Source of the DNA: Saccoglossus kowalevskii
Lineage: Eukaryota; Hemichordata; Enteropneusta; Harrimaniidae
Assembly: GCF_000003605.2 (NCBI RefSeq)
Contig: NW_003154742.1
Span: 204,430 to 268,429 of the forward strand
Direction of reading: 5' to 3'
Length of the DNA stretch: 64,000 nt
The notes under the pieces were generated by a model. The model searched no databases. It was given only the letters and a program-made list of their open reading frames with translations, and was not told where the DNA came from. Of this stretch, positions 1-64,000 are shown in pieces (the first letter of the stretch is position 1; the number at the start of each line of letters is the position of its first letter). Position numbers and translations under genes: made by a program.

Positions 1-1264
1 CCGATTAGCACCACTCACAAGTTTGACATGGAAAATAGTCTTCCTACTGGCCCTCGCCTCAGGTAGGCATCACTGAACTAGGCGCACTGTCTTTCTTGGA
101 CGATGTACCGCCTTTATGGACAATCAAGTTGTGCTAAAGTCACTAATCCGGTTTCTCGCCAAGAACCAAATCCCAGGACCTGATCGTCATCCCCCGGCTG
201 TCAAATTTTGGTGGCCCGGAGGGTAAGGAAGAATTGCTTCTCTGCATGGTTCGAGCACGGAGTAGCTACCAAAACCGTACTAGGGATTTAAGACGAGGTG
301 CCAAGCACATGACTTTGTGTTATGACTCCGGCAGGCAGGATAGGCCGGCCTCCCCGACTTCCATCACCAGGTGGATTACTGCTACTGTATTAGAGGTCTA
401 TAATACTTTAATTTCCTTGACACAGAGCTTGCAGAGACACCAAGTATGAGCGCATGAGACCCGTGCGATTGCTTACTCACTAGTGCTAGCGTCAGGCACC
501 CCCTCGAACTTTTTCTGAGGGCAGGCTTCTGGATAACGCAAACATTTTTATCAACTACTACCTAAGAGACACCCAATCCATTGTGGGGTCCTCTTTTAGG
601 CTGGGTCCCGTCGTAATGGGTCAGACTCTGGTTGCTGATCCAGCCCGAATGACCACAAGGTTTCTTGCGCATAGGCGATAAGTCAGTCTCAGCATTTTTG
701 CGGACATATTTCTCTACCATCAGCACTTCTTGGAAGTTTCCAGGTCTCGCTTTCTGGCCTATGATCTCATGCAGAACTGTTTCGGTCTTCACTTCGAAAG
801 CATACTACCCCAGCCCCTAATTTGGGTTTTGGGTCTAGCTTTCTCGGGCACACCAAACCCTGTCACTGTAGCAGCATTTTTGGCTTTTTGTTCTGGGGAC
901 AGTACAGGCGAGGTAAGACACCACCCTTATTTGGGGGTCTTAGCTAGGTGGTGAGTGGTGTAGAGTGTATCATCCCGGACTGGGAAAAGACTTTCATCAT
1001 TTTCTGTTTGCTCGGAAAACCTGCCACCTATCGGCGTCTGATATAATAGTCATTTTGACTGACCGGAGTCTATAATGGGTAATTGAATGTAGTGAATTTA
1101 GGCAGAGGCTTCTCCGAACCCGCCTATCAACATGGTCATATTTAAGCATATACGACTTCTGGACAACCCCTTCTTTTTATATCCTGAGGGACAACAATGT
1201 CTCATATGTCGTTCAATATATTAATATATCAACGTACCCAAATTTAAGATTACTTACTCAAACT
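1..1264. other. Unassigned DNA left of the LINE
   Basis: I see no recognisable gene. Short open frames on both strands (the longest about 75 codons) have no motif I know. The stretch ends at a strong hairpin (1265-1313), so it could belong to a mobile element whose end is that hairpin, but no partner end is visible because the window begins here. Confidence 0.4.
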
Positions 1265-1313
1265 CTGGGAAGCAGGCTCGACTAGCTTCGCTATAGCTAT
1301 TTCTGCTTCCCAG
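1265..1313. repeat. 11-bp-arm hairpin next to the LINE 3' end
   Basis: CTGGGAAGCAG at 1265-1275 is the exact reverse complement of 1303-1313, with a 27-nt loop that holds a smaller TAGC/GCTA inverted repeat. It sits about 20 bp beyond the LINE 3' terminus. It could be the terminal hairpin of another element (Helitron-like elements end in such stems) or a hairpin within a longer LINE 3'UTR. Confidence 0.6.
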
Positions 1314-1415
1314 CCATATTATGGTCTTTATTTACAAATTCAAGGCCATCGGCCCATAAAAGTATCTACACGTACAAAAAGAATATTCGAAAGATAAAAA
1401 TACTTTACCAAATAT

Positions 1416-2390
1416 TTAAATAAAATTACATATCTCGTTCCTAAGTTTCAGTACATGAAAGATGTATGCAGCCAGTGGTTGTAAAATGTCAGAAATTTGA
1501 GAAGTAACAAGATCTATAGATTTATCAAAAGACGAGGTATTATAAAATGTACTGGGTAAGTACGAGGTTCGCAATTCATGGTAATATGGGCAAACAAGGA
1601 GAAAGTGAAACTCATTTTCAATTTCATCTATGTCACAAAGAGGGCAATTACTTTTGTCTCTCTCAATTACACCACGATCTCTTTCAATGCGAAGGCAGTA
1701 AGAAGAAAATCGTGCAAGAGCTACTCTATGGGAATAAATTCCAACAGATTTTAAGTATTTTTCCGGCTGCAATGTAACCTTAAATTCCCGATATGGAACC
1801 AGTTTGTCTAAGGAACAAATATCAGTAAGCTTACAAATTGAATATTGCCAACTTTCTGCAAATACCAAACATGTTCTAATTTACACAAAAACAATAGTTT
1901 CCTTATATCTGTCACCCAGGTAGGTTTCACCCTCACCCCGATTTGTCCATGTTATGTTGTAGTACTTACGTGGGTTTCTGTTACTTGGCATATTGATGAT
2001 TTTAGCCCAATATTTGATGCATCGTTTTGCGGCGTACAAGAAAATAGGGTATCTTCCTCACTCGCCCAGTGCACAATTGTTAGGTGATAGTGTCGACATA
2101 TCTGCAAGCAAAGTATTGAATACGTTCCAGACACTCACATTTTTTAAACCCCCAGACCTCCGAACCATAGGTTAAAATAGGTAAAATCATGGAATCAGAA
2201 ATGAAGAATGAATGATAATTTAAAGGACCAATTTTTCTAGTATTTTTCATAATAGCCATAAATGCTATTTTAGCTTGTTGTGCTAATGACTTCGTTGCAG
2301 GTGTCCACTGTAACCGACATGATAATAAAATTCTCAAATATTTGTAATATTAGACACCCCCAGGAAAAAAATGAATACCATAATAGTATG
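1416..2390 (-). pseudogene. LINE reverse transcriptase, C-terminal region
   Basis: Two open segments, 2337-2080 and 1868-1416, plus a broken join upstream near 2390-2340 (KYL-type residues before LQWTPATKSL). The first holds the motif PILTYGSEVWG, typical of the region after the RT thumb in APE-class LINEs. The second holds CPLCDIDEIENEFHFLLVCP, the cysteine-bearing C-terminal segment of the same polyproteins. The segments are in different frames, so the ORF is broken at least twice here. Confidence 0.8.
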
Positions 2391-2712
2391 GATATCGTTG
2401 AGGTAGGAATGCGATATCAAACATACAGAACGAGAGGATGTCCCTCTGGAGAAATGACCCTTACAACATAATATAACCTTCTAAAACCTTTTGTAATGAA
2501 ACAAGTGTGCGATATCAGCACTGAGTTTTAAAATGGTATAGCCCCCTCCCCCCATTGATACGCAGATTTTGTGGAATTCGTCATCCGCACCTGGATGCAT
2601 CTTAGTTTTATACAACCAATCAAGCCACGGGCATTTGGTATTCATAATATTGAAGTTGTTTGATTGGCTACGTAATATCGGCTGAATGTGTTTATAAATG
2701 CAAAATCACACA

Positions 2713-3830
2713 TGACCAACTTCCCCAGTTCTCATTGACGTGCATCGTGGAGAGATTGAAGCATATCCCACTTTCTCGGACGTTTCCGACGATGACCTGA
2801 TAGAAGCAAGCTGAATATTTGAATCAGCTCGGGTTTGATAATGTCGATAGTGAACCGGGTACTGTTCCACAAGTAAGTATTTTCTCACTTCGGTGACTAC
2901 AAATTCCAGATTGGACGGTTTTGCAACCCAGTGTCAGATTCTGCTGTGCGGGCCGTCGCTAAGATTCCAAAAAACACAAGGCGACGACATGTGGGCTCTG
3001 CGTACTTTTAATGAATGGTATGAAATAACACCCGACTGGTATTAACGACTGATGAAAAGGTGAAAAGTAATGCCCGTCGTGGACTTAGCTTATTAGGTGC
3101 CAAAGTGTATGGAAATTGTTATCCCCCCAAAACATTGTTATCTTTGATCATGGATTTGCAAAGCTACCGTTGTTCTGAGCTGCAAACACCTCTAAATGTT
3201 CTAAGTGATAAAGAATTTCAGGGTTTTCGTCAAGTGCTCGATTCAGAAATGAAAAGATTGCCCAGTTTGGGGTTGGGATCAAAAACAAAACATGCTGAGG
3301 TAATTACCAAAGACCAAACCGCGTTACTGTGGGAAATGAAGCTACTAGGAGACTATTCTCCCCCGGGTTCTTGTTCGCACTATGGTACTTCTAAATGGCA
3401 AACAAAAACACACAACACCGAGCTCTACGTATTGACCCACTCCAAATCACTTTACACGAGTCACCAGGTGAAATGCCTTATTTGAAGTATGTGGAAGACG
3501 TGTCGAAAAGCAACCAAGGTGGTCTAAAGCATCGCAGAGTAAGACAAAAGGAAGTAATGCATTATGCAAATACTGAAACCCCCAACAATGGCATATTAGA
3601 ATGTACAAGAATACACATCACTCTGCCCTCCGGAGGGAAAACAAAAGCGGCTTCGACCTTACCAACGGAGTGTCATTTCAAAGGCATGATATCGGAAATG
3701 CCACGAGACGAAATCGAGTGTTACTTCCGATATCATGTCGAGAGTATGGCAGGTCTATAATATCGCCCATTCCATTCAAATATCGAGTTGGAGGTTGTTA
3801 TTTAAAAAAAAACCTCAAAGTATATTGTTA
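2713..3830 (+). pseudogene. Crypton-derived (DUF3504, ZMYM/QRICH1-like) recombinase relic
   Basis: On the strand opposite the LINE, translated pieces follow the order of the DUF3504 family, the Crypton tyrosine-recombinase-derived domain also found in vertebrate KCTD1/QRICH1/ZMYM proteins. An acidic N-terminal piece (FSDVSDDDLIEAS) lies near 2755-2815. A PKNTRRRH/WALRTFNEWY-like segment follows near 2965-3025. The core ARRGLSLLGAK...EFQGFRQVLDSEMKRL...LLWEMKLLGDYSP is at 3066-3365, and, after a frameshift near 3390, HRALRIDPLQ...PYLKYVEDVSKSNQGGLKHRRV is at about 3415-3540. The catalytic arginine/tyrosine set cannot be assigned safely. Frameshifts and stops make it non-functional. A donor-like GTAAGT at 2871 may be chance. 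It interrupts the LINE, so it inserted later or was brought in by rearrangement. Confidence 0.7.
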
Positions 3831-3849
3831 TTTTGCGTATGAGGTGTGT

Positions 3850-4321
3850 ATAGTTCAATAGCCAGTTCATTGACGAAGAAGGAAACTTGGAAGGAACTCA
3901 ACATACAACCTTAGCGGACACCAACTGGACAGTCAAAGCATTCCGTATACTGATTCGATGTTCTAATACACAATCTAACATTGGAGTAAATACTAGCGGA
4001 ACGGACAATTTTTCCTATCACCCCACCCTTTATCAAAATATGCCATAGTTGCTGTCTCTCTACCATGTCAAAGGCTTTGGAAAAATCTACAAAAACACAA
4101 TAGAATTTCCCTCTTTTACGAGTGATGTATTTTTGTACCAAAGACTGTAGAATAAAGATATTATCAATAATTGAGTGCCCGTGCCAAAAACCTGTCTGTG
4201 CTTCATTTATTTTGCCAAGAGCCTCCGACCAATAGTAGAGTCGATGGTTCAAAATAGAAGTGAAAATTTTACCAAAAATACTAAGTAAAGAAATTGCCCT
4301 ATATATTCCCTGGGTCATCAA
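3850..4321 (-). pseudogene. LINE reverse transcriptase, palm region
   Basis: The longest intact RT piece (4321-3911, 136 codons) contains YRAISLLSIFGKIFTSIL, QTGFWHGHSIIDN and VFVDFSKAFD, the last carrying the first catalytic aspartate of the RT palm. Immediately downstream the GVRQG motif is broken: the expected glutamine codon is TAA near 3908. The frame then continues as GCMLSS...VNELAIEL to about 3850, where similarity stops at the Crypton-derived insertion. The YADD box is not present in the window. Confidence 0.85.
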
Positions 4322-4633
4322 CCGGGCCTTTTTATATAAACTGGGACAATAGTCGCTTTTGACCAGATAATTGGGAAAAATTGAATTAAAAAGAATATTT
4401 AGATGGTTCTGCAGACTGTCTGAGCCTGCTGATTTACCGTTTTTGATATGTTTCAGTCTTTCATGTATCTCGTCATCTGAGATACGACCATTGAAAATGT
4501 ATCACTAGATTTCCATATCACCTGGAAGAAAAATAGTCAACTTTAATGATTGAACTTTCCAGGTCGTTTGCCAAAGCAAAATCATTATTGGATTCATTTT
4601 GTGAAAAAAGGGTACTGAAATATTCAAACCTTT

Positions 4634-5014
4634 TTAGAGGATTATATTAGATGAGTTGCGAAACAAACGTAACAACCTGTATTTTTCTGCTTTCAGTTTT
4701 TTACACTCCAAATCAAACCATGGCGGTTGTTTTCTAGACTGACTGTATACCTTACGTAACATGCCGCTTTTATCAACAGCAGGACGTATTACATCCATAA
4801 ATACATCAACAAAGACATCAATATTAAAACCCGGGGTTTCTATAAAACTATTTAGATATTTACCACAAGAGTCATTTTCTAGATTTTGAACAACAGAATT
4901 GGAATTTTCTGGCTTCCATATATATTGTGTAAAACTACTAGTATCTTCTGTGTTGTCAACAGCAACGGTTGATGGTAATCCGTGTTGAATTGGCATTTTA
5001 AATGAGAGTGGCAT
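4634..5014 (-). pseudogene. LINE endonuclease-RT linker
   Basis: A 126-codon open segment between the endonuclease and RT pieces. Its C-terminal half (KQPPWFDLECKKLKAEKYRL) is the conserved PWxDxEC..lr..kr linker seen between EN and RT in many jockey/CR1/I-type polyproteins. It shares the strand and orientation of the neighbouring LINE pieces. Frames break on both sides. Confidence 0.7.
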
Positions 5015-5307
5015 GTGGTTAGATTCAGCACGCGATACAATTTTTTTTTTATTTTAGAAAACAAGGATGACGAAACTAGAACCATTACTAGAAAAACATG
5101 TAAAATCACCAACTACAGTGTCATCACCAGACCTACCATTCAACACATGCAGATTGAACGTACAACATAACGAAACAAGTGACTGTCCAAACAGATTAGA
5201 AAAAGTGCTTTTGAGGAAAGTGGAATGTTGAAACTATCAGCATTATATATTGGAAACTTGTTTAAAACAAATGTCACGTCGTCGTTGACAATAAAATCTG
5301 GCTGGCT

Positions 5308-5765
5308 TCAATCAATTATTACATCACCTTCACCTAATTTAGACAAAATAGTCACCAATTCACTTTCCAACAATTCAGTACCATTTTGTGATTCAAGTCT
5401 ATTATACACAGTGGAGTTTTGTGGAGGGATATATACGTTGCAATAGAGAATGTCTCTATCTGAATGAATTATTTTTTTTCTAAATAAGAAAAACAAGCAA
5501 TCATGTAAACTTGATTGAATACTTTCAGTATAATTCACAATCTCATTTCTCATAAGCGTCATAACACCTCCAGCAAAACGACCACGTGTTGATGTACGAG
5601 AACGATGTGTTTTATCAAACACTTTAAAACCAGGAAAATTGGTGTTCGTGTTCAGCCCATGTTTCGGATAAAGAAATAACATCAAATGATTTGAGGAAAT
5701 GAACGAAATCAAGTGAAATAAGTTTGTGTTTAAAACCTCTAACATTCCAAAACAAACAGTTTAAA
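5308..5765 (-). pseudogene. LINE AP-type endonuclease
   Basis: Reading from about 5765, the frame WNVRGFKHKLISLDFVHFLK...ISLSETWAEHE carries the N-terminal N of NVRG and the ETW glutamate typical of LINE APE endonucleases. A frameshift near 5640 moves the reading into the 145-codon open segment ending at 5308. That segment continues with GRFAGGVMTLMRN, an RxxGGV motif, then a NVYIPPQNS-type strand and GDVIID, the GDFN-like position. The order and spacing fit a whole but broken endonuclease domain. Confidence 0.8.
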
Positions 5766-5799
5766 AATGATGAACCATGGCCATGTCCCTATAGTGTAG

Positions 5800-6240
5800 C
5801 ATCAGCTATTGTACCTCTATCGCTTGACAACTGTCTATGCTGTAGTCGTGTTCGTGAATTTTTAACTCGTTTCGATGAAGCTCGTCCTTTTCTTACCGAT
5901 CTTTGTCGTTCTTTTTGTTGGCCTATTTCTCCTTCTGGGATAATAACCAGCTTTCCTCTCCTGTAGTACCATTTACGAGCCTGGAATTTCAGCTTGTTTA
6001 GCGAATCGCCATATTATACATATTTTCTTAGACTGTTGTTCGTAACAAATCATTTGACGATAACAACTGTTTGCATTAAAACATCACTTTGATGTCCAAT
6101 CTCAACAAATGACAGTCCACGAAAATACAAATCCATAACTCTTGTTCTCACTTCCGTGGGTTTTTCGACTCTTTGCTTCTTCATCACAACTTGGATGAAT
6201 GCTGGTTTTTCAACACGATAACTAAGTGACTAAAAGAGAG
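5800..6240 (-). pseudogene. Probable LINE ORF1 C-terminal tail
   Basis: Upstream of the endonuclease on the minus strand is a frame with few stops that encodes a lysine/arginine-rich tail. Readable pieces include FIQVVMKKQRVEKPTEVRTR, then KWYYRRGKLVIIPEGE, then QQKERQRSVRKGRASSKRVK, ending in a stop just before the endonuclease start. Basic ORF1 tails in this position are usual for LINEs. No zinc knuckle or RRM is visible, so the assignment rests on position and composition. Confidence 0.45.
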
Positions 6241-6520
6241 TCGCGTCGCTAAGTCCAGGGGTATCTGACTTTGTAGCGAAAATAGAAAACATTGCGGCCA
6301 ATATCTGTTAATCATTCTTCGGATATGCCGCTGATGTTTACATGTCTAATACTACTTCAGCGAAAAATCAGTACCTCGAACGGCTGTAATTATCAGGCGT
6401 GTCGATACCACGAACATCTATCGGACTTTAGTCGTATTCATGATGTCGAGCAGTAAAATACAATACACGGAAGTGACGAATGGTTTAATTTAATATAATG
6501 TATTTTGCGAACTATTCAAA

Positions 6521-9500
6521 ATGGCCGGTCGTGATAATAGTCCAGATTTCTTCATAACTGGGGGTCAAAACACAACAGAATGGGTCGAAGAAATCGCTCT
6601 TTGGCTAGAGAAGCATTACGACTTAAAGGGGAAGTATAGCGAGCGCGATTTCATCGGTGGACGCCCGGTACTTGACCAAATAACGGATATGATCAAGACA
6701 TGTAGGTGCACAGTTGTTGTTTTTGACGTTAGAAGTCAGTGGGCAGACTACACCGCTAAAGCGGCATTACATATGATCACCGAGGGCAACTCCAGTGACA
6801 AGAAGCAAGTCATTATTGTCATAAAAAACAAGTTGGCTGCAAGAAATGTTCCAGACTGTTTTCAATGTTACAAATTTGTAAATGCGGATTATGAGAACTT
6901 TTATGAGAAGTTATTTGATAGTATAACATACACCAGACCCAAAGTACAACGCAAGCTGGACAGAAGCGTCTCTAGCCACGAGCCGAAACAAGAAACAAGA
7001 ACAATACAGGACACTAGTAAGTGATCTTTTCAGAATTATTTTACTCATTACACTGTTAAATAAACATTAATCGGGGACATTCCAACTGCAATTTCCCAAT
7101 GTTGCATAGCTATAGTACATATAAATGTATCTTCTGTATCATGTTACCATGCTAATGACCCGTTTTAAAATAACGCGTATCTCTGTGTATTTCGCGCCGG
7201 GTTCCGCACAACTGTCATGCAAACATGAAGTCGGGCTTTGTTACTCACATTCGTAATGCCAGGCAGTAATTCCACAAGATATAGGTAATGTGCTGTGTGC
7301 TAGTTCATTCAAACATGTTGATTTTATACACATGCATACCTCATAAATTTTTCTCAATACAATGTTTGTGTGTACATGGAGGTAAAAAGAGAAAGAATCA
7401 CAGCCAAGTTTAGATCAAATGTACCAGGATGATCGCCGCTGTTTGTACATAGATCAGGGAGTTTATTTGCCGAACGGACCAAGGAGGACAGTTCCCATTA
7501 GCATAGTGAGGATTATCATGTATTAGAATATTACGGACGCCTTCGGCAGCGCTCTGTGATTTTCGTGACAATTCGAGTCAAATTCTTATAAACAAATATG
7601 GCGACAATCGATAGCGCCCACGAGTTCAACTACGATGCTGAAGCAGCTATATCCTTCAATTCAGAAGACGTAAACGAAATCGAAGAGCATATTACACACG
7701 AAGAAATGTTTTGCATATGCTGTGAACGAAACGATCGCTCGAAAACAGCGAATGCTGCGAATTCATTGTACATTGTGTATAACAAAAATTGACACACTGC
7801 CACAGGATGTATGTCCATCCACGGGATATAAATTTCAAAAAGTGTCATTTCAAACATCACAATTCAGTATCTGGTACAACGCGGTGCGGTCCATGTCATG
7901 CATCATTACAAAGATCATTAAACGATTCCTGCAAGTATAAAGGTGTGCGCATGCTTAATGTCCTTTGGCATTTACTGCGAGACCGTAAAACAAGACCTTG
8001 AAATGTGTGCTTTACCTCAGACAAGTAACACAACAGACTGACAACGCGGCGTTTTCTTTTGAAGTAAAGCGTGCTGCGTACGTTATAAGTTCTTATTTTG
8101 TTTTGTCTTACCACCGTATACCAGACAGGGTTTGTCATGTATATTTTTTTTTCAGGGGGGATTTTGTTATCTGCTCTGAATCTTTTTCTTTATTGCGAAA
8201 TAAAAAAAAAAAACTATTAAAAAAAACGAGTGAACAAGATTATCACAAAATAACGCAAGATCTATTCATATTCCAATCAACTAACGCGAGACATACTAGT
8301 CGGTATTTTTTATTACCTCCATGACCACACCGAAATTCGAAAATGACATTTACGGAATAATTAGCGAATCTGAAGACGATAGTTACAAACAACGCGTATA
8401 ACACGTACTATGAAGTCGAACTCGACAAAAATAACACACCCCCAGTTTTAACCGATAACCGGCTTATGCTGATACGCTGAGAGATATCATGTATTAGTAT
8501 ATGAAAACCAGCTATCCCATGTTTCGGTACCCCGGAATACACACAAAAACTGTCAACTTACAAAGTGGTATGATCGCTCGAAATGCAGCAATATGCCCTT
8601 CCCGAAAAAATGTCGGAAACTTTCCGCAAAATCTGCAACAGTGAGAAATATGGTTTTAAAGTTGCTCATTATATATTCAAAAACTATTTGAGGTATATAA
8701 GACATTCAGTTACTTGTAACTCACCAATATAAATGATGGTCGATTCTTAAATTTCGTACACAGCTGCAAAGGTCAAAATGTCCAGAACGCATCTCCCGTT
8801 TTTTAAAAATGTCCGGATCCGTTCTAGTAGAGTGACTGTGGTTTTACGAAGAAGCGCGATATATTTCGACGGTGTCTATGTCAATACTACCGAGCACGGC
8901 ACACGTAGCAAATACAATTAAGCCGATTAACACCTTGAACAATAGGCGTTGAAAGTCTGTTGTATTACTAGTCTGAGACTGTACGCAGCAACGCTTGAAG
9001 CTAAATTACGCGTCGGCGACGATCCTGGGGTGAAAGGACCATAAGACAAAGGGAATTTTGGGATTAAACTTGACTAAAACAAAAGACGTTTCTTTTTACC
9101 TCCATGGTGTGTACGAGCAAGTCATTGTTATTAGGCAACCTGACCAATGAACAATGGTAGACGGTGTTCTTGTTCATCAAGAATATTGTTATAATCGAGA
9201 CTGTATTTCAAAAAAAATGTTGGCTAATTGGAAAATAAAAATGATGTCATAGGATTCATTTATGTTTGAGGATATCTAACTTATTCATATTTTTTTAGAT
9301 ACCGTTGACCGCGAACAGAAGAAATCGCTGAATAGACTTTCCTCAAATGTTGCTAACATGAGCCTGGATTCAAATAACACAGCTTCTAAAGGTAGTGTGT
9401 GTGTGTGTGTTAGCTTAAATGGCGACAGTCGTCGCGCCGCGTCATGTTCGACATGGGTCCCGTATACAACGCGTGTAAAATACATTGTTTATTTAACATG

Positions 9501-12500
9501 AAATTCGAACACGCGCTGCGTGACGACCACCGCGCTTTATGGTTAAGCTAAGGTGGTGGGAAAGGTGTTATGGCATTTCAGAATAATGAATTATCTGTCT
9601 GTTATCTCATTCGAAATCTTTATTAGATATTGTAATTCAAAACCCAGACACTAAACATAGTAGATTTGGAAGGGGTCCCAGTGAGATCCGTTCCTCCAAA
9701 AATGTGTAGCGACTTATAATGTTGAATGGGGTAAACCAATGTCAAACATGCTAATGCTGATTCACAGCATTAGTAGCGTTCACGCACAACGTCTTAGCGT
9801 GAACGATTAGCATGTACGGATTAAATACCCGGTCCAGATAACTAGCTCGGGCTATGCGCTAAAAAACATTGAATTCAATGTTCATTTCGAAGATTTACTA
9901 TTATATTCATAAATATTCAGCAATTTCTTTGCTATTTCCTGCTATTCTGCAATCCACAATTTCTCGATTTGCTTTGTTATTATTTGATAACTGCAGAACT
10001 AACATGTACACCTCCTAGTTGCTGTATTGAATAATCATAGTATAAATGACTGAAGAGTTGTGTATATGTATAACAAGTTTGGACGTTCCTTAACCCGTGG
10101 CAACCACTGCCCCCCCCCCCCCGGTGCGTGAATGCAATTGGGCCCATCCAATATGCACCATATTGGCTTATTAGATTAGCTTAAATTTTAGCTCCTACTT
10201 GCTACCACGCTTACTAAAAAACCGTGTTGCTACGTTCACATGACAGCATTCTATCGGATCCGAACTACTGCCCCCCCCCCCGATTAACATGAGATTATCT
10301 CTAATGCGCCAGTCGGGAGCCAAACGAGAGCCAAAGTCAGCAATAGTTCAATCTAGTTCAATTAGAGCCGAAAGGAACAGTGCCCTCAAATAATTAGTAT
10401 GAAAACAACATGGCTGAAAACAATTTTAGCGTCGTGCTTGTATTGTTGTTTCTTTGTATGGCACGCTGCTGTTGACCTGGGGGGGGGGAGAAACAGTCAC
10501 GAGTCTGAGACAATGCACTAGTGTTATAATTTAGATATCTCGAATAAACAGGAGAAAACGCTAACTGTGTTACAGCCTATTCGCTTAGTTATTGTCATGC
10601 TAAAATTACTATCTTGTAAATTTTCAACTGTTGTGATATGTTTAACAGTAACGTAAACCTAGTAGGAAAAACGTCGCCGTAACGTGACCGCTTCTCGCTT
10701 CTACGATTATTATCTTTGGTGTCTTTAAAAAAGTTTCTTAAATTTCCGTTGGATCTGTCGTCCTTTCAAGTTTTTGTCACATAATTTTCTTTTTCCCGTT
10801 GAGCTACCAATCTATCGCAGTATTTATTTACTTTGTCAAATAGATATTAGAGCGCGTACCTTTTCATCAAACAATTACGTGAAATTACAAACGATGACAA
10901 ACGATCTCAACCATACGAATTTACTTGAAGAAGACGATTAAGGTAGAGATGCAGTTTTCCTGACAGGTATTTTAATTAGTTAATTAGGAAACCAAGATGA
11001 CCTCCCTTGTCCACAAAACTATATATTTCGGAAAGCGTATTGTATGAATTTTAAAAAAATTTTAGTATTTTATTTTTATGGACACTGTAGTTTGAAATAT
11101 GCACAACAATGTGCTTTTTTGGTCAAAAGTGATTTAAAAAAATAGCTCCTAAACCATGCTTCTGTTTCCTTTCAAAATTGGTTAGTGGGTACATCTGTTT
11201 ACTATGAAGAATCGCCGTCTTGAAAACTGTCTACCAGTTGTCAATTTTGCAGGGCAGCAGCCCAAATTTTACTACTTCAAGTTTATGCATAAATTAACAC
11301 CCAGGCTAGTTGTCCGTACGATTGTTGTAACACTGTTCAACCAAAAACAATGCCCCGACGGCGTTTTGAAGATAAACACATTGTCAATCAATTGTGAAAA
11401 TGTCAAAGCGTCTAGGAGCTATTTTTTTTTAAAGTTCTGGGATGTGCACTAAAAGAAGCTGAGATAATTTCTAATTTGTATAACAATTCACTCAGTAAGT
11501 TTGCTAATGCTCATAATTAAAATGGCTGTAACAGTTTCAAATTTAAATGTATTATCGTTTTGTTAAAAGTTAAATATAGTGCATAATATGGAGATCCCGT
11601 CATTTTTTTTTCATCATGTTTCTTTTTTTATTATTTATGTACAGCCTTGCTAAATCTTGATTAGCTTTCAAAAGAGATAATGTTTGCACCTGTTATCTAT
11701 ATTTTAAAATCGTTTTTTGAGTATGTTTCACTATTCACAATTCTACAAAATGTTAACAGTCTATTGCCAAAACTGTTTGGATAATAAAAAGCAAAAAAAA
11801 AAAATTCACTCCCAAGTGCCCACAAACACCTTATCTCTACCTTAAAGGCATGGTTTCCGATAGTTGGGCCCAATGCGTATACACGGCTTGTTGGTATGCA
11901 TTTTACTAACGAACAATTTTTGTTTGTTCTTCGTCTTAATCAAAATTGAACGCGCCCCGCTGAGGTGGCATTTCCTAGATTGTTGTTTCGCAAATATGTG
12001 TTCAATAGTTAAATTTGACAAGATGGCTTGCCGCGGTAGTTTTGTAGATACTGCCGCCAACGCAATACTAAGCAAAATTCTTATTTGAGAGAACATATAC
12101 ATACTAGTAGTTTTTTTTAATCTACACTCATCTATACAATTACAAAAATGATATATGTAATGTTTATTTTTTCATACCAGGCGAAGCAAAGGTGCAAAGG
12201 AAAAGTGAAAATGTCGAAAATAAACATGTGGCTCCCGTAGAGGAAACGTGCGTTGTTGCCTTCAAAGGTAGTTTAAACAAGTCAAGTAAGATTATGTCAG
12301 GGGTTGTTTCCTGGCTGCTGGTTTCGAGGGGGCTGAGTGATTAGTGACATAATTGTATTTTTCTGTTATTATCTAGGGGTATAACTGACAAGTCGTGCTA
12401 GGTAGTTTACAACTAGCCAGAATTTTGTTCTCTTTGAAGATTTGACAGGGAGATCTTCAATTTTGAATAAGAGTGCAAATTCCTTTTCAATTCTGAAATA

Positions 12501-14800
12501 GTTTCTAATTGTTGACAGCAATCATTAATCGAGCGCTATTTTGTTTAGATCAGCCAAGTTGTAATGTGGTCGGAGTGAGTTCAGCTTGTAATTGGTAAAA
12601 CAAAATGCAATGATCTACCTGTGCTAAATAAATGCCTATATCGGGAGTGCCATGTAATTCACGTAGGAGTAGTTTTGTTCCACTCACCATCCCGGGGTTA
12701 TCTATACAGACAAATTAACATTATTCAAATAAAAAGTAGCAAGCACTTTGCAATCAATGGTGTTCTAAATAAGATGGGCCAAATATCAAATGAGTCGTAG
12801 TATTAGTATTATTTTGTGTGAGTGTGGTGAAAGTTGGAGAACCCCTCGCATCGAAGTTTCTATCTGGTTCTAGAAACGTCGCGGTGTCGGGGGTTCTATA
12901 TTATTGACCCTATTTATTGAACGAGAGTTAAACGTATAATTTGTTCCAAGCCTAAATGAGGAAGAAATTACATTTAGAACATAATACAAATTTACGTCCA
13001 TATAAGCATTTTATCAATATATTTTCCTTATTTATCAGAACCTGAGTTCCTCCCAAAAAATGAGCAAGGTGACGATGACTCTGGCATGTATGAAGAAGGT
13101 ATGTCTGAAACTATCATGCAAATATGCATTACATGAAGTGGGTCGTTACTAGCATAGTAAATTTGACGGGGGTCACAGTGAGATAGTTCTAGTCATTATT
13201 AAAAGTTGGGAAAACATATCGAAAAAGTGTAGCAACTATTAAATATGAATGATTTGCTCTAATTTCAGAACAAAATTAGAAAATTTATTGACCAGTGCTA
13301 CTGCAGAATATATTAATGTTGTTAAATCATTGATTTCATACCTAAACGTGCAAATTGAAGAAGTGGGTGGGGCTTGTGTAAGTTGCCAGTGATATATTAT
13401 CCGTTATGTGACTATAATAATCATTGGATAATATATTGTCAAGTATTACTGTTACGCAACATTCACTGACTGTTTACATATAGTCAATTAGGTATACAGT
13501 TTAGGCAAACATCATGCACAGCCATAGCAGTAGTAGTCTGTTCAATGCTAGCACCAAACAAAATGTTATTTATCTATGTAGTGATTAATCTAAGATTAAA
13601 TGCAATACCAAGCAAAATTCATATTTGAGGAAAAATCACTCATACATTTCGTAAACCTACATTCAAGCATACAATTATAATTACTAATTACAAAAGGTAT
13701 TTATGTGATGTCTACTTCTTCATACCATCCAAAGAAGAGTTGGGAATGAAAAGCGAAAATGTCGAAAATAAACTTCAGCCATCTGTAGAAGAATCAGGTA
13801 GGCGTGCTTTGTTGTTTTGAAAGATAGTTTCAATCAGTTTTCTCCCGAAAATCCGGCCAGTTCAGTACTCACTGTCTTCTGGTTTCTTGGCTTGATGTAT
13901 ATTTATATTGTTGTCCTCGTACGGTTATCCATAGTGACTGTCGATACCATGCTCAATTGTTGAATACATTAATTTTATTGAGCATCGTGAGTTGGCGAGG
14001 TTTCACGACATACTTTGAACTTAATAGTGATATTACAAAACATTAATTCCATAGAGCATTAAAAAACATTACATACAAACAGGAAGCAATAGGACGTAGT
14101 ATTTACTCACTGAAGTATATAAATGTTGCCCTCTAAAATATTAGTAACCTGGGTACTAGGAAAATCGTTAACAGCTCGAGCAAAGTTCACGTGAGCAGAT
14201 CATTAAATAGTATCACGAATTTTACCAGCGACAGTTACCTAGGCATATAATAAACGAAGAGGAGTCATTGTAACTCTGCCGAAATGCATTGGTATAATAT
14301 CATGTTGGCCTGTTTAGTGCAAAATATATATATTGGGGGATCTCAATAGCTAAAGACAGACAGTACTGATAAGACATTGTTTAAATGTGTACTGTCATCA
14401 TTTGAAGCATGGCAGTAAGCAGAGCTTCATTGGTGAAATCCTGGCTAGACAAATCCCCCGAGGTTTAATTGCAAGCTAAATTCCTGATACATCATGACCA
14501 AACATAAACTACCCAAGGCCTAACACCTCTCCACCCGAAATTGACATTTTCCCCCTTTAGTTCTATGTACACAAGGTGTAAATTACTCTGTTTTTTCCAT
14601 TTTATTACTTTATATTGGCAGCCTCAAATTCGACAAGTAAATAAAAGAAAAGGCCGATTATTTTCTGATTTGTCAGCTAGTTTTAGAACCACCCAAATTG
14701 TGTGACATAATAACAATTCCTAATACATTTTCATTATTTATCGTCAAATATCACAGATAAAGATGAGCAACCCCGAGGTGAATCTGGCATGTATGAATAA
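6521..14800 (+). CDS. TIR-domain protein, six exons, 280 aa
   Basis: Exons join as 6521-7016, 9299-9391, 12181-12267, 13039-13098, 13735-13797 and 14757-14800 (TAA). Each intron is GT..AG and phase 1, and the exons sum to 843 nt, an exact reading frame. The ATG has an in-frame TAA at 6491 upstream. Residues 9-137 form a TIR domain: box 1 DFFITG (9-14), box 2 RDFIGGRPVLDQI (42-54) and an RSQW segment (71-74). The catalytic glutamate of NAD-cleaving TIRs, expected about four residues after the tryptophan, is threonine (78), so a scaffold role is more likely than an enzyme. I see no signal peptide, membrane segment, death domain or repeats other than the tail. Residues 138-280 are charged and low in structure, and two tail modules repeat: KSENVENK (204-211 and 251-258) and SGMYE (240-244 and 276-280). 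In animals TIR domains relay Toll/IL-1-type signals in the cytosol; that role here is inferred. The splice model has no transcript support. Confidence 0.8.
7017..9298 (+). other. TIR gene intron 1, with decayed coding debris
   Basis: A 2.3 kb intron. At 7598-7792 an ATG-started 64-codon frame has an acidic N-terminus and a CICC motif, and overlapping frames to about 8001 are rich in Cys and His (CHRMYVHP..CHFKHH..CGPCH). A second acidic start lies at 8322-8400 (GIISESEDDSYK). I recognise no family. The pattern looks like a frameshifted transposon or host-gene relic. The rest is AT-rich with homopolymers. Confidence 0.35.
9299..9391 (+). other. TIR gene exon 2
   Basis: Acceptor TTTTTTAG at 9291-9298, donor GTAGTG from 9392, 93 nt, encoding residues 166-196 (polar, rich in Ser/Asn/Lys). 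The phase-1 entry and exit agree with exon 1, which ends at CTA|GTAAGT (7016/7017), and with exon 3. A short GT microsatellite runs straight out of the donor to 9409. Confidence 0.75.
9410..9551 (+). mobile_element. TTAA MITE, family A, copy 1
   Basis: The ends read TTAGCTTAA (9410-9418) and TTAAGCTAA (9543-9551). Inside are imperfect inverted ends: GACAGTCGTCGCGCCGCG on the left, and on the right a reverse complement reading GCGGTGGTCGTCACGCAGCG. The centre holds ATGGGTCCCGTA. The same order recurs at 20414-20508 and 62811-62920, and in degenerate form at 60864-60975. TTAA at the ends suggests piggyBac-type mobilisation. It lies 18 bp after the exon 2 donor of the TIR gene. Confidence 0.75.
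9552..10938. other. TIR gene intron 2, left part with C/G tracts
   Basis: Non-coding. Contains the segment shared with intron 4 (about 9655-9740), two long C tracts (10110-10122 and 10271-10281) and one G tract (10479-10488), all within 380 bp. No gene is seen. Confidence 0.6.
10939..11845 (+). mobile_element. TTAA-bounded element of about 0.9 kb
   Basis: TTAAGGTAGAGAT begins at 10938/10939 and its reverse complement ATCTCTACCTTAA ends at 11845. TTAA at both edges plus an inverted GGTAGAGAT end suggests a non-autonomous piggyBac-like insertion. The inside (including a plus-strand 82-codon frame at 11204-11452) has no recognisable protein. It explains part of the size difference between introns 2 and 4 of the TIR gene. 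The inverted end is short, so confidence is moderate. Confidence 0.5.
12839..12897. repeat. Imperfect hairpin in TIR gene intron 3
   Basis: AGAACCCC (12839-12846) pairs with GGGGTTCT (12890-12897), and GTTTCTA (12856-12862) pairs with TAGAAAC (12871-12877). This gives a two-step stem of about 59 nt with bulges. It could be a minimal MITE or a structured intronic RNA; there is no evidence for either. Confidence 0.5.
13390..13436. repeat. 11-bp inverted repeat in TIR gene intron 4
   Basis: ATATATTATCC and GGATAATATAT face each other across about 23 nt. It is AT-rich and may be incidental. Confidence 0.4.
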
Positions 14801-15281
14801 GGTATTCTAATTATTAAAACAATGGATGTTAAATTTAATTGTTTATTGTTCCCACACCGTAGAGCTTTACAATGTGTATTTTAATAACATGTCATATTTC
14901 TTTTCACTTTCAGTTGACAACACGAAATGAATCACTAAATGCCCCAGAATACCATTACTGTTATAAGTCCACACTTTATGTGTCTATCTTCTTTACTTTT
15001 TTTACACTTTTCTAAGATATTTTATAAATGCCATTGTGATTTTTGGTAAAAGGAGAAGACCATGCTCTCAGATAAAACACCACAAACGTTACAGAATGTG
15101 ATTAACTGTTTTATATCACTTTTTATGAGTATTATGTCAACCATCTTGATTTATTGTTTTTCCGGTCTCCCCTTTGAAGATTTTCTTTATAATTACTTGA
15201 CAACGCCTTGACGAGGTTCATATGCTTGTTTTAACGATGATACATTTACCTTGATTTGAATGATTTTCTAGGATGAATAAA
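14801..15281 (+). other. TIR gene 3'UTR and poly(A) signal
   Basis: After the TAA at 14798-14800 comes a donor-like G|GTATTC (14802) and, at 14912-14913, a good acceptor (TTTCACTTTCAG), so the 3'UTR may contain a short intron. AATAAA at 15276-15281 is the first clear poly(A) signal. These are sequence predictions only. Confidence 0.45.
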
Positions 15282-16557
15282 AACAATCATTAAAAACATA
15301 ATTCAATACTCAGGTAACGTTATTAGAGCGAGATTTGGACAGTTGTCCGTTTGTGATCAGAATTGCGAAACTGAATTATATTCTATGACGTGGTTGATGA
15401 ATTACGAGGGAGTAGAAAGAGTAGATATTGAAACGAAGTTTCGGCGAATGGCAACTTTGAAGGCGTGTCATAGATCTCTGTGTAAATGGTGGTGTGTACA
15501 AAACAGGTAATTAATGTGTTGCTAGCAATTTATAGATGAGTGAAGAGATCGTCATCAAAGACTATCTTTGAATGCATTTGCCATGTGTAGTTCATTATTG
15601 TATGTGTTCTATACTAGTACGTACATTTACAAACTATTCTCGGGGCGGACATCCGGGCATTTTCACCGCCTGTCAACCATCACGATGAAAGCAAAGGCTA
15701 AATACTTCCCAAACACTGTACTTTAAGATGGTTGTTGAGACTCCCCTTAACAGTGTAACAAGATTTCCCCCTGCCTGTGTAACATATATAAATTGTGTTG
15801 TTCAGGATTACTTCAAAGTTGAGTATATAAACATTCCCCTACTGCTAGTTCGATTTACTGAGTCATTTTAATTACCTTGTAATGTTGGGTTGTATGTTCG
15901 GCATTTTTCTTCTTACAGACATTATTGACATGTATAACACCACACTCTAATATACATGGTTGCACCTAACGCATGCAACATGACAAAACAAATTCAGATC
16001 ATTTGCATTCTATACAGAAATGTACTGTTGCAATGGGGCATGTGATACGCATACATCATTTTCTACTAAATGTACCATCGTTTTAGTTTTTGGTGGAGAC
16101 CATTGCATCAGCAACATATATATACAACTGTATTATGTATGTCATTATACGTGTTATCTATAGACATTAGAAAAGCTTTTTTCACGTAGTATATCAATTA
16201 TTATATATTCAAAAATAAAAACGTGGCAAATATTCATTGCAACCTGTTTACACCACCTTTGTTAACGATCTAAACTGAGGTTAACCCTCAAGTTAAAATA
16301 ATTGAAATGACAAGAAAAACATTTACAAATATACTATCATCTCGTTGGACACTATAAATCTAATAATCTGTTCTTGTCGCTGCTGAACGGACAGGCGAAC
16401 CGAAATACTAACAAGCAACTTACCGCCAGGAAACTTCCAGCAAGTTAAAAGAAGTTTCATCTATAGGCGGCGCTGTGTCAATTCTCTCTGCTTTTGACAT
16501 CACATAAATTAGAAGGTTGCTACTGTTCTGTATCTGAGCAGCCACAGGCGATTGTTA
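15282..16557. other. Intergenic DNA after the TIR gene
   Basis: Nothing recognisable: AT-rich, no conserved frame, no clear repeats. Confidence 0.5.
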
Positions 16558-17258
16558 CAGCAAGTCTCAGAAGTATTGGGGCAGCCAATTTGCAAAGTCG
16601 CTAGCAAATTGGCTAACTGCTTGGATTTTGACTAAACAGTTAGCTTTCGAACCTCGCTGGCGCCGACTCGTGGCCGCGTTCACTCCGGGCGAGTCTAAGT
16701 TGCAATAGGGGACATAGAATGCTTTTACGTAGCCTGGTAGGTACATGTCTAGATTCCCCTGAATCATTTACTTTGTTACGAGGCGTTACAATGTAAAAGT
16801 AGTTTCCCGGGTAAGCCTGAGAATGGCCACAGTCAGCTGGCGTAAAGCGATAATATGATAAATGCGATTAATCCGCCGATATTTACTATATGGGCTTGAA
16901 ACTAAACAAAGAAAAACGTTGAAAAACAGTTTTCTACAAACCAGGAAGAAAATGACAAACTTTCACATCTAAATAATCCGTCGATGTAACATTAGCCAAC
17001 CGCTAACAAATCAACCTCATTACACATAGAACACTTTCCCCGGTATATTTGAAAGCGAAATTGTCATCCATGTGGCTGATTAGCTCCTAAAGTAAGACGA
17101 CCGTCCCCTGCTGTTATATAGATTCACCAAGAGTGGGCGTGACGACAATACGGCGCCAGCGAGATTCGAAAGCCAACTGTTTAGTCAAAACCCAAGCAGT
17201 TAGCTAATTCGCTAGCAAGTTTGCAAATTGGCTGCCCCAATACTTCTGAGCCTTGCTG
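16558..17258 (+). mobile_element. 701-bp element with 108-bp terminal inverted repeats and TA flanks
   Basis: 16558-16665 and 17151-17258 are inverted copies with only scattered mismatches. Both outer ends read CAGCAAG.CTCAGAAGTATTGGGG going inward, and both are flanked by TA (16556-16557 and 17259-17260). TA flanks and a CAG start fit the Tc1/mariner superfamily, and the long arms resemble a foldback-type MITE. The middle has no transposase. It contains a partial copy (about 16828-16894) of the hAT-type MITE at 25695-26049, so it is a composite. Confidence 0.8.
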
Positions 17259-17260
17259 TA

Positions 17261-20200
17261 AAGCATCAGATGAAAACAATCTGAGTGAAGTTATAATGAC
17301 TGCTTTAAACAAAATGCCGAATTTAAGTTTTTCTAAAATGATACAATGTGTCAACCCCTTAGAGTTCTATTTCTACGAATATATTTCTGCCACCATGCGA
17401 TATTGTGCTCGTCGTTGATTGGTCGATGCATCACAATTGTACTACTTTTAGAGATGTCCACCAAAAGCATTGCCATGCAGATTTTCGAACCCGAGGATAG
17501 TGTATCGATAATATATTTTTAAACTTGTTTACCGGTAGGAACTTGAAGAAATCATATAACGATATCCTTTTAATAAAGAAAACGCACAGAGTACGAATAG
17601 TAAACGTCTTGTTGCCTTTCACTACAAAATGGCGGTGTTTGGTGGCTGAGATACTTTCGGCGTTCTAACCCCACGGAATTCTGGGAAGGAGAATGATAAC
17701 TGATGTCATCAGTCTACTGAGCCTGTTCATGGATGACTAACAAATCTTATTCGTGATGATGATATTCTTTGACGTGAATGCAATTCGGGACCATCCAGTT
17801 GATTGCTCATCGCAGCATTCTGGGCCTAGCCCCTGGCAAAAATGACATGCAAGAGCCATTCAAATTTACGTTTTTTTGTCTTTAAAGAGGTTGTTGAATC
17901 GTATCTATGGCAACAATTATACGTCAGTTTGAAATGGCGGGCGCTCATTCTTCTGCGAACGACTAGATAATCCCGATTTGGGCGATGAACACATCTTACT
18001 GTTAACAGTATTTACATACGCAGATACGAGTTACCAAGGAAACGACGAATCGTCTTGATCCATCATTTAATATCCGATTGACAAGTCCACGTACTTCCCG
18101 CGCCGTGGGTGACATATGGATATGTCATTACCAATGATCTACAAGGTATACATGACCGTTATTTCTACCATGGTTCCCCCAATTGACGGGATTCATGAAA
18201 AGCACGGACCATGGTTAACCATTCCGTAATGACTTCTATCACCCAATTTTCAAATTAGAATCTCGAATTCGGGTTTATTACATTCATGTGATCACGAATT
18301 TTAATTATCACCAAGAAATACTACACCATCAATAGATAACAATTTTCTGATAATTCAACTATTATGCGAAACGTAGTTCCTTGTTATTGCACAAACATAG
18401 CAAACCATCATAATTTCGTTTTCAAAAACAATGATAATATTTTTGCTATATGAAACGATCGATAAATGTCCTAAAATCGGGAAAAAAAACTACACTACGT
18501 ATTGAACAGTAATGTTTTGCAAAACTTCCCTAAATCGTTACAAACATGAAATATTACGCATGTGTTTGTGTTTAATATCTAGCATGCGTTCGATTGATTC
18601 CCATATACCTCGGCTATTTACGGCAGTTTTGGCGAGTTTTTTTAAAAAAAGTCAATTTTCCGACTTGAGGGCAACATGTTTTTTTTGTTTTTTTGGCTTT
18701 ATGGGTTCCTGATGCACGTCATTTTATTTTTCAGATCGGATTCAAAATAGCTGACCATTTTGTTTAAATGAATGCGCATCTAGAGCCATATCTATGACAC
18801 GCTTTCACTGATAATGTTCAAATTGTATATATTCGTTTTACTTCATGCTATAGATGTATTCAAAATGGGCGACTGGTGGCCATTTTGTTTTAATTAATGT
18901 TGTTCCAGAGCAATAGTTCTCAATATGGACAAGTACTCGTTTGACACGATGTCAATCATTTTAATGTTAAATCATCATACTCGACCATCATCTTCTGGAT
19001 CGATTTATGTTCCAACAATATTACATTTGTTTTTACTTTTCAGTGAAAATTACCTCCTTTAATTACAGTCTCACAATGTATCTACTATTTACTGCTCATG
19101 GTGCATCGTATTATAATCGCTGAAGATAGTTCACTGTTCATAATAGTTACATAGATAAGGGGAACATTAGACTCGATGACGGGGGCGAATGGGGCACTAT
19201 TGGAGGGACGAAAACGAATCTCATGGCTCTCTTGCTCTCAACGAGATCTCGACATCCTGATAACATTGTAGTCGTTTGGTGTATATTAGAGTATCTGTGG
19301 GCATGTGCGCCGTAAATAATCCGCGAACGAGGATACATCTTACAAACCTAATCGAGTATTTACATACACCTTGCTACAAGCAGCGACTATATTGCAGTAT
19401 TATTTACAGGGATGTACCCCGGTGTTACTGATGCATTCACCCATGCTGTTACTTCAGATGTGGCGTTATATATGTGTTTTTCCAGAGGCAACTGCGGATA
19501 TCCCAGCGTTCGCGCGTGGACGAAGGTCCTTTGATTCTCAGCAGTTCGCCGATTTATTCAGCACGGCGTGAATCACCCGAGTGACTCACACAGTGGGTAT
19601 AGGAGGAATGGATAACACGACATCCTCACAACTCAATGGCAACCCCCATTTACTGCGGTCTAATATTAGTAATGCGTAATTCTTAATTTGTAACCACGTT
19701 ATCTGTATTCACAGGTCTGCTAGCAGCGGCAATGAATTATGTCAGTGTTGTATGTTCCCTTTCGAACGAACTAATTTGCGACACGGGATTGATTCTCGCA
19801 AAATTCATTCAGTCGGAAGGGTTTCTTTTTCAATAAATACAGTGGCACAGTGTGATTTATTACTAGTCAATGCAATATGTATCAAGTATGTTAAAAGAAC
19901 TTTAATTCATCATGCAATGCCTCGGAGTAGTGGCATCGCAGACTGAGCGGCCCACGTATCACTTGTCTTGAATATGACACCGAAGGTCGCTAACGAAATG
20001 GTGAAACATCGCCTGTCCTACATTTAATAGTACGTGTCTTGCATGGCATCATATATCAGTGTCAACATCTTTTCAATTTCCGACCAGCATTCACTATATC
20101 TAGGCAATATATGTGATATATTCTTACCTGTAACTAACTAAATAATGCACCGTCACGTACGATAATACATTAATTTCATGTAATCAAATATAACTACAAT

Positions 20201-20413
20201 CAACTATTATTTATTCGCTTTTCATGTTTTTGCAGCGTGATCACGACATTACCCACACTGACGTAATCACCTGTCAGTGCATCTCTGGAGTCAACTTAAT
20301 ATTCGAATCTGGGCAATAAACACATTTCAAGGACGACGAACAATATATTCTAAATAAACCATTTCAAAATATTCACTATTTTAATTATATTCGAAATGGT
20401 CGCAAAATTGTAT
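17261..20413. other. Intergenic DNA with short degenerate repeats
   Basis: No gene recognised. Two related stretches, near 18737 and 18851, both read TTCAAAAT..CCATTTTGTTT and suggest an old roughly 112-bp tandem repeat. Short open frames here lack motifs and look random. Confidence 0.4.
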
Positions 20414-20508
20414 TTAAAGCGCGGTGGTCGTCGCGCAGCGCGTGTTGGAATACGTCGCTATGAGTCCCATATCGAACAGGACGCGGCGCGACGACTGCCG
20501 CCCTTTAA
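20414..20508 (-). mobile_element. TTAA MITE, family A, copy 2 (short)
   Basis: A 95-bp unit bounded by TTAA at 20414-20417 and 20505-20508. The ends are AGCGCGGTGGTCGTCGCGC and, inverted, AGGGCGGCAGTCGTCGCGC. On the minus strand it aligns with the 9410 copy from end to end, but lacks about 40 bp of the middle. Its centre is GAGTCCC, where the 9410 copy has GGGTCCC. Confidence 0.8.
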
Positions 20509-23001
20509 CACACACGCCCTATAGCTCAAAAACTAAACGTAATAATCACTAGTTATTAAAGTTTTGTTTGAAAATGTTAATTTTAACACTTCTTCTTAGG
20601 TTGAGTAAAATAATTCCACATCGTTCGTCCAACCTCGAACTGTCTGAATTCATTTGTAACACTCATCAGAAAAAAAAACATTACTACTAAGTGAAATATT
20701 CAGTAATTTATTTGTGTTAAACTATAGTTCAGTTCTTTGGGACAATTTATAACAAACTGGTTTCCAATAACGTAGAATTTTCAAGAGATACATAAACTCG
20801 AGTTGAACACTACAACGTCCACAGTATTTAGCTTAAGCTTACAAGGATTTGAACTGCAATGAATCACAGATGACTGCCGCCATCTTACAAACTATTTCAT
20901 GTGCACCATAAAATATAATAATGGTACAGCAACTATACCATCAATGTCAACATGAACGGTGTTCCACTATGTCTAAAAAATATAAGCTTTGTCTGCCGAT
21001 TCCGAAGTATTCATTACAAATGACTAAGGATCCTGTATTATACAATTCCTGTTATTACCTGTCACCGGGAGTGCACCGGGCAAAGTAATCTCTTTATACA
21101 TTATTTGGAAATAGTACTTGTGATGCGGTAAATATATATATGTAAATAAAGACGAAACGGCAAAATGTGTCTACCGCTACACAGCCTAGAATACGGTGTG
21201 TTGATAGATGATTTGTGCACTAGAACAATATAAATTTTCAAAACTCTATTAGAATTAATTTTAAAAACCATTCATTTGTGTATTTTTGTAGATTGTAACT
21301 GTAGTTTATGCAACTATGAGAAGATTCCGAATAAACAGGAAGTTATAAAGAATGTACCCTAAGACGATTGACACTGATTAGTCTATTGTACGTTTAGGTA
21401 CATTGTAACAACGAAAATGCCACAGTTTTTCACCCTTCTTCTCCAGGGTTACAACTTATGATTTCCACGATATCCGATAACCAGATTTTCGAATGAGACA
21501 TATTGTTCATTTCCTATGACAGTGAAAAAACAGTATAGTGGGATATCACTGACAAACTTCACACAATAAATGCTGATGAAAGTTGTCACTTTAGCAAAGT
21601 CCGAAAAAACGCAGTACTCAGTAGAAGAACAGATTCAGTAAAGGTGATATCTAATGAGTGAAAAAAATAATGAATGAATGAATGAAATAATGAATGAATA
21701 CAATAATGAATGAATGAATGGTATAATAATATGATTGTTTCCGACAATAATTGTATATACACTATACTATGATAATAACCGTCCAAGTACAATACATATA
21801 CACCAATTGATATAATACAAATCTAACTTAACTTCTTTTTATTCATGATTTTTTTGCAGATATAAAAACGGTGTTGTGAAATATAATAACGCTACACTCG
21901 ATGTCAGATGAAATTAATACCACTTTTCTGGTGTAGACCTCAGGGGACTAATGGATGAGAATGATATTCATGTATATAATGGGGTCTATATTTATTTTTC
22001 TCATTAGTTATCTGAGTTTAATATAGTAAACTCCTACCATCGGCGTTGGCATATGCCATAAATGATTTTCTTATATCATTTTTTGTGTACATTACAAATG
22101 CAAATGTATATTTTATGGCAAGGTCATAGTGGTAGCTTTTTTATATAGAAAAACATATATTTTCTGGAAAATAGATCAAAAATACATTTCAGTTCATTCT
22201 TTCTTATAAACCTATCAATTTCATTAACGTGCGGCACAACGATGACATACAACATGCTTTATAAACTTAAAACACACAGTATATATATATATATTATATG
22301 CACGTTAATTTACTCTCGAGTATCTGATCATTAGATAGATTTTTGTGATAGAATTTAGTAACTTTTGGTAGGATTAAATAGGCATTTTATCATATAAATA
22401 ATATATATGGCCTTTTCAACTCATGAGGGTAAAATCTTGAGATAGAAAAAAAATAATTTCACTATAGTGAATGTTTGCACTATTGCATCCATTCATTCAG
22501 GGTTAGGGCTTGGATTCCATCTTAATAAGTGTTTTTTTGGTGAAATTATGACAAAAATATCTCTTAAAACGTATAACGAATATTTAACAACTATTTATGT
22601 CATGGCTACCAATATATCAATGGCCAAAATTCAGCAAAGCATCAGTAATGTCTCGCGACCAAGATCGTGTCATTGTTCCGAAAGTGTGTGTGCGGCATTT
22701 GTACATAGCGGTTACACAACTTGCATCTGACGCCCACAGCGACTAAAACAAATAACCAAATACATAAGCTGTAAATCTAAGTGTTTTTAATACGACATAT
22801 TTTTGTCCCACTTTAAAATCACTTTGTTTAATAATTAAACGCATGAAGTTTTTCCTAAAAATCGCAAATAGGCTAAGAACACTACTAATTTAAAAATAAA
22901 ACATTTTTACTGATTGGGGGTGAAAGATTTAAAGTGATTATAAGCTTGTCCCACTCAAAGTGTTTATAATAATCAGCATTAATATGAAAAGTGTTTATGA
23001 T
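20509..23001. other. Intergenic DNA with simple repeats
   Basis: No gene recognised. A (GAAT)n-type tract is at about 21661-21720 and AT dinucleotide runs lie near 22276-22296. Short frames (for example 22467-22730) show no domain. Confidence 0.45.
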
Positions 23002-23051
23002 NNNNNNNNNNNNNNNNNNNNNNNNNNNNNNNNNNNNNNNNNNNNNNNNNN
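23002..23051. other. Assembly gap of 50 N with duplicated flanks
   Basis: Fifty Ns. The 22 bases ending at 23001 are identical to the 22 bases starting at 23052. That is expected if two contigs overlap and the gap is artificial, or if a short tandem repeat was collapsed. Confidence 0.9.
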
Positions 23052-23922
23052 TAATATGAAAAGTGTTTATGATAAAAACATTTCGGGGATGTTTTTGCAT
23101 ATAACACATTATGTAAAGTTGTTCTACCTGTAAAACGTATTGAAAATTGTTCATTATCGAAACACTTTTAAAAGACTTTTTCTACCACAAACATTATTGA
23201 AAAGAATTATTAAAGAAACACTTTAAAAAGTGCTTCCACGCACGTATTTCTCGGCTCAGTAAATCTAAATCGGTTCAAGTTTTTGCTTCATTACCGAACA
23301 ATGACCTGTCACATGCTCTTGATAGTAAATGTTCAATCGTTGATTGAGCGTGCACACGACACAAGTTACCAGTTACTTCAACACGCAAAAAGAGTTCATC
23401 GTGAACTGAACATCTAGCTAAGCAAACAAGTTATATAAAGCTATTTATTACTGAAAATACTAAAATCAATAAATTTATCGCTACGTGCACAGTATGTCTG
23501 CTGCGAATGGTGTGTAAATATGCTGTATACAGTCAATAGACACATACAAACTTTAGGAATCATGCAATGTTTCAGGTTGAAAGATTGCATGACTGTGTGT
23601 TTAGTTAATCTCATGAACACAAATCTGTCTTATTCATTAGCACTTTCTGAAACATTAATGGAATTTTATTTTGCTTTCTGAAGTGATTCAAATTGAACAG
23701 ATTTCGAGAAAAATGTTTAAATCACATGAGTGAATGTTCTGATTAGAACTACCGACACTATTCACCAAATGCGGAGTAACTCCACTAGGCAAAAAAATCA
23801 ATAGTTTAATAAGCCATATACGAGTACATACAATTATTTCTCCCACAAACTTGTGCCTTGATTGTTACTGACGTGTTTGAATATTGAGTATTTGAATTTA
23901 ATAAAGTCGTGACATCATAATA

Positions 23923-24298
23923 CATATCCGCTGTTGGCAATGCACATTTCAATTAAAGAACAGAAGATATCATTAGAAAATGAACAATATGTATAGTATC
24001 AAAGCAACGGGACTTGCAGCTTTCACCTATATGTAATATAAAAGCACTTGCGGTTTTCAACAAAAAGTCGAAAATATCACTTTTTACCAAAAATGACAAA
24101 AATATTTACCAAAATTAGAGAATTGAAGATATCATCATGAAATGAACAAATCTAAGAAAGGTCTACGCAAGATATATGTACACAAAGTACCAAAGCATTC
24201 AGGCTTGTAGTTTTCAAGAAGAAGTCGAAAAAGTAAAACATTGACACGGACGACGACGATATGATAAGCTCCGCTCGACAAAGTCGACAGCGGAGCTA
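23923..24298 (+). mobile_element. Pearl/Helentron-like element, family 1, short copy
   Basis: Starts with a decayed end (CCGCTGTTGGCAATGCA) and ends with AGCTCCGCT....CGACAGCGGAGCTAA. Between lie about one and a half AT-rich units (ACTTGC.G.TTT..AA.AAGTCGAAAATATCAC) and a short GACGACGAC run. The same order, with more units, is at 44110-44947. The terminal stem followed by CTAA fits a Helitron-type 3' end. It is a non-autonomous element with no coding capacity. Confidence 0.65.
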
Positions 24299-25438
24299 AA
24301 ACAATGAATGTGGCAAACCAGACAAAAACATGGTATATATCAATATTGTTATTTTTACTTCTAAAATATGCAACATAAACACGTGTAGCGCAAATAAATG
24401 ACTTTATTCAAATACAATTACAATGAAAAATATCACATTTAAAAAAATGTCATCAATATTAATTGTTGGCAGTATTACACAATGAATATATAATATTTTT
24501 GAAAGTTACAAAAATATACTTCACACAGTGAATGTACATGAAAATCGTGATTGGTTCAGGGTATGGTTGATTGTGCAAGGTATCGTGGGTAATAGTATTG
24601 GGTCAGATTAAAGACCTTAGAAAAGAATGATAGAGAACTGTGATGCTTAACAATGAAAATTAGCATATGTTCTACGCGATGCCATATTGTATATTTCAAA
24701 TTTATGTTTTTACTTTGGTAGAAGAAAAATACTCTCAACTCTGTTCTAACTGTAAGTGCGGCTAAAACCAAGCAAACTTTATCATTCTAGTCTCAGGTAA
24801 TATGATATCCCCCCCCCAATTTACCATTTGCCCGTATTCGCTTGTCTTCAGCGTGTAATTATCGTAATCTGTTAAAAAAGATACTTGTGGAGTGGTAAAT
24901 ATATGATAATGATGCACACATTAGCAGACTTTGCCACACTTTGTTCAAAATATAATTAAATTAACACCTTCACAAATCATTACATATACTGATAAATTAT
25001 TGAAATTCCGAATATATTTGGAAAATTAATGTTGAAAATGACGATAAAACATCTACACTGGGAATATACAAGAACTTATATTATAAGAAGTTAAATGTAA
25101 TCTTAGAAAATTTCGCCGAAAGAAGTGATACGACCACACAAAGTGTATGATTAGCCAAGACAATGTCATAACCACATTGGTCATATTGATACGTATACTC
25201 GTAATAGAGAGACGTTCTTTTAGGGTTTCATTAAGATTGGACCGGGATGAAGTAAACCTAAATTATGAAAAATGGCAAAACAAACATGAAACAGCGAATG
25301 TCAGTTTAAATACTAATAGTATGAAATAAACAAATTAGTTCATTAAATTGCATCATTCGTAAGTTTTTTCATTATATAAACACATTGTTTCACATCGATT
25401 CAATTTATGAACATGCACTCCGTTACGATATATAACAG
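24299..25438. other. Intergenic DNA
   Basis: No gene recognised. A run of nine Cs lies near 24811. Short frames have no motif. Confidence 0.5.
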
Positions 25439-25610
25439 TTAAAGTGAGGGTCGTCACCTGCGCACGCGCGGGAATCGAGTCCCAAGCGATGATTACAACA
25501 CCCGCTAAGAACGCAAAGTCTCATGCTTGATGCTTGTAGATGCTTGTTTGTAAACAATGACATGCTATGGCCACTTGACGCATGCGTAGGTGACGACTCC
25601 CCCGCTTTAA
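25439..25610 (+). mobile_element. TTAA MITE, family B, copy 1
   Basis: Bounded by TTAA at 25439-25442 and 25607-25610. Inverted ends read AGTGAGGGTCGTCACCTGCG and, from the right, AGCGGGGGAGTCGTCACCTACG, each followed by CAYGCG. The middle has GAATCGAGTCCCAAGCGA. A second copy is at 43367-43524. Shared TTAA, GTCGTC and central AGTCCC suggest the same mobilising transposase as family A. Confidence 0.8.
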
Positions 25611-25694
25611 AGTGAAATAGACCGACGGCGATTCGTGATCAGCAGCATATCGTGACTAGGAACAATCCGTGACCAAGAGCGTAGCTGTTGTAAA

Positions 25695-26049
25695 CCCAGT
25701 CAGCTGGCGCACACCTGATATATTCATCTAAGTGTATGGCCGTCGCTAATTGGCTGCTGAGCTGAAATACCAATTTTTAGTTTCAAATACTCAAGGAAAG
25801 TATTCTAGGTTCTTCGTGTAATTAGATGTTCGTATGCAAGGATTTTTCCACACAGAAACGACGAATTCGGCCGAATTTTGTTATAGGATGATTTAATATA
25901 ACCCCAACGGACCGTATTTTGTAGGATTCTGAAAAACGCGTTTCACAAATTGTCTCTTATTTAATTTTATGCGTCATTCAAGATGGCGGCCCCCATATAG
26001 TAAATATCGCATTTAGTTTATTATATCAGGTGTGCGCCAGCTGACTTTG
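25695..26049 (+). mobile_element. hAT-type MITE with 8-bp target-site duplication
   Basis: The 8-bp direct repeat GTTGTAAA flanks it at 25687-25694 and 26050-26057. Inside, AGTCAGCTGGCGCACACC...(25698-25722) is inverted perfectly at 26022-26046 (25 bp). An 8-bp duplication with short terminal repeats is the hAT signature. No transposase frame is inside. A related half-copy is nested in the element at 16558-17258. Confidence 0.85.
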
Positions 26050-29000
26050 GTTGTAAAGTACAGGGGGAAAAGTAATTGAAAAACAATTATTGTCGTTACA
26101 AAAAAACGACTAACAGTTGAATGAAGTAGAAAAGCGCGAATATTCGAGAAGAAATGGCAAATCGATTTGGAATAATATACAAAACAAATCAAGAAAGAAT
26201 GGTGCATAATGCTGGTAACATTAATTGCATGGGGCGTGTCAGGGTTCAGTTTCAAGTTGAGTATTCAATGTCAATCAGACAACTCTGAACAATTACTGTT
26301 GCATGAAACATGGCGTAATCATCAAAACTATATCTATAATATGCGGGGATAGGACAACAATTATTACTGATATTTGTTTCATTCCGATTTTTTCTTGTAA
26401 TAATATCAATCTTCTACAAATATAGTGTTAAACAATTCATTTTAGACATTAAAAATAATTTTAATATTATATCCCGTGTTACTATCGACAAATGTGATAT
26501 ATTATTAATCGGATGGAATCAAATGATGAAAACAATGTGCATATTTGACCCCAGTTTGTTCGACGTATATCCATTATCTTCTACAACGTGACATTCTCAA
26601 AAAAGTCACCATGTGTTGTTCAGCAGGAAATAAATCAACAATCTTGAAAGGCAATTCTGCCAATAGCAATGGATAAGGCATCTTCTTATTAGATTTGTCA
26701 AACTGTTAATTAGAAAAGTTTGCTTTCGTCCAGCGTTGCAAATAGGTATCGCAATTATTTGACAGATTTCACTTAGAAAACGCTATTGCCGCAAATGGTC
26801 ATTCAGAGTAGAAAATATCGTCCAAGTCAGTACGTACATCTATGAGAAAAAAAAACAGACTGTTAGTAAAGTAATCCACAAATAGTGTATTATACATCAT
26901 ATATTCACAGGTAATGTAAATCAGCATTAACATCACACCCAATGTACATTCAAAGCGGTAATAGCAAAATGTAATTGCGTCCTCTGACCTGGGTGCAACC
27001 TCGCGGGTATCCTTTTTTCACTTGCAAGCGAGTTAATGTCCATATTTCGGCAATGACAGTTACAAACTGACACTGATGACACAAGGAATGTTTACAGCTA
27101 TTGTCGCTTTAATGATCAAATCCATGATCCATTAAATTTAATTATACATTTAAAATCAAAGAATATACAGCAATAATAGAATAATAAATGTATTACAAAA
27201 TATGGTCATGTCAAAGAGAGTTCGAACTTAGTGATGGCATCGCTTTTCACGTGTGGTGATAGCCATAAGTAGAGTAAAAGCAAACTGCTGGTCACAGTGC
27301 ACCCAATGCAATAACTGCCCAATATATTCAGTCTTAAAATCAATACTTACACGAAAATATTTTAAATTAATCTGATGTTATATTTAATCTATTTGTGAAG
27401 TGCAACACTAGCTGGCACAGGATTGATTAAATTATTTACGAAGCAGCTCATATTGTGGTCGAATATGACAATCGCAAGTAATCATGAAGCTGGGATTGCA
27501 AAGTCGAAGCTGCTTTTTCGTAACATATCCATTCCAGCACGTTTCTGGCGATTAATGTTTATATATGTACTTCAAAGCGGTTTTGACGACCTTGTATAGC
27601 ATGGATTCATGATTCACACGTGTATATCAATGCCAGAGTGCAATCTAGCTGCATTAATCTACATCTTATTGTCGATCTAATTTTTATTAGTCAATGAACC
27701 ATATGTTGTGTGTGTGTGTGTGTGGGGGGGGGGGGGTAAGCACGTAATTTAGGGCCTCCCCTCGTGAGCTACTTTCCAGTGACAAGCGTGCCTGCATTTG
27801 AGCCATTGCACAGTGACGAATGTTTCGCGCGAGTAGTATATGTTAAAGCCGCAGGTCTCCAAGAGAATTTTCTGTCACGCTAAATGCTCAGTTAATGGAT
27901 GCCCATATATCTCATGTATGCATTGTGTCCCTTAGAGCATTGTGTGGAGAATCCACAATAGCGATTACTCCGTAACACCAAACCATTTAATACGCACTGA
28001 TGTAACTAAATTGGGTGACATTTATCATTTAGTGATATACGAGTGGAAAAATGCTACAACATCGAGGTCCTCTAGTGTCTGGGTGATTAATTGACCTACT
28101 TAATGCAAGAAGATCATTAGCAGCATTAATGATCTCAACTGATTTATCGTTATTGTCCTTCTGTTCATCGATCAACATCGATCATGTTAACGAATGAGTA
28201 GTTTTATTTTATTTAATATAGAGCTAGATATTGCTGCGAAGTTGTTATTATTATTATCAATAAATATTATTATAAATCCGAAGTAGAAACTGCGGGACTA
28301 ATTAAGTCAACGAAATATTCACCAACTCTTGAGTTGATTAAGCATAGCCCTGCATAGCCCTGATGTTTCAGTGATATGTTTATGTAGCCCAAAATGAGTA
28401 CACACAAACTATATGTCCTAATTTTACAACCTATATTTTTGATACTATGTTTACACATTGAAGATTGCCTGTCTACCTGTCACAATGGAAAACACGAAAA
28501 CAAAGAAGATGGCCAAATACACGCCAGAAATCAGAACAAATTTTGGCACTTCTTTTATTTAAAGGGGTGGAGAGATACTGCGCAACGTGAAAAAAATGTT
28601 TTGAAACCACAGACACGACAACGTGACAGCAATAGCTGGGTCTGCTAGGTGAATATATTATGTTAATAGGTGACTAATGTAATTTAACAAAAAACAAGTC
28701 ATTGTTAATGATACAGTTCTCATTGCAATTAGGAGAAATGTTATTCATGCCTTAGACAAAGTAATATGGCCAAAAAAAAAACAATTGTTGACTATTATTT
28801 GGTCACAAATTGAATTGTTATGGACATATATTGCTGCGTGCATGATGCGTGCAATCAAATTTGATATGCAAATCACTGGTCATGTGACCAGGTAAATTGT
28901 TTTGAATTTGTAGTTTATGGTCAGCAATTGAGCGTGAATAATGTACTTATCTAGTATCAGCAATAAACAGCTTTATTAAATGACTTCTGAATTTGCAATC

Positions 29001-29082
29001 CAAAATATGGCCACAAATATTACAATCAAAATTAACGAAGTTGCCAAACTACGTTGGGCTAGAGAACGTTTTTTTTTTCATT

Positions 29083-29196
29083 TCAGGCGCAGACACAATA
29101 GACAATATTGTTACATTTAAACTGATACAAACAAGCGTTGCTGACGCCACTGTCAGACGCCAGAGTAAACAATTATTAATATCGGTAGTTCGCTAG
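29083..29196 (+). other. Possible terminal exon (weak)
   Basis: A strong polypyrimidine acceptor (about 29068-29082, ending TTTCAG) is followed by an open frame of about 37 codons, a TAG and, 20 bp later, AATAAA within a palindrome (29200-29223). That is what a last exon looks like, but no matching upstream exon is identified and the peptide has no known domain. Confidence 0.2.
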
Positions 29197-29199
29197 TTT

Positions 29200-29223
29200 G
29201 TTTTATTTTAAGTAAAATAAAAC
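29200..29223. repeat. Perfect 11-bp-arm palindrome containing AATAAA
   Basis: GTTTTATTTTA (29200-29210) and its exact reverse complement (29213-29223) are separated by AG. The right arm contains AATAAA, and the left arm contains the same signal for the minus strand. Confidence 0.7.
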
Positions 29224-29591
29224 GACGTGCAAGAAAAATAAGGTATATTCATTTATTAACAAAAATACATTCAACAGTTAACAATAATTCTATGTAAAGG
29301 CATTGACCTACGGACGGACAATCGCGAAATGTTGTAAGCAATGAAATTTTCAAATGAAATCCAAGTACAAAACAAAGGATAAGATACAAGAGGCAAACGA
29401 AATAGACGGTGAAAGCAAACTTTCCACTCGTTTTAATATCAATATTTCTTTCATTATTCTTTTTTCATTAAACACTACTTTCAAATACATAAACACATTA
29501 TAGTAGTTAACACTTAATCTGCATCATTCTACGAGGTCGTGCTAAGGCTGGAAGAAAAGCTAGAAAAAATTCCCAAATTTGTTTTGAAAAA

Positions 29592-30865
29592 TCAGTACTT
29601 ATTCGCTGTCACCCTGCTCTGGTGATGGTGGGCGTGTCGGCGGTGGCGATTTCGGCAACAGTGGCTGGGTTGCGGAGGGGTTGTTGTATACGGCGGGAAT
29701 GTTGACCCATAGTATGGAGACTGCATCATACTTGTATGTGGATACCAGTATTGCCATGGATATTGGTACGGGGCAGGCTGTGTTGTATTATTGTCAACAC
29801 TTGGGACGGTGTGTGGGATACTTTGACTTTGAAAACTCATATATGGTGCTGTGAAAATACTAGAACGTTCACGGTTCGGCACTGTACTGGTTGTCACGGC
29901 GGTGTGTAATTCCACGGCGTCGCAGGGAGACTGTGACATGAGAGGTATACGTGGCGTAATTATGCTTCTATCATATTCACTTTGACTGCGAGTTTGAGTG
30001 TGACTCACTGATCTAATCATTCTTTCCCTGACCGGATCTGGCACCCTGCGTGCATAAGAACTATATTTCTGAAGACGGTTGTGCTTTTGATTGAAGTTGT
30101 TAATTATTGTCTGAAAATTGTTACTGGTAGCGCTGATATTACCAGGAACTTTCCATTTAAAGAATAGCGATGTCTTCTTCTATTAGTGGATTACGGGGAA
30201 CAATACCGACGCTGCCATGAATAAGATACTTCTCTTTATTCGAATTTACTAAAGCGCTGTATACTTCAGAATAAAATGAGCATTTTGTTGACTGAAACGC
30301 TGTTTTCTATATATCATGTGCGACTTGCTTCTTCTTTAATTCAGCCTTTAATTTAGATAGACATCCCCCGCGGCAGAAATTTCGGATTTGTATTCCGGGT
30401 GGTTTGCAACAATTCCACACTGTTCAGGTGTCATACATTTGTCGTACGGACATCTTCGTTTGTCATGATTCCCGTAAGTATGGCAGTTGGCACACTTTTT
30501 TTGTCCCGGACCTCGACGGGGCTCATTACAGAACATATTTCGTCTTGGCCAGATCCAACTCAGTCGTCAATTCACCTACTTCAACTTCCAGCGCCTCCAA
30601 TGCTGTCACCACTCCTTTCATCAGATGCTACACACGGAGAGGTGTCCGAATTGTCAATACCGAGTTTAAACCTCGGTGTTTGTATCTTGGCAACTGCATT
30701 TAGTACCAGTACCAACTTCTCAAAATCTGATGCCCGGAAAAACCTCATCGCGGACACACTTGTAAAATCCAGTCGCTTAAAATCATCGATATAGGTTAGC
30801 AGTGCTGGGTCGACAGAACTGAGAAATGTGTCAATTACTTGACGATGCTGCGAAGTGCCTTCCAT
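29592..30865 (-). pseudogene. Decayed zinc-knuckle protein gene, intronless
   Basis: Minus-strand pieces add up to a protein of about 420 residues. The N-terminal 75 residues from an ATG at 30865 (LLTYIDDFKRLDF..MRFFRASDFEKLV) look like a small helical, SAM-like fold. A frame change near 30610 leads into a coiled-coil stretch (ALEALEVEVGELTTELDLA). Another near 30530 leads into a Cys/His segment (CANCHTYGNHDKRRCP..CMTPEQCG). A further shift near 30372 and an in-frame stop near 30315 precede FYSEVYSALVNSNKEKYL. The last open part (30044-29592) is Pro/Tyr/Gln-rich (for example QYPWQYWYPH). At least three frameshifts and one stop make it a pseudogene. Lack of introns suggests a retrocopy or a transposon-borne gene. 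I do not know the family name. Confidence 0.55.
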
Positions 30866-31090
30866 TTTACAACACCATGTTATGAAATCGACAATGTGAA
30901 ATTGGCGGCAACGATTTCATATTGATTCTTTTTACAGGGGTGTAATCACATTTTTTGGTGTGTATTATTCTTATTCACAAGTGCATTTCAACATGACCAA
31001 AACTATTCGTTAGTGAATATTCACTGTTCTTCCAGCAATACATTACAGGTATATTCCATCAAATGCCGCCCAGAATAAACTTGACTTTAT

Positions 31091-31120
31091 CTCAGACAAC
31101 TAATTTATTAGTTGTCTGAG
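31091..31120. repeat. Perfect 14-bp-arm hairpin upstream of the DD37E transposase
   Basis: CTCAGACAACTAAT at 31091-31104 is exactly reverse-complemented at 31107-31120, with a TT spacer. It lies about 93 bp before the transposase start. It may be a subterminal structure of that element. No matching copy is seen on the other side. Confidence 0.7.
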
Positions 31121-31212
31121 ACTTTGTATAACATCCCTGTACTATCTTGTAATAATAAGTCCAAGTGATGGGCAGATGAATATGCCACATCGCGTTATTA
31201 CTTCCAGACAGG

Positions 31213-32267
31213 ATGAAACGATCTCAAAAAGGGCGGTATTTTATCCGTGGCAAGAGTATAGGCACAGATCTCAGAGGACTGATTGTTCATGAACTTGAAT
31301 CGCTAGGAGCTCAAAAATGCACAGGACATTCCCCAAAGTTGCTGTCAAGTTGTCCGTAGATATTAAAACAGTCAGACGCTTATGGAATATTTATTGTGAG
31401 ACCAGAGATGTACTACCACGTAAACACGGCAGAAGGCATGGATCAGGAAAACTTTCTGATCCGGATGAAGACCTAATTGAGGGACTGAAAAAAAAAGGCC
31501 TTCAATAACGTATGCTGAAATCAAAGAGGAGCTTCTTCGTTACGCGCCTGTAGAAAATGTTTCCAGAAGTACAAACGGAAGAACAGTTCGGGAAAAATAA
31601 AGGGGTGGTAATTGGACACTTAAACTGTTGTACCAATACCACAGCAAAAGTTTGCTCCAGAAAATATACGATATTACAACGCCTTTATTCAGTACATTCA
31701 AACAAAAAATCCTTACACAGTCAAGTTCATGGATGAATCAGGGGTAAAAATAAACAGTGGCCAGTCGCGCTATGGGCATTTCCCCCGAGGGAGAGATGTA
31801 TTGAGATTAGTAAATACGCAAACAGTGCCAACTATTCCCTTAGTCTTCTTATAGGTGTAAATGGAGTGAAGTACAGTTACGTCATTGCTGGACCTTCAAA
31901 TAAAATGAATATTGGAGATTTTTTTCGTTGACGCAGCCGAGGCACATGATAATGATGGTCAACCAATATTGCTACCAGGTGATACTATAGTAGTCGACAA
32001 TGCACCGATTCACAGACACGAGGGAGAACGTCTTTTGTCGAAATGGTTGGGAGATATGGGAATGGAACTTGTATTTTTGCCAGTGTACTCCCTTGAGCTA
32101 AACCCTGTTGAAGTATGTTTTACAAATTGAAAACTGTTCTACAGAGAGACCATTACCGTACTATTTTACATGATAGTGTACCTGTGGCGGTATACGATGT
32201 ACTTTCCACCATAACGCTTATGGATATTTTAGAGTTTTACAGACACACCAATTATCTGATAGTTTAG
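31213..32267 (+). pseudogene. IS630/Tc1-mariner-superfamily DD37E transposase, frameshifted
   Basis: Pieces in order: RGKSIGTDLRGLIVHEL from the ATG at 31213; a helix-turn-helix segment VAVKLSVDIKTVRRLW (about 31338); SITYAEIKEELLRYAP after a shift in an A run near 31490; YTVKFMDESG with the first catalytic Asp (about 31715-31745); a shifted SLLIGVNGVKYSYVIAGPS; then TIVVDNAPIHR with the second Asp (about 31985-32020) and ELNPVE with the catalytic Glu (about 32097-32111). Exactly 37 residues lie between the second Asp and the Glu, giving DD37E. A C-terminal tail continues in another frame to about 32267. At least four frameshifts kill it. Terminal inverted repeats were not found. Confidence 0.85.
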
Positions 32268-33549
32268 TGTTGCAGTACTACGTTCATGTTCAGATTTGTG
32301 TAATAAATCTATAACCACATAAAACATGCTGTCTTGTCCTTGATTATTTCTATTTGCTATTTCTCATATTTATGCAGAAGTAAAGTGCATGATACCATAT
32401 TTTCAAAAAACAAAATGGCTGCCAGCCGGCCATCTTGGATCGAATCGCTAAACCACTATGTATACATAAGTCCCACGTAAAGCACTAAGCACGTGCAAAG
32501 AATGATTCGATTCGGCCTAGAGGGTTCTGAAATATTACTCCGGACGAACGGAGAACGAATAAATTCCCCGTTTTCGATTTCTAAGCAATGCTGTATTCCT
32601 TGATTTATGTTGAAGGTACATGTTATAATAATTGTTTACCAGCAGAATATTAAGTGTTACAAAGAGCAGTCATACATTTTAATTTGAGAACGGCTGATTA
32701 ACCCCACAAAAGACAGTATGCGTGAAATATAGTGTGAAGTTAATAAGTTACTATAATGGTGCTGCCATTAATAAAAAATATTAGCACCGCAATATTAGCA
32801 CCATAATGCACCTAAGGCCCGAGGCACTAGTAATTTATGTAACGGAAACAACCTTTTATTTTCTTTCTATATGTTATACATTATTGATAATACAATATTG
32901 TATATGCCGGAATGTAATATAATACTATATAATGAGCCAACTAATTATATAAACTTCCCACTGTGTTTATCAATGTATATAGAAATATGTTTAGTTTTTG
33001 GACAAAATATTAGTTTTTATTTTGGCAGGGAATATTAATGTTTTGTTTTGTGGTATTAATGATGACATAGCACTCTGACATAGTCCTGCTGTTGATTACT
33101 TCTGTTGAAATTGTATAGTGGGTAATAATATACTTGATAATGAAAGGTGACAGTTGGTTTGCTCTCCACTTACTACCACATACGTTGATAAAGAGGTTGT
33201 AACAGTCGTGTATACACTGATGAAAACATACATTCGGTCAAAGACCCCCTTCAAATCAGATCAATATTCAATGTTATGTTAATACATTCTTCTCTGAAGT
33301 GACGTAGACATAGAACGTGGCACAGCGCGGGAAACAGGTGTGAACAATGTATGCAGACAATAACGACAATTTCACCTTCATCTTTGCTTCTTCACTGTGT
33401 TTTTTATTGTTGTCAAAAGTAAGAAAGTTGCCATGGCAAAATTATTTCAACGCCATAACAATTATGTTTGTCTGAACGTCTCCATGAATAAATAATAATT
33501 TAAAAAAAAACACTATAACTGAGTTAAATTATTTAGATTTTCTCATCCA
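32268..33549. other. Intergenic DNA before the large gap
   Basis: No gene recognised. ATATTAGCACC recurs as direct copies near 32780 and 32796. Otherwise AT-rich. Confidence 0.5.
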
Positions 33550-34214
33550 NNNNNNNNNNNNNNNNNNNNNNNNNNNNNNNNNNNNNNNNNNNNNNNNNNN
33601 NNNNNNNNNNNNNNNNNNNNNNNNNNNNNNNNNNNNNNNNNNNNNNNNNNNNNNNNNNNNNNNNNNNNNNNNNNNNNNNNNNNNNNNNNNNNNNNNNNNN
33701 NNNNNNNNNNNNNNNNNNNNNNNNNNNNNNNNNNNNNNNNNNNNNNNNNNNNNNNNNNNNNNNNNNNNNNNNNNNNNNNNNNNNNNNNNNNNNNNNNNNN
33801 NNNNNNNNNNNNNNNNNNNNNNNNNNNNNNNNNNNNNNNNNNNNNNNNNNNNNNNNNNNNNNNNNNNNNNNNNNNNNNNNNNNNNNNNNNNNNNNNNNNN
33901 NNNNNNNNNNNNNNNNNNNNNNNNNNNNNNNNNNNNNNNNNNNNNNNNNNNNNNNNNNNNNNNNNNNNNNNNNNNNNNNNNNNNNNNNNNNNNNNNNNNN
34001 NNNNNNNNNNNNNNNNNNNNNNNNNNNNNNNNNNNNNNNNNNNNNNNNNNNNNNNNNNNNNNNNNNNNNNNNNNNNNNNNNNNNNNNNNNNNNNNNNNNN
34101 NNNNNNNNNNNNNNNNNNNNNNNNNNNNNNNNNNNNNNNNNNNNNNNNNNNNNNNNNNNNNNNNNNNNNNNNNNNNNNNNNNNNNNNNNNNNNNNNNNNN
34201 NNNNNNNNNNNNNN
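33550..34214. other. Assembly gap of 665 N
   Basis: A run of 665 Ns, a size that suggests an estimated scaffold gap rather than a fixed placeholder. The flanks do not repeat each other. Confidence 0.95.
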
Positions 34215-36155
34215 TATCAGTTTAGAACAACCTGTGGGATTTAGGAAAAATTGTCATCATCAAGTTACCGGTGCCTATTGGATACGATATCATATGATGA
34301 TATTACGAGGTTACACCATGAGTATGCACGTAGACATTACTGCGGGAATATTGAGAGACACAATAAGTCATCTTCCCGGTCAAACTACCTCATATGTGAA
34401 GCCCAGTACTCAATGAAATAGCAAATATATGAACTTCATATGAACACCTCTACCATTTTGTTATACCATTGCTTTAGTCATTGAGTATTTAGATTTCGCG
34501 TCACCTAATAAGGCAGATACCTAGCCCGTTGTCATTTATGGGGATACAATGCTAAATTTGTGAGGATTTGTAAGCTACGTTGTCACTCATGTCTAGATCA
34601 GTAGTATGTTTGAGAATAACCGGGTCGCAAAGCTTTTGAGAATTTGTAACCCCATGAATAAAGACCTTCAAGATTCGCATCTGCGGCGGCTTCGCGGGTG
34701 ACAACAACGAGGATGACATCACCAATATCATGTTCCCATAGTGTTAGGTATAGCAATGTAAAAACTTGAAAATCAGACGTGCTACCTTGTATAAATGTAT
34801 TCAAAGGTACCAGAATGGCATGATCTCAAGCATTGCATGCAACTAATATGAAATTTGCATATTCAAAGCTCGATCGTTGCAACGCCTTGATTGAAAAGAA
34901 AAAAAAAACGTGAAACACGACTGAGTTGTATGTGATGTTTTGTGCAGGCACCCCATAGCCCCACATTGAAATATGCACGGTAGCCTTCATTATCCACTGC
35001 CTCTTTGCGCCAGATAGTCACGGGCTTATGGTCAACTTAATGATAAAAGAAGGCTTCTTCACAAATACATTCGGGATGTATGTCTCCTTTATTTAAATGT
35101 CAACTTATGTCATTCATCCTGCTTGAGTGTTATATACTTTAGAAAGTGATAAGTGAATTCCAAGATTTGTTTAGTACCGTGACTAATGTACCTATTAACT
35201 TACGGTGTTTGTGGAAAAGCGATTTCTCACCCATGGCAACTATATTGGTGTTAATCAACATAGTGCAGTTTAATCGGCAGTGAAGTGGTGGTCGGTACCA
35301 TCAAAGCCATGATCGGTAGACCCGAGAGAAAATCATATATTTGGGGTGCAATGCCAACAATGTACCAACCACTACACTTACGCTTGCAGACACAGCGGTC
35401 GTGAGAAATGCATTGTATCAGTGATATTCAATGTCTGCAACTGTTACATAAGTGACAAAAGCATTCTTACAATAAATGTTTGTTTAACCACATGACTGCG
35501 TGGTGGATCTACTGAACGTACTGACATGGGTGTCAAAACAATTTGATGACCTTCGCATTAAATTTATTAATTATTATCATCGCAATAATTATTTCATATA
35601 CATACTAATCACGTATGTATCCAATATATTGTCAGTAGTAGAACTGGTTGAAGAACGTAATTAGATCATGTCCAAGAAAGGAAACGAAATTGTCGGTTGC
35701 GTGTTTACGTGTATGTGTGTGATGTGGTATTAAGATGACGTTATTTTGAAGCAGCGAAATGACGTTTATCTTCATCATTGTTCTATTTCAATTGACAGTT
35801 CATTTCATAGGCAGCTTCTTTTATTATTCAGTCTGATCTCTGACAACTCCGAGATTAGCTGACTGGATTGCGAATGAAATGTGACTCGCATGAAAACATA
35901 ATTGGTAATTTGAGAAAGAGTAGAATAGCGTTTAATGTAACAGACGCGAATTCCAATGACGTGGCGGCTGATTGCGATTATCGTCAACGAAATGCTACAA
36001 AAGTTATATTCCAGTCTGCCGTCATGCATTGTAATGTCCTACACGTTATTACACTGAACAAACAGACTAGTCATTCACAAACCCCCAAATTTTATATAGG
36101 TACATGCAAGTTGATATGTTCATAGATATTTATAAGTAATTCACATAAAACAACA
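34215..36155. other. Intergenic DNA downstream of the GPR19-like gene
   Basis: No gene recognised. Short open frames on both strands (for example 34598-34804 and 35805-36125) show no domain. Confidence 0.5.
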
Positions 36156-36161
36156 TTTATT
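36156..36161 (-). terminator. Candidate poly(A) signal for the GPR19-like gene
   Basis: AATAAA on the minus strand, about 540 bp after the receptor stop codon. It is a plausible 3' end but unconfirmed. A donor-like AAAAG|GTAAGA directly after the stop codon leaves open a spliced 3'UTR. Confidence 0.3.
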
Positions 36162-36702
36162 CCAAAAAAACTGAGCGAAATCTGAAATGCTCAATCCTTT
36201 TGCCTGTCTTTGGGGCATGAGCTTCAGCTAACAATTCAGTTTTCAAATACATCAAAACTATTTAGTATTTTCACTTTGACAATTAATAGAGATACACGCA
36301 ATAACAATCAATGCACATGCGTATTAGAGTTTTGATTTTTCCTCGAACGAATACTGTTGTGAGTCCTGCAAACATTTTTAGTTAATAATAAATCATCACT
36401 ATGGAGTATCGAACAGCGATATTATATTGTGAATATTTGTTGATTGGTGAATGTCGGTTAACATATACACAAGTCACTATGCATGTATATGAACTGGTGT
36501 CGATTGACATGTTTGTAGCTGAATGACTTACATTATTCGTTCTACTGTATTTACATTTAAAATATTGACTCTAATGTGCTACTATAAAATAATGTATTGC
36601 TATAAAATTAAATTACTATAAAAGATGAATCATAATAGTTGTAACTAAACTACTAATATATGTGTTAAAATGTGTGCGTTAAACTGTTATCAATCTTACC
36701 TT

Positions 36703-37872
36703 TTATAGATATGTGTCTGGTCCAGGTCTGGCAGCCAGCGGCCAGGCCATTTTCTTGTCACCTTTCGAGTCTCTATCAAATGTTTTGGTTGGCGTACTCG
36801 CACGATAATGTCCATTTCCATTGCTCATGTCGACTACACCGATATGGTTCTTTTTGCCGAACCTAGAGGCGGTTGTTATGGCATATGTGTTACTACGGTA
36901 GCATCGCATATTGGACATGCAGAACACTTCTTTGCAACCACGTCGGAAATTTGCATTATAGCAAGAGTAAATGATGGGATTAGACACACTGGATGCAAAT
37001 GAGACCCAGGTTACGGCAACGTACACTGTTGGGTTGATGTACGTGGAGTGTGAACAGGCGAACCACAGCTGTACAAAGATGAAAGGCGCCCAAGATAGAA
37101 AATAGAATATATTTACAATAGAAAGCATTTTGATTGTCTTAACTTTAGTCCTCGGAACCGTGTTCATTGTCCTCTGGAATGTCCTGCCACCTACCCCTAC
37201 AGTCCAAATATATTTAAATATTCTTATGTAAACCACCAGAATGATAACAACCGGTACGAGAAAGATAATCAGAAATATGAACACAGAGTATATGATAGCT
37301 CCAACGCTGCGTGGAATGTACGTGTTACACAATATAGTACCAGGGGGGTAGTCTGATGTCACGGCGCCGTACAAGTAGAATGACGGGCTGGCGATTATTG
37401 CGGCGAACAACCAACTGCCAGCGATCATCTGTTTGGCTTTCCCGCGAGTGACTTTGAAGCTGAGTGGGTAGATTATGGTGTAGAACCGATCGAACGCGAT
37501 AGCCAGGAGTACATACACGGTGGAGCCGGGCGCCAAGATTTGTAAAAATCGAACTATCTTGCACATAAAATCACCGAAGATCCATTCCTCGGTGACAACT
37601 CTGGACGCGATGAACGGCATGCAAAAAAACGCAACTAGAAGATCGGCCCACGCTAGAGAGACAACGAAATAATTAGTGGTGCTCTGCATCCGACGGCTTC
37701 GATACACCACCACACACACCAAGGTATTTCCGAACACACAGCCGATCCACATGATACACAGGGTTAGCATCTCCAGGATGACATTGGTAGAAGTCCGATA
37801 AGGGTCTTGCCAGTCGTGCACATCCGTGCTGTTCATAGTAGCCATGCTGAAACTAGGACTGTTCGTAGCCAT
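36703..37872 (-). CDS. GPR19: GPR19-like orphan G-protein-coupled receptor
   Basis: A single-exon, intact 389-residue rhodopsin-class receptor; human GPR19 is close to this length and is also encoded by one coding exon. TM1 is about 31-56 (GN at 48-49), TM2 66-88 (Asp77), TM3 105-127, TM4 149-171, TM5 190-216, TM6 246-270 (FLSWAPF) and TM7 282-304 (NPIIY at 298-302). Cys104 and Cys182 can form the usual loop disulfide. Asn14 (NST) is an N-glycosylation site. The DRY motif is DRF (128-130), as in GPR19. Family-specific blocks include RRMQSTTNYFVVS, FYTIIYPLSFKVTRGKAKQMI, TMNTVPRTKVKTIKML and YNANFRRG, plus the tail CYRSNTYAITT and AWPL near the C-terminus. It is expected at the plasma membrane. 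Vertebrate GPR19 is an orphan for which adropin has been proposed as ligand, not settled. The ATG follows GAAGAA. Confidence 0.93.
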   Translation of the reverse strand: MATNSPSFSMATMNSTDVHDWQDPYRTSTNVILEMLTLCIMWIGCVFGNTLVCVVVYRSRRMQSTTNYFVVSLAWADLLVAFFCMPFIASRVVTEEWIFGDFMCKIVRFLQILAPGSTVYVLLAIAFDRFYTIIYPLSFKVTRGKAKQMIAGSWLFAAIIASPSFYLYGAVTSDYPPGTILCNTYIPRSVGAIIYSVFIFLIIFLVPVVIILVVYIRIFKYIWTVGVGGRTFQRTMNTVPRTKVKTIKMLSIVNIFYFLSWAPFIFVQLWFACSHSTYINPTVYVAVTWVSFASSVSNPIIYSCYNANFRRGCKEVFCMSNMRCYRSNTYAITTASRFGKKNHIGVVDMSNGNGHYRASTPTKTFDRDSKGDKKMAWPLAARPGPDTYL

Positions 37873-38027
37873 TTCTTCAAAGACACGTCATAGGTTTAAT
37901 GCCAGCAACAGGAAATAGAATACTATGTTACGTCGGATGCGTGTCGCCTATCATCAGCGTTGGCGGTTCATCTTGTCAGACGTTGCCATCGCTAGTCACC
38001 ATGATAAATCACGATGGGGCTGCTTAT
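37873..38027 (-). other. GPR19-like 5'UTR segment ending at a splice acceptor
   Basis: Reading the minus strand, a pyrimidine-rich TTTATTTGTTTCAG is followed by ATAAGCAGCC at 38027. The coding exon therefore probably begins here, with 155 nt of 5'UTR, and the promoter lies further right behind an intron. No upstream exon can be chosen from sequence alone. Confidence 0.5.
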
Positions 38028-41000
38028 CTGAAACAAATAAAGAATAGATATCAGACATTTTAACTATAAGTCGTGTAATAACCACCACTATCCACCACGT
38101 CAGTCAGAAGAGCAAAATTCACGATATGCCAGTGCATTAATCACATCGAAGCATTAGCTGGCAAATTCTGGAAGATGAATGTTTTGAAAATAAGAAATGC
38201 AACCGATAAATTCTGAGAATTGAAATTGTCTTTTTAAGTAATGAATCAAAAGACAGTTCAGTATAGTTCTGCCTACGGCGGAGATATTACAACGACTAAA
38301 AGCCAGCACAACGTGCATCATTTAGCCTATCAATTTTATCTAATGATTTTTTTTCACAATCCGTTAACTATATATTGTTTTACGATTGTCCGGTAGGCTA
38401 TAACATGTATGAACATTATAACAAAGTACTGTTTGGTTGTAACTTCATGGCTGCAGGACAATTATGGTATGATGGTAACACCATTTCCTCATTAGACTTT
38501 ATATACAAATGAATCATATTGGGTTGGGTGTATATTCACTTATGACCTTTTACCTCAAATTTACACATTATAGCACATCTCGTGAAATCTCGAGGCATAC
38601 TGTATGGGTATATATGTTAAAATACTGTACTAAAACACCGTGTCTGACATCATGATTTTTTGTTCATGTATTTGATATTTTTTAAACACGTCATAAAAAC
38701 CTTTTGTCCAACATCGCGTCAGATATTACATCGGTTGATATCCTAACTATTGTAAGAGTAGACAAAAACACGATATGCATCAACCTCGGCTTGTTTGTAC
38801 AATACACATTAATAATTGTCTTATTACCCTAGTCACGCAGTATTCAAAGCATATTTAGTCTAAAGTCTTCTTGAATGTTTGTGTAACCTCATATATATTA
38901 TATTATTCAGGGATTATCTCTATTTGAAAATTTACTAACCTGGAGAGAAAAAATATAATTATTTAATCTCAAGTTAGTTTAGCAGGATTAGTGAGCTATT
39001 CTAATTACTGCAAGCAGTTTCAACCTCGTGGAATTTTGTGAATTACTGCCGAAGGAATTATCTACAATACTTTTTCATAGCACACAAATCGATACAAATG
39101 TGTAAATGGCTTTCTATAGTCGTAATTCATTGAAAAGAAATTATAGAAAATGCCAAAGGCGTCTGGCAGTATAACCATATAAAAGTCAATACATACATGC
39201 ATACATAGAAAAAATATTTAAAATTAAACAAAAATATACGACCAGCCTGTTAAACAAGAAGCCTGTCGGCTTTTATGTCTCAGTTTCTGGGATGCACATT
39301 GTGAAGTTCCAGTTCACAATAATAATAGAAAAACCTCTAGATTTTTTTATCAGTTAAGCTATGATGTCTTTTAAGACGGCACAATTTACTGGTTTAAATT
39401 TGATCGATGCCTGTTACAGGAACGCTGACTGACCCACCGAGTCAAACCATCCAGTTCAACTGGGGTCAAATACAGTTTTTCCTAACCAAATCACGCACGG
39501 GTTCGCAGGAACGGCCATTAAAGGTCGACTTTTGGTGAACGAATTCCGAATTAACTTTGCCTAGATTACATTATTAGCATTCTCCGTACAGAAGTACTCA
39601 GCCGTAATAAATGTAAATTATATTTGGAGAACATATGTTCACGATATACAGACAACGAATAATTGATCGATTAAAATATGTTAGACCTTGTTCACAGGAA
39701 CTCAGAGACTTAATGTGTAACCAATTGCGATTGTTACGAATATCGATAACAATCTCAGACTGTTACATTTGAATTATCAATATTGCTATTTTTTTGGCAT
39801 ACTAGTGAGCTATATTGCAGTACTGCTGGCTGAGTTTTTTTTTTATTCACAGTAAATCCCCATGTAATTAATATTTGACACTGCTTGATAAAATGTCTAT
39901 ACAGTATAAACGTTTATACTGTTATATCCTGACATACTACTTGTATGCGAAAGACATATTCATTGAAATCAAGCACGTTCTAACTGCGCTTAACTGCGCT
40001 TCATGCGCGGGATTGAATATTAGGAACACGGCTCAATGAGAAGAACTATTGCAGCATGGTTATTTTCTATAACAATACAATTAATGTATTAACAACAACA
40101 TCAGCCAGCAACGCCATTATTTTATTTTCGTATGCGAATAACGGAGTCCTGACAACCAGTCACTGCGCATGTGTATACCCGCAAATCGTACAAGTGCGAC
40201 TGCCTTTTGAGACGTGTGTAAGAAATGAAGTACAGTGCTTAAAAAGCACCATGTAAAAATTACTACCAAAAAAACATTTAACTGCATACAGCCGTCAATG
40301 CAGACGACGGAAATTGTCAATATTATTATAAGTATGCAGAGTGGGTCGAATATTTCAGGTTTAAGTGAAACCAATAAATAACTTGTAAACATGTATACAA
40401 TATGTGAACATAGATCTGCTTTCTCGTATACCATCGTTTCCCAAACTAAGCAACATGCCCTCAATCGCAATCACGTTAATACGGAATAGCTAATGACCTA
40501 TATATAGGGGTGCGAAAAGAATATAACGTCAATCATAGAATAAAAGATTTTCTAAAGACATACATCCATACGTGGTATAACGACCGTCTTTGCAAGCTAG
40601 CATTCATAATTCATAACGAACCTTCGGGGTAAATGTACAATCATCCTACAAATGTAAAATGTCATCTTATTGATTATAATCTTTAAGGATAATTTTGCAG
40701 ACATCCGATAACTTAGAAATAAAAATTAAGATTAAAAAAATATGCATGGCTGGCGACGGTAATAATCATCATCATCACCATAGCAGCATTGTTCAAATAA
40801 CATAACTATATCTACTACATATATTACATTTGCCATATTTACTCATGGTTCATAAATGTTTTACCTGAATTAAAATATGATTTAAACTCCCCCCACCCAA
40901 CCCAAATTAAAGGAATCATGTGTTACACCCTTCATTGAACTTTCGATGTTGCTCATTGTAGCCATTAAACGGCATGATTTATCATGTTTTGCTCATTTAC

Positions 41001-42084
41001 TGTCAGTAAGGTCCGTATCGTACACATCCGTCTTAATTTACGGCTCGCTGTCTCCCGCTGAATCAACCAACAACATTCGCCTTATTCTCAGGCACTGTTT
41101 TCCTCACTCTTGTATTTCCTACACCCGTCCTGAAATGTTGTCATGACAACACGAATTTGGCACAACCTGACACTTTGTTGAGCGTCTATGTAATAAACAC
41201 CAAATAATATCAAGTCAAACATATATAAGTGAAATGAGAACAATTCCTTCAGAAGTATGTTGTTTATTTGTTTTTTGTTTAACGAGGCATGGCTTGACAA
41301 ATAGCTGTCAGTGTCCATCGAAAATAATGCAAATGCTAGTATAGTGTGCTAGAAATTAAGGTCACGTGAAAATGGTGTTGTTCCCGACGTAAGTAGGCAT
41401 ATTTTGAATCCGCGTCAACGGGCCGGGTGGATGATATTTATACATTTTATCAAAAAAACGATGTCGTCTGCGCTCGATTAACCACAATGCAATGTGATTG
41501 GTCACGTGGGATTACATTCTTCCGGCTGAGAAATCATTTTAATAACTTAGAGCTTCCTATCACCAATGCGCAAGTGAACGCACATATATTCGCGTTGGTG
41601 TCGAAGAATAGCACAGCTAAAATAGCAACTCGTCGATTTTGTCCACCGTTACGGCGTCAATTGTATTACAAGTTTGTGTTATTATACCGTCAGGAGAATT
41701 GGGACCAGTTATACAGATGTACAGCCCTTTAACTTACTGAATATTCATCACAACATATCACCATTATCATCAACGGAATATTAATGATAGAACACTTGTA
41801 GATACTCACAGATACTAACGGGAAATAGCGCGGTTGCTGACGCGTATAACTTCACTTAATGGCGTTCACGCCAGTGATCACCTAATGGCGAGACCATTAC
41901 TCTGGGGAAAATTATGTTCAATTTTTTCACCTGATTGCATGATCAGGTTGGCGTGAATGTTTAAGACCCTCTGTCATTACTGCCGCGTTATAGGCTAATG
42001 ATGCTTCCAGGGCATTTAATTCGAGACGAATCTTAAGACACATTAAACGACGAGTTTATGATCCACTTTTTTTAAATAGATGGT
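38028..42084. other. DNA upstream of the GPR19-like gene
   Basis: Probably intron or intergenic. A perfect palindrome is at 39901-39922. A plus-strand 101-codon frame at 41427-41732 ending PPLRRQLYYKFVLLYRQ has no family I recognise and no supporting signals. Nothing else stands out. Confidence 0.4.
39901..39922. repeat. 22-bp perfect palindrome
   Basis: Each half is 11 bp (ACAGTATAAAC), with no spacer. It is long for a random palindrome and could be a protein-binding site or a small cruciform. Confidence 0.7.
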
Positions 42085-42600
42085 GCTATATACAATATAA
42101 TAATAATAATACTATAGTTTATATAGCGCCTGTTATTCATCAAACGATGCCCAATGACGCTCACAGTTTACAGGAATGCTTGATGAAACAGATGAGTTTT
42201 CAATCAGGATTTGAATGTGTTACGATTTGTTGCTATACGAATGTCATTTGGTAGATGATTCCATAGTGAAAGAGATGAATGTGAGAATGATCGGTCACTA
42301 TATGATTTAAGTCTGGTTGTTGGTACTTTGAGTAATTATTGCTTGTTGCTAGAGCGAAGAGCTCTACTAGGATTACTTTGTTGTATGAGATCCGAAATGT
42401 ATGGTGGAGCCAACTGATGTAAGGCTTTGTAAGTAAGTAAGACCGAGTAGAGCTATGTATAGTGAGAATAATAGTGGTCCGAGTACTGACCCTTGGGGCA
42501 CGCCACAGTGAAGAAAATATGTGTTACCAGTACACACGGTTCATAGTATTTATAGTTCAAGAAGGCTTTTTTCACCACACGCTGAAGAGTATCACGATTC
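42085..42600 (-). mobile_element. CR1/L2-like LINE, 3' fragment with internal deletion
   Basis: On the minus strand the motif CGVPQGSVLGPLLFSLYI (about 42513-42460) is followed directly by ALHQLAPPYISDLIQQSNPSRALRSS...RLKSYSDRSFSHSSLSLWNHLPNDIR...LKTHLFHQAF (about 42430-42170). These are RT motif 4 and the C-terminal end of CR1/L2/Crack-type LINEs. The catalytic YADD region between them is deleted. The 3' end carries a TAT-type tandem tail (about 42097-42112), usual for these LINEs. Stops interrupt the frame, so it is dead. Confidence 0.85.
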
Positions 42601-43366
42601 GGGTGTCAACAAATCTTGTATTTGTTCACGTTGTTTAGAATTTGAGAGCGAGGAATGCGGTCGAATCATCGTATTTTTACAACGTACTGTGATATAAACG
42701 TATTAGAGGAACTGAAATGCAATGGATCATCTGCTATCGATTATAAAATCGACTTTAAACACGTTTGTTGTCGCGTTTATGCATCATGAACAAGATGGTT
42801 ATGGTCTTATTCATATTTAGGAATTCCAGAAATAGTTCGATTTATTTCTTTTAAAATATCAAAATATTTATTTTCATGGTATGTCAGATAAAAAAAGCAT
42901 GTTAATATTACTGTGTATCACAATGTGTGTATACCGTGCTCTGCAAACAGATATCGGTATAGTGCCTCGTTTATTATTTTGAAACTAATACGATAAAAGT
43001 CCTTCAATCTATGTTTCCCCTGACACAATTTTCGTGCTTGTGAAAAGCCAATTACAATGTCGACAAAGAAAGTTTTTGAATCCAAAGTACAGCACATAAA
43101 AGAAGATAGAAAAAGTCAGAATTAATCGAGACACTTTTCGTGATGTTGTCAAGGCAACTTTACAATCCCGTCTAATGACCTTTATTTTGCAATTATACAA
43201 GATGTTTTTTTTTTTTTTTTTGAAGTGGAAAAATAAAATGTTCCTATTCCATAAAATGTTGATTTTTGTATACTAGTAAATAACGTGTAATCAGAGCATG
43301 CGAATGTCGTTCATGTTGCCCTAATCATGGTCTTCACTAATTTTATTATGCATAAAACTAATGTCC
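42601..43366. other. Intergenic DNA
   Basis: No gene recognised. A 17-base T run is near 43205. Confidence 0.5.
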
Positions 43367-43524
43367 AATTGATGTTGTCGCCTGCGTACTCGCGAGAATT
43401 GAGTCCCAAGCGACGATAACAACACACACAAAAAACGCAAAGGCTCAAATGGAACGGCTTGATTGTAAACAATGACACGCTACGGCCATCTGACGCATGC
43501 GCAGGTGACAACTCCCCGCTTTAA
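43367..43524 (+). mobile_element. TTAA MITE, family B, copy 2
   Basis: The right end GACAACTCCCCGCTTTAA (to 43524) and centre GAATTGAGTCCCAAGCGA match the copy at 25439-25610, as do CAATGACACGCTACGGCCA and GACGCATGCGCAGGTGAC. The left TTAA is decayed (AATTGATGTTGTCGCCTGCG). Confidence 0.75.
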
Positions 43525-44109
43525 AATAGTTCATGCTATGAAAATACATTAATTACCACCATTAGTACAATGACACGCCTGCTACTAGTATTTGAATAGC
43601 GTAAGTCTGAAAGGATCTATACAGACTATATAGATCTGTATAGGTGCAGTTTGACCCTGTAATAGTATTGATGTAAATCATACAAGTAACATTTACAGGG
43701 AAATCCTCCTGTAACGGAAATCAATATCAATGCTTTCCACCTGGGATATATTTTCAAACTATGTTCATCATTTATTGGGTATTCTTCTTAGCCTAGGTGT
43801 TGAGTTTGGGAGAATAGTGTTCTATCGAATTATGTTCCTCTCCACAGTTTACCCGGCCCATGTCTGTCATTTTAGCTAGTAAGTATTTAATACATAGAAG
43901 TGGTGTTTACGTATGACTGCCCAACGGCAGAAACAAACCTTGAATATAAATTACTGTAATTTCCTAAACTAATTTGTTCAACGGCGTTTAATTACAAATA
44001 CCACGTGTTTACTATTATGCATACACACGTATGTGATTTTTGAAAGCAATTATGTTACAGTGTGAACCTTTCGATATTTTGCAAACAACAAGCAGCCTGT
44101 CGGCTGAGA
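43525..44109. other. Intergenic DNA
   Basis: No gene recognised. Just before the next element lies CAGCCTGTCGGCT (about 44094), also seen near 39260. Confidence 0.45.
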
Positions 44110-44947
44110 TAGCTCCGCTGTTAGCAATGCATATTTCAATTAAAGAACAGAAGATATCATTAGAAATTGAACAATATGTATAGTATCAAACCAATGGGAC
44201 TTGCTGTTTTCAACAAGAAGTCAAAAATATCACTTTTCATCAACAATGACAAAAATAATCATCAAAATTAGATAATTGAAAATATCACCACGAAATTAAC
44301 AAATCTGAAAGAGGTTCACATGTAGTACCTATATATGTAATATAAAAGCAATCGTACTTGCAGTTTTAAACAAGAAGTCGAAAATATCACTTTTTACCAA
44401 AAATTACAAACATATTCACTAAAATTAGAGAATTAAAGATATCATCACGAAATGAACAAATTTGAGAGGGGTCTACATGTAGTACCTATATGTGTAATAT
44501 CGAAAGTAATTGGACTTGCGGTTTTTAACAAGAAGTCGAAAATATTACTTTTTACCAAAAATGACAAAAATATTCACTAAAATTAGAAGAATTAAAGATA
44601 TCATTATAAAATGAACAAACCTGAGAGAGGTCCACATATAGTACCTATATATGTAATATCAAAGCAATTGGACGTGCGGTTTTTAACAAAAAGTCGAAAA
44701 TATTACTTTTTACACAAAATTACAAAAATATTCACCAAAATTGAAGATATCAACATAAAATTAACAAACCTAAGAGAGGTCTACCCAAAGTACACATACA
44801 CCAAGTATGAAAGCATTCAGGTTAGTAGTTTTCAAGAAGAAGTCTAAAAAGTAAAACATTGACATGGAAGACGGACGACGACGACGGACGACGACGGACA
44901 ATCACTCATATGATAAGCTCCGCTCGGCAAAGTCGACAGCGGAGCTA
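44110..44947 (+). mobile_element. Pearl/Helentron-like element, family 1, long copy
   Basis: The outer ends are perfect 12-bp inverted repeats, TAGCTCCGCTGT (44110) and ACAGCGGAGCTA (44947). The body holds four AT-rich units of about 157-158 bp, whose marker ..AATGGGACTTGC.GTTTT lies at 44192, 44349, 44507 and 44665, with a partial fifth at about 44813. These are followed by a GACGACGAC run (about 44867-44900). Before the 3' end, a second AGCTCCGCT makes a hairpin with the terminal AGCGGAGCT, and the element ends in CTAA. This order of inverted ends, roughly 160-bp central repeats, simple repeat and 3' hairpin is that of bivalve pearl/HINE-type non-autonomous Helentrons. Confidence 0.75.
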
Positions 44948-45620
44948 ATAAAAAACAGACTTTGGTTTATGTTGCACATCGTAATGAAATAGTCTACTCG
45001 GTTAAAAAAACAGCAGTCTACACTTCTATTTGTGAAATGTGAATTCGGGATTATGGCCGCCGATCAACCATCAGTCATTGTATATAAAATAATATTGATT
45101 GGTGTTACCCACACAACAGCTTTCGTCTGAATGATGAAATATTAGCTTGGTTATATATATATATTGATTTTCACGAAGGCAGTTAACTTAAGGGTCATAT
45201 ATGATGCACTGTCAGCGTCAGAATAGAACAGGCATGACGTGTCAGAGTCATTCAAATTGAGCAATTATAGCGGCAAATCTCAACAAACATTCTTTTCCAA
45301 AAATGTACGTGTGATAGACAGGTAGTTGTTCATTGAGCGTACGAATACTCTGAAGTTGGCAGACATGTTTGTTGGTATTTATATTTACCCTTGAACAAAC
45401 AAAAGAAGTAAATACTAGACTAGACTGGTCGCAAACCTGTCGCTACGTAACTGGACATGTTTCCAATAACCGTTGGTCACATATGGATAACATCGTCATA
45501 TACACTTATATGTTATAATGGGGCGTTTGGTATACAAAGAAGTGTTACTGGAATTAAAAACAAAATAATTTAATTAATTATTAAATGATATCGCTGGTCG
45601 CATAAGAATGATTGGCCAAC
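44948..45620. other. Intergenic DNA
   Basis: No gene recognised. TA dinucleotide run near 45153. Confidence 0.5.
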
Positions 45621-45621
45621 G

Positions 45622-45850
45622 GACACCGGTAGCTGTGGTTGTCGCGAGACCCAAGTAGACCCAAGTTCAAATACTACCTGAACACCAAAAAAGATCGACC
45701 CCTACTCTGGGTAAGTGTGCCACAGACTCAATGGGAAGGCCAATTCCACTGGTCAAGATTCATTCACAAAGGAAATGCGATTTGGGGGATCCTTGGTTAA
45801 GGTCCACAGGTGCTTTGTGTTCCGATCAAGACTGGCTTACGCCAGTATAA
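45622..45850 (+). mobile_element. tRNA-derived SINE remnant
   Basis: TAGCTGTGGTT near 45629 resembles RNA polymerase III box A, and AAGTTCAAATACT near 45663 resembles box B. Their spacing of about 34 bp is that of a tRNA. A non-tRNA body follows (GATCGACCCCTACTCTGGGTAAG at about 45693). The tRNA part no longer folds cleanly, so this is an old SINE rather than a working tRNA gene. Confidence 0.4.
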
Positions 45851-48800
45851 CGCACAAAATTGCTATTGCTACATAGCCTACATAGTCCCACTAGCACTTG
45901 CAATTTGCACATACAAAATCAGGGGACAGCAGTTGTCGGCATTTATGTTTCAGATTTTCTTATTTAAGTGAAACTGTTCTGTTTGGGGCAGACTACGAAA
46001 GAAGGAATATGTAAATGTTTATGCCGTATATATATATAATATATGGAAACGAGTGCAAGCGAAAGAAGATGGCTGCCCAACCTCTCACATGCATGTCATT
46101 AAGGATTAGTGAATATAGTTATTATATAGTGATATAGTGTTTATATATAGTGTTTCTTTTCACGCACCATAAACATGTCCTCGCATATTAGACATGGAGC
46201 AGTAGCAGGAGAAGATTTGATTTAAAACGAAAACGAATGCGGTAATTAATATTAAATTTAGACAGGGCATTATATATATTGTACGATAGATGGGAGACTG
46301 GACCGAGCCTGGTTCAGTTCTAGAGTAGGATATCGCATTTTCCCACAATTCATTTACGTAAAAGAAATTCATTTAGATTCAGAACGTTGTTATATATGAA
46401 CTCAATGAACAAGATACTCTATATTTGTACATAAATATATAACACTGTTCATGTATGTGATTTGCCTGTGGACAAAAATGTAGTTTATAATGAGTATTGA
46501 TTCACATAGGAAAAAAAACACTGAATGGCATAAACGAATTGAGGTTCCCAAGGGCAAGACTCCAATTGTGGATTTACAGTTGCATAATACAAATCACTGT
46601 AGGCTATATCATGTATCCTGCTTTCTGATAATCTCGCAAGGATGACTCAGAAGGTCTTTCCTGTACAACCGCGCATGCTCAAATGACAACAGCACGTGTA
46701 GCTCGCGGGCTCTTGAGTCTCATATATATAGCTCTTGCGAATCGAGACAACGAACGTCAATCGTCGCATAGCAACTTCCGAATCGTCAGAAGAAAAGATG
46801 TTCCAGGTTATTAGGCAGTTGCCTTGACATATATGGAATAGAATAATATTTGAGTATTCCACACAGATAATTTAAATTTCATCAACATGCAATTACCGCA
46901 ACCTTCAAGAGTGTCGTCTAATTATTCGAGCTATCCAAATTTGAGGAATTACTTTAGACTGACTATATTGAGGCTGTATTTGCACTTACCTCGAATACTC
47001 CTAATTAAAATTTGGTTCCAGGTGCTATATCTGCATTACAAGGACGGTAAATATATACATTTGTTTTCGTATGAGCCATATCCCCATCATTTCGTTCTAA
47101 TAAACCATAGTGTGGAGATATTTACTGTCAAATACGCGTTTACGAAACTGTGGCACAGGTTGAAGCAACTCGTCTAAATGAGATACGCGTGGGTCTTATA
47201 GAATGAAGTGGAGTACATTGCAGTAAAGTCAAACTCTTAAATGGCTATTACATATAGTAACTGCAAGCGTTGTAATGAAATAATTTGTAAATTAATTTTG
47301 TTTTTGTGTCGATGTTAGCTCCAATTACAATCATTGATGACAATATCAAATACTAGTAATTAGTATGTTGTTACAATGACAGACAAATAATGTTAACGTA
47401 ATACATGAACTACGTCAATAACAATTAACCTCCAATCACCGATTTCCATATTGTAATTCTTGTCGATATAATGAAAATAACAATATAACATCATCTGCTG
47501 TATGTTTAGTTATATCAAAAATACATATTAATGTTTCATTTTACTAGAGTACTAGAGGTTTCTATCGTTTAAACATATTCACAACGGAAGTGACCTTCAA
47601 GGACTATCAAACGCTTCCTTACTCAGCGAGTGTCTATTGTGCACACAATTAACTTAAAGCGCTCCCTTAAATTCACGATCTACAGTTAATTTTAATTGAT
47701 CTAGAGATGGAACCTCACAGATGTGAAAAGTGTGAATACAAGCGTGAATTGACGAAGATAATATGGCAGTATTGGATACTCGTTCTAGTCTCGCTTTGTG
47801 GTGATTTTATATCCAAGCAAACAGACGTCATAACAAACAAAATATAGCCACGTGATTGGGGGTAATACGCGTCCTAATTGCCTGCGTTCTAACCATAATA
47901 ACGAGTTGAATATAACCAAGATAGATGTAAACATTATATGTAGTTCCCAATGATGGATGGTTTTATTGGTTTCTCTGCATCGATTGGTCGTTGCTACTTC
48001 ACCATGTTAAGTTCCTGCTGTACTCGTGCGCTTTAATACAGCGTCCCAAGAAAGCGGCTGACATCAACAATAATCCCAAGATCGAGGGTTTCGTTTTGCA
48101 TAATAGAGCTACACATAAGTCATGTGATGTAGTATCTGTCAATATCTGTCATTGATTAAAGAAACATCATTTGAAAGGTTAAAAGTAATACTAGTATGTT
48201 CACCTGAATAGTAATATTTAATATTACAAGACTATATACTCCAATCATGCGAGTTCTATGACAAATTCAAAATCCACAGAATATCGGTTGCATCATAATT
48301 AATTAATTATTACATCTGCACCCTTCATACATAAGACCCACGTACTGAACGGCCTAGTCGGTTCAGGGGTAGCAGTCAAACAGACGACTGCCGTCCATTC
48401 CAACTCACGACCGTTGAGCTATTTATACACTTTTAATCAGCTTCTTTCAAACATTTATGCGTCAACAAATGTCAATACACCAACTATCTATCAACAATAA
48501 TCTGCTTTGTCTCACCTTGCGCATATATGCGTTTCGGGCATTGCCATGGCAACGGTTATACATGAACGAATGAAATATTGCTCCGGCAGGCATGAAATAC
48601 TGACATGTATATCATTAGTTTAGTGCGTGTCTGTGGGAAATACACACGACTTCTTTGTTAGCACACGCATTTACCGAGACTGACTAGACTGACCGTGTTT
48701 AAAGATTTGTCATCGGGAGAAAGAACAAGATGGATTGCATTGTAACTATCATGCCCATTATCAAGCTGACAAGCTCTTCAATTCGACCTTATCTGCCATG

Positions 48801-51800
48801 ATTGGTGTACAGGGATTGTTACTGTTGATTAATGTGGGAGCATAGGAACAATGTCAAATCAAACGTAATAATATATTAATGCAATTGATAATGAATTGTA
48901 TATGTAGATATATTGTCTTCAAATCGTGGGGAATCAAACCGTACTGTATCATGGGATTGAATGCCTTGTTTAAATTAAAATCGTGTTATTCTGTTTAGGT
49001 TGTCAATTATATTAGTTCTTCTAGGAACTGCAGGTCAGATGTTTAACCGTCAGTGTCCCATTACGTGCGTATACGTAGTGACGTACTATCACCGCAAATT
49101 ATCATACTCATAACCACAGTTACATAACACGATGTAGGTCCCGCGTTACATTCAGGTGGTATTTAAAATTGTGTGACTTCTTATCGAAAATGATGGGTAA
49201 ATAGTTAATGACAAGTCCTGAGTCCATCAGCGCTAAAGACGGCGGAGTGAGAATATTCATGAGCGCATATGCATTAACAAATGGGACCATATGGCATGTT
49301 ATGGTCGGATGTTTTCTGTTATTCATAACTAACTTGCTCCTAATCGTATTGTGTATGACCTATAATACTTAATAGTAACTATATGCCAGGGGGTATCTCT
49401 TCGTGTCAAGTGTATTTGGACAATCACTTTTGTGTTAATCGCTGCCTGAAAATACACATTTGAGCGTCGTGTTAATAACGTTTTGCCGCACACACGGGTC
49501 TAAGCTACATATGAGCGATTTCAAATAAAATGCAAAAATAGACGTCAGTTTCGCAAGTAGATTTAAAACACGAAAATCAGATATATTTTTTTTCCAGGCA
49601 ACCATCTTTGATTAAATTTGGAAAACACGGGATGCTGAATATATTTCAACACCGCAGAATAATAGAGAAACTCGCACCATGGGAGTAACCAAGCATTCTA
49701 TTAGATGAAAAATGGACCTCATGTCGGCAGAGCCCGCTGAATATAAGATGTTTGTACACCTAATGGCGTCTATGCATTCACTTGTAGTCCTTTGAACATA
49801 TAAAGCTAAGAAAGAATTTAATGTAATCTAGTTTATCTACCACGGTATCATATCTCTCGTATGTCTTTCAATTTTTTAAAGTCGGTTTTGAAGATCACTA
49901 CTTTCTGTGATAAAGCATACATAATATACGTGTAGATAGATGATAGTTGTAGGTGTCCCCTACAAATGGTACAATGTTGCAATTATAAAACATGACTAAT
50001 AACGCATGCATCTATTACAATCTAGATAGTAAACAGTAATAAAAAAACAGGATGGATACAAAATTAACGACGCACACACTGACCAGCACAAAAGCAGTAT
50101 TGTATATTACAATGCTAAAATACGAGTAGTGTTAATGTTGGCATTATATCAGGCAAAAAATAAACAAGAATAATAAGGGCATCGTGATTAAATATTTTGA
50201 TTATTATTCATGTATTCAATACCGACCAGTGCCGTATTATTTGGAGTTCCCAAATTGTTAAGCAATAAATCTAAAATGTCAAATGTTTTGGGGGAATGAC
50301 AATGAATATAACATATTATGGTTCTGTACCTTCCCATGATCAACATGTTGACTGTACTTGCCTAATATTTTACTGTGTTTGGTGATAATCAGAGAGGAAT
50401 TGTTTGAGTAATTGTAACCATAAGTAGTCAATTTTAGATACCGATATATTGAGAAATATAGAAATATACATGCGCGACATGCTGAAGTCGAACTTAACAT
50501 AACCATATATTTGACAAAGATCAGAAAAATAAATGTTAAACAGGAGCCAATAACGACAACGACAACAACGATGACAGGTACAACTCATACAACTTACCCT
50601 TCATCTAGAATGATGTGGTACAAATGAAAATGTTAGTTGTGTTAGGTGACTGGTCTACTGACCAGAGAATCACAACAAATCAGTGATATTCAAACTCACA
50701 TTATCATTAGTGTCGCCTACCGAACACCAATTTATAAGAGTTGTCCATTCAGCAGATACAAACAACAACTTCTAATTACACAAAACGAAATGTACAGTTA
50801 TTCGGTTATGATTCATGCCGGGTTAATATCGACTACATAATCATACCCACTGATCAATTCCCAGGCAAACCTAATCGAAAAAATAATCGAAAAAAACAGC
50901 AAAATCTATTCTAAATTCCAAACAAATTGGCAGAAAAAAATACAGATAAATTACAGAATAGTAATTTAAAGATGAATTAATGCCATTATATGAAACTTAA
51001 AATCATATTTCAGTTTTTATTGTTATCAAAATGTGTTAGTCCGGATTGAAAATTTCAAAGCCTTGGACATTATGCGTAATTAGAATAATCAAGTTCCTGG
51101 GCGGATTTTCATGTCAATGCACTTTTTGATAATAAGATATTACAGCTTTTGAGGCCTTACCTTGGGGAAAAAGTAATTCAACAACAACGAAATAAAGAGT
51201 CCCTGTGCTAAACCATCCCTACGTCACGTTATAGATAAAGAATACATTTAATTATTGATAAATGGGATCATCTCATATTGCTTTTGTGAGATGTTTAAGT
51301 TCCAACGCAAATGTCTTCAATTAATGGGGCCATTAATGACATTGACATTTCATAAATATAAAATTATATATAGACAAGAAAATAACTTGAAAATACATAG
51401 CAAATAGAATCACCGGATGAACCACAAATTGTGAGTGTGAGTGAATTATTTATGAAAACATAGGCTTAATCATATACTTATATACTTATATGCTGTCGTT
51501 GTCATGACAAAGAAAATGATGACATAGCGTGTGTGTTTTTTAGTTAAATTGGAAATATGCTCTATATTTGTAATTTTTAAGAATATTAATAATTATATTA
51601 TGTATATCGGACATTGTGAAATTGCACAACGTATTAAACTGACTGACATTAGAATGATTCACGATAAATCAGCATTCATATTTTTTTATCCCGTTAAGAA
51701 ATAAATAAAAATTCCCGAGAATTGCTGTATTCTAAACGACTTTACCACAAAACAATACTATTTTCAACTATATTACTTATTGCATCCATCGACGTTATTT

Positions 51801-52843
51801 TGACGTTACGTTTCGTCGTTACAAGGCGCGATTATTGGAAAAGTGTATTAGATATTAAGAACGTCTGTCTAATTATAATTGCATACCGGTTTGTCGTACT
51901 CGTACGTGCGATTGTGACATACATACGCTACATGTGACTGGTTTCCGTATTCGGAGAATGGGGCGTGAGAGGTGTGTGGCACGCGCTGTAATCCACCTCT
52001 CTATGCCCGAGGAATACATATAATCGGTATAATATATGTCTCTCATCATTTTCCCGTTTCTAATTTTTGAAATAAATACTGTTGCTAAAATCAAACGAAA
52101 TGTCACACATAGTCACGTATATCACCATGGTCACGCGCACAGCCACATCAATTTGTCACTATGGTGACATGATGAAGCTTATTATTTCAATCCACTCATA
52201 CAGACATAATTCCCACAATCTCCAAAAATCATCCCGAGTTCTAAGTCTGACAACAAATTATCTTAGATGCATACGATGAACATATGTAGTTTTCCGTAAA
52301 TAAATTATCTTTACAGGTGTAGGCGCTCATATATGCACTGATCTCCACATAGGATAGCTCGTTTTTTTTCTTTGAAGCAGCTAAAGAATACCTAGCAGCT
52401 TATTTTTCACATATTGTTTCACTATGAATTAATTTTCTTTGACCCATTCTTCTGGAAATAGGTCACGTTTCATTTCATATTTTTGCAAAATATGCTGACT
52501 GTACTATTAAATCATTATAATGTTAAGTATAGTTACTATGACAACCATTCTCTTATTCGGTGGCATTTCGTGCTTATTTATTAATAACATTATGGGGGTG
52601 AATTTGTTTTCACCTACATCAATGTATAATGTGGTATTATAGTGTATCTTTATAGAATGTTTTATACATATATGGATATCCGTTTCCTTCCTATCATTAT
52701 GTTCTACCTTGAGCGGAGACCCCAATCATGCTGTATATGTTCGTTGGGGATTTGAAATGTTGAGCTAAGGCACTATAAGCACTATGCAAGTACATGTAAT
52801 TGAAAATAAGTGTATAATGATTATCAAAGAAAGCTTAGAAAGA
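45851..52843. other. Long stretch without recognisable genes
   Basis: Seven kilobases of AT-rich DNA. Short frames (for example 46887-47177 and 51722-51937, the latter hydrophobic) have no known domain and look random. AT dinucleotide runs are at about 46024-46044. Nothing else can be supported. Confidence 0.45.
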
Positions 52844-54436
52844 ACTCCCGTGTGCTGAGAGTATTGAAGACACATTAAAAATTAACTCAAAATTACTTGT
52901 ACATGAGATATTGATGGAAAAGCTGAAAACTTATTATGTAAATCAGGTAACTAATATGTACAGAACAGAACAAAAAAATTATGAATTATTATGCTAATTT
53001 TAATATGAACAAATTTTAACCCAAAATTAACCAGGCCTGTATATTGTCCTAGAGCATTTATGTACCAAATTTTATTCAAATGTGATGATCAGTGATTGAG
53101 ATATCAGTGTTAATTAATTATGTTAATTAGGTGTTTAATAAGCATAAATATTTACCAAAAACTAATTGGGTTTCTGCATAGTTCTCTTTAAAAGTTTCAT
53201 TAAAATCAAATTTGTGGTTCTTTATATATCAGTGGAACATTATGCAAATTAGGTAATTAATATCTAATTAAAACTAATCAGGTCTCTGCATAATCCTAGA
53301 AGATCTATGTAGCAAGTCTCATTGAATTATGATGATTACTACTTGATATATCAAAAGCTGAAAATTAATTAATTATGCAAATTAGGTAATTAATATGTAC
53401 TGATATTACCCTAAAAACTATCAGGTCTGTGCAGTGTCCTATGATATCTATGTACCAAGTTTTATTGAAATGTGATGATTACTACTTGAAATATCAAAAG
53501 CTGAAAATTAATTAATTATGCAAATTAGGTACATGTAATTAATATATACTGATATTACCCTAAAACCTATCAGGTCTGTGCAGTGTCCTCTGACATCTAT
53601 GTACCAAATTTCATTGAAATGTGATGATTACTACTTGAAATATCAAAAGCTGAAAAATAATTAATTATGCAAATTAGGTAATTAATATGTACTCATATTA
53701 CCCTAAAAACTATCAGGTCTGTGCAGTGTTCTATGACATATATCTACCAAGTTTCATTGAAATGTGACAATTACTACTTGAAATATGAAAAGCTGAAAAT
53801 TAAATAATTATGCAAATTAGGTAATTAATATCTACTGATATTACCCTAAAAACTATCAGGTCTGTGCAGTGTCCTATGATATCTATGTACCAAGTTTTAT
53901 TGAAATGTGATGATTACTACTTGAAATATCAAAAGCTGAAAAGTAATTAATTATGCAAATTATTGAAATGTGATGATTAGTACTTGAGACATCAGTGGAA
54001 AAGCCGAAAATTTATTAATCATTATGCAAATTAGGTAATTAATATTGCACAGATTTTTACCCAAAACTAATCAAATCTGAGCATTAGTTTGGAGCATCTA
54101 TGTTCCAAGTTTCATCAAAATCCAATGAGTGGTTCTTTAGATATCAGTGGAACAGTCATGGAACAGCTAAAAATCAGCTAATTATCATGCAAATTAGGTA
54201 ATTAATACGGATGGATTTTTACCAAAACCTAATCAAATCTGCGCATTGGCCCAGAGCATCTATGCACCAAGTTTCATCAAAAATCAATGTATGGTTCTTG
54301 AGATGTCAGTGGACCAGACACACACACAGACACACCCACACACACACACACACACACCCACACACACACACACACAGACACACAGACACACACACTAACT
54401 GCAAAGACTTCCTTTTTGTGCTTCGTACACGGGAGT
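52844..54436 (+). mobile_element. Pearl-like tandem-repeat element, family 2
   Basis: Ends are perfect 10-bp inverted repeats: ACTCCCGTGT at 52844-52853 and ACACGGGAGT at 54427-54436. The body is about nine AT-rich units with a core period near 143-149 bp. The marker TCAGGTCTGTGCAGTGT recurs at about 53422, 53571, 53714 and 53857, with diverged forms at about 53030, 53168, 53279, 54071 and 54233. Another shared phrase is TTAATTATGCAAATTAGGTAATTAATA. A CA/GACA microsatellite (54317-54396) sits just before the 3' end. There is no coding capacity. The sequence is unrelated to the element at 44110 but the layout is the same. Confidence 0.7.
54317..54396. repeat. (CA)n microsatellite inside the family 2 element
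   Basis: About 80 bp of CA repeats broken by GACA and CCCA. The 82-codon frame running through it on the plus strand is a low-complexity artefact. Confidence 0.9.
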
Positions 54437-57400
54437 CAAAAACATGTTACCCCACGTAAAATTATACTATGCTAGTATGTGCTTAGTGTCTGAGTGTCTT
54501 GTGTTGGAACAACGAACGGTTCACTTAAAGTATATGTTTTGCCTTACATATATGTATATCTATATATAACGCCCCGGGTTACAGAGATGCACTAGTACTT
54601 TCCCACTGTTTGGCACCCTGTAGTAAACAGGAACATATATTCGTTGAAACTGTGAGTGATCTTTCCGATTACACAGAATAAACTAATGATGGTTCGTGCC
54701 CCCGCAGCTCGCGGCATCACAGTGTATTTGCCTCATTGGTCAGCTCGTTGTTTACATTTAATCCGAGTGGCAAGTCTTACATGAACATCTGTACAACAAC
54801 AAATTTATTTCTGTATTTTAAGAGCAGTAGCATCACGGATGCACCATGAGAGAAAAAGTGTATAGTTTCCACATAACTCAGCTTTATTGGAGATAATACA
54901 TTTTTCTACTGTGGTAATTTGTTCGATAGTCAACGTTATTCCAATTTATTTATTTATTTATTTATTTAGTCATTCGTTCGTTCATTCATCCATTCAGCCG
55001 GAATGAAAGTGAAACAGGAAGGGGGAACGACAGAAAACTATAAGACGGTGAATATATTAGTATTCTAAGTCAATATTAGTGGGAAAGTATGTCTGGTAAT
55101 TTTAAACGTAATCATCGGCTATGTATGTTCGAATTCACAATCAACTGCCGTTGTTTAGTCTGGAGCTTTAGCGTGGATCATTAGCATGAACATTGGCGTA
55201 GTCAATATGTGCTTTCTAACACTTTCAATGTAATTTCGCTCTATGAAACGAGCACAATGAAATCAACGTCATACAAACATAGTATTAATTTATTATATGG
55301 AAATTATATTATTTATATAGTTACCTGGATCTGAATCATTCATATATGCAAAGTGTATACAACACGTAACAGATGACGAAACGCAAACACGGGTCAGTAG
55401 TCAGATATAATAGCTCCCTTACTTCAGTCATCGGTCAATGACCATAAACAAACAAATACTGTAAAGGCATTAATTATTCACTTGGTTTTAATTTCACTAT
55501 TTTTGCCGAAAAGTGAAATCTGCTAAATTAGATCCATGTAAACATATCAAATAACAATAAGACTTGTTGTTTTTCTGCCAAATTCGTGAGACTTCAAACC
55601 CAATGAAAATGCTCAAATATCAAAATACTGAAATTAATGGCCGGTGAATATAAAGAAGTATTCGGAAGTATGGTCATGATAAACATGAAATAAATTTGGC
55701 ACCGAGTTCGAATAAATAATATACTGCACTGAGAGAGATCGAATGTCGTACTTCAAGTTCAAGTACGCCAAATAATCTAATATCACAGTAATATTGTGTG
55801 TAGATATTCTACTGACAATGTGAAAAGTCGATACTGTATCCACAAAATGGATTAAACCCATAGTCGTTGACATTTGTGAATTGGTACGACTTCTAGCACC
55901 TGTAAAAATTTCAAATCGGAAATGCATTTAAATTTAATTTTATTTATTTGATTAACCCCTTTGTTGCAATCGTCTGTGTTACGTGTGATACATCTTAAAT
56001 TCAATACAGACCATTCAACAAAATTTAATATTCACAGTGCTTGTTACAGCGGTCATTGTACAAAAAAATCTATAAAATGTCAGGTTCGGCATTGGGCGCG
56101 CGTAATCGGTTGATTATACACGGAAATAAAAAAAAAATGTAAGACAGATGGCTATAACCACTCGTCGTCGAACACTATATCATCCATCGATGGACCAACA
56201 AGTTGGCAAAAAAACGTACAAATATACTAAATCATTCATTCTAGATATTTGTATATGGTCTTTGAAATTGAAAGTAAATATACGCAGCATTTAGAAGACA
56301 CGACATATGTTCTAGGATGGATAAATAAAAGAACATTAGAAATAATGTATGAGAGCTCGCTACAGATTGTCGTCATCAATGGCCACAAGTTGGAACATTC
56401 GATTTAAATATATCTGCAAGCACAGCTAAAAGAACGTTACATATATATATATATAACCATGGAAGATATGTTTATTACTACTATTATGCCAAGTATCGGT
56501 CAGAACTATCCGAAGACAGGTAAACAACATTGAATTGCGAAGGTTTGGCACGTAACATACACTGTTACCTGCCTGCACCTGTTGTTATTGGAAGTTTCCT
56601 TAGGTGAAACTTAAACACCCTGAAAAAAGAGATGAGTCGTCGAACACATACTGTTCATATTCGCCCTTCTACCGCTGTGATTTATCTAAATTTTGGGAAG
56701 GCGGCTGTGATTGCTGTAACTGCTTTCACATAGCAATATCTAAATGTCCGATGGTCGGCCACGATTCTTTTTATACGAATACCAGGCAGATTCTCGACAT
56801 GTACTGATCTGCTGCCTTACTTCAGTGGCTTGACTAGGAACGTCGTTGCCATTATATATGCGTTGCTCGCAAACATTGAACAATTCTGTCGTTTAATATG
56901 AACAACACGTAATAATACCTATCGTTTGTTCTTCATTCAACAGTTACGTGGAAAACAGTAAGAGAAAACCGGAGACTTATTCGCATTGAAGCGCGATATG
57001 TTAGAACATAGAGACACGAGAGTTAGGGTGAACGACGCAAGACCATGGTTCCACATTCACGAGACGCGTTGTATGAATACATATTTAGAACATAATGCAG
57101 ATTCCTGGCCCTACAAAGTAATAAACAACTACATCCACGTATATTCATGACATATGCACAGAACGCTGAATTGCATATCGTCATAGGTTGTCAGGTTTTT
57201 CTATAGAAAACTTTTTTGGACAAATTACTGACTGCCATCCAGTATGCAAATCTACTAATACATTATGCATGCTGTGTGAACACAAAATATACATCACGCA
57301 TAGTATTATTGCTATACTAGACTGGTGAATTTATGAAAAACGCTCTGATTAACAACATCGTTTTTTTTATGAATAGCATACACCTGAAACATAAATAGGC

Positions 57401-60400
57401 CGCATAACAAAGTACAGTGCTCAAAGTCGTTAACAGAGAGGTCATATGAATATCACCCACATTTACCAAGATTTCACTCATTCGACGCCGCAGTTGAGTT
57501 TTATAGATTCATAACCCAAATGAGCAATTTGATAGGTACGGTTAACAGACACACAAGAAGTTAATGAGGACTCTCTGTGCATCAATCAAATCCAACTACG
57601 TGGACATCACAAAGAAATTCTTTGTCAAAATACCTACTGGGATTGCAACTGAAACGTGGACAAGCACCAACTGACAATGCCGATGACAGCGAAGCTTCGA
57701 AATTCCCTCGACAAGCGCGATTTTAAAGAGAGAAAAACGTCACCATACTTCTCGAACAGCAAAATTAATGTTTTAGTGGTTGTCGTGTAACTTCATCTCT
57801 GTAATAAATGACCAACAACACTCCCTCTCCCCTCTCCACGTGTATCAATCAGTTATTATTATTTCAATTTTGTTCCGCGTATTTCTGGATAAAATCAAAT
57901 ATCTGTGCATGGAAATTATATATGAATGTTTTGTTTCTCCTAGATACTACATTCCTTTCACATAGGAAAACAAGGCAGGCCTAAGGCTTACCCAAATTTT
58001 AGGCTTGACTAAACTTCTTGTGTGAACAAGAATTTAAATATTTAGGCCGGCCTACGAAAGTCATACTTGGGTAGGAGTGCATGTTCCCGAGTCTCAATTC
58101 CCTACTTATCTACAATGCAGTTTGTGTAGAAGAAGTGCCCGATTTATCGCTAGTATCCTTGACTAAATGTGCAAATTAGATTCGAGACTGCCGAGGAAAT
58201 CAGTTATCGTTATATGGACGGAAAGACGAAAAAATCGCATCCCGGTTAGGAAATACTGATTCCGAAATAGATCAAGATAATGGCAGCACAAGTGTGACGA
58301 AAGTTGTGGGCGTAATTTATGGAGATAGTTGGTAGTAATCGCAGTGGCCTAAAGAGAAAGTCTTGCGATTTTTTCAAAACTATTTGTTTCTACCAATTAT
58401 TGTCTCATTCCAGTTTCATGTCTCGCCAAAGTCGCTGAGTTTCCGTTCAAAAGTTCAAAACAAACCATCTCAAATCAAATTGAAGAGAGCGTTTAGTTTT
58501 TGTTTACTCTCCCCGCCATCCACGATTCAAATTAGTTAAGAGAACTCCGGGAGAATTAACTTTCGATGATGAAAACGTCGTCTACATCGAGATTTGCCAC
58601 ACTCATAAATACAGAAAAAAAATCCAAGAAGAAACAATACGCTGAGGTCCGCCATGTTGGACACTTCTGACGGAACGAATCTATTAGCCGACCTAAACAA
58701 TTATGATGTTTTTGACTTTGTGAAAGCAACTCAAATTGTTATCATGTTTATTCAAAAAATAACTAATTTGGACAGGCATTAGGTACGCTAAACAGGCTAC
58801 TTTCTATATTTCAATTGTCTGTGTCACCTGACGTTATCTATTTCATTACGTTATCTGTTTTCACGCCACGGCTGCCACATATAATTGTGGAAACTGTGAC
58901 GTAATTCGATTTTACGTAGGGCCTTAATACGTGGAGATCTTTTAGATTGTACACAGACATGACATATTCAATCAATTTGCCTATGCGACAAAACATAAAT
59001 AAACATTAAATGGTTCATTTAGTTTATTTTAGTGAAAAACCCGCAATTTTTCCCCAAACGTTTTATGTACGCCGATATATTATATAATGCTCAAAAAAAC
59101 TCACTTTACGTCGGCTTTTTCAGTCTACACGAGCTTCTTGCGCTTTTTGACTAACATCAAACATGTAATTTCATGATAAAACAAATGAAACAGCTTCAGA
59201 CATGTTTCATGTGAATTCCGAGAACGTGCTCGTTGCCAGTAAATCGCAACAAATATGGCGTGTAATTAGTGTTAGTCGTTAATCATACAATAATACAAAA
59301 CTGCAAAAAAACACGTTTCTTTTGGACATTCAATAGTAACGTGCTGTGTTCAATGGTGAACATAAGAACTAAAACGTACTTTATTAGTTTATTGTATTAT
59401 TATCTGTCCCTAAATCACGGTGACATCCTGGCACAAAAAAGCGAGTCTGGCGTCAGTGTGCGCAGATAGCACACTGTATGTGTAATGACATACAAACACT
59501 TAAAAATAGGTGAAATAAGAAGTAGAGCATTCTACGAATCAAATACATACTCATCCAGCAGAAAATGAACCGACTAGTGAATGTGGAACGGTTGTGATCG
59601 TGATTTCACTGGAATTGCTAAGCTATGACTGCATTATCTCAATAGGACATGTATAGTTTGCCCGCATCAATACCTGACACGAACAGTGCAACAATAGTAC
59701 AGTTTGCAAACTCCTTAATTGTTCTATAGTTTTATTCGAAGACTTAAACCAACTCATGTCTATTTTTAACATCATTTGTTCTGAAAAAAAAAGAAAATAT
59801 ACTCCTTGACATTTAAATTGGTTAGTGTATTTTGTATAATTGTCCTGATGGGTTTCGGGAAATCTGTTCTTCAATTTAGGAAACTTGCTTAGGTAGACGC
59901 AAAAAAAATGCTCCACATAGACAGATAATTGTGTCTTAAGGAGGCGACAAGATTAATATGGTAAAGACTTATTATTGTGTCTTCAGAGCCTGCAAGTTAG
60001 TATGTCATAATCCTTAACAGTGTGGTAATAGCAAGTTGCTACTGGATTACGGGGCGGAACATTATTTCTTCGTGGGGGTCGTGGAATTTATTGAGAAATA
60101 AAACAAATATTATCTCCATCAATTTAACTTATTAATTTGTTTATGCAAAATGTAAAAATCGAATGCGTTGGCGACATGTCGCAGGTATTCAATGGCACTG
60201 CATTGCGCGTTTGAGGTGGAAAATTCCTTGAAACATTAAAACTGTTCATTTCCTATATACATTGTTTTACATCATTGTCCTTGATGATATAATTGACGAA
60301 GTTGCATATTGGTACGTATACTGGATTACAGTCAACTAAAACAATATTTACGACGTGTACGAAGAAAAATAATAACACTGTAGTTGTTCAACTGAAGGAT

Positions 60401-60863
60401 AAAATACGCAAACCCTATGAAATGCTAGTAGATATATTTAAATCCAAGTACATCAAACTAACGATACGTCGTGCGCTACACATACACACAAAACCTTAAT
60501 CGTTTATGTATCATCATCACTGAAAACATCGTTTTCAAAAATCAATATCTAACTTAGAACAACTTCAAGCTTTTCTAAATACTATAAACTATCCCCTGCT
60601 CTACTATGACGCAGCCATCCCTATTATAACAATTCGCATATTCGACTTACACAATGGGAACGTTCCAATTATTATTAAATTACCCTCACTAGCAGATGAT
60701 TTCTGAGCATTTATTTCTTTTCACTGAAGCATTCAGGCCGTTTGCTAATTCAGTATCATACCCAACATTGGGGCACGGAGAAAGTGGAGAAGTTTCATTT
60801 ATAAATGAGACGCGCGATGGTTAAATTGTGTGAGGGAAATATTATTATGTATAATATAATATA
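54437..60863. other. Long stretch without recognisable genes
   Basis: Over six kilobases with no frame I can assign. A (TTTA)n run followed by TTCATTC-type repeats lies at about 54946-54995. Short frames (55634-55927 minus, 59623-59916 minus) show no motif. Confidence 0.45.
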
Positions 60864-60975
60864 AAATGGTGATATACGACGCTACGTACACGACACGTGT
60901 AAAAAAATGTAAACTTGTTTACTTGAAATTCTCAATCGTACTGCATCGTCATGACGACCACTGCCCCATTATATG
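60864..60975 (+). mobile_element. TTAA MITE, family A, degenerate copy
   Basis: The stretch ACGTGTAAAA..ATGT..TTTACTTGAAATTC...GCATCGTCATGACGACCACTGC parallels 9470-9535 of the first copy, in the same orientation. The left end and both TTAA sites are decayed. Confidence 0.55.
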
Positions 60976-62810
60976 GGTGATAGGTGCATTGAATAAACAA
61001 TACAAAATACGTTAATAATAAGTAAATAACGTAGTAACAGTGCAGTTATTTTCAGATGAGTGTTTTAAAATATCATACGTTTAAACCAATGTAATATCGT
61101 ATGTACGTGTTGGTACGTCACAGCATATTTCAAGACTAGGTTGACCTCAAGGTTATGTGATAAAATAAAGCACGAAGCAAAACACGCGACACTTACGCAA
61201 CGAATACATCGCGCCAGTTCGCACGGCGGTAGCCAAATTTGACGAGATGTGTGTTTTGATAGTCTGTCTAACTTAAAAAAGCCTACCCTGATCACATTAC
61301 GTAATCTGATTTTATTTTAAAAGATTAATATACATATAAGCGTTTTATTATTCGAAAATAATTACATCTCATTTTGCACAGTGAGGTGCCTGATGATGCA
61401 CAGTCGTCATGGTAACGAGACATTGTTTCGTTTTTAATACATACGACGTGTATTATCCTCCCCGCATCACGGCGTCTACGTGCACATACGAGCGCATCCT
61501 AGCGATTCATCGTTGACAAAACAGTCGCTACGATAATCATACATGACCATGAAATACGACTACGGTAACAAAATAAAGATTTGCTGATTGATATATGCGT
61601 TGCGCTGCAGCAGAATCTAGAGAGTTCACCTGTCAAGCTGATGAGGGGAAGAGGAAAACTGAACATGAATGGTGCGAGGCGAAGTCACACTAATGTTCAA
61701 CCAACATGGCGTCCAACTGCAGCTATAGCAATAGAGCGAGCATAGCCGGATCGTATAGTTTTACGACATTTTTGCTTAAGAACACTGACGTGTTGGATAC
61801 GCGTTTATTTACGCCAAATATAGCTCTAGAGTCGAATGGCCGTTCAACATCATTATATCGATAACAGTCAAATAAAGTATATATATATATCAGTCAGTTC
61901 GGTGTACGCTTCTATGAGTCCCTTGGCTAAACGGGGCCATCTGGTCAAATACTTGCCGTACGAGAAAAAAACACGAGAGACCATACCGCTTGTCGAGTCA
62001 TCGTTTCAGTAAAATCACACAAGCAAGAATATCGATCAAATCGTGGGTAGTCATAGACCACGTATGAAATATGAGGAAAGGGCACATTTATTTGGAGTGA
62101 ATATAAACGCATCATTTCATACAGCACTATTTACGCGCGTATGTAGGCTTAACGTTGAAAAGATTGATAGGCTTACCGAGTTCAGTGATCAAGGCAACTG
62201 ATGTCGACAGACGCCGGCGCCGAGTTCAGCACACCACATCACTCCATTGTCTGGACAACGATATTTAGCGACGAAAACAATAACACGGACTGTACAACGG
62301 TCGTGACATTAATTAAATGAAAATATTGAAGGCTACTCAAACTCCCGATCTTCGATACAAAAATCACCTTAACAGGGCCCTACAGCCTGCCGATGAATTA
62401 CATATATGTGCGGAGCGCCTCATCTTTCACTTAGACCCCTTAGCTCTCTCATATAACTGAATCCAAAATGGCGATGATTCTTATTATTACCTGACAAATT
62501 GAAACTATTACTGCTGTATTACGGGAATGTGATATCATTAAAATATAGACCTAGAAGTGTGGGAAATAAGAAAAGAAAATTTATAATTAATTGTTATGAT
62601 TATTTAATTGTCCAATCATATTAGAACGTATTTGTTTATAATATATATCCAGCAGAGTTGCGGACGAAAGACAAGGCCGTCAGTAACCTCTTATTTTATT
62701 TTTACTTATTCTAAAAGTGAGAGAGTGAATTAAAAGTAAAGTTGTTACCTCTAGATTTTAGCGTACAATATTACACTGTATTTTATATTACCAACTATAA
62801 GTAAAACCCA
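60976..62810. other. Region with locally more CpG, no gene assigned
   Basis: From about 61440 to 62300 CpG dinucleotides look more frequent than in the surroundings (by eye), and a TATATATATA run lies near 61879. This could be a promoter of a gene outside or unresolved here. No exon can be supported. Confidence 0.3.
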
Positions 62811-62920
62811 CCAGCCCCATAGCGTGCGTTCGTACGTCGTGGAAACAAACAAGGCTTTTTACACGCGTGTCATGGGACCCAAATCGTACACGACGCGGTG
62901 CGTCGACTGTGACACTTTAA
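62811..62920 (-). mobile_element. TTAA MITE, family A, copy 3
   Basis: Read from TTAA at 62917-62920 on the minus strand it gives CAGTCGACGCACCGCGTCGTG, then TTTGGGTCCCATG, then ACGCGTGTAAAA, in the same order as the copy at 9410. The far end is decayed. Confidence 0.7.
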
Positions 62921-64000
62921 AGAGTCTTATCAACATTGTTGTACTTTAATTCAATTTCAAATACCTCTCATAATAGTCGCAATACATAACAAAGGAAAAT
63001 TGCGATGATATTTGATAAATTTGACAACATTCAAGTTACCACTGATTAAATTTAGGTGATATGTATTGAGTCACATCTTAGTCTTAAAATATCAAAATAT
63101 ATATTTGAATCAATGAAGTACTTGACCGCAAGTTAGCTTCAACACCTTGCGGCAATTTATTTTAAATTGCAGTTGAGTACGGGAGGAGCGTTACGTTGAT
63201 CATTAATTTGGTCATTGTGTTCATTTCTTAAAGGCGCATGCGTACTAGCAGTTTTTAATAATTTACTCGGTTCAGAACAATGCAGCTTTTAAATAACGTC
63301 ACAGGCCAATGCTATGAAGGACATTTTTGGTATAATGTTTAAAATATAGTTAATATACTAGTATTCAAACGACTGCCATGAGCCAGGCTTTAAAGGGTAA
63401 ATAAATCCTTAAAGTGGATTATTTTTTCAGCAAGTGTAATTAATTTTTGTTTGATTTCATTTTAAGTAAAAACAATAATTTTAATATATTCACATCATCG
63501 CGCATTCTATATACTGTATATGTACACAGTTGAATTGATTTTTTGTTTTAATTTTTTTTTTTTCAAAGTAAACAATCAACAACCAAACAAACCGGATGGC
63601 TGTGGAGTCGAGTTTACTGTTCCTGCGACTTGTCGAATCCTCTATTTCCCGGAAGTGATCCCTTGTAAACAACCGGTCCATATCCATCAGTACACCAGGG
63701 TCAGTAGGCTGCACTAGCACATTTGATATATTGAAGAAATTTATCTTTTTTGTGACGTATCGGACACCTCTATCGCTAAATTCGCGCTTTGTAATAACTG
63801 TATAAACCACCATGACATTAACAGCTGTCACTGACGTACGTTCATTTCCATTCACAGCCGTCACAAAAAACAACATTGTGGAGGTCATTTGTAGCTTGTT
63901 CACGATTTAATTGATCAAACCAGACCATACGATTAGCTTACACTTAACACAACTCTACGTGTGTTTATTGAAGGACTCGTTTGGGACCAATAGAACAGTC
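62921..64000. other. Window end, unassigned
   Basis: A minus-strand open frame (first ATG near 63888, to 63490) contains VLMDMDRLFTRDHFREIEDS. It has no family I recognise, and its C-terminal part is AT-rich and lysine-rich. It may be the start of an exon or chance. Nothing else can be supported. Confidence 0.3.

What the first reader, a model, noticed from the sequence alone, without database searches (positions are those of the whole stretch)
12181..14800. Tail of a TIR protein built by recent duplication of a two-exon module
Exons 3+4 and 5+6 are homologous in coding sequence and in flanking introns, and all boundaries are phase 1, so the duplication kept the frame. It doubles two short linear motifs (KSENVENK and SGMYE) in a disordered tail behind a TIR domain. 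The serine-glycine-x-tyrosine-acidic motif in an acidic setting could be a docking or modification site; its retention in both copies suggests it matters.
Basis: partly seen in the sequence, partly recalled or inferred. Interest (0 to 1): 0.75.

Follow-up and report, generated by a model that had tools for sequence, protein, structure and literature searches.

The report
Old exon-pair duplication in TIR gene
In what looks like an animal gene for a small TIR immune-type protein, a pair of short exons was copied side by side long ago; the copying is real but not recent, the second copy shows wear, and nothing here shows that the doubled motifs do a job.

Summary
The duplication is real: exons 3+4 and 5+6 match in order, and 0 of 200 shuffles reached the score of either exon pair. 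It is not recent: beyond the exons, similarity covers only about 120 nt upstream of exons 3/5, 60 nt upstream of exons 4/6 and a few tens of nt downstream of exons 3/5. The 681- and 834-nt intron interiors match no better than shuffles.

Exon ends are not homologous: three junctions moved, each by a multiple of 3, so all stay phase 1. Copy 2 looks worn: its acceptors rank 76th and 73rd of 426 AGs (copy 1: 3rd, 4th), and exon 6 stops where exon 4 has GAA. A relic donor follows, then a strong acceptor (2nd of 426) opening VDNTK-stop.

Exons diverged as much as adjacent intron (K 0.29-0.32 against 0.28-0.35); constraint on the motifs is not firmly shown. The genome-wide search found the module only here. 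Probably a non-enzymatic TIR-only protein with a disordered tail; ordinary.

The parts
6521..7016 (+). exon 1: start codon and TIR domain (residues about 8-130), ends phase 1 at CTA|GTAAGT
   Evidence: Pfam TIR_2 E 1.1e-6; TLR TIR structures, best E 8e-5; donor
9299..9391 (+). exon 2 (candidate), 93 nt, phase 1-1
   Evidence: acceptor rank 34 of 426, donor rank 37 of 522: mediocre; no credible homologue in the two paralogous loci (best E 1.4)
12181..12267 (+). exon 3, copy 1 of the first module exon (KSENVENK); an alternative in-frame donor after 12285 scores higher (6.9 against 5.1)
   Evidence: acceptor rank 3 of 426, donor rank 27 of 522; homologous to exon 5
13039..13098 (+). exon 4, copy 1 of the second module exon (DDDSGMYEE)
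   Evidence: acceptor rank 4 of 426, donor rank 4 of 522; homologous to exon 6
13735..13797 (+). exon 5, copy 2 of the first module exon; where copy 1 has its acceptor CAG this copy reads CAT, and the next AG (AAG, 6 nt downstream) would be used
   Evidence: alignment; acceptor rank 76 of 426, donor best of 522
14757..14800 (+). exon 6, copy 2 of the second module exon (GESGMYE-stop); TAA where copy 1 has GAA
   Evidence: acceptor rank 73 of 426
14914..14930 (+). candidate exon 7: VDNTK-stop, phase 1; can be joined to exon 4 directly
   Evidence: acceptor rank 2 of 426; translation
14799..14807 (+). relic splice donor AAG|GTATTC overlapping and following the exon 6 stop, matching the donor AAG|GTATGT of exon 4
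   Evidence: score 3.4 against 8.7; alignment
12059..12277 (+). block A, copy 1: about 120 nt of intron, exon 3, about 10 nt beyond its modelled end
13599..13833 (+). block A, copy 2: about 135 nt of intron, exon 5, about 36 nt beyond its modelled end
12973..13102 (+). block B, copy 1: about 65 nt of intron and exon 4 to the first bases of its donor
14682..14805 (+). block B, copy 2
15276..15281 (+). AATAAA, first such signal after exons 6 and 7

Best explanation
An old tandem duplication copied a phase 1-1 two-exon module (KSENVENK exon plus acidic SGMYE exon) in the tail of a TIR-only gene. Shown: the homology, its limited extent, the open frame, and the differing splice positions. Inferred: the ancestral gene ran from exon 4 to a terminal exon like exon 7 (VDNTK-stop); after the duplication the intron interiors turned over beyond recognition, and copy 2 lost its original acceptors, now relying on the next AG downstream, and gained a stop (GAA to TAA) just before its donor. 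This direction of change is judged from site strength alone, as no outgroup was found. Copy 2 is now either a weak, optionally spliced alternative 3' end (two motifs, 280 aa) or a decaying one, beside the single-module form 1-2-3-4-7 (one motif, 250 aa). Function, inferred: a TLR-like TIR without the catalytic glutamate acts as a non-enzymatic TIR-TIR binding adaptor or modulator, and the acidic disordered tail is a flexible arm with, at most, one or two weak peptide motifs.
For: Homology of both exon pairs, 0 of 200 shuffles each. No intron-interior similarity, and no match of the interiors at E 1e-3 in 334,584 sampled bases of the same genome, so very common repeats do not explain their loss. 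Splice scores: exon 3, 4 and 7 acceptors rank 3rd, 4th and 2nd of 426 AGs, exons 5 and 6 rank 76th and 73rd. Three junctions shifted by multiples of 3 (arithmetic). TIR: Pfam, TLR2/TLR15 structures. At Trp+4, where the TLR structures have Glu, this protein has Thr and its two nearest paralogues have Ala. Tail hydropathy 0.346 lies below the disorder boundary 0.436.
Against: No transcript data, so which exons are spliced is unknown. The splice scores use recalled human-like frequencies, not those of this species, and penalise acceptors whose AG lies a little beyond the pyrimidine tract. Exon 5 has the best donor of all 522 GTs in the gene, and exon 3's donor only ranks 27th, which speaks for real use of copy 2. 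Frame keeping at three moved junctions (chance about 1 in 27 if the junctions are right) also speaks for use, but the junctions were partly chosen for frame, and exon 3 has an alternative donor. Unalignable interiors could also come from local deletion and replacement after a younger duplication: the blocks themselves differ by only K 0.28-0.35. In the last alignment two 40-column bins after exon 4 (78% of 32 and 75% of 20 columns) lie above the 62% of unrelated pairs.
Confidence: 0.6

Rival explanations
1. One reading: one constitutive six-exon transcript whose tail carries two selected copies of a docking or modification motif (SGMYE in an acidic setting).
For: Phase 1 throughout, open frame of 280 aa. 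Exon 5 donor is the best in the gene. Clustered identity over KSENVENK, p 0.006. Exons and their acceptor-side flanks stay alignable while the intron interiors do not, as expected if both copies were kept as exons.
Against: Flat codon-position pattern, dN 0.29 against intron K 0.28-0.35; weak copy-2 acceptors; strong unused exon 7 acceptor and relic donor; the second copy's surroundings changed (DDDSGMYEE against GESGMYE-stop).
Confidence: 0.25
2. Exons 5-6 are dead relics (pseudoexons); the gene makes only 1-2-3-4-7 or an even shorter form.
For: No AG at the exon 3 acceptor position in exon 5 (CAT for CAG), moved and weak acceptor in exon 6, a stop, degraded last donor.
Against: No internal stop or frameshift in the aligned core of copy 2, although 70% of simulated placements of the same number of changes make a stop; that is only p about 0.3. 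Excellent exon 5 donor.
Confidence: 0.3
3. The acidic D-S-G-M-Y-E segment is a phospho-regulated degron of the beta-TrCP type (works-like claim), so a second copy would raise turnover of the TIR protein.
For: DSG followed by a hydrophobic residue in an acidic tail predicted disordered; variant beta-TrCP motifs with acidic residues at the first positions are described (PMC10721886, passages).
Against: The last position is Glu, not the Ser/Thr of the motif searched in that paper; copy 2 has ESG; six-residue resemblance only.
Confidence: 0.07
4. The exon calls are an artefact of by-eye gene modelling, and the repeat is a non-coding duplicated segment in the 3' part of a TIR gene.
For: Exon and intron blocks diverge alike; no codon-position signal; no credible homologue of the tail in Pfam or the PDB.
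Against: Copy 1 acceptors 3rd and 4th of 426, exon 4 donor 4th of 522, phase agreement, no indels within the two aligned exon cores (56 and 42 columns).
Confidence: 0.1

Closest known systems
Tandem exon duplication (internal, frame-symmetric exons)
   Same: Neighbouring homologous exons with the same phase at both ends, so copies can be added, skipped or swapped in frame. Passages of PMC9741552 describe tandem duplicated exon substitution events as ancient in most cases and present in about 1% of human and fly coding genes.
   Different: Here the unit is a pair of exons, in a tail predicted disordered. Substitution splicing (one copy or the other) is not shown, and the second copy ends in a stop.
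Animal TIR-only proteins
   Same: A TIR domain with no other domain found. [quoted passage not shown]
   Different: This one has a Thr where TLR-type TIRs have the WCxxE glutamate, and an orphan acidic tail not found near its two nearest paralogues.
SARM1-type TIR NADases
   Same: TIR domain by sequence.
   Different: The glutamate needed for NADase activity (E642 in SARM1, PMC7282519 passages) has no counterpart; its equivalence to TLR Trp+4 is recalled, not computed here.

Membership tests
tandem exon duplication | adjacent exons homologous beyond chance | tested here: met
   0 of 200 shuffles for both exon pairs
tandem exon duplication | symmetric phases, so that copies are interchangeable in frame | tested here: met
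   all modelled junctions phase 1; the seven exon combinations printed all translate in frame
tandem exon duplication | both copies spliced into mRNA | not testable with these tools
   no transcript data
   both copy-2 acceptors and the exon 3/5 donor differ in position; read as drift after the duplication
TIR domain protein | curated TIR profile score | tested here: met
   TIR_2 29.6 bits, cut-off 28
TIR NADase | catalytic glutamate | tested here: not met
   Thr at Trp+4; Ala in the two nearest paralogues; Glu in L007 and L011; equivalence of the position to SARM1 E642 is recalled
beta-TrCP degron | [D/E/S/T][D/E/S]Gxx[S/T] (form given in PMC10721886 passages, there followed by Q) | tested here: not met
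   DSGMYE and ESGMYE end in Glu (sequence)

The most novel reading that the evidence does not exclude
Phase-symmetric module copies let splicing set the number of short acidic SGMYE motifs (0, 1 or 2) on a catalytically dead TIR protein, a valency dial on an innate signalling adaptor: exon 4 to exon 7 gives one motif, exon 4 to exons 5-6 gives two, exon 2 to exon 7 gives none.
Probability: 0.12. Interest if true: 0.45.

Novelty: new member of a known kind. Interest (0 to 1): 0.22.

Why it matters
If both forms are made, the gene would be a compact case of tail-motif number changing by splicing in an innate immune adaptor. As evidence stands, it is a useful example of how an exon duplication ages: introns dissolve, splice sites wander by multiples of three and a stop is gained, while the short motifs survive.

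Tried and rejected
Single-sequence AlphaFold2 of exon 1 gave mean pLDDT 37.5 and was not used. Tail against Pfam and the PDB: nothing credible (Sulfotransfer_2, E 0.064, 13.8 bits, cut-off 22; Utp30, E 0.06). A 32-nt match between intron 2 (9656-9687) and intron 4 (13153-13184) was considered as a sign of a wider duplication; its score of 44 equals the best of 300 shuffles, so it was left unproven. A terminal exon for copy 1 at 13269 (acceptor score 7.1, stop after three codons) was considered as a homologue of exon 7; no alignment supports it. A transposon origin of the interiors got no support in 334,584 sampled bases, most of them from this contig, so only very common repeats are excluded. 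The species was not identified: the one search meant for it did not complete.

In the codon counts, the first codon or two of the 22 exon 3/5 codons lie at or before the modelled start of exon 5; the last two codons (stop and Gly) were dropped before the NG86 and the simulation. Searches used ends of exons 4 and 5 that were off by one, and therefore printed a wrong spliced translation; the right ends are those. I first drew block A by eye to 12291/13847; BLAST carries it only to 12277/13833, and the parts list follows BLAST.

The genome-wide protein search of the tail matched exons 3, 4 and 5 of this locus only and missed exon 6 as a match of its own, so it cannot exclude diverged modules elsewhere. 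In one search the readings of L008, L009 and L010 were taken on the wrong strand and were not used; one search shows them by tblastn.

Full report
Setting. The gene begins at 6521 with a TIR domain (Pfam TIR_2, E 1.1e-6, above its cut-off; best solved relatives TLR15/TLR2 TIRs, E 8e-5). Eight places in the genome match the TIR at E up to 0.001, this one included (16 candidates scored). The nearest are 41% identical (C4410:184556, about 26 kb upstream) and 39% identical (C258:73635).

The observation. The self-comparison finds three direct-repeat families, 12138-12245/13686-13793 (76%), 13056-13102/14759-14805 (79%) and 12059-12096/13599-13636 (84%). Local alignment against dinucleotide-preserving shuffles gives 0 of 200 for exon 3/5, exon 4/6, the acceptor-side intron of exon 3/5 and that of exon 4/6. 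It gives 72, 117 and 71 of 200 for the start and the middle of introns 3/5 and for the sequence after exons 4/6, and 111 of 200 for the earlier parts of introns 2/4. BLAST carries the first block from 12059/13599 to 12277/13833 (70% over 235 columns). The interiors also fail in a global alignment (-51 against a shuffle mean of -60.5, sd 14.9). In binned alignments around the blocks most bins outside them show 55-69%, like unrelated stretches aligned the same way (62%, sd 2.4% over whole stretches); exceptions are one bin just behind block A (12291-12326, 75% of 32 columns) and two after exon 4 (13184-13250, 78% of 32 and 75% of 20 columns).

Age. Divergence (K2P) is 0.28 in the intron upstream of exons 3/5, 0.32 in the exon 3/5 core, 0.51 in the 46 nt after that core, 0.35 upstream of exons 4/6 and 0.29 in exons 4/6. 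Neighbouring intron interiors have lost all detectable similarity, and they match nothing at E 1e-3 in 334,584 other bases of this genome, most of them from this contig. So I read the duplication as old, with remains around the exons and their acceptor sides. Turnover by local deletion and insertion after a younger event cannot be excluded.

Splice anatomy. The modelled exons are 6521-7016, 9299-9391, 12181-12267, 13039-13098, 13735-13797 and 14757-14800; all junctions are phase 1 and the reading is 280 aa. The exon ends are not homologous. Copy 2 has CAT where copy 1 has its exon 3 CAG, so its first AG is 6 nt further. Around the exon 3 donor, copy 1 lacks 8 nt that hold the copy 2 donor, and measured from the shared core its own donor lies 18 nt further. 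In exon 6 the acceptor lies 15 nt nearer the aligned coding core than in exon 4. Each shift is a multiple of 3 (chance 1 in 27 if the junctions are right, which is not certain: exon 3 has a better-scoring, also in-frame donor after 12285).

With recalled splice-site frequencies, among the 426 AGs of 7016-15200 the acceptors of exons 3, 4, 5 and 6 rank 3rd, 4th, 76th and 73rd; among the 522 GTs the donors of exons 3, 4 and 5 rank 27th, 4th and 1st. So copy 2 is weaker at its acceptors, not at its first donor. Exon 6 stops at TAA where exon 4 has GAA. The bases at that stop still read AAG|GTATTC, like the exon 4 donor AAG|GTATGT. At 14914 the second-best acceptor of the gene opens VDNTK-stop in the right phase. 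The first AATAAA after it is at 15276. I read exon 7 as the ancestral last exon.

Selection. Over 37 aligned codons the mismatches fall 12, 8 and 8 on the three codon positions. On the 35 codons kept (stop and last codon dropped) NG86 gives dN 0.29, dS 0.45; 18 codons differ and 16 of these alter the protein, against 17.6 expected from random placement (p 0.25). The KSENVENK run (26 nt with at most one mismatch) is longer than shuffles give (p 0.006); the SGMYE run is not clearly so (21 nt, p 0.08). There is thus no firm protein-level signal; the persistence of exons and acceptor flanks against lost intron interiors is the better argument that the exons were kept as exons.

Elsewhere. The tail was found only at this locus in the genome (3 matches at E up to 0.001, all here; short exons limit that search). 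Within about 20 kb downstream of the two nearest TIR paralogues the best module-exon match has E 0.18, and over the rest of contig C4410 and the other fetched loci none is better than E 0.33 (E-values depend on the bases searched). The tail has no credible Pfam or PDB match.

Function. Where the TLR alignments have the WCxYE glutamate the protein has Thr, and the two nearest paralogues have Ala. The glutamate is needed for NADase activity in SARM1 (PMC7282519, passages); its equivalence to this position is recalled. A non-enzymatic TIR-binding role is therefore inferred, in line with TIR-only proteins acting with LRR-only partners in Hydra as cited in PMC8609888 (passages). The tail is predicted disordered by charge and hydropathy. 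SGMYE resembles beta-TrCP motifs only in part (PMC10721886, passages). A Src-type SH2 site (YEE) is a recalled possibility without a test.

Verdict. A real, probably old, frame-keeping duplication of a two-exon module in a TIR-only gene, with a worn second copy and a likely alternative ending. It is a new case of a known kind (tandem exon duplication; PMC9741552, passages). Paper searches (listings only, apart from the four papers cited by passage) were made for background; without the species no claim that the gene is absent from print is made.

Noticed in passing
window 36703-37887, minus strand: Single open frame of 394 aa for a rhodopsin-type GPCR (7tm_1, E 6.7e-53); recalled resemblance to GPR19.
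   Followed up: partly
window 1416-5760, minus strand: Broken retrotransposon remains, of non-LTR type by recalled resemblance: a reverse transcriptase piece at 3911-4501 (RVT_1, E 2.7e-11); three neighbouring open pieces match no Pfam family.
   Followed up: partly
window 9415-9540 (intron 2): Dispersed repeat, also at window 20415-20508 and 62821-62910 and beside both nearest TIR paralogues (L016, L012).
   Followed up: partly
window 11227-11407 (intron 2): 181 nt at 94% identity to L008 820-999, near another TIR match: a second dispersed repeat.
   Followed up: no
L004, L005, L006 TIR domains: A small TIR subfamily with W-x-[DN]-Y-[TA] in place of the WCxxE glutamate motif, while L007 and L011 keep Glu.
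   Followed up: partly
G000 C4202:46371-46733 (L009): A TIR match is listed in an open frame of 9,244 aa; this may be an effect of masked N, and was not examined.
   Followed up: no
window about 33550-34215: Run of N (gap or withheld stretch), seen as X in the translations.
   Followed up: no
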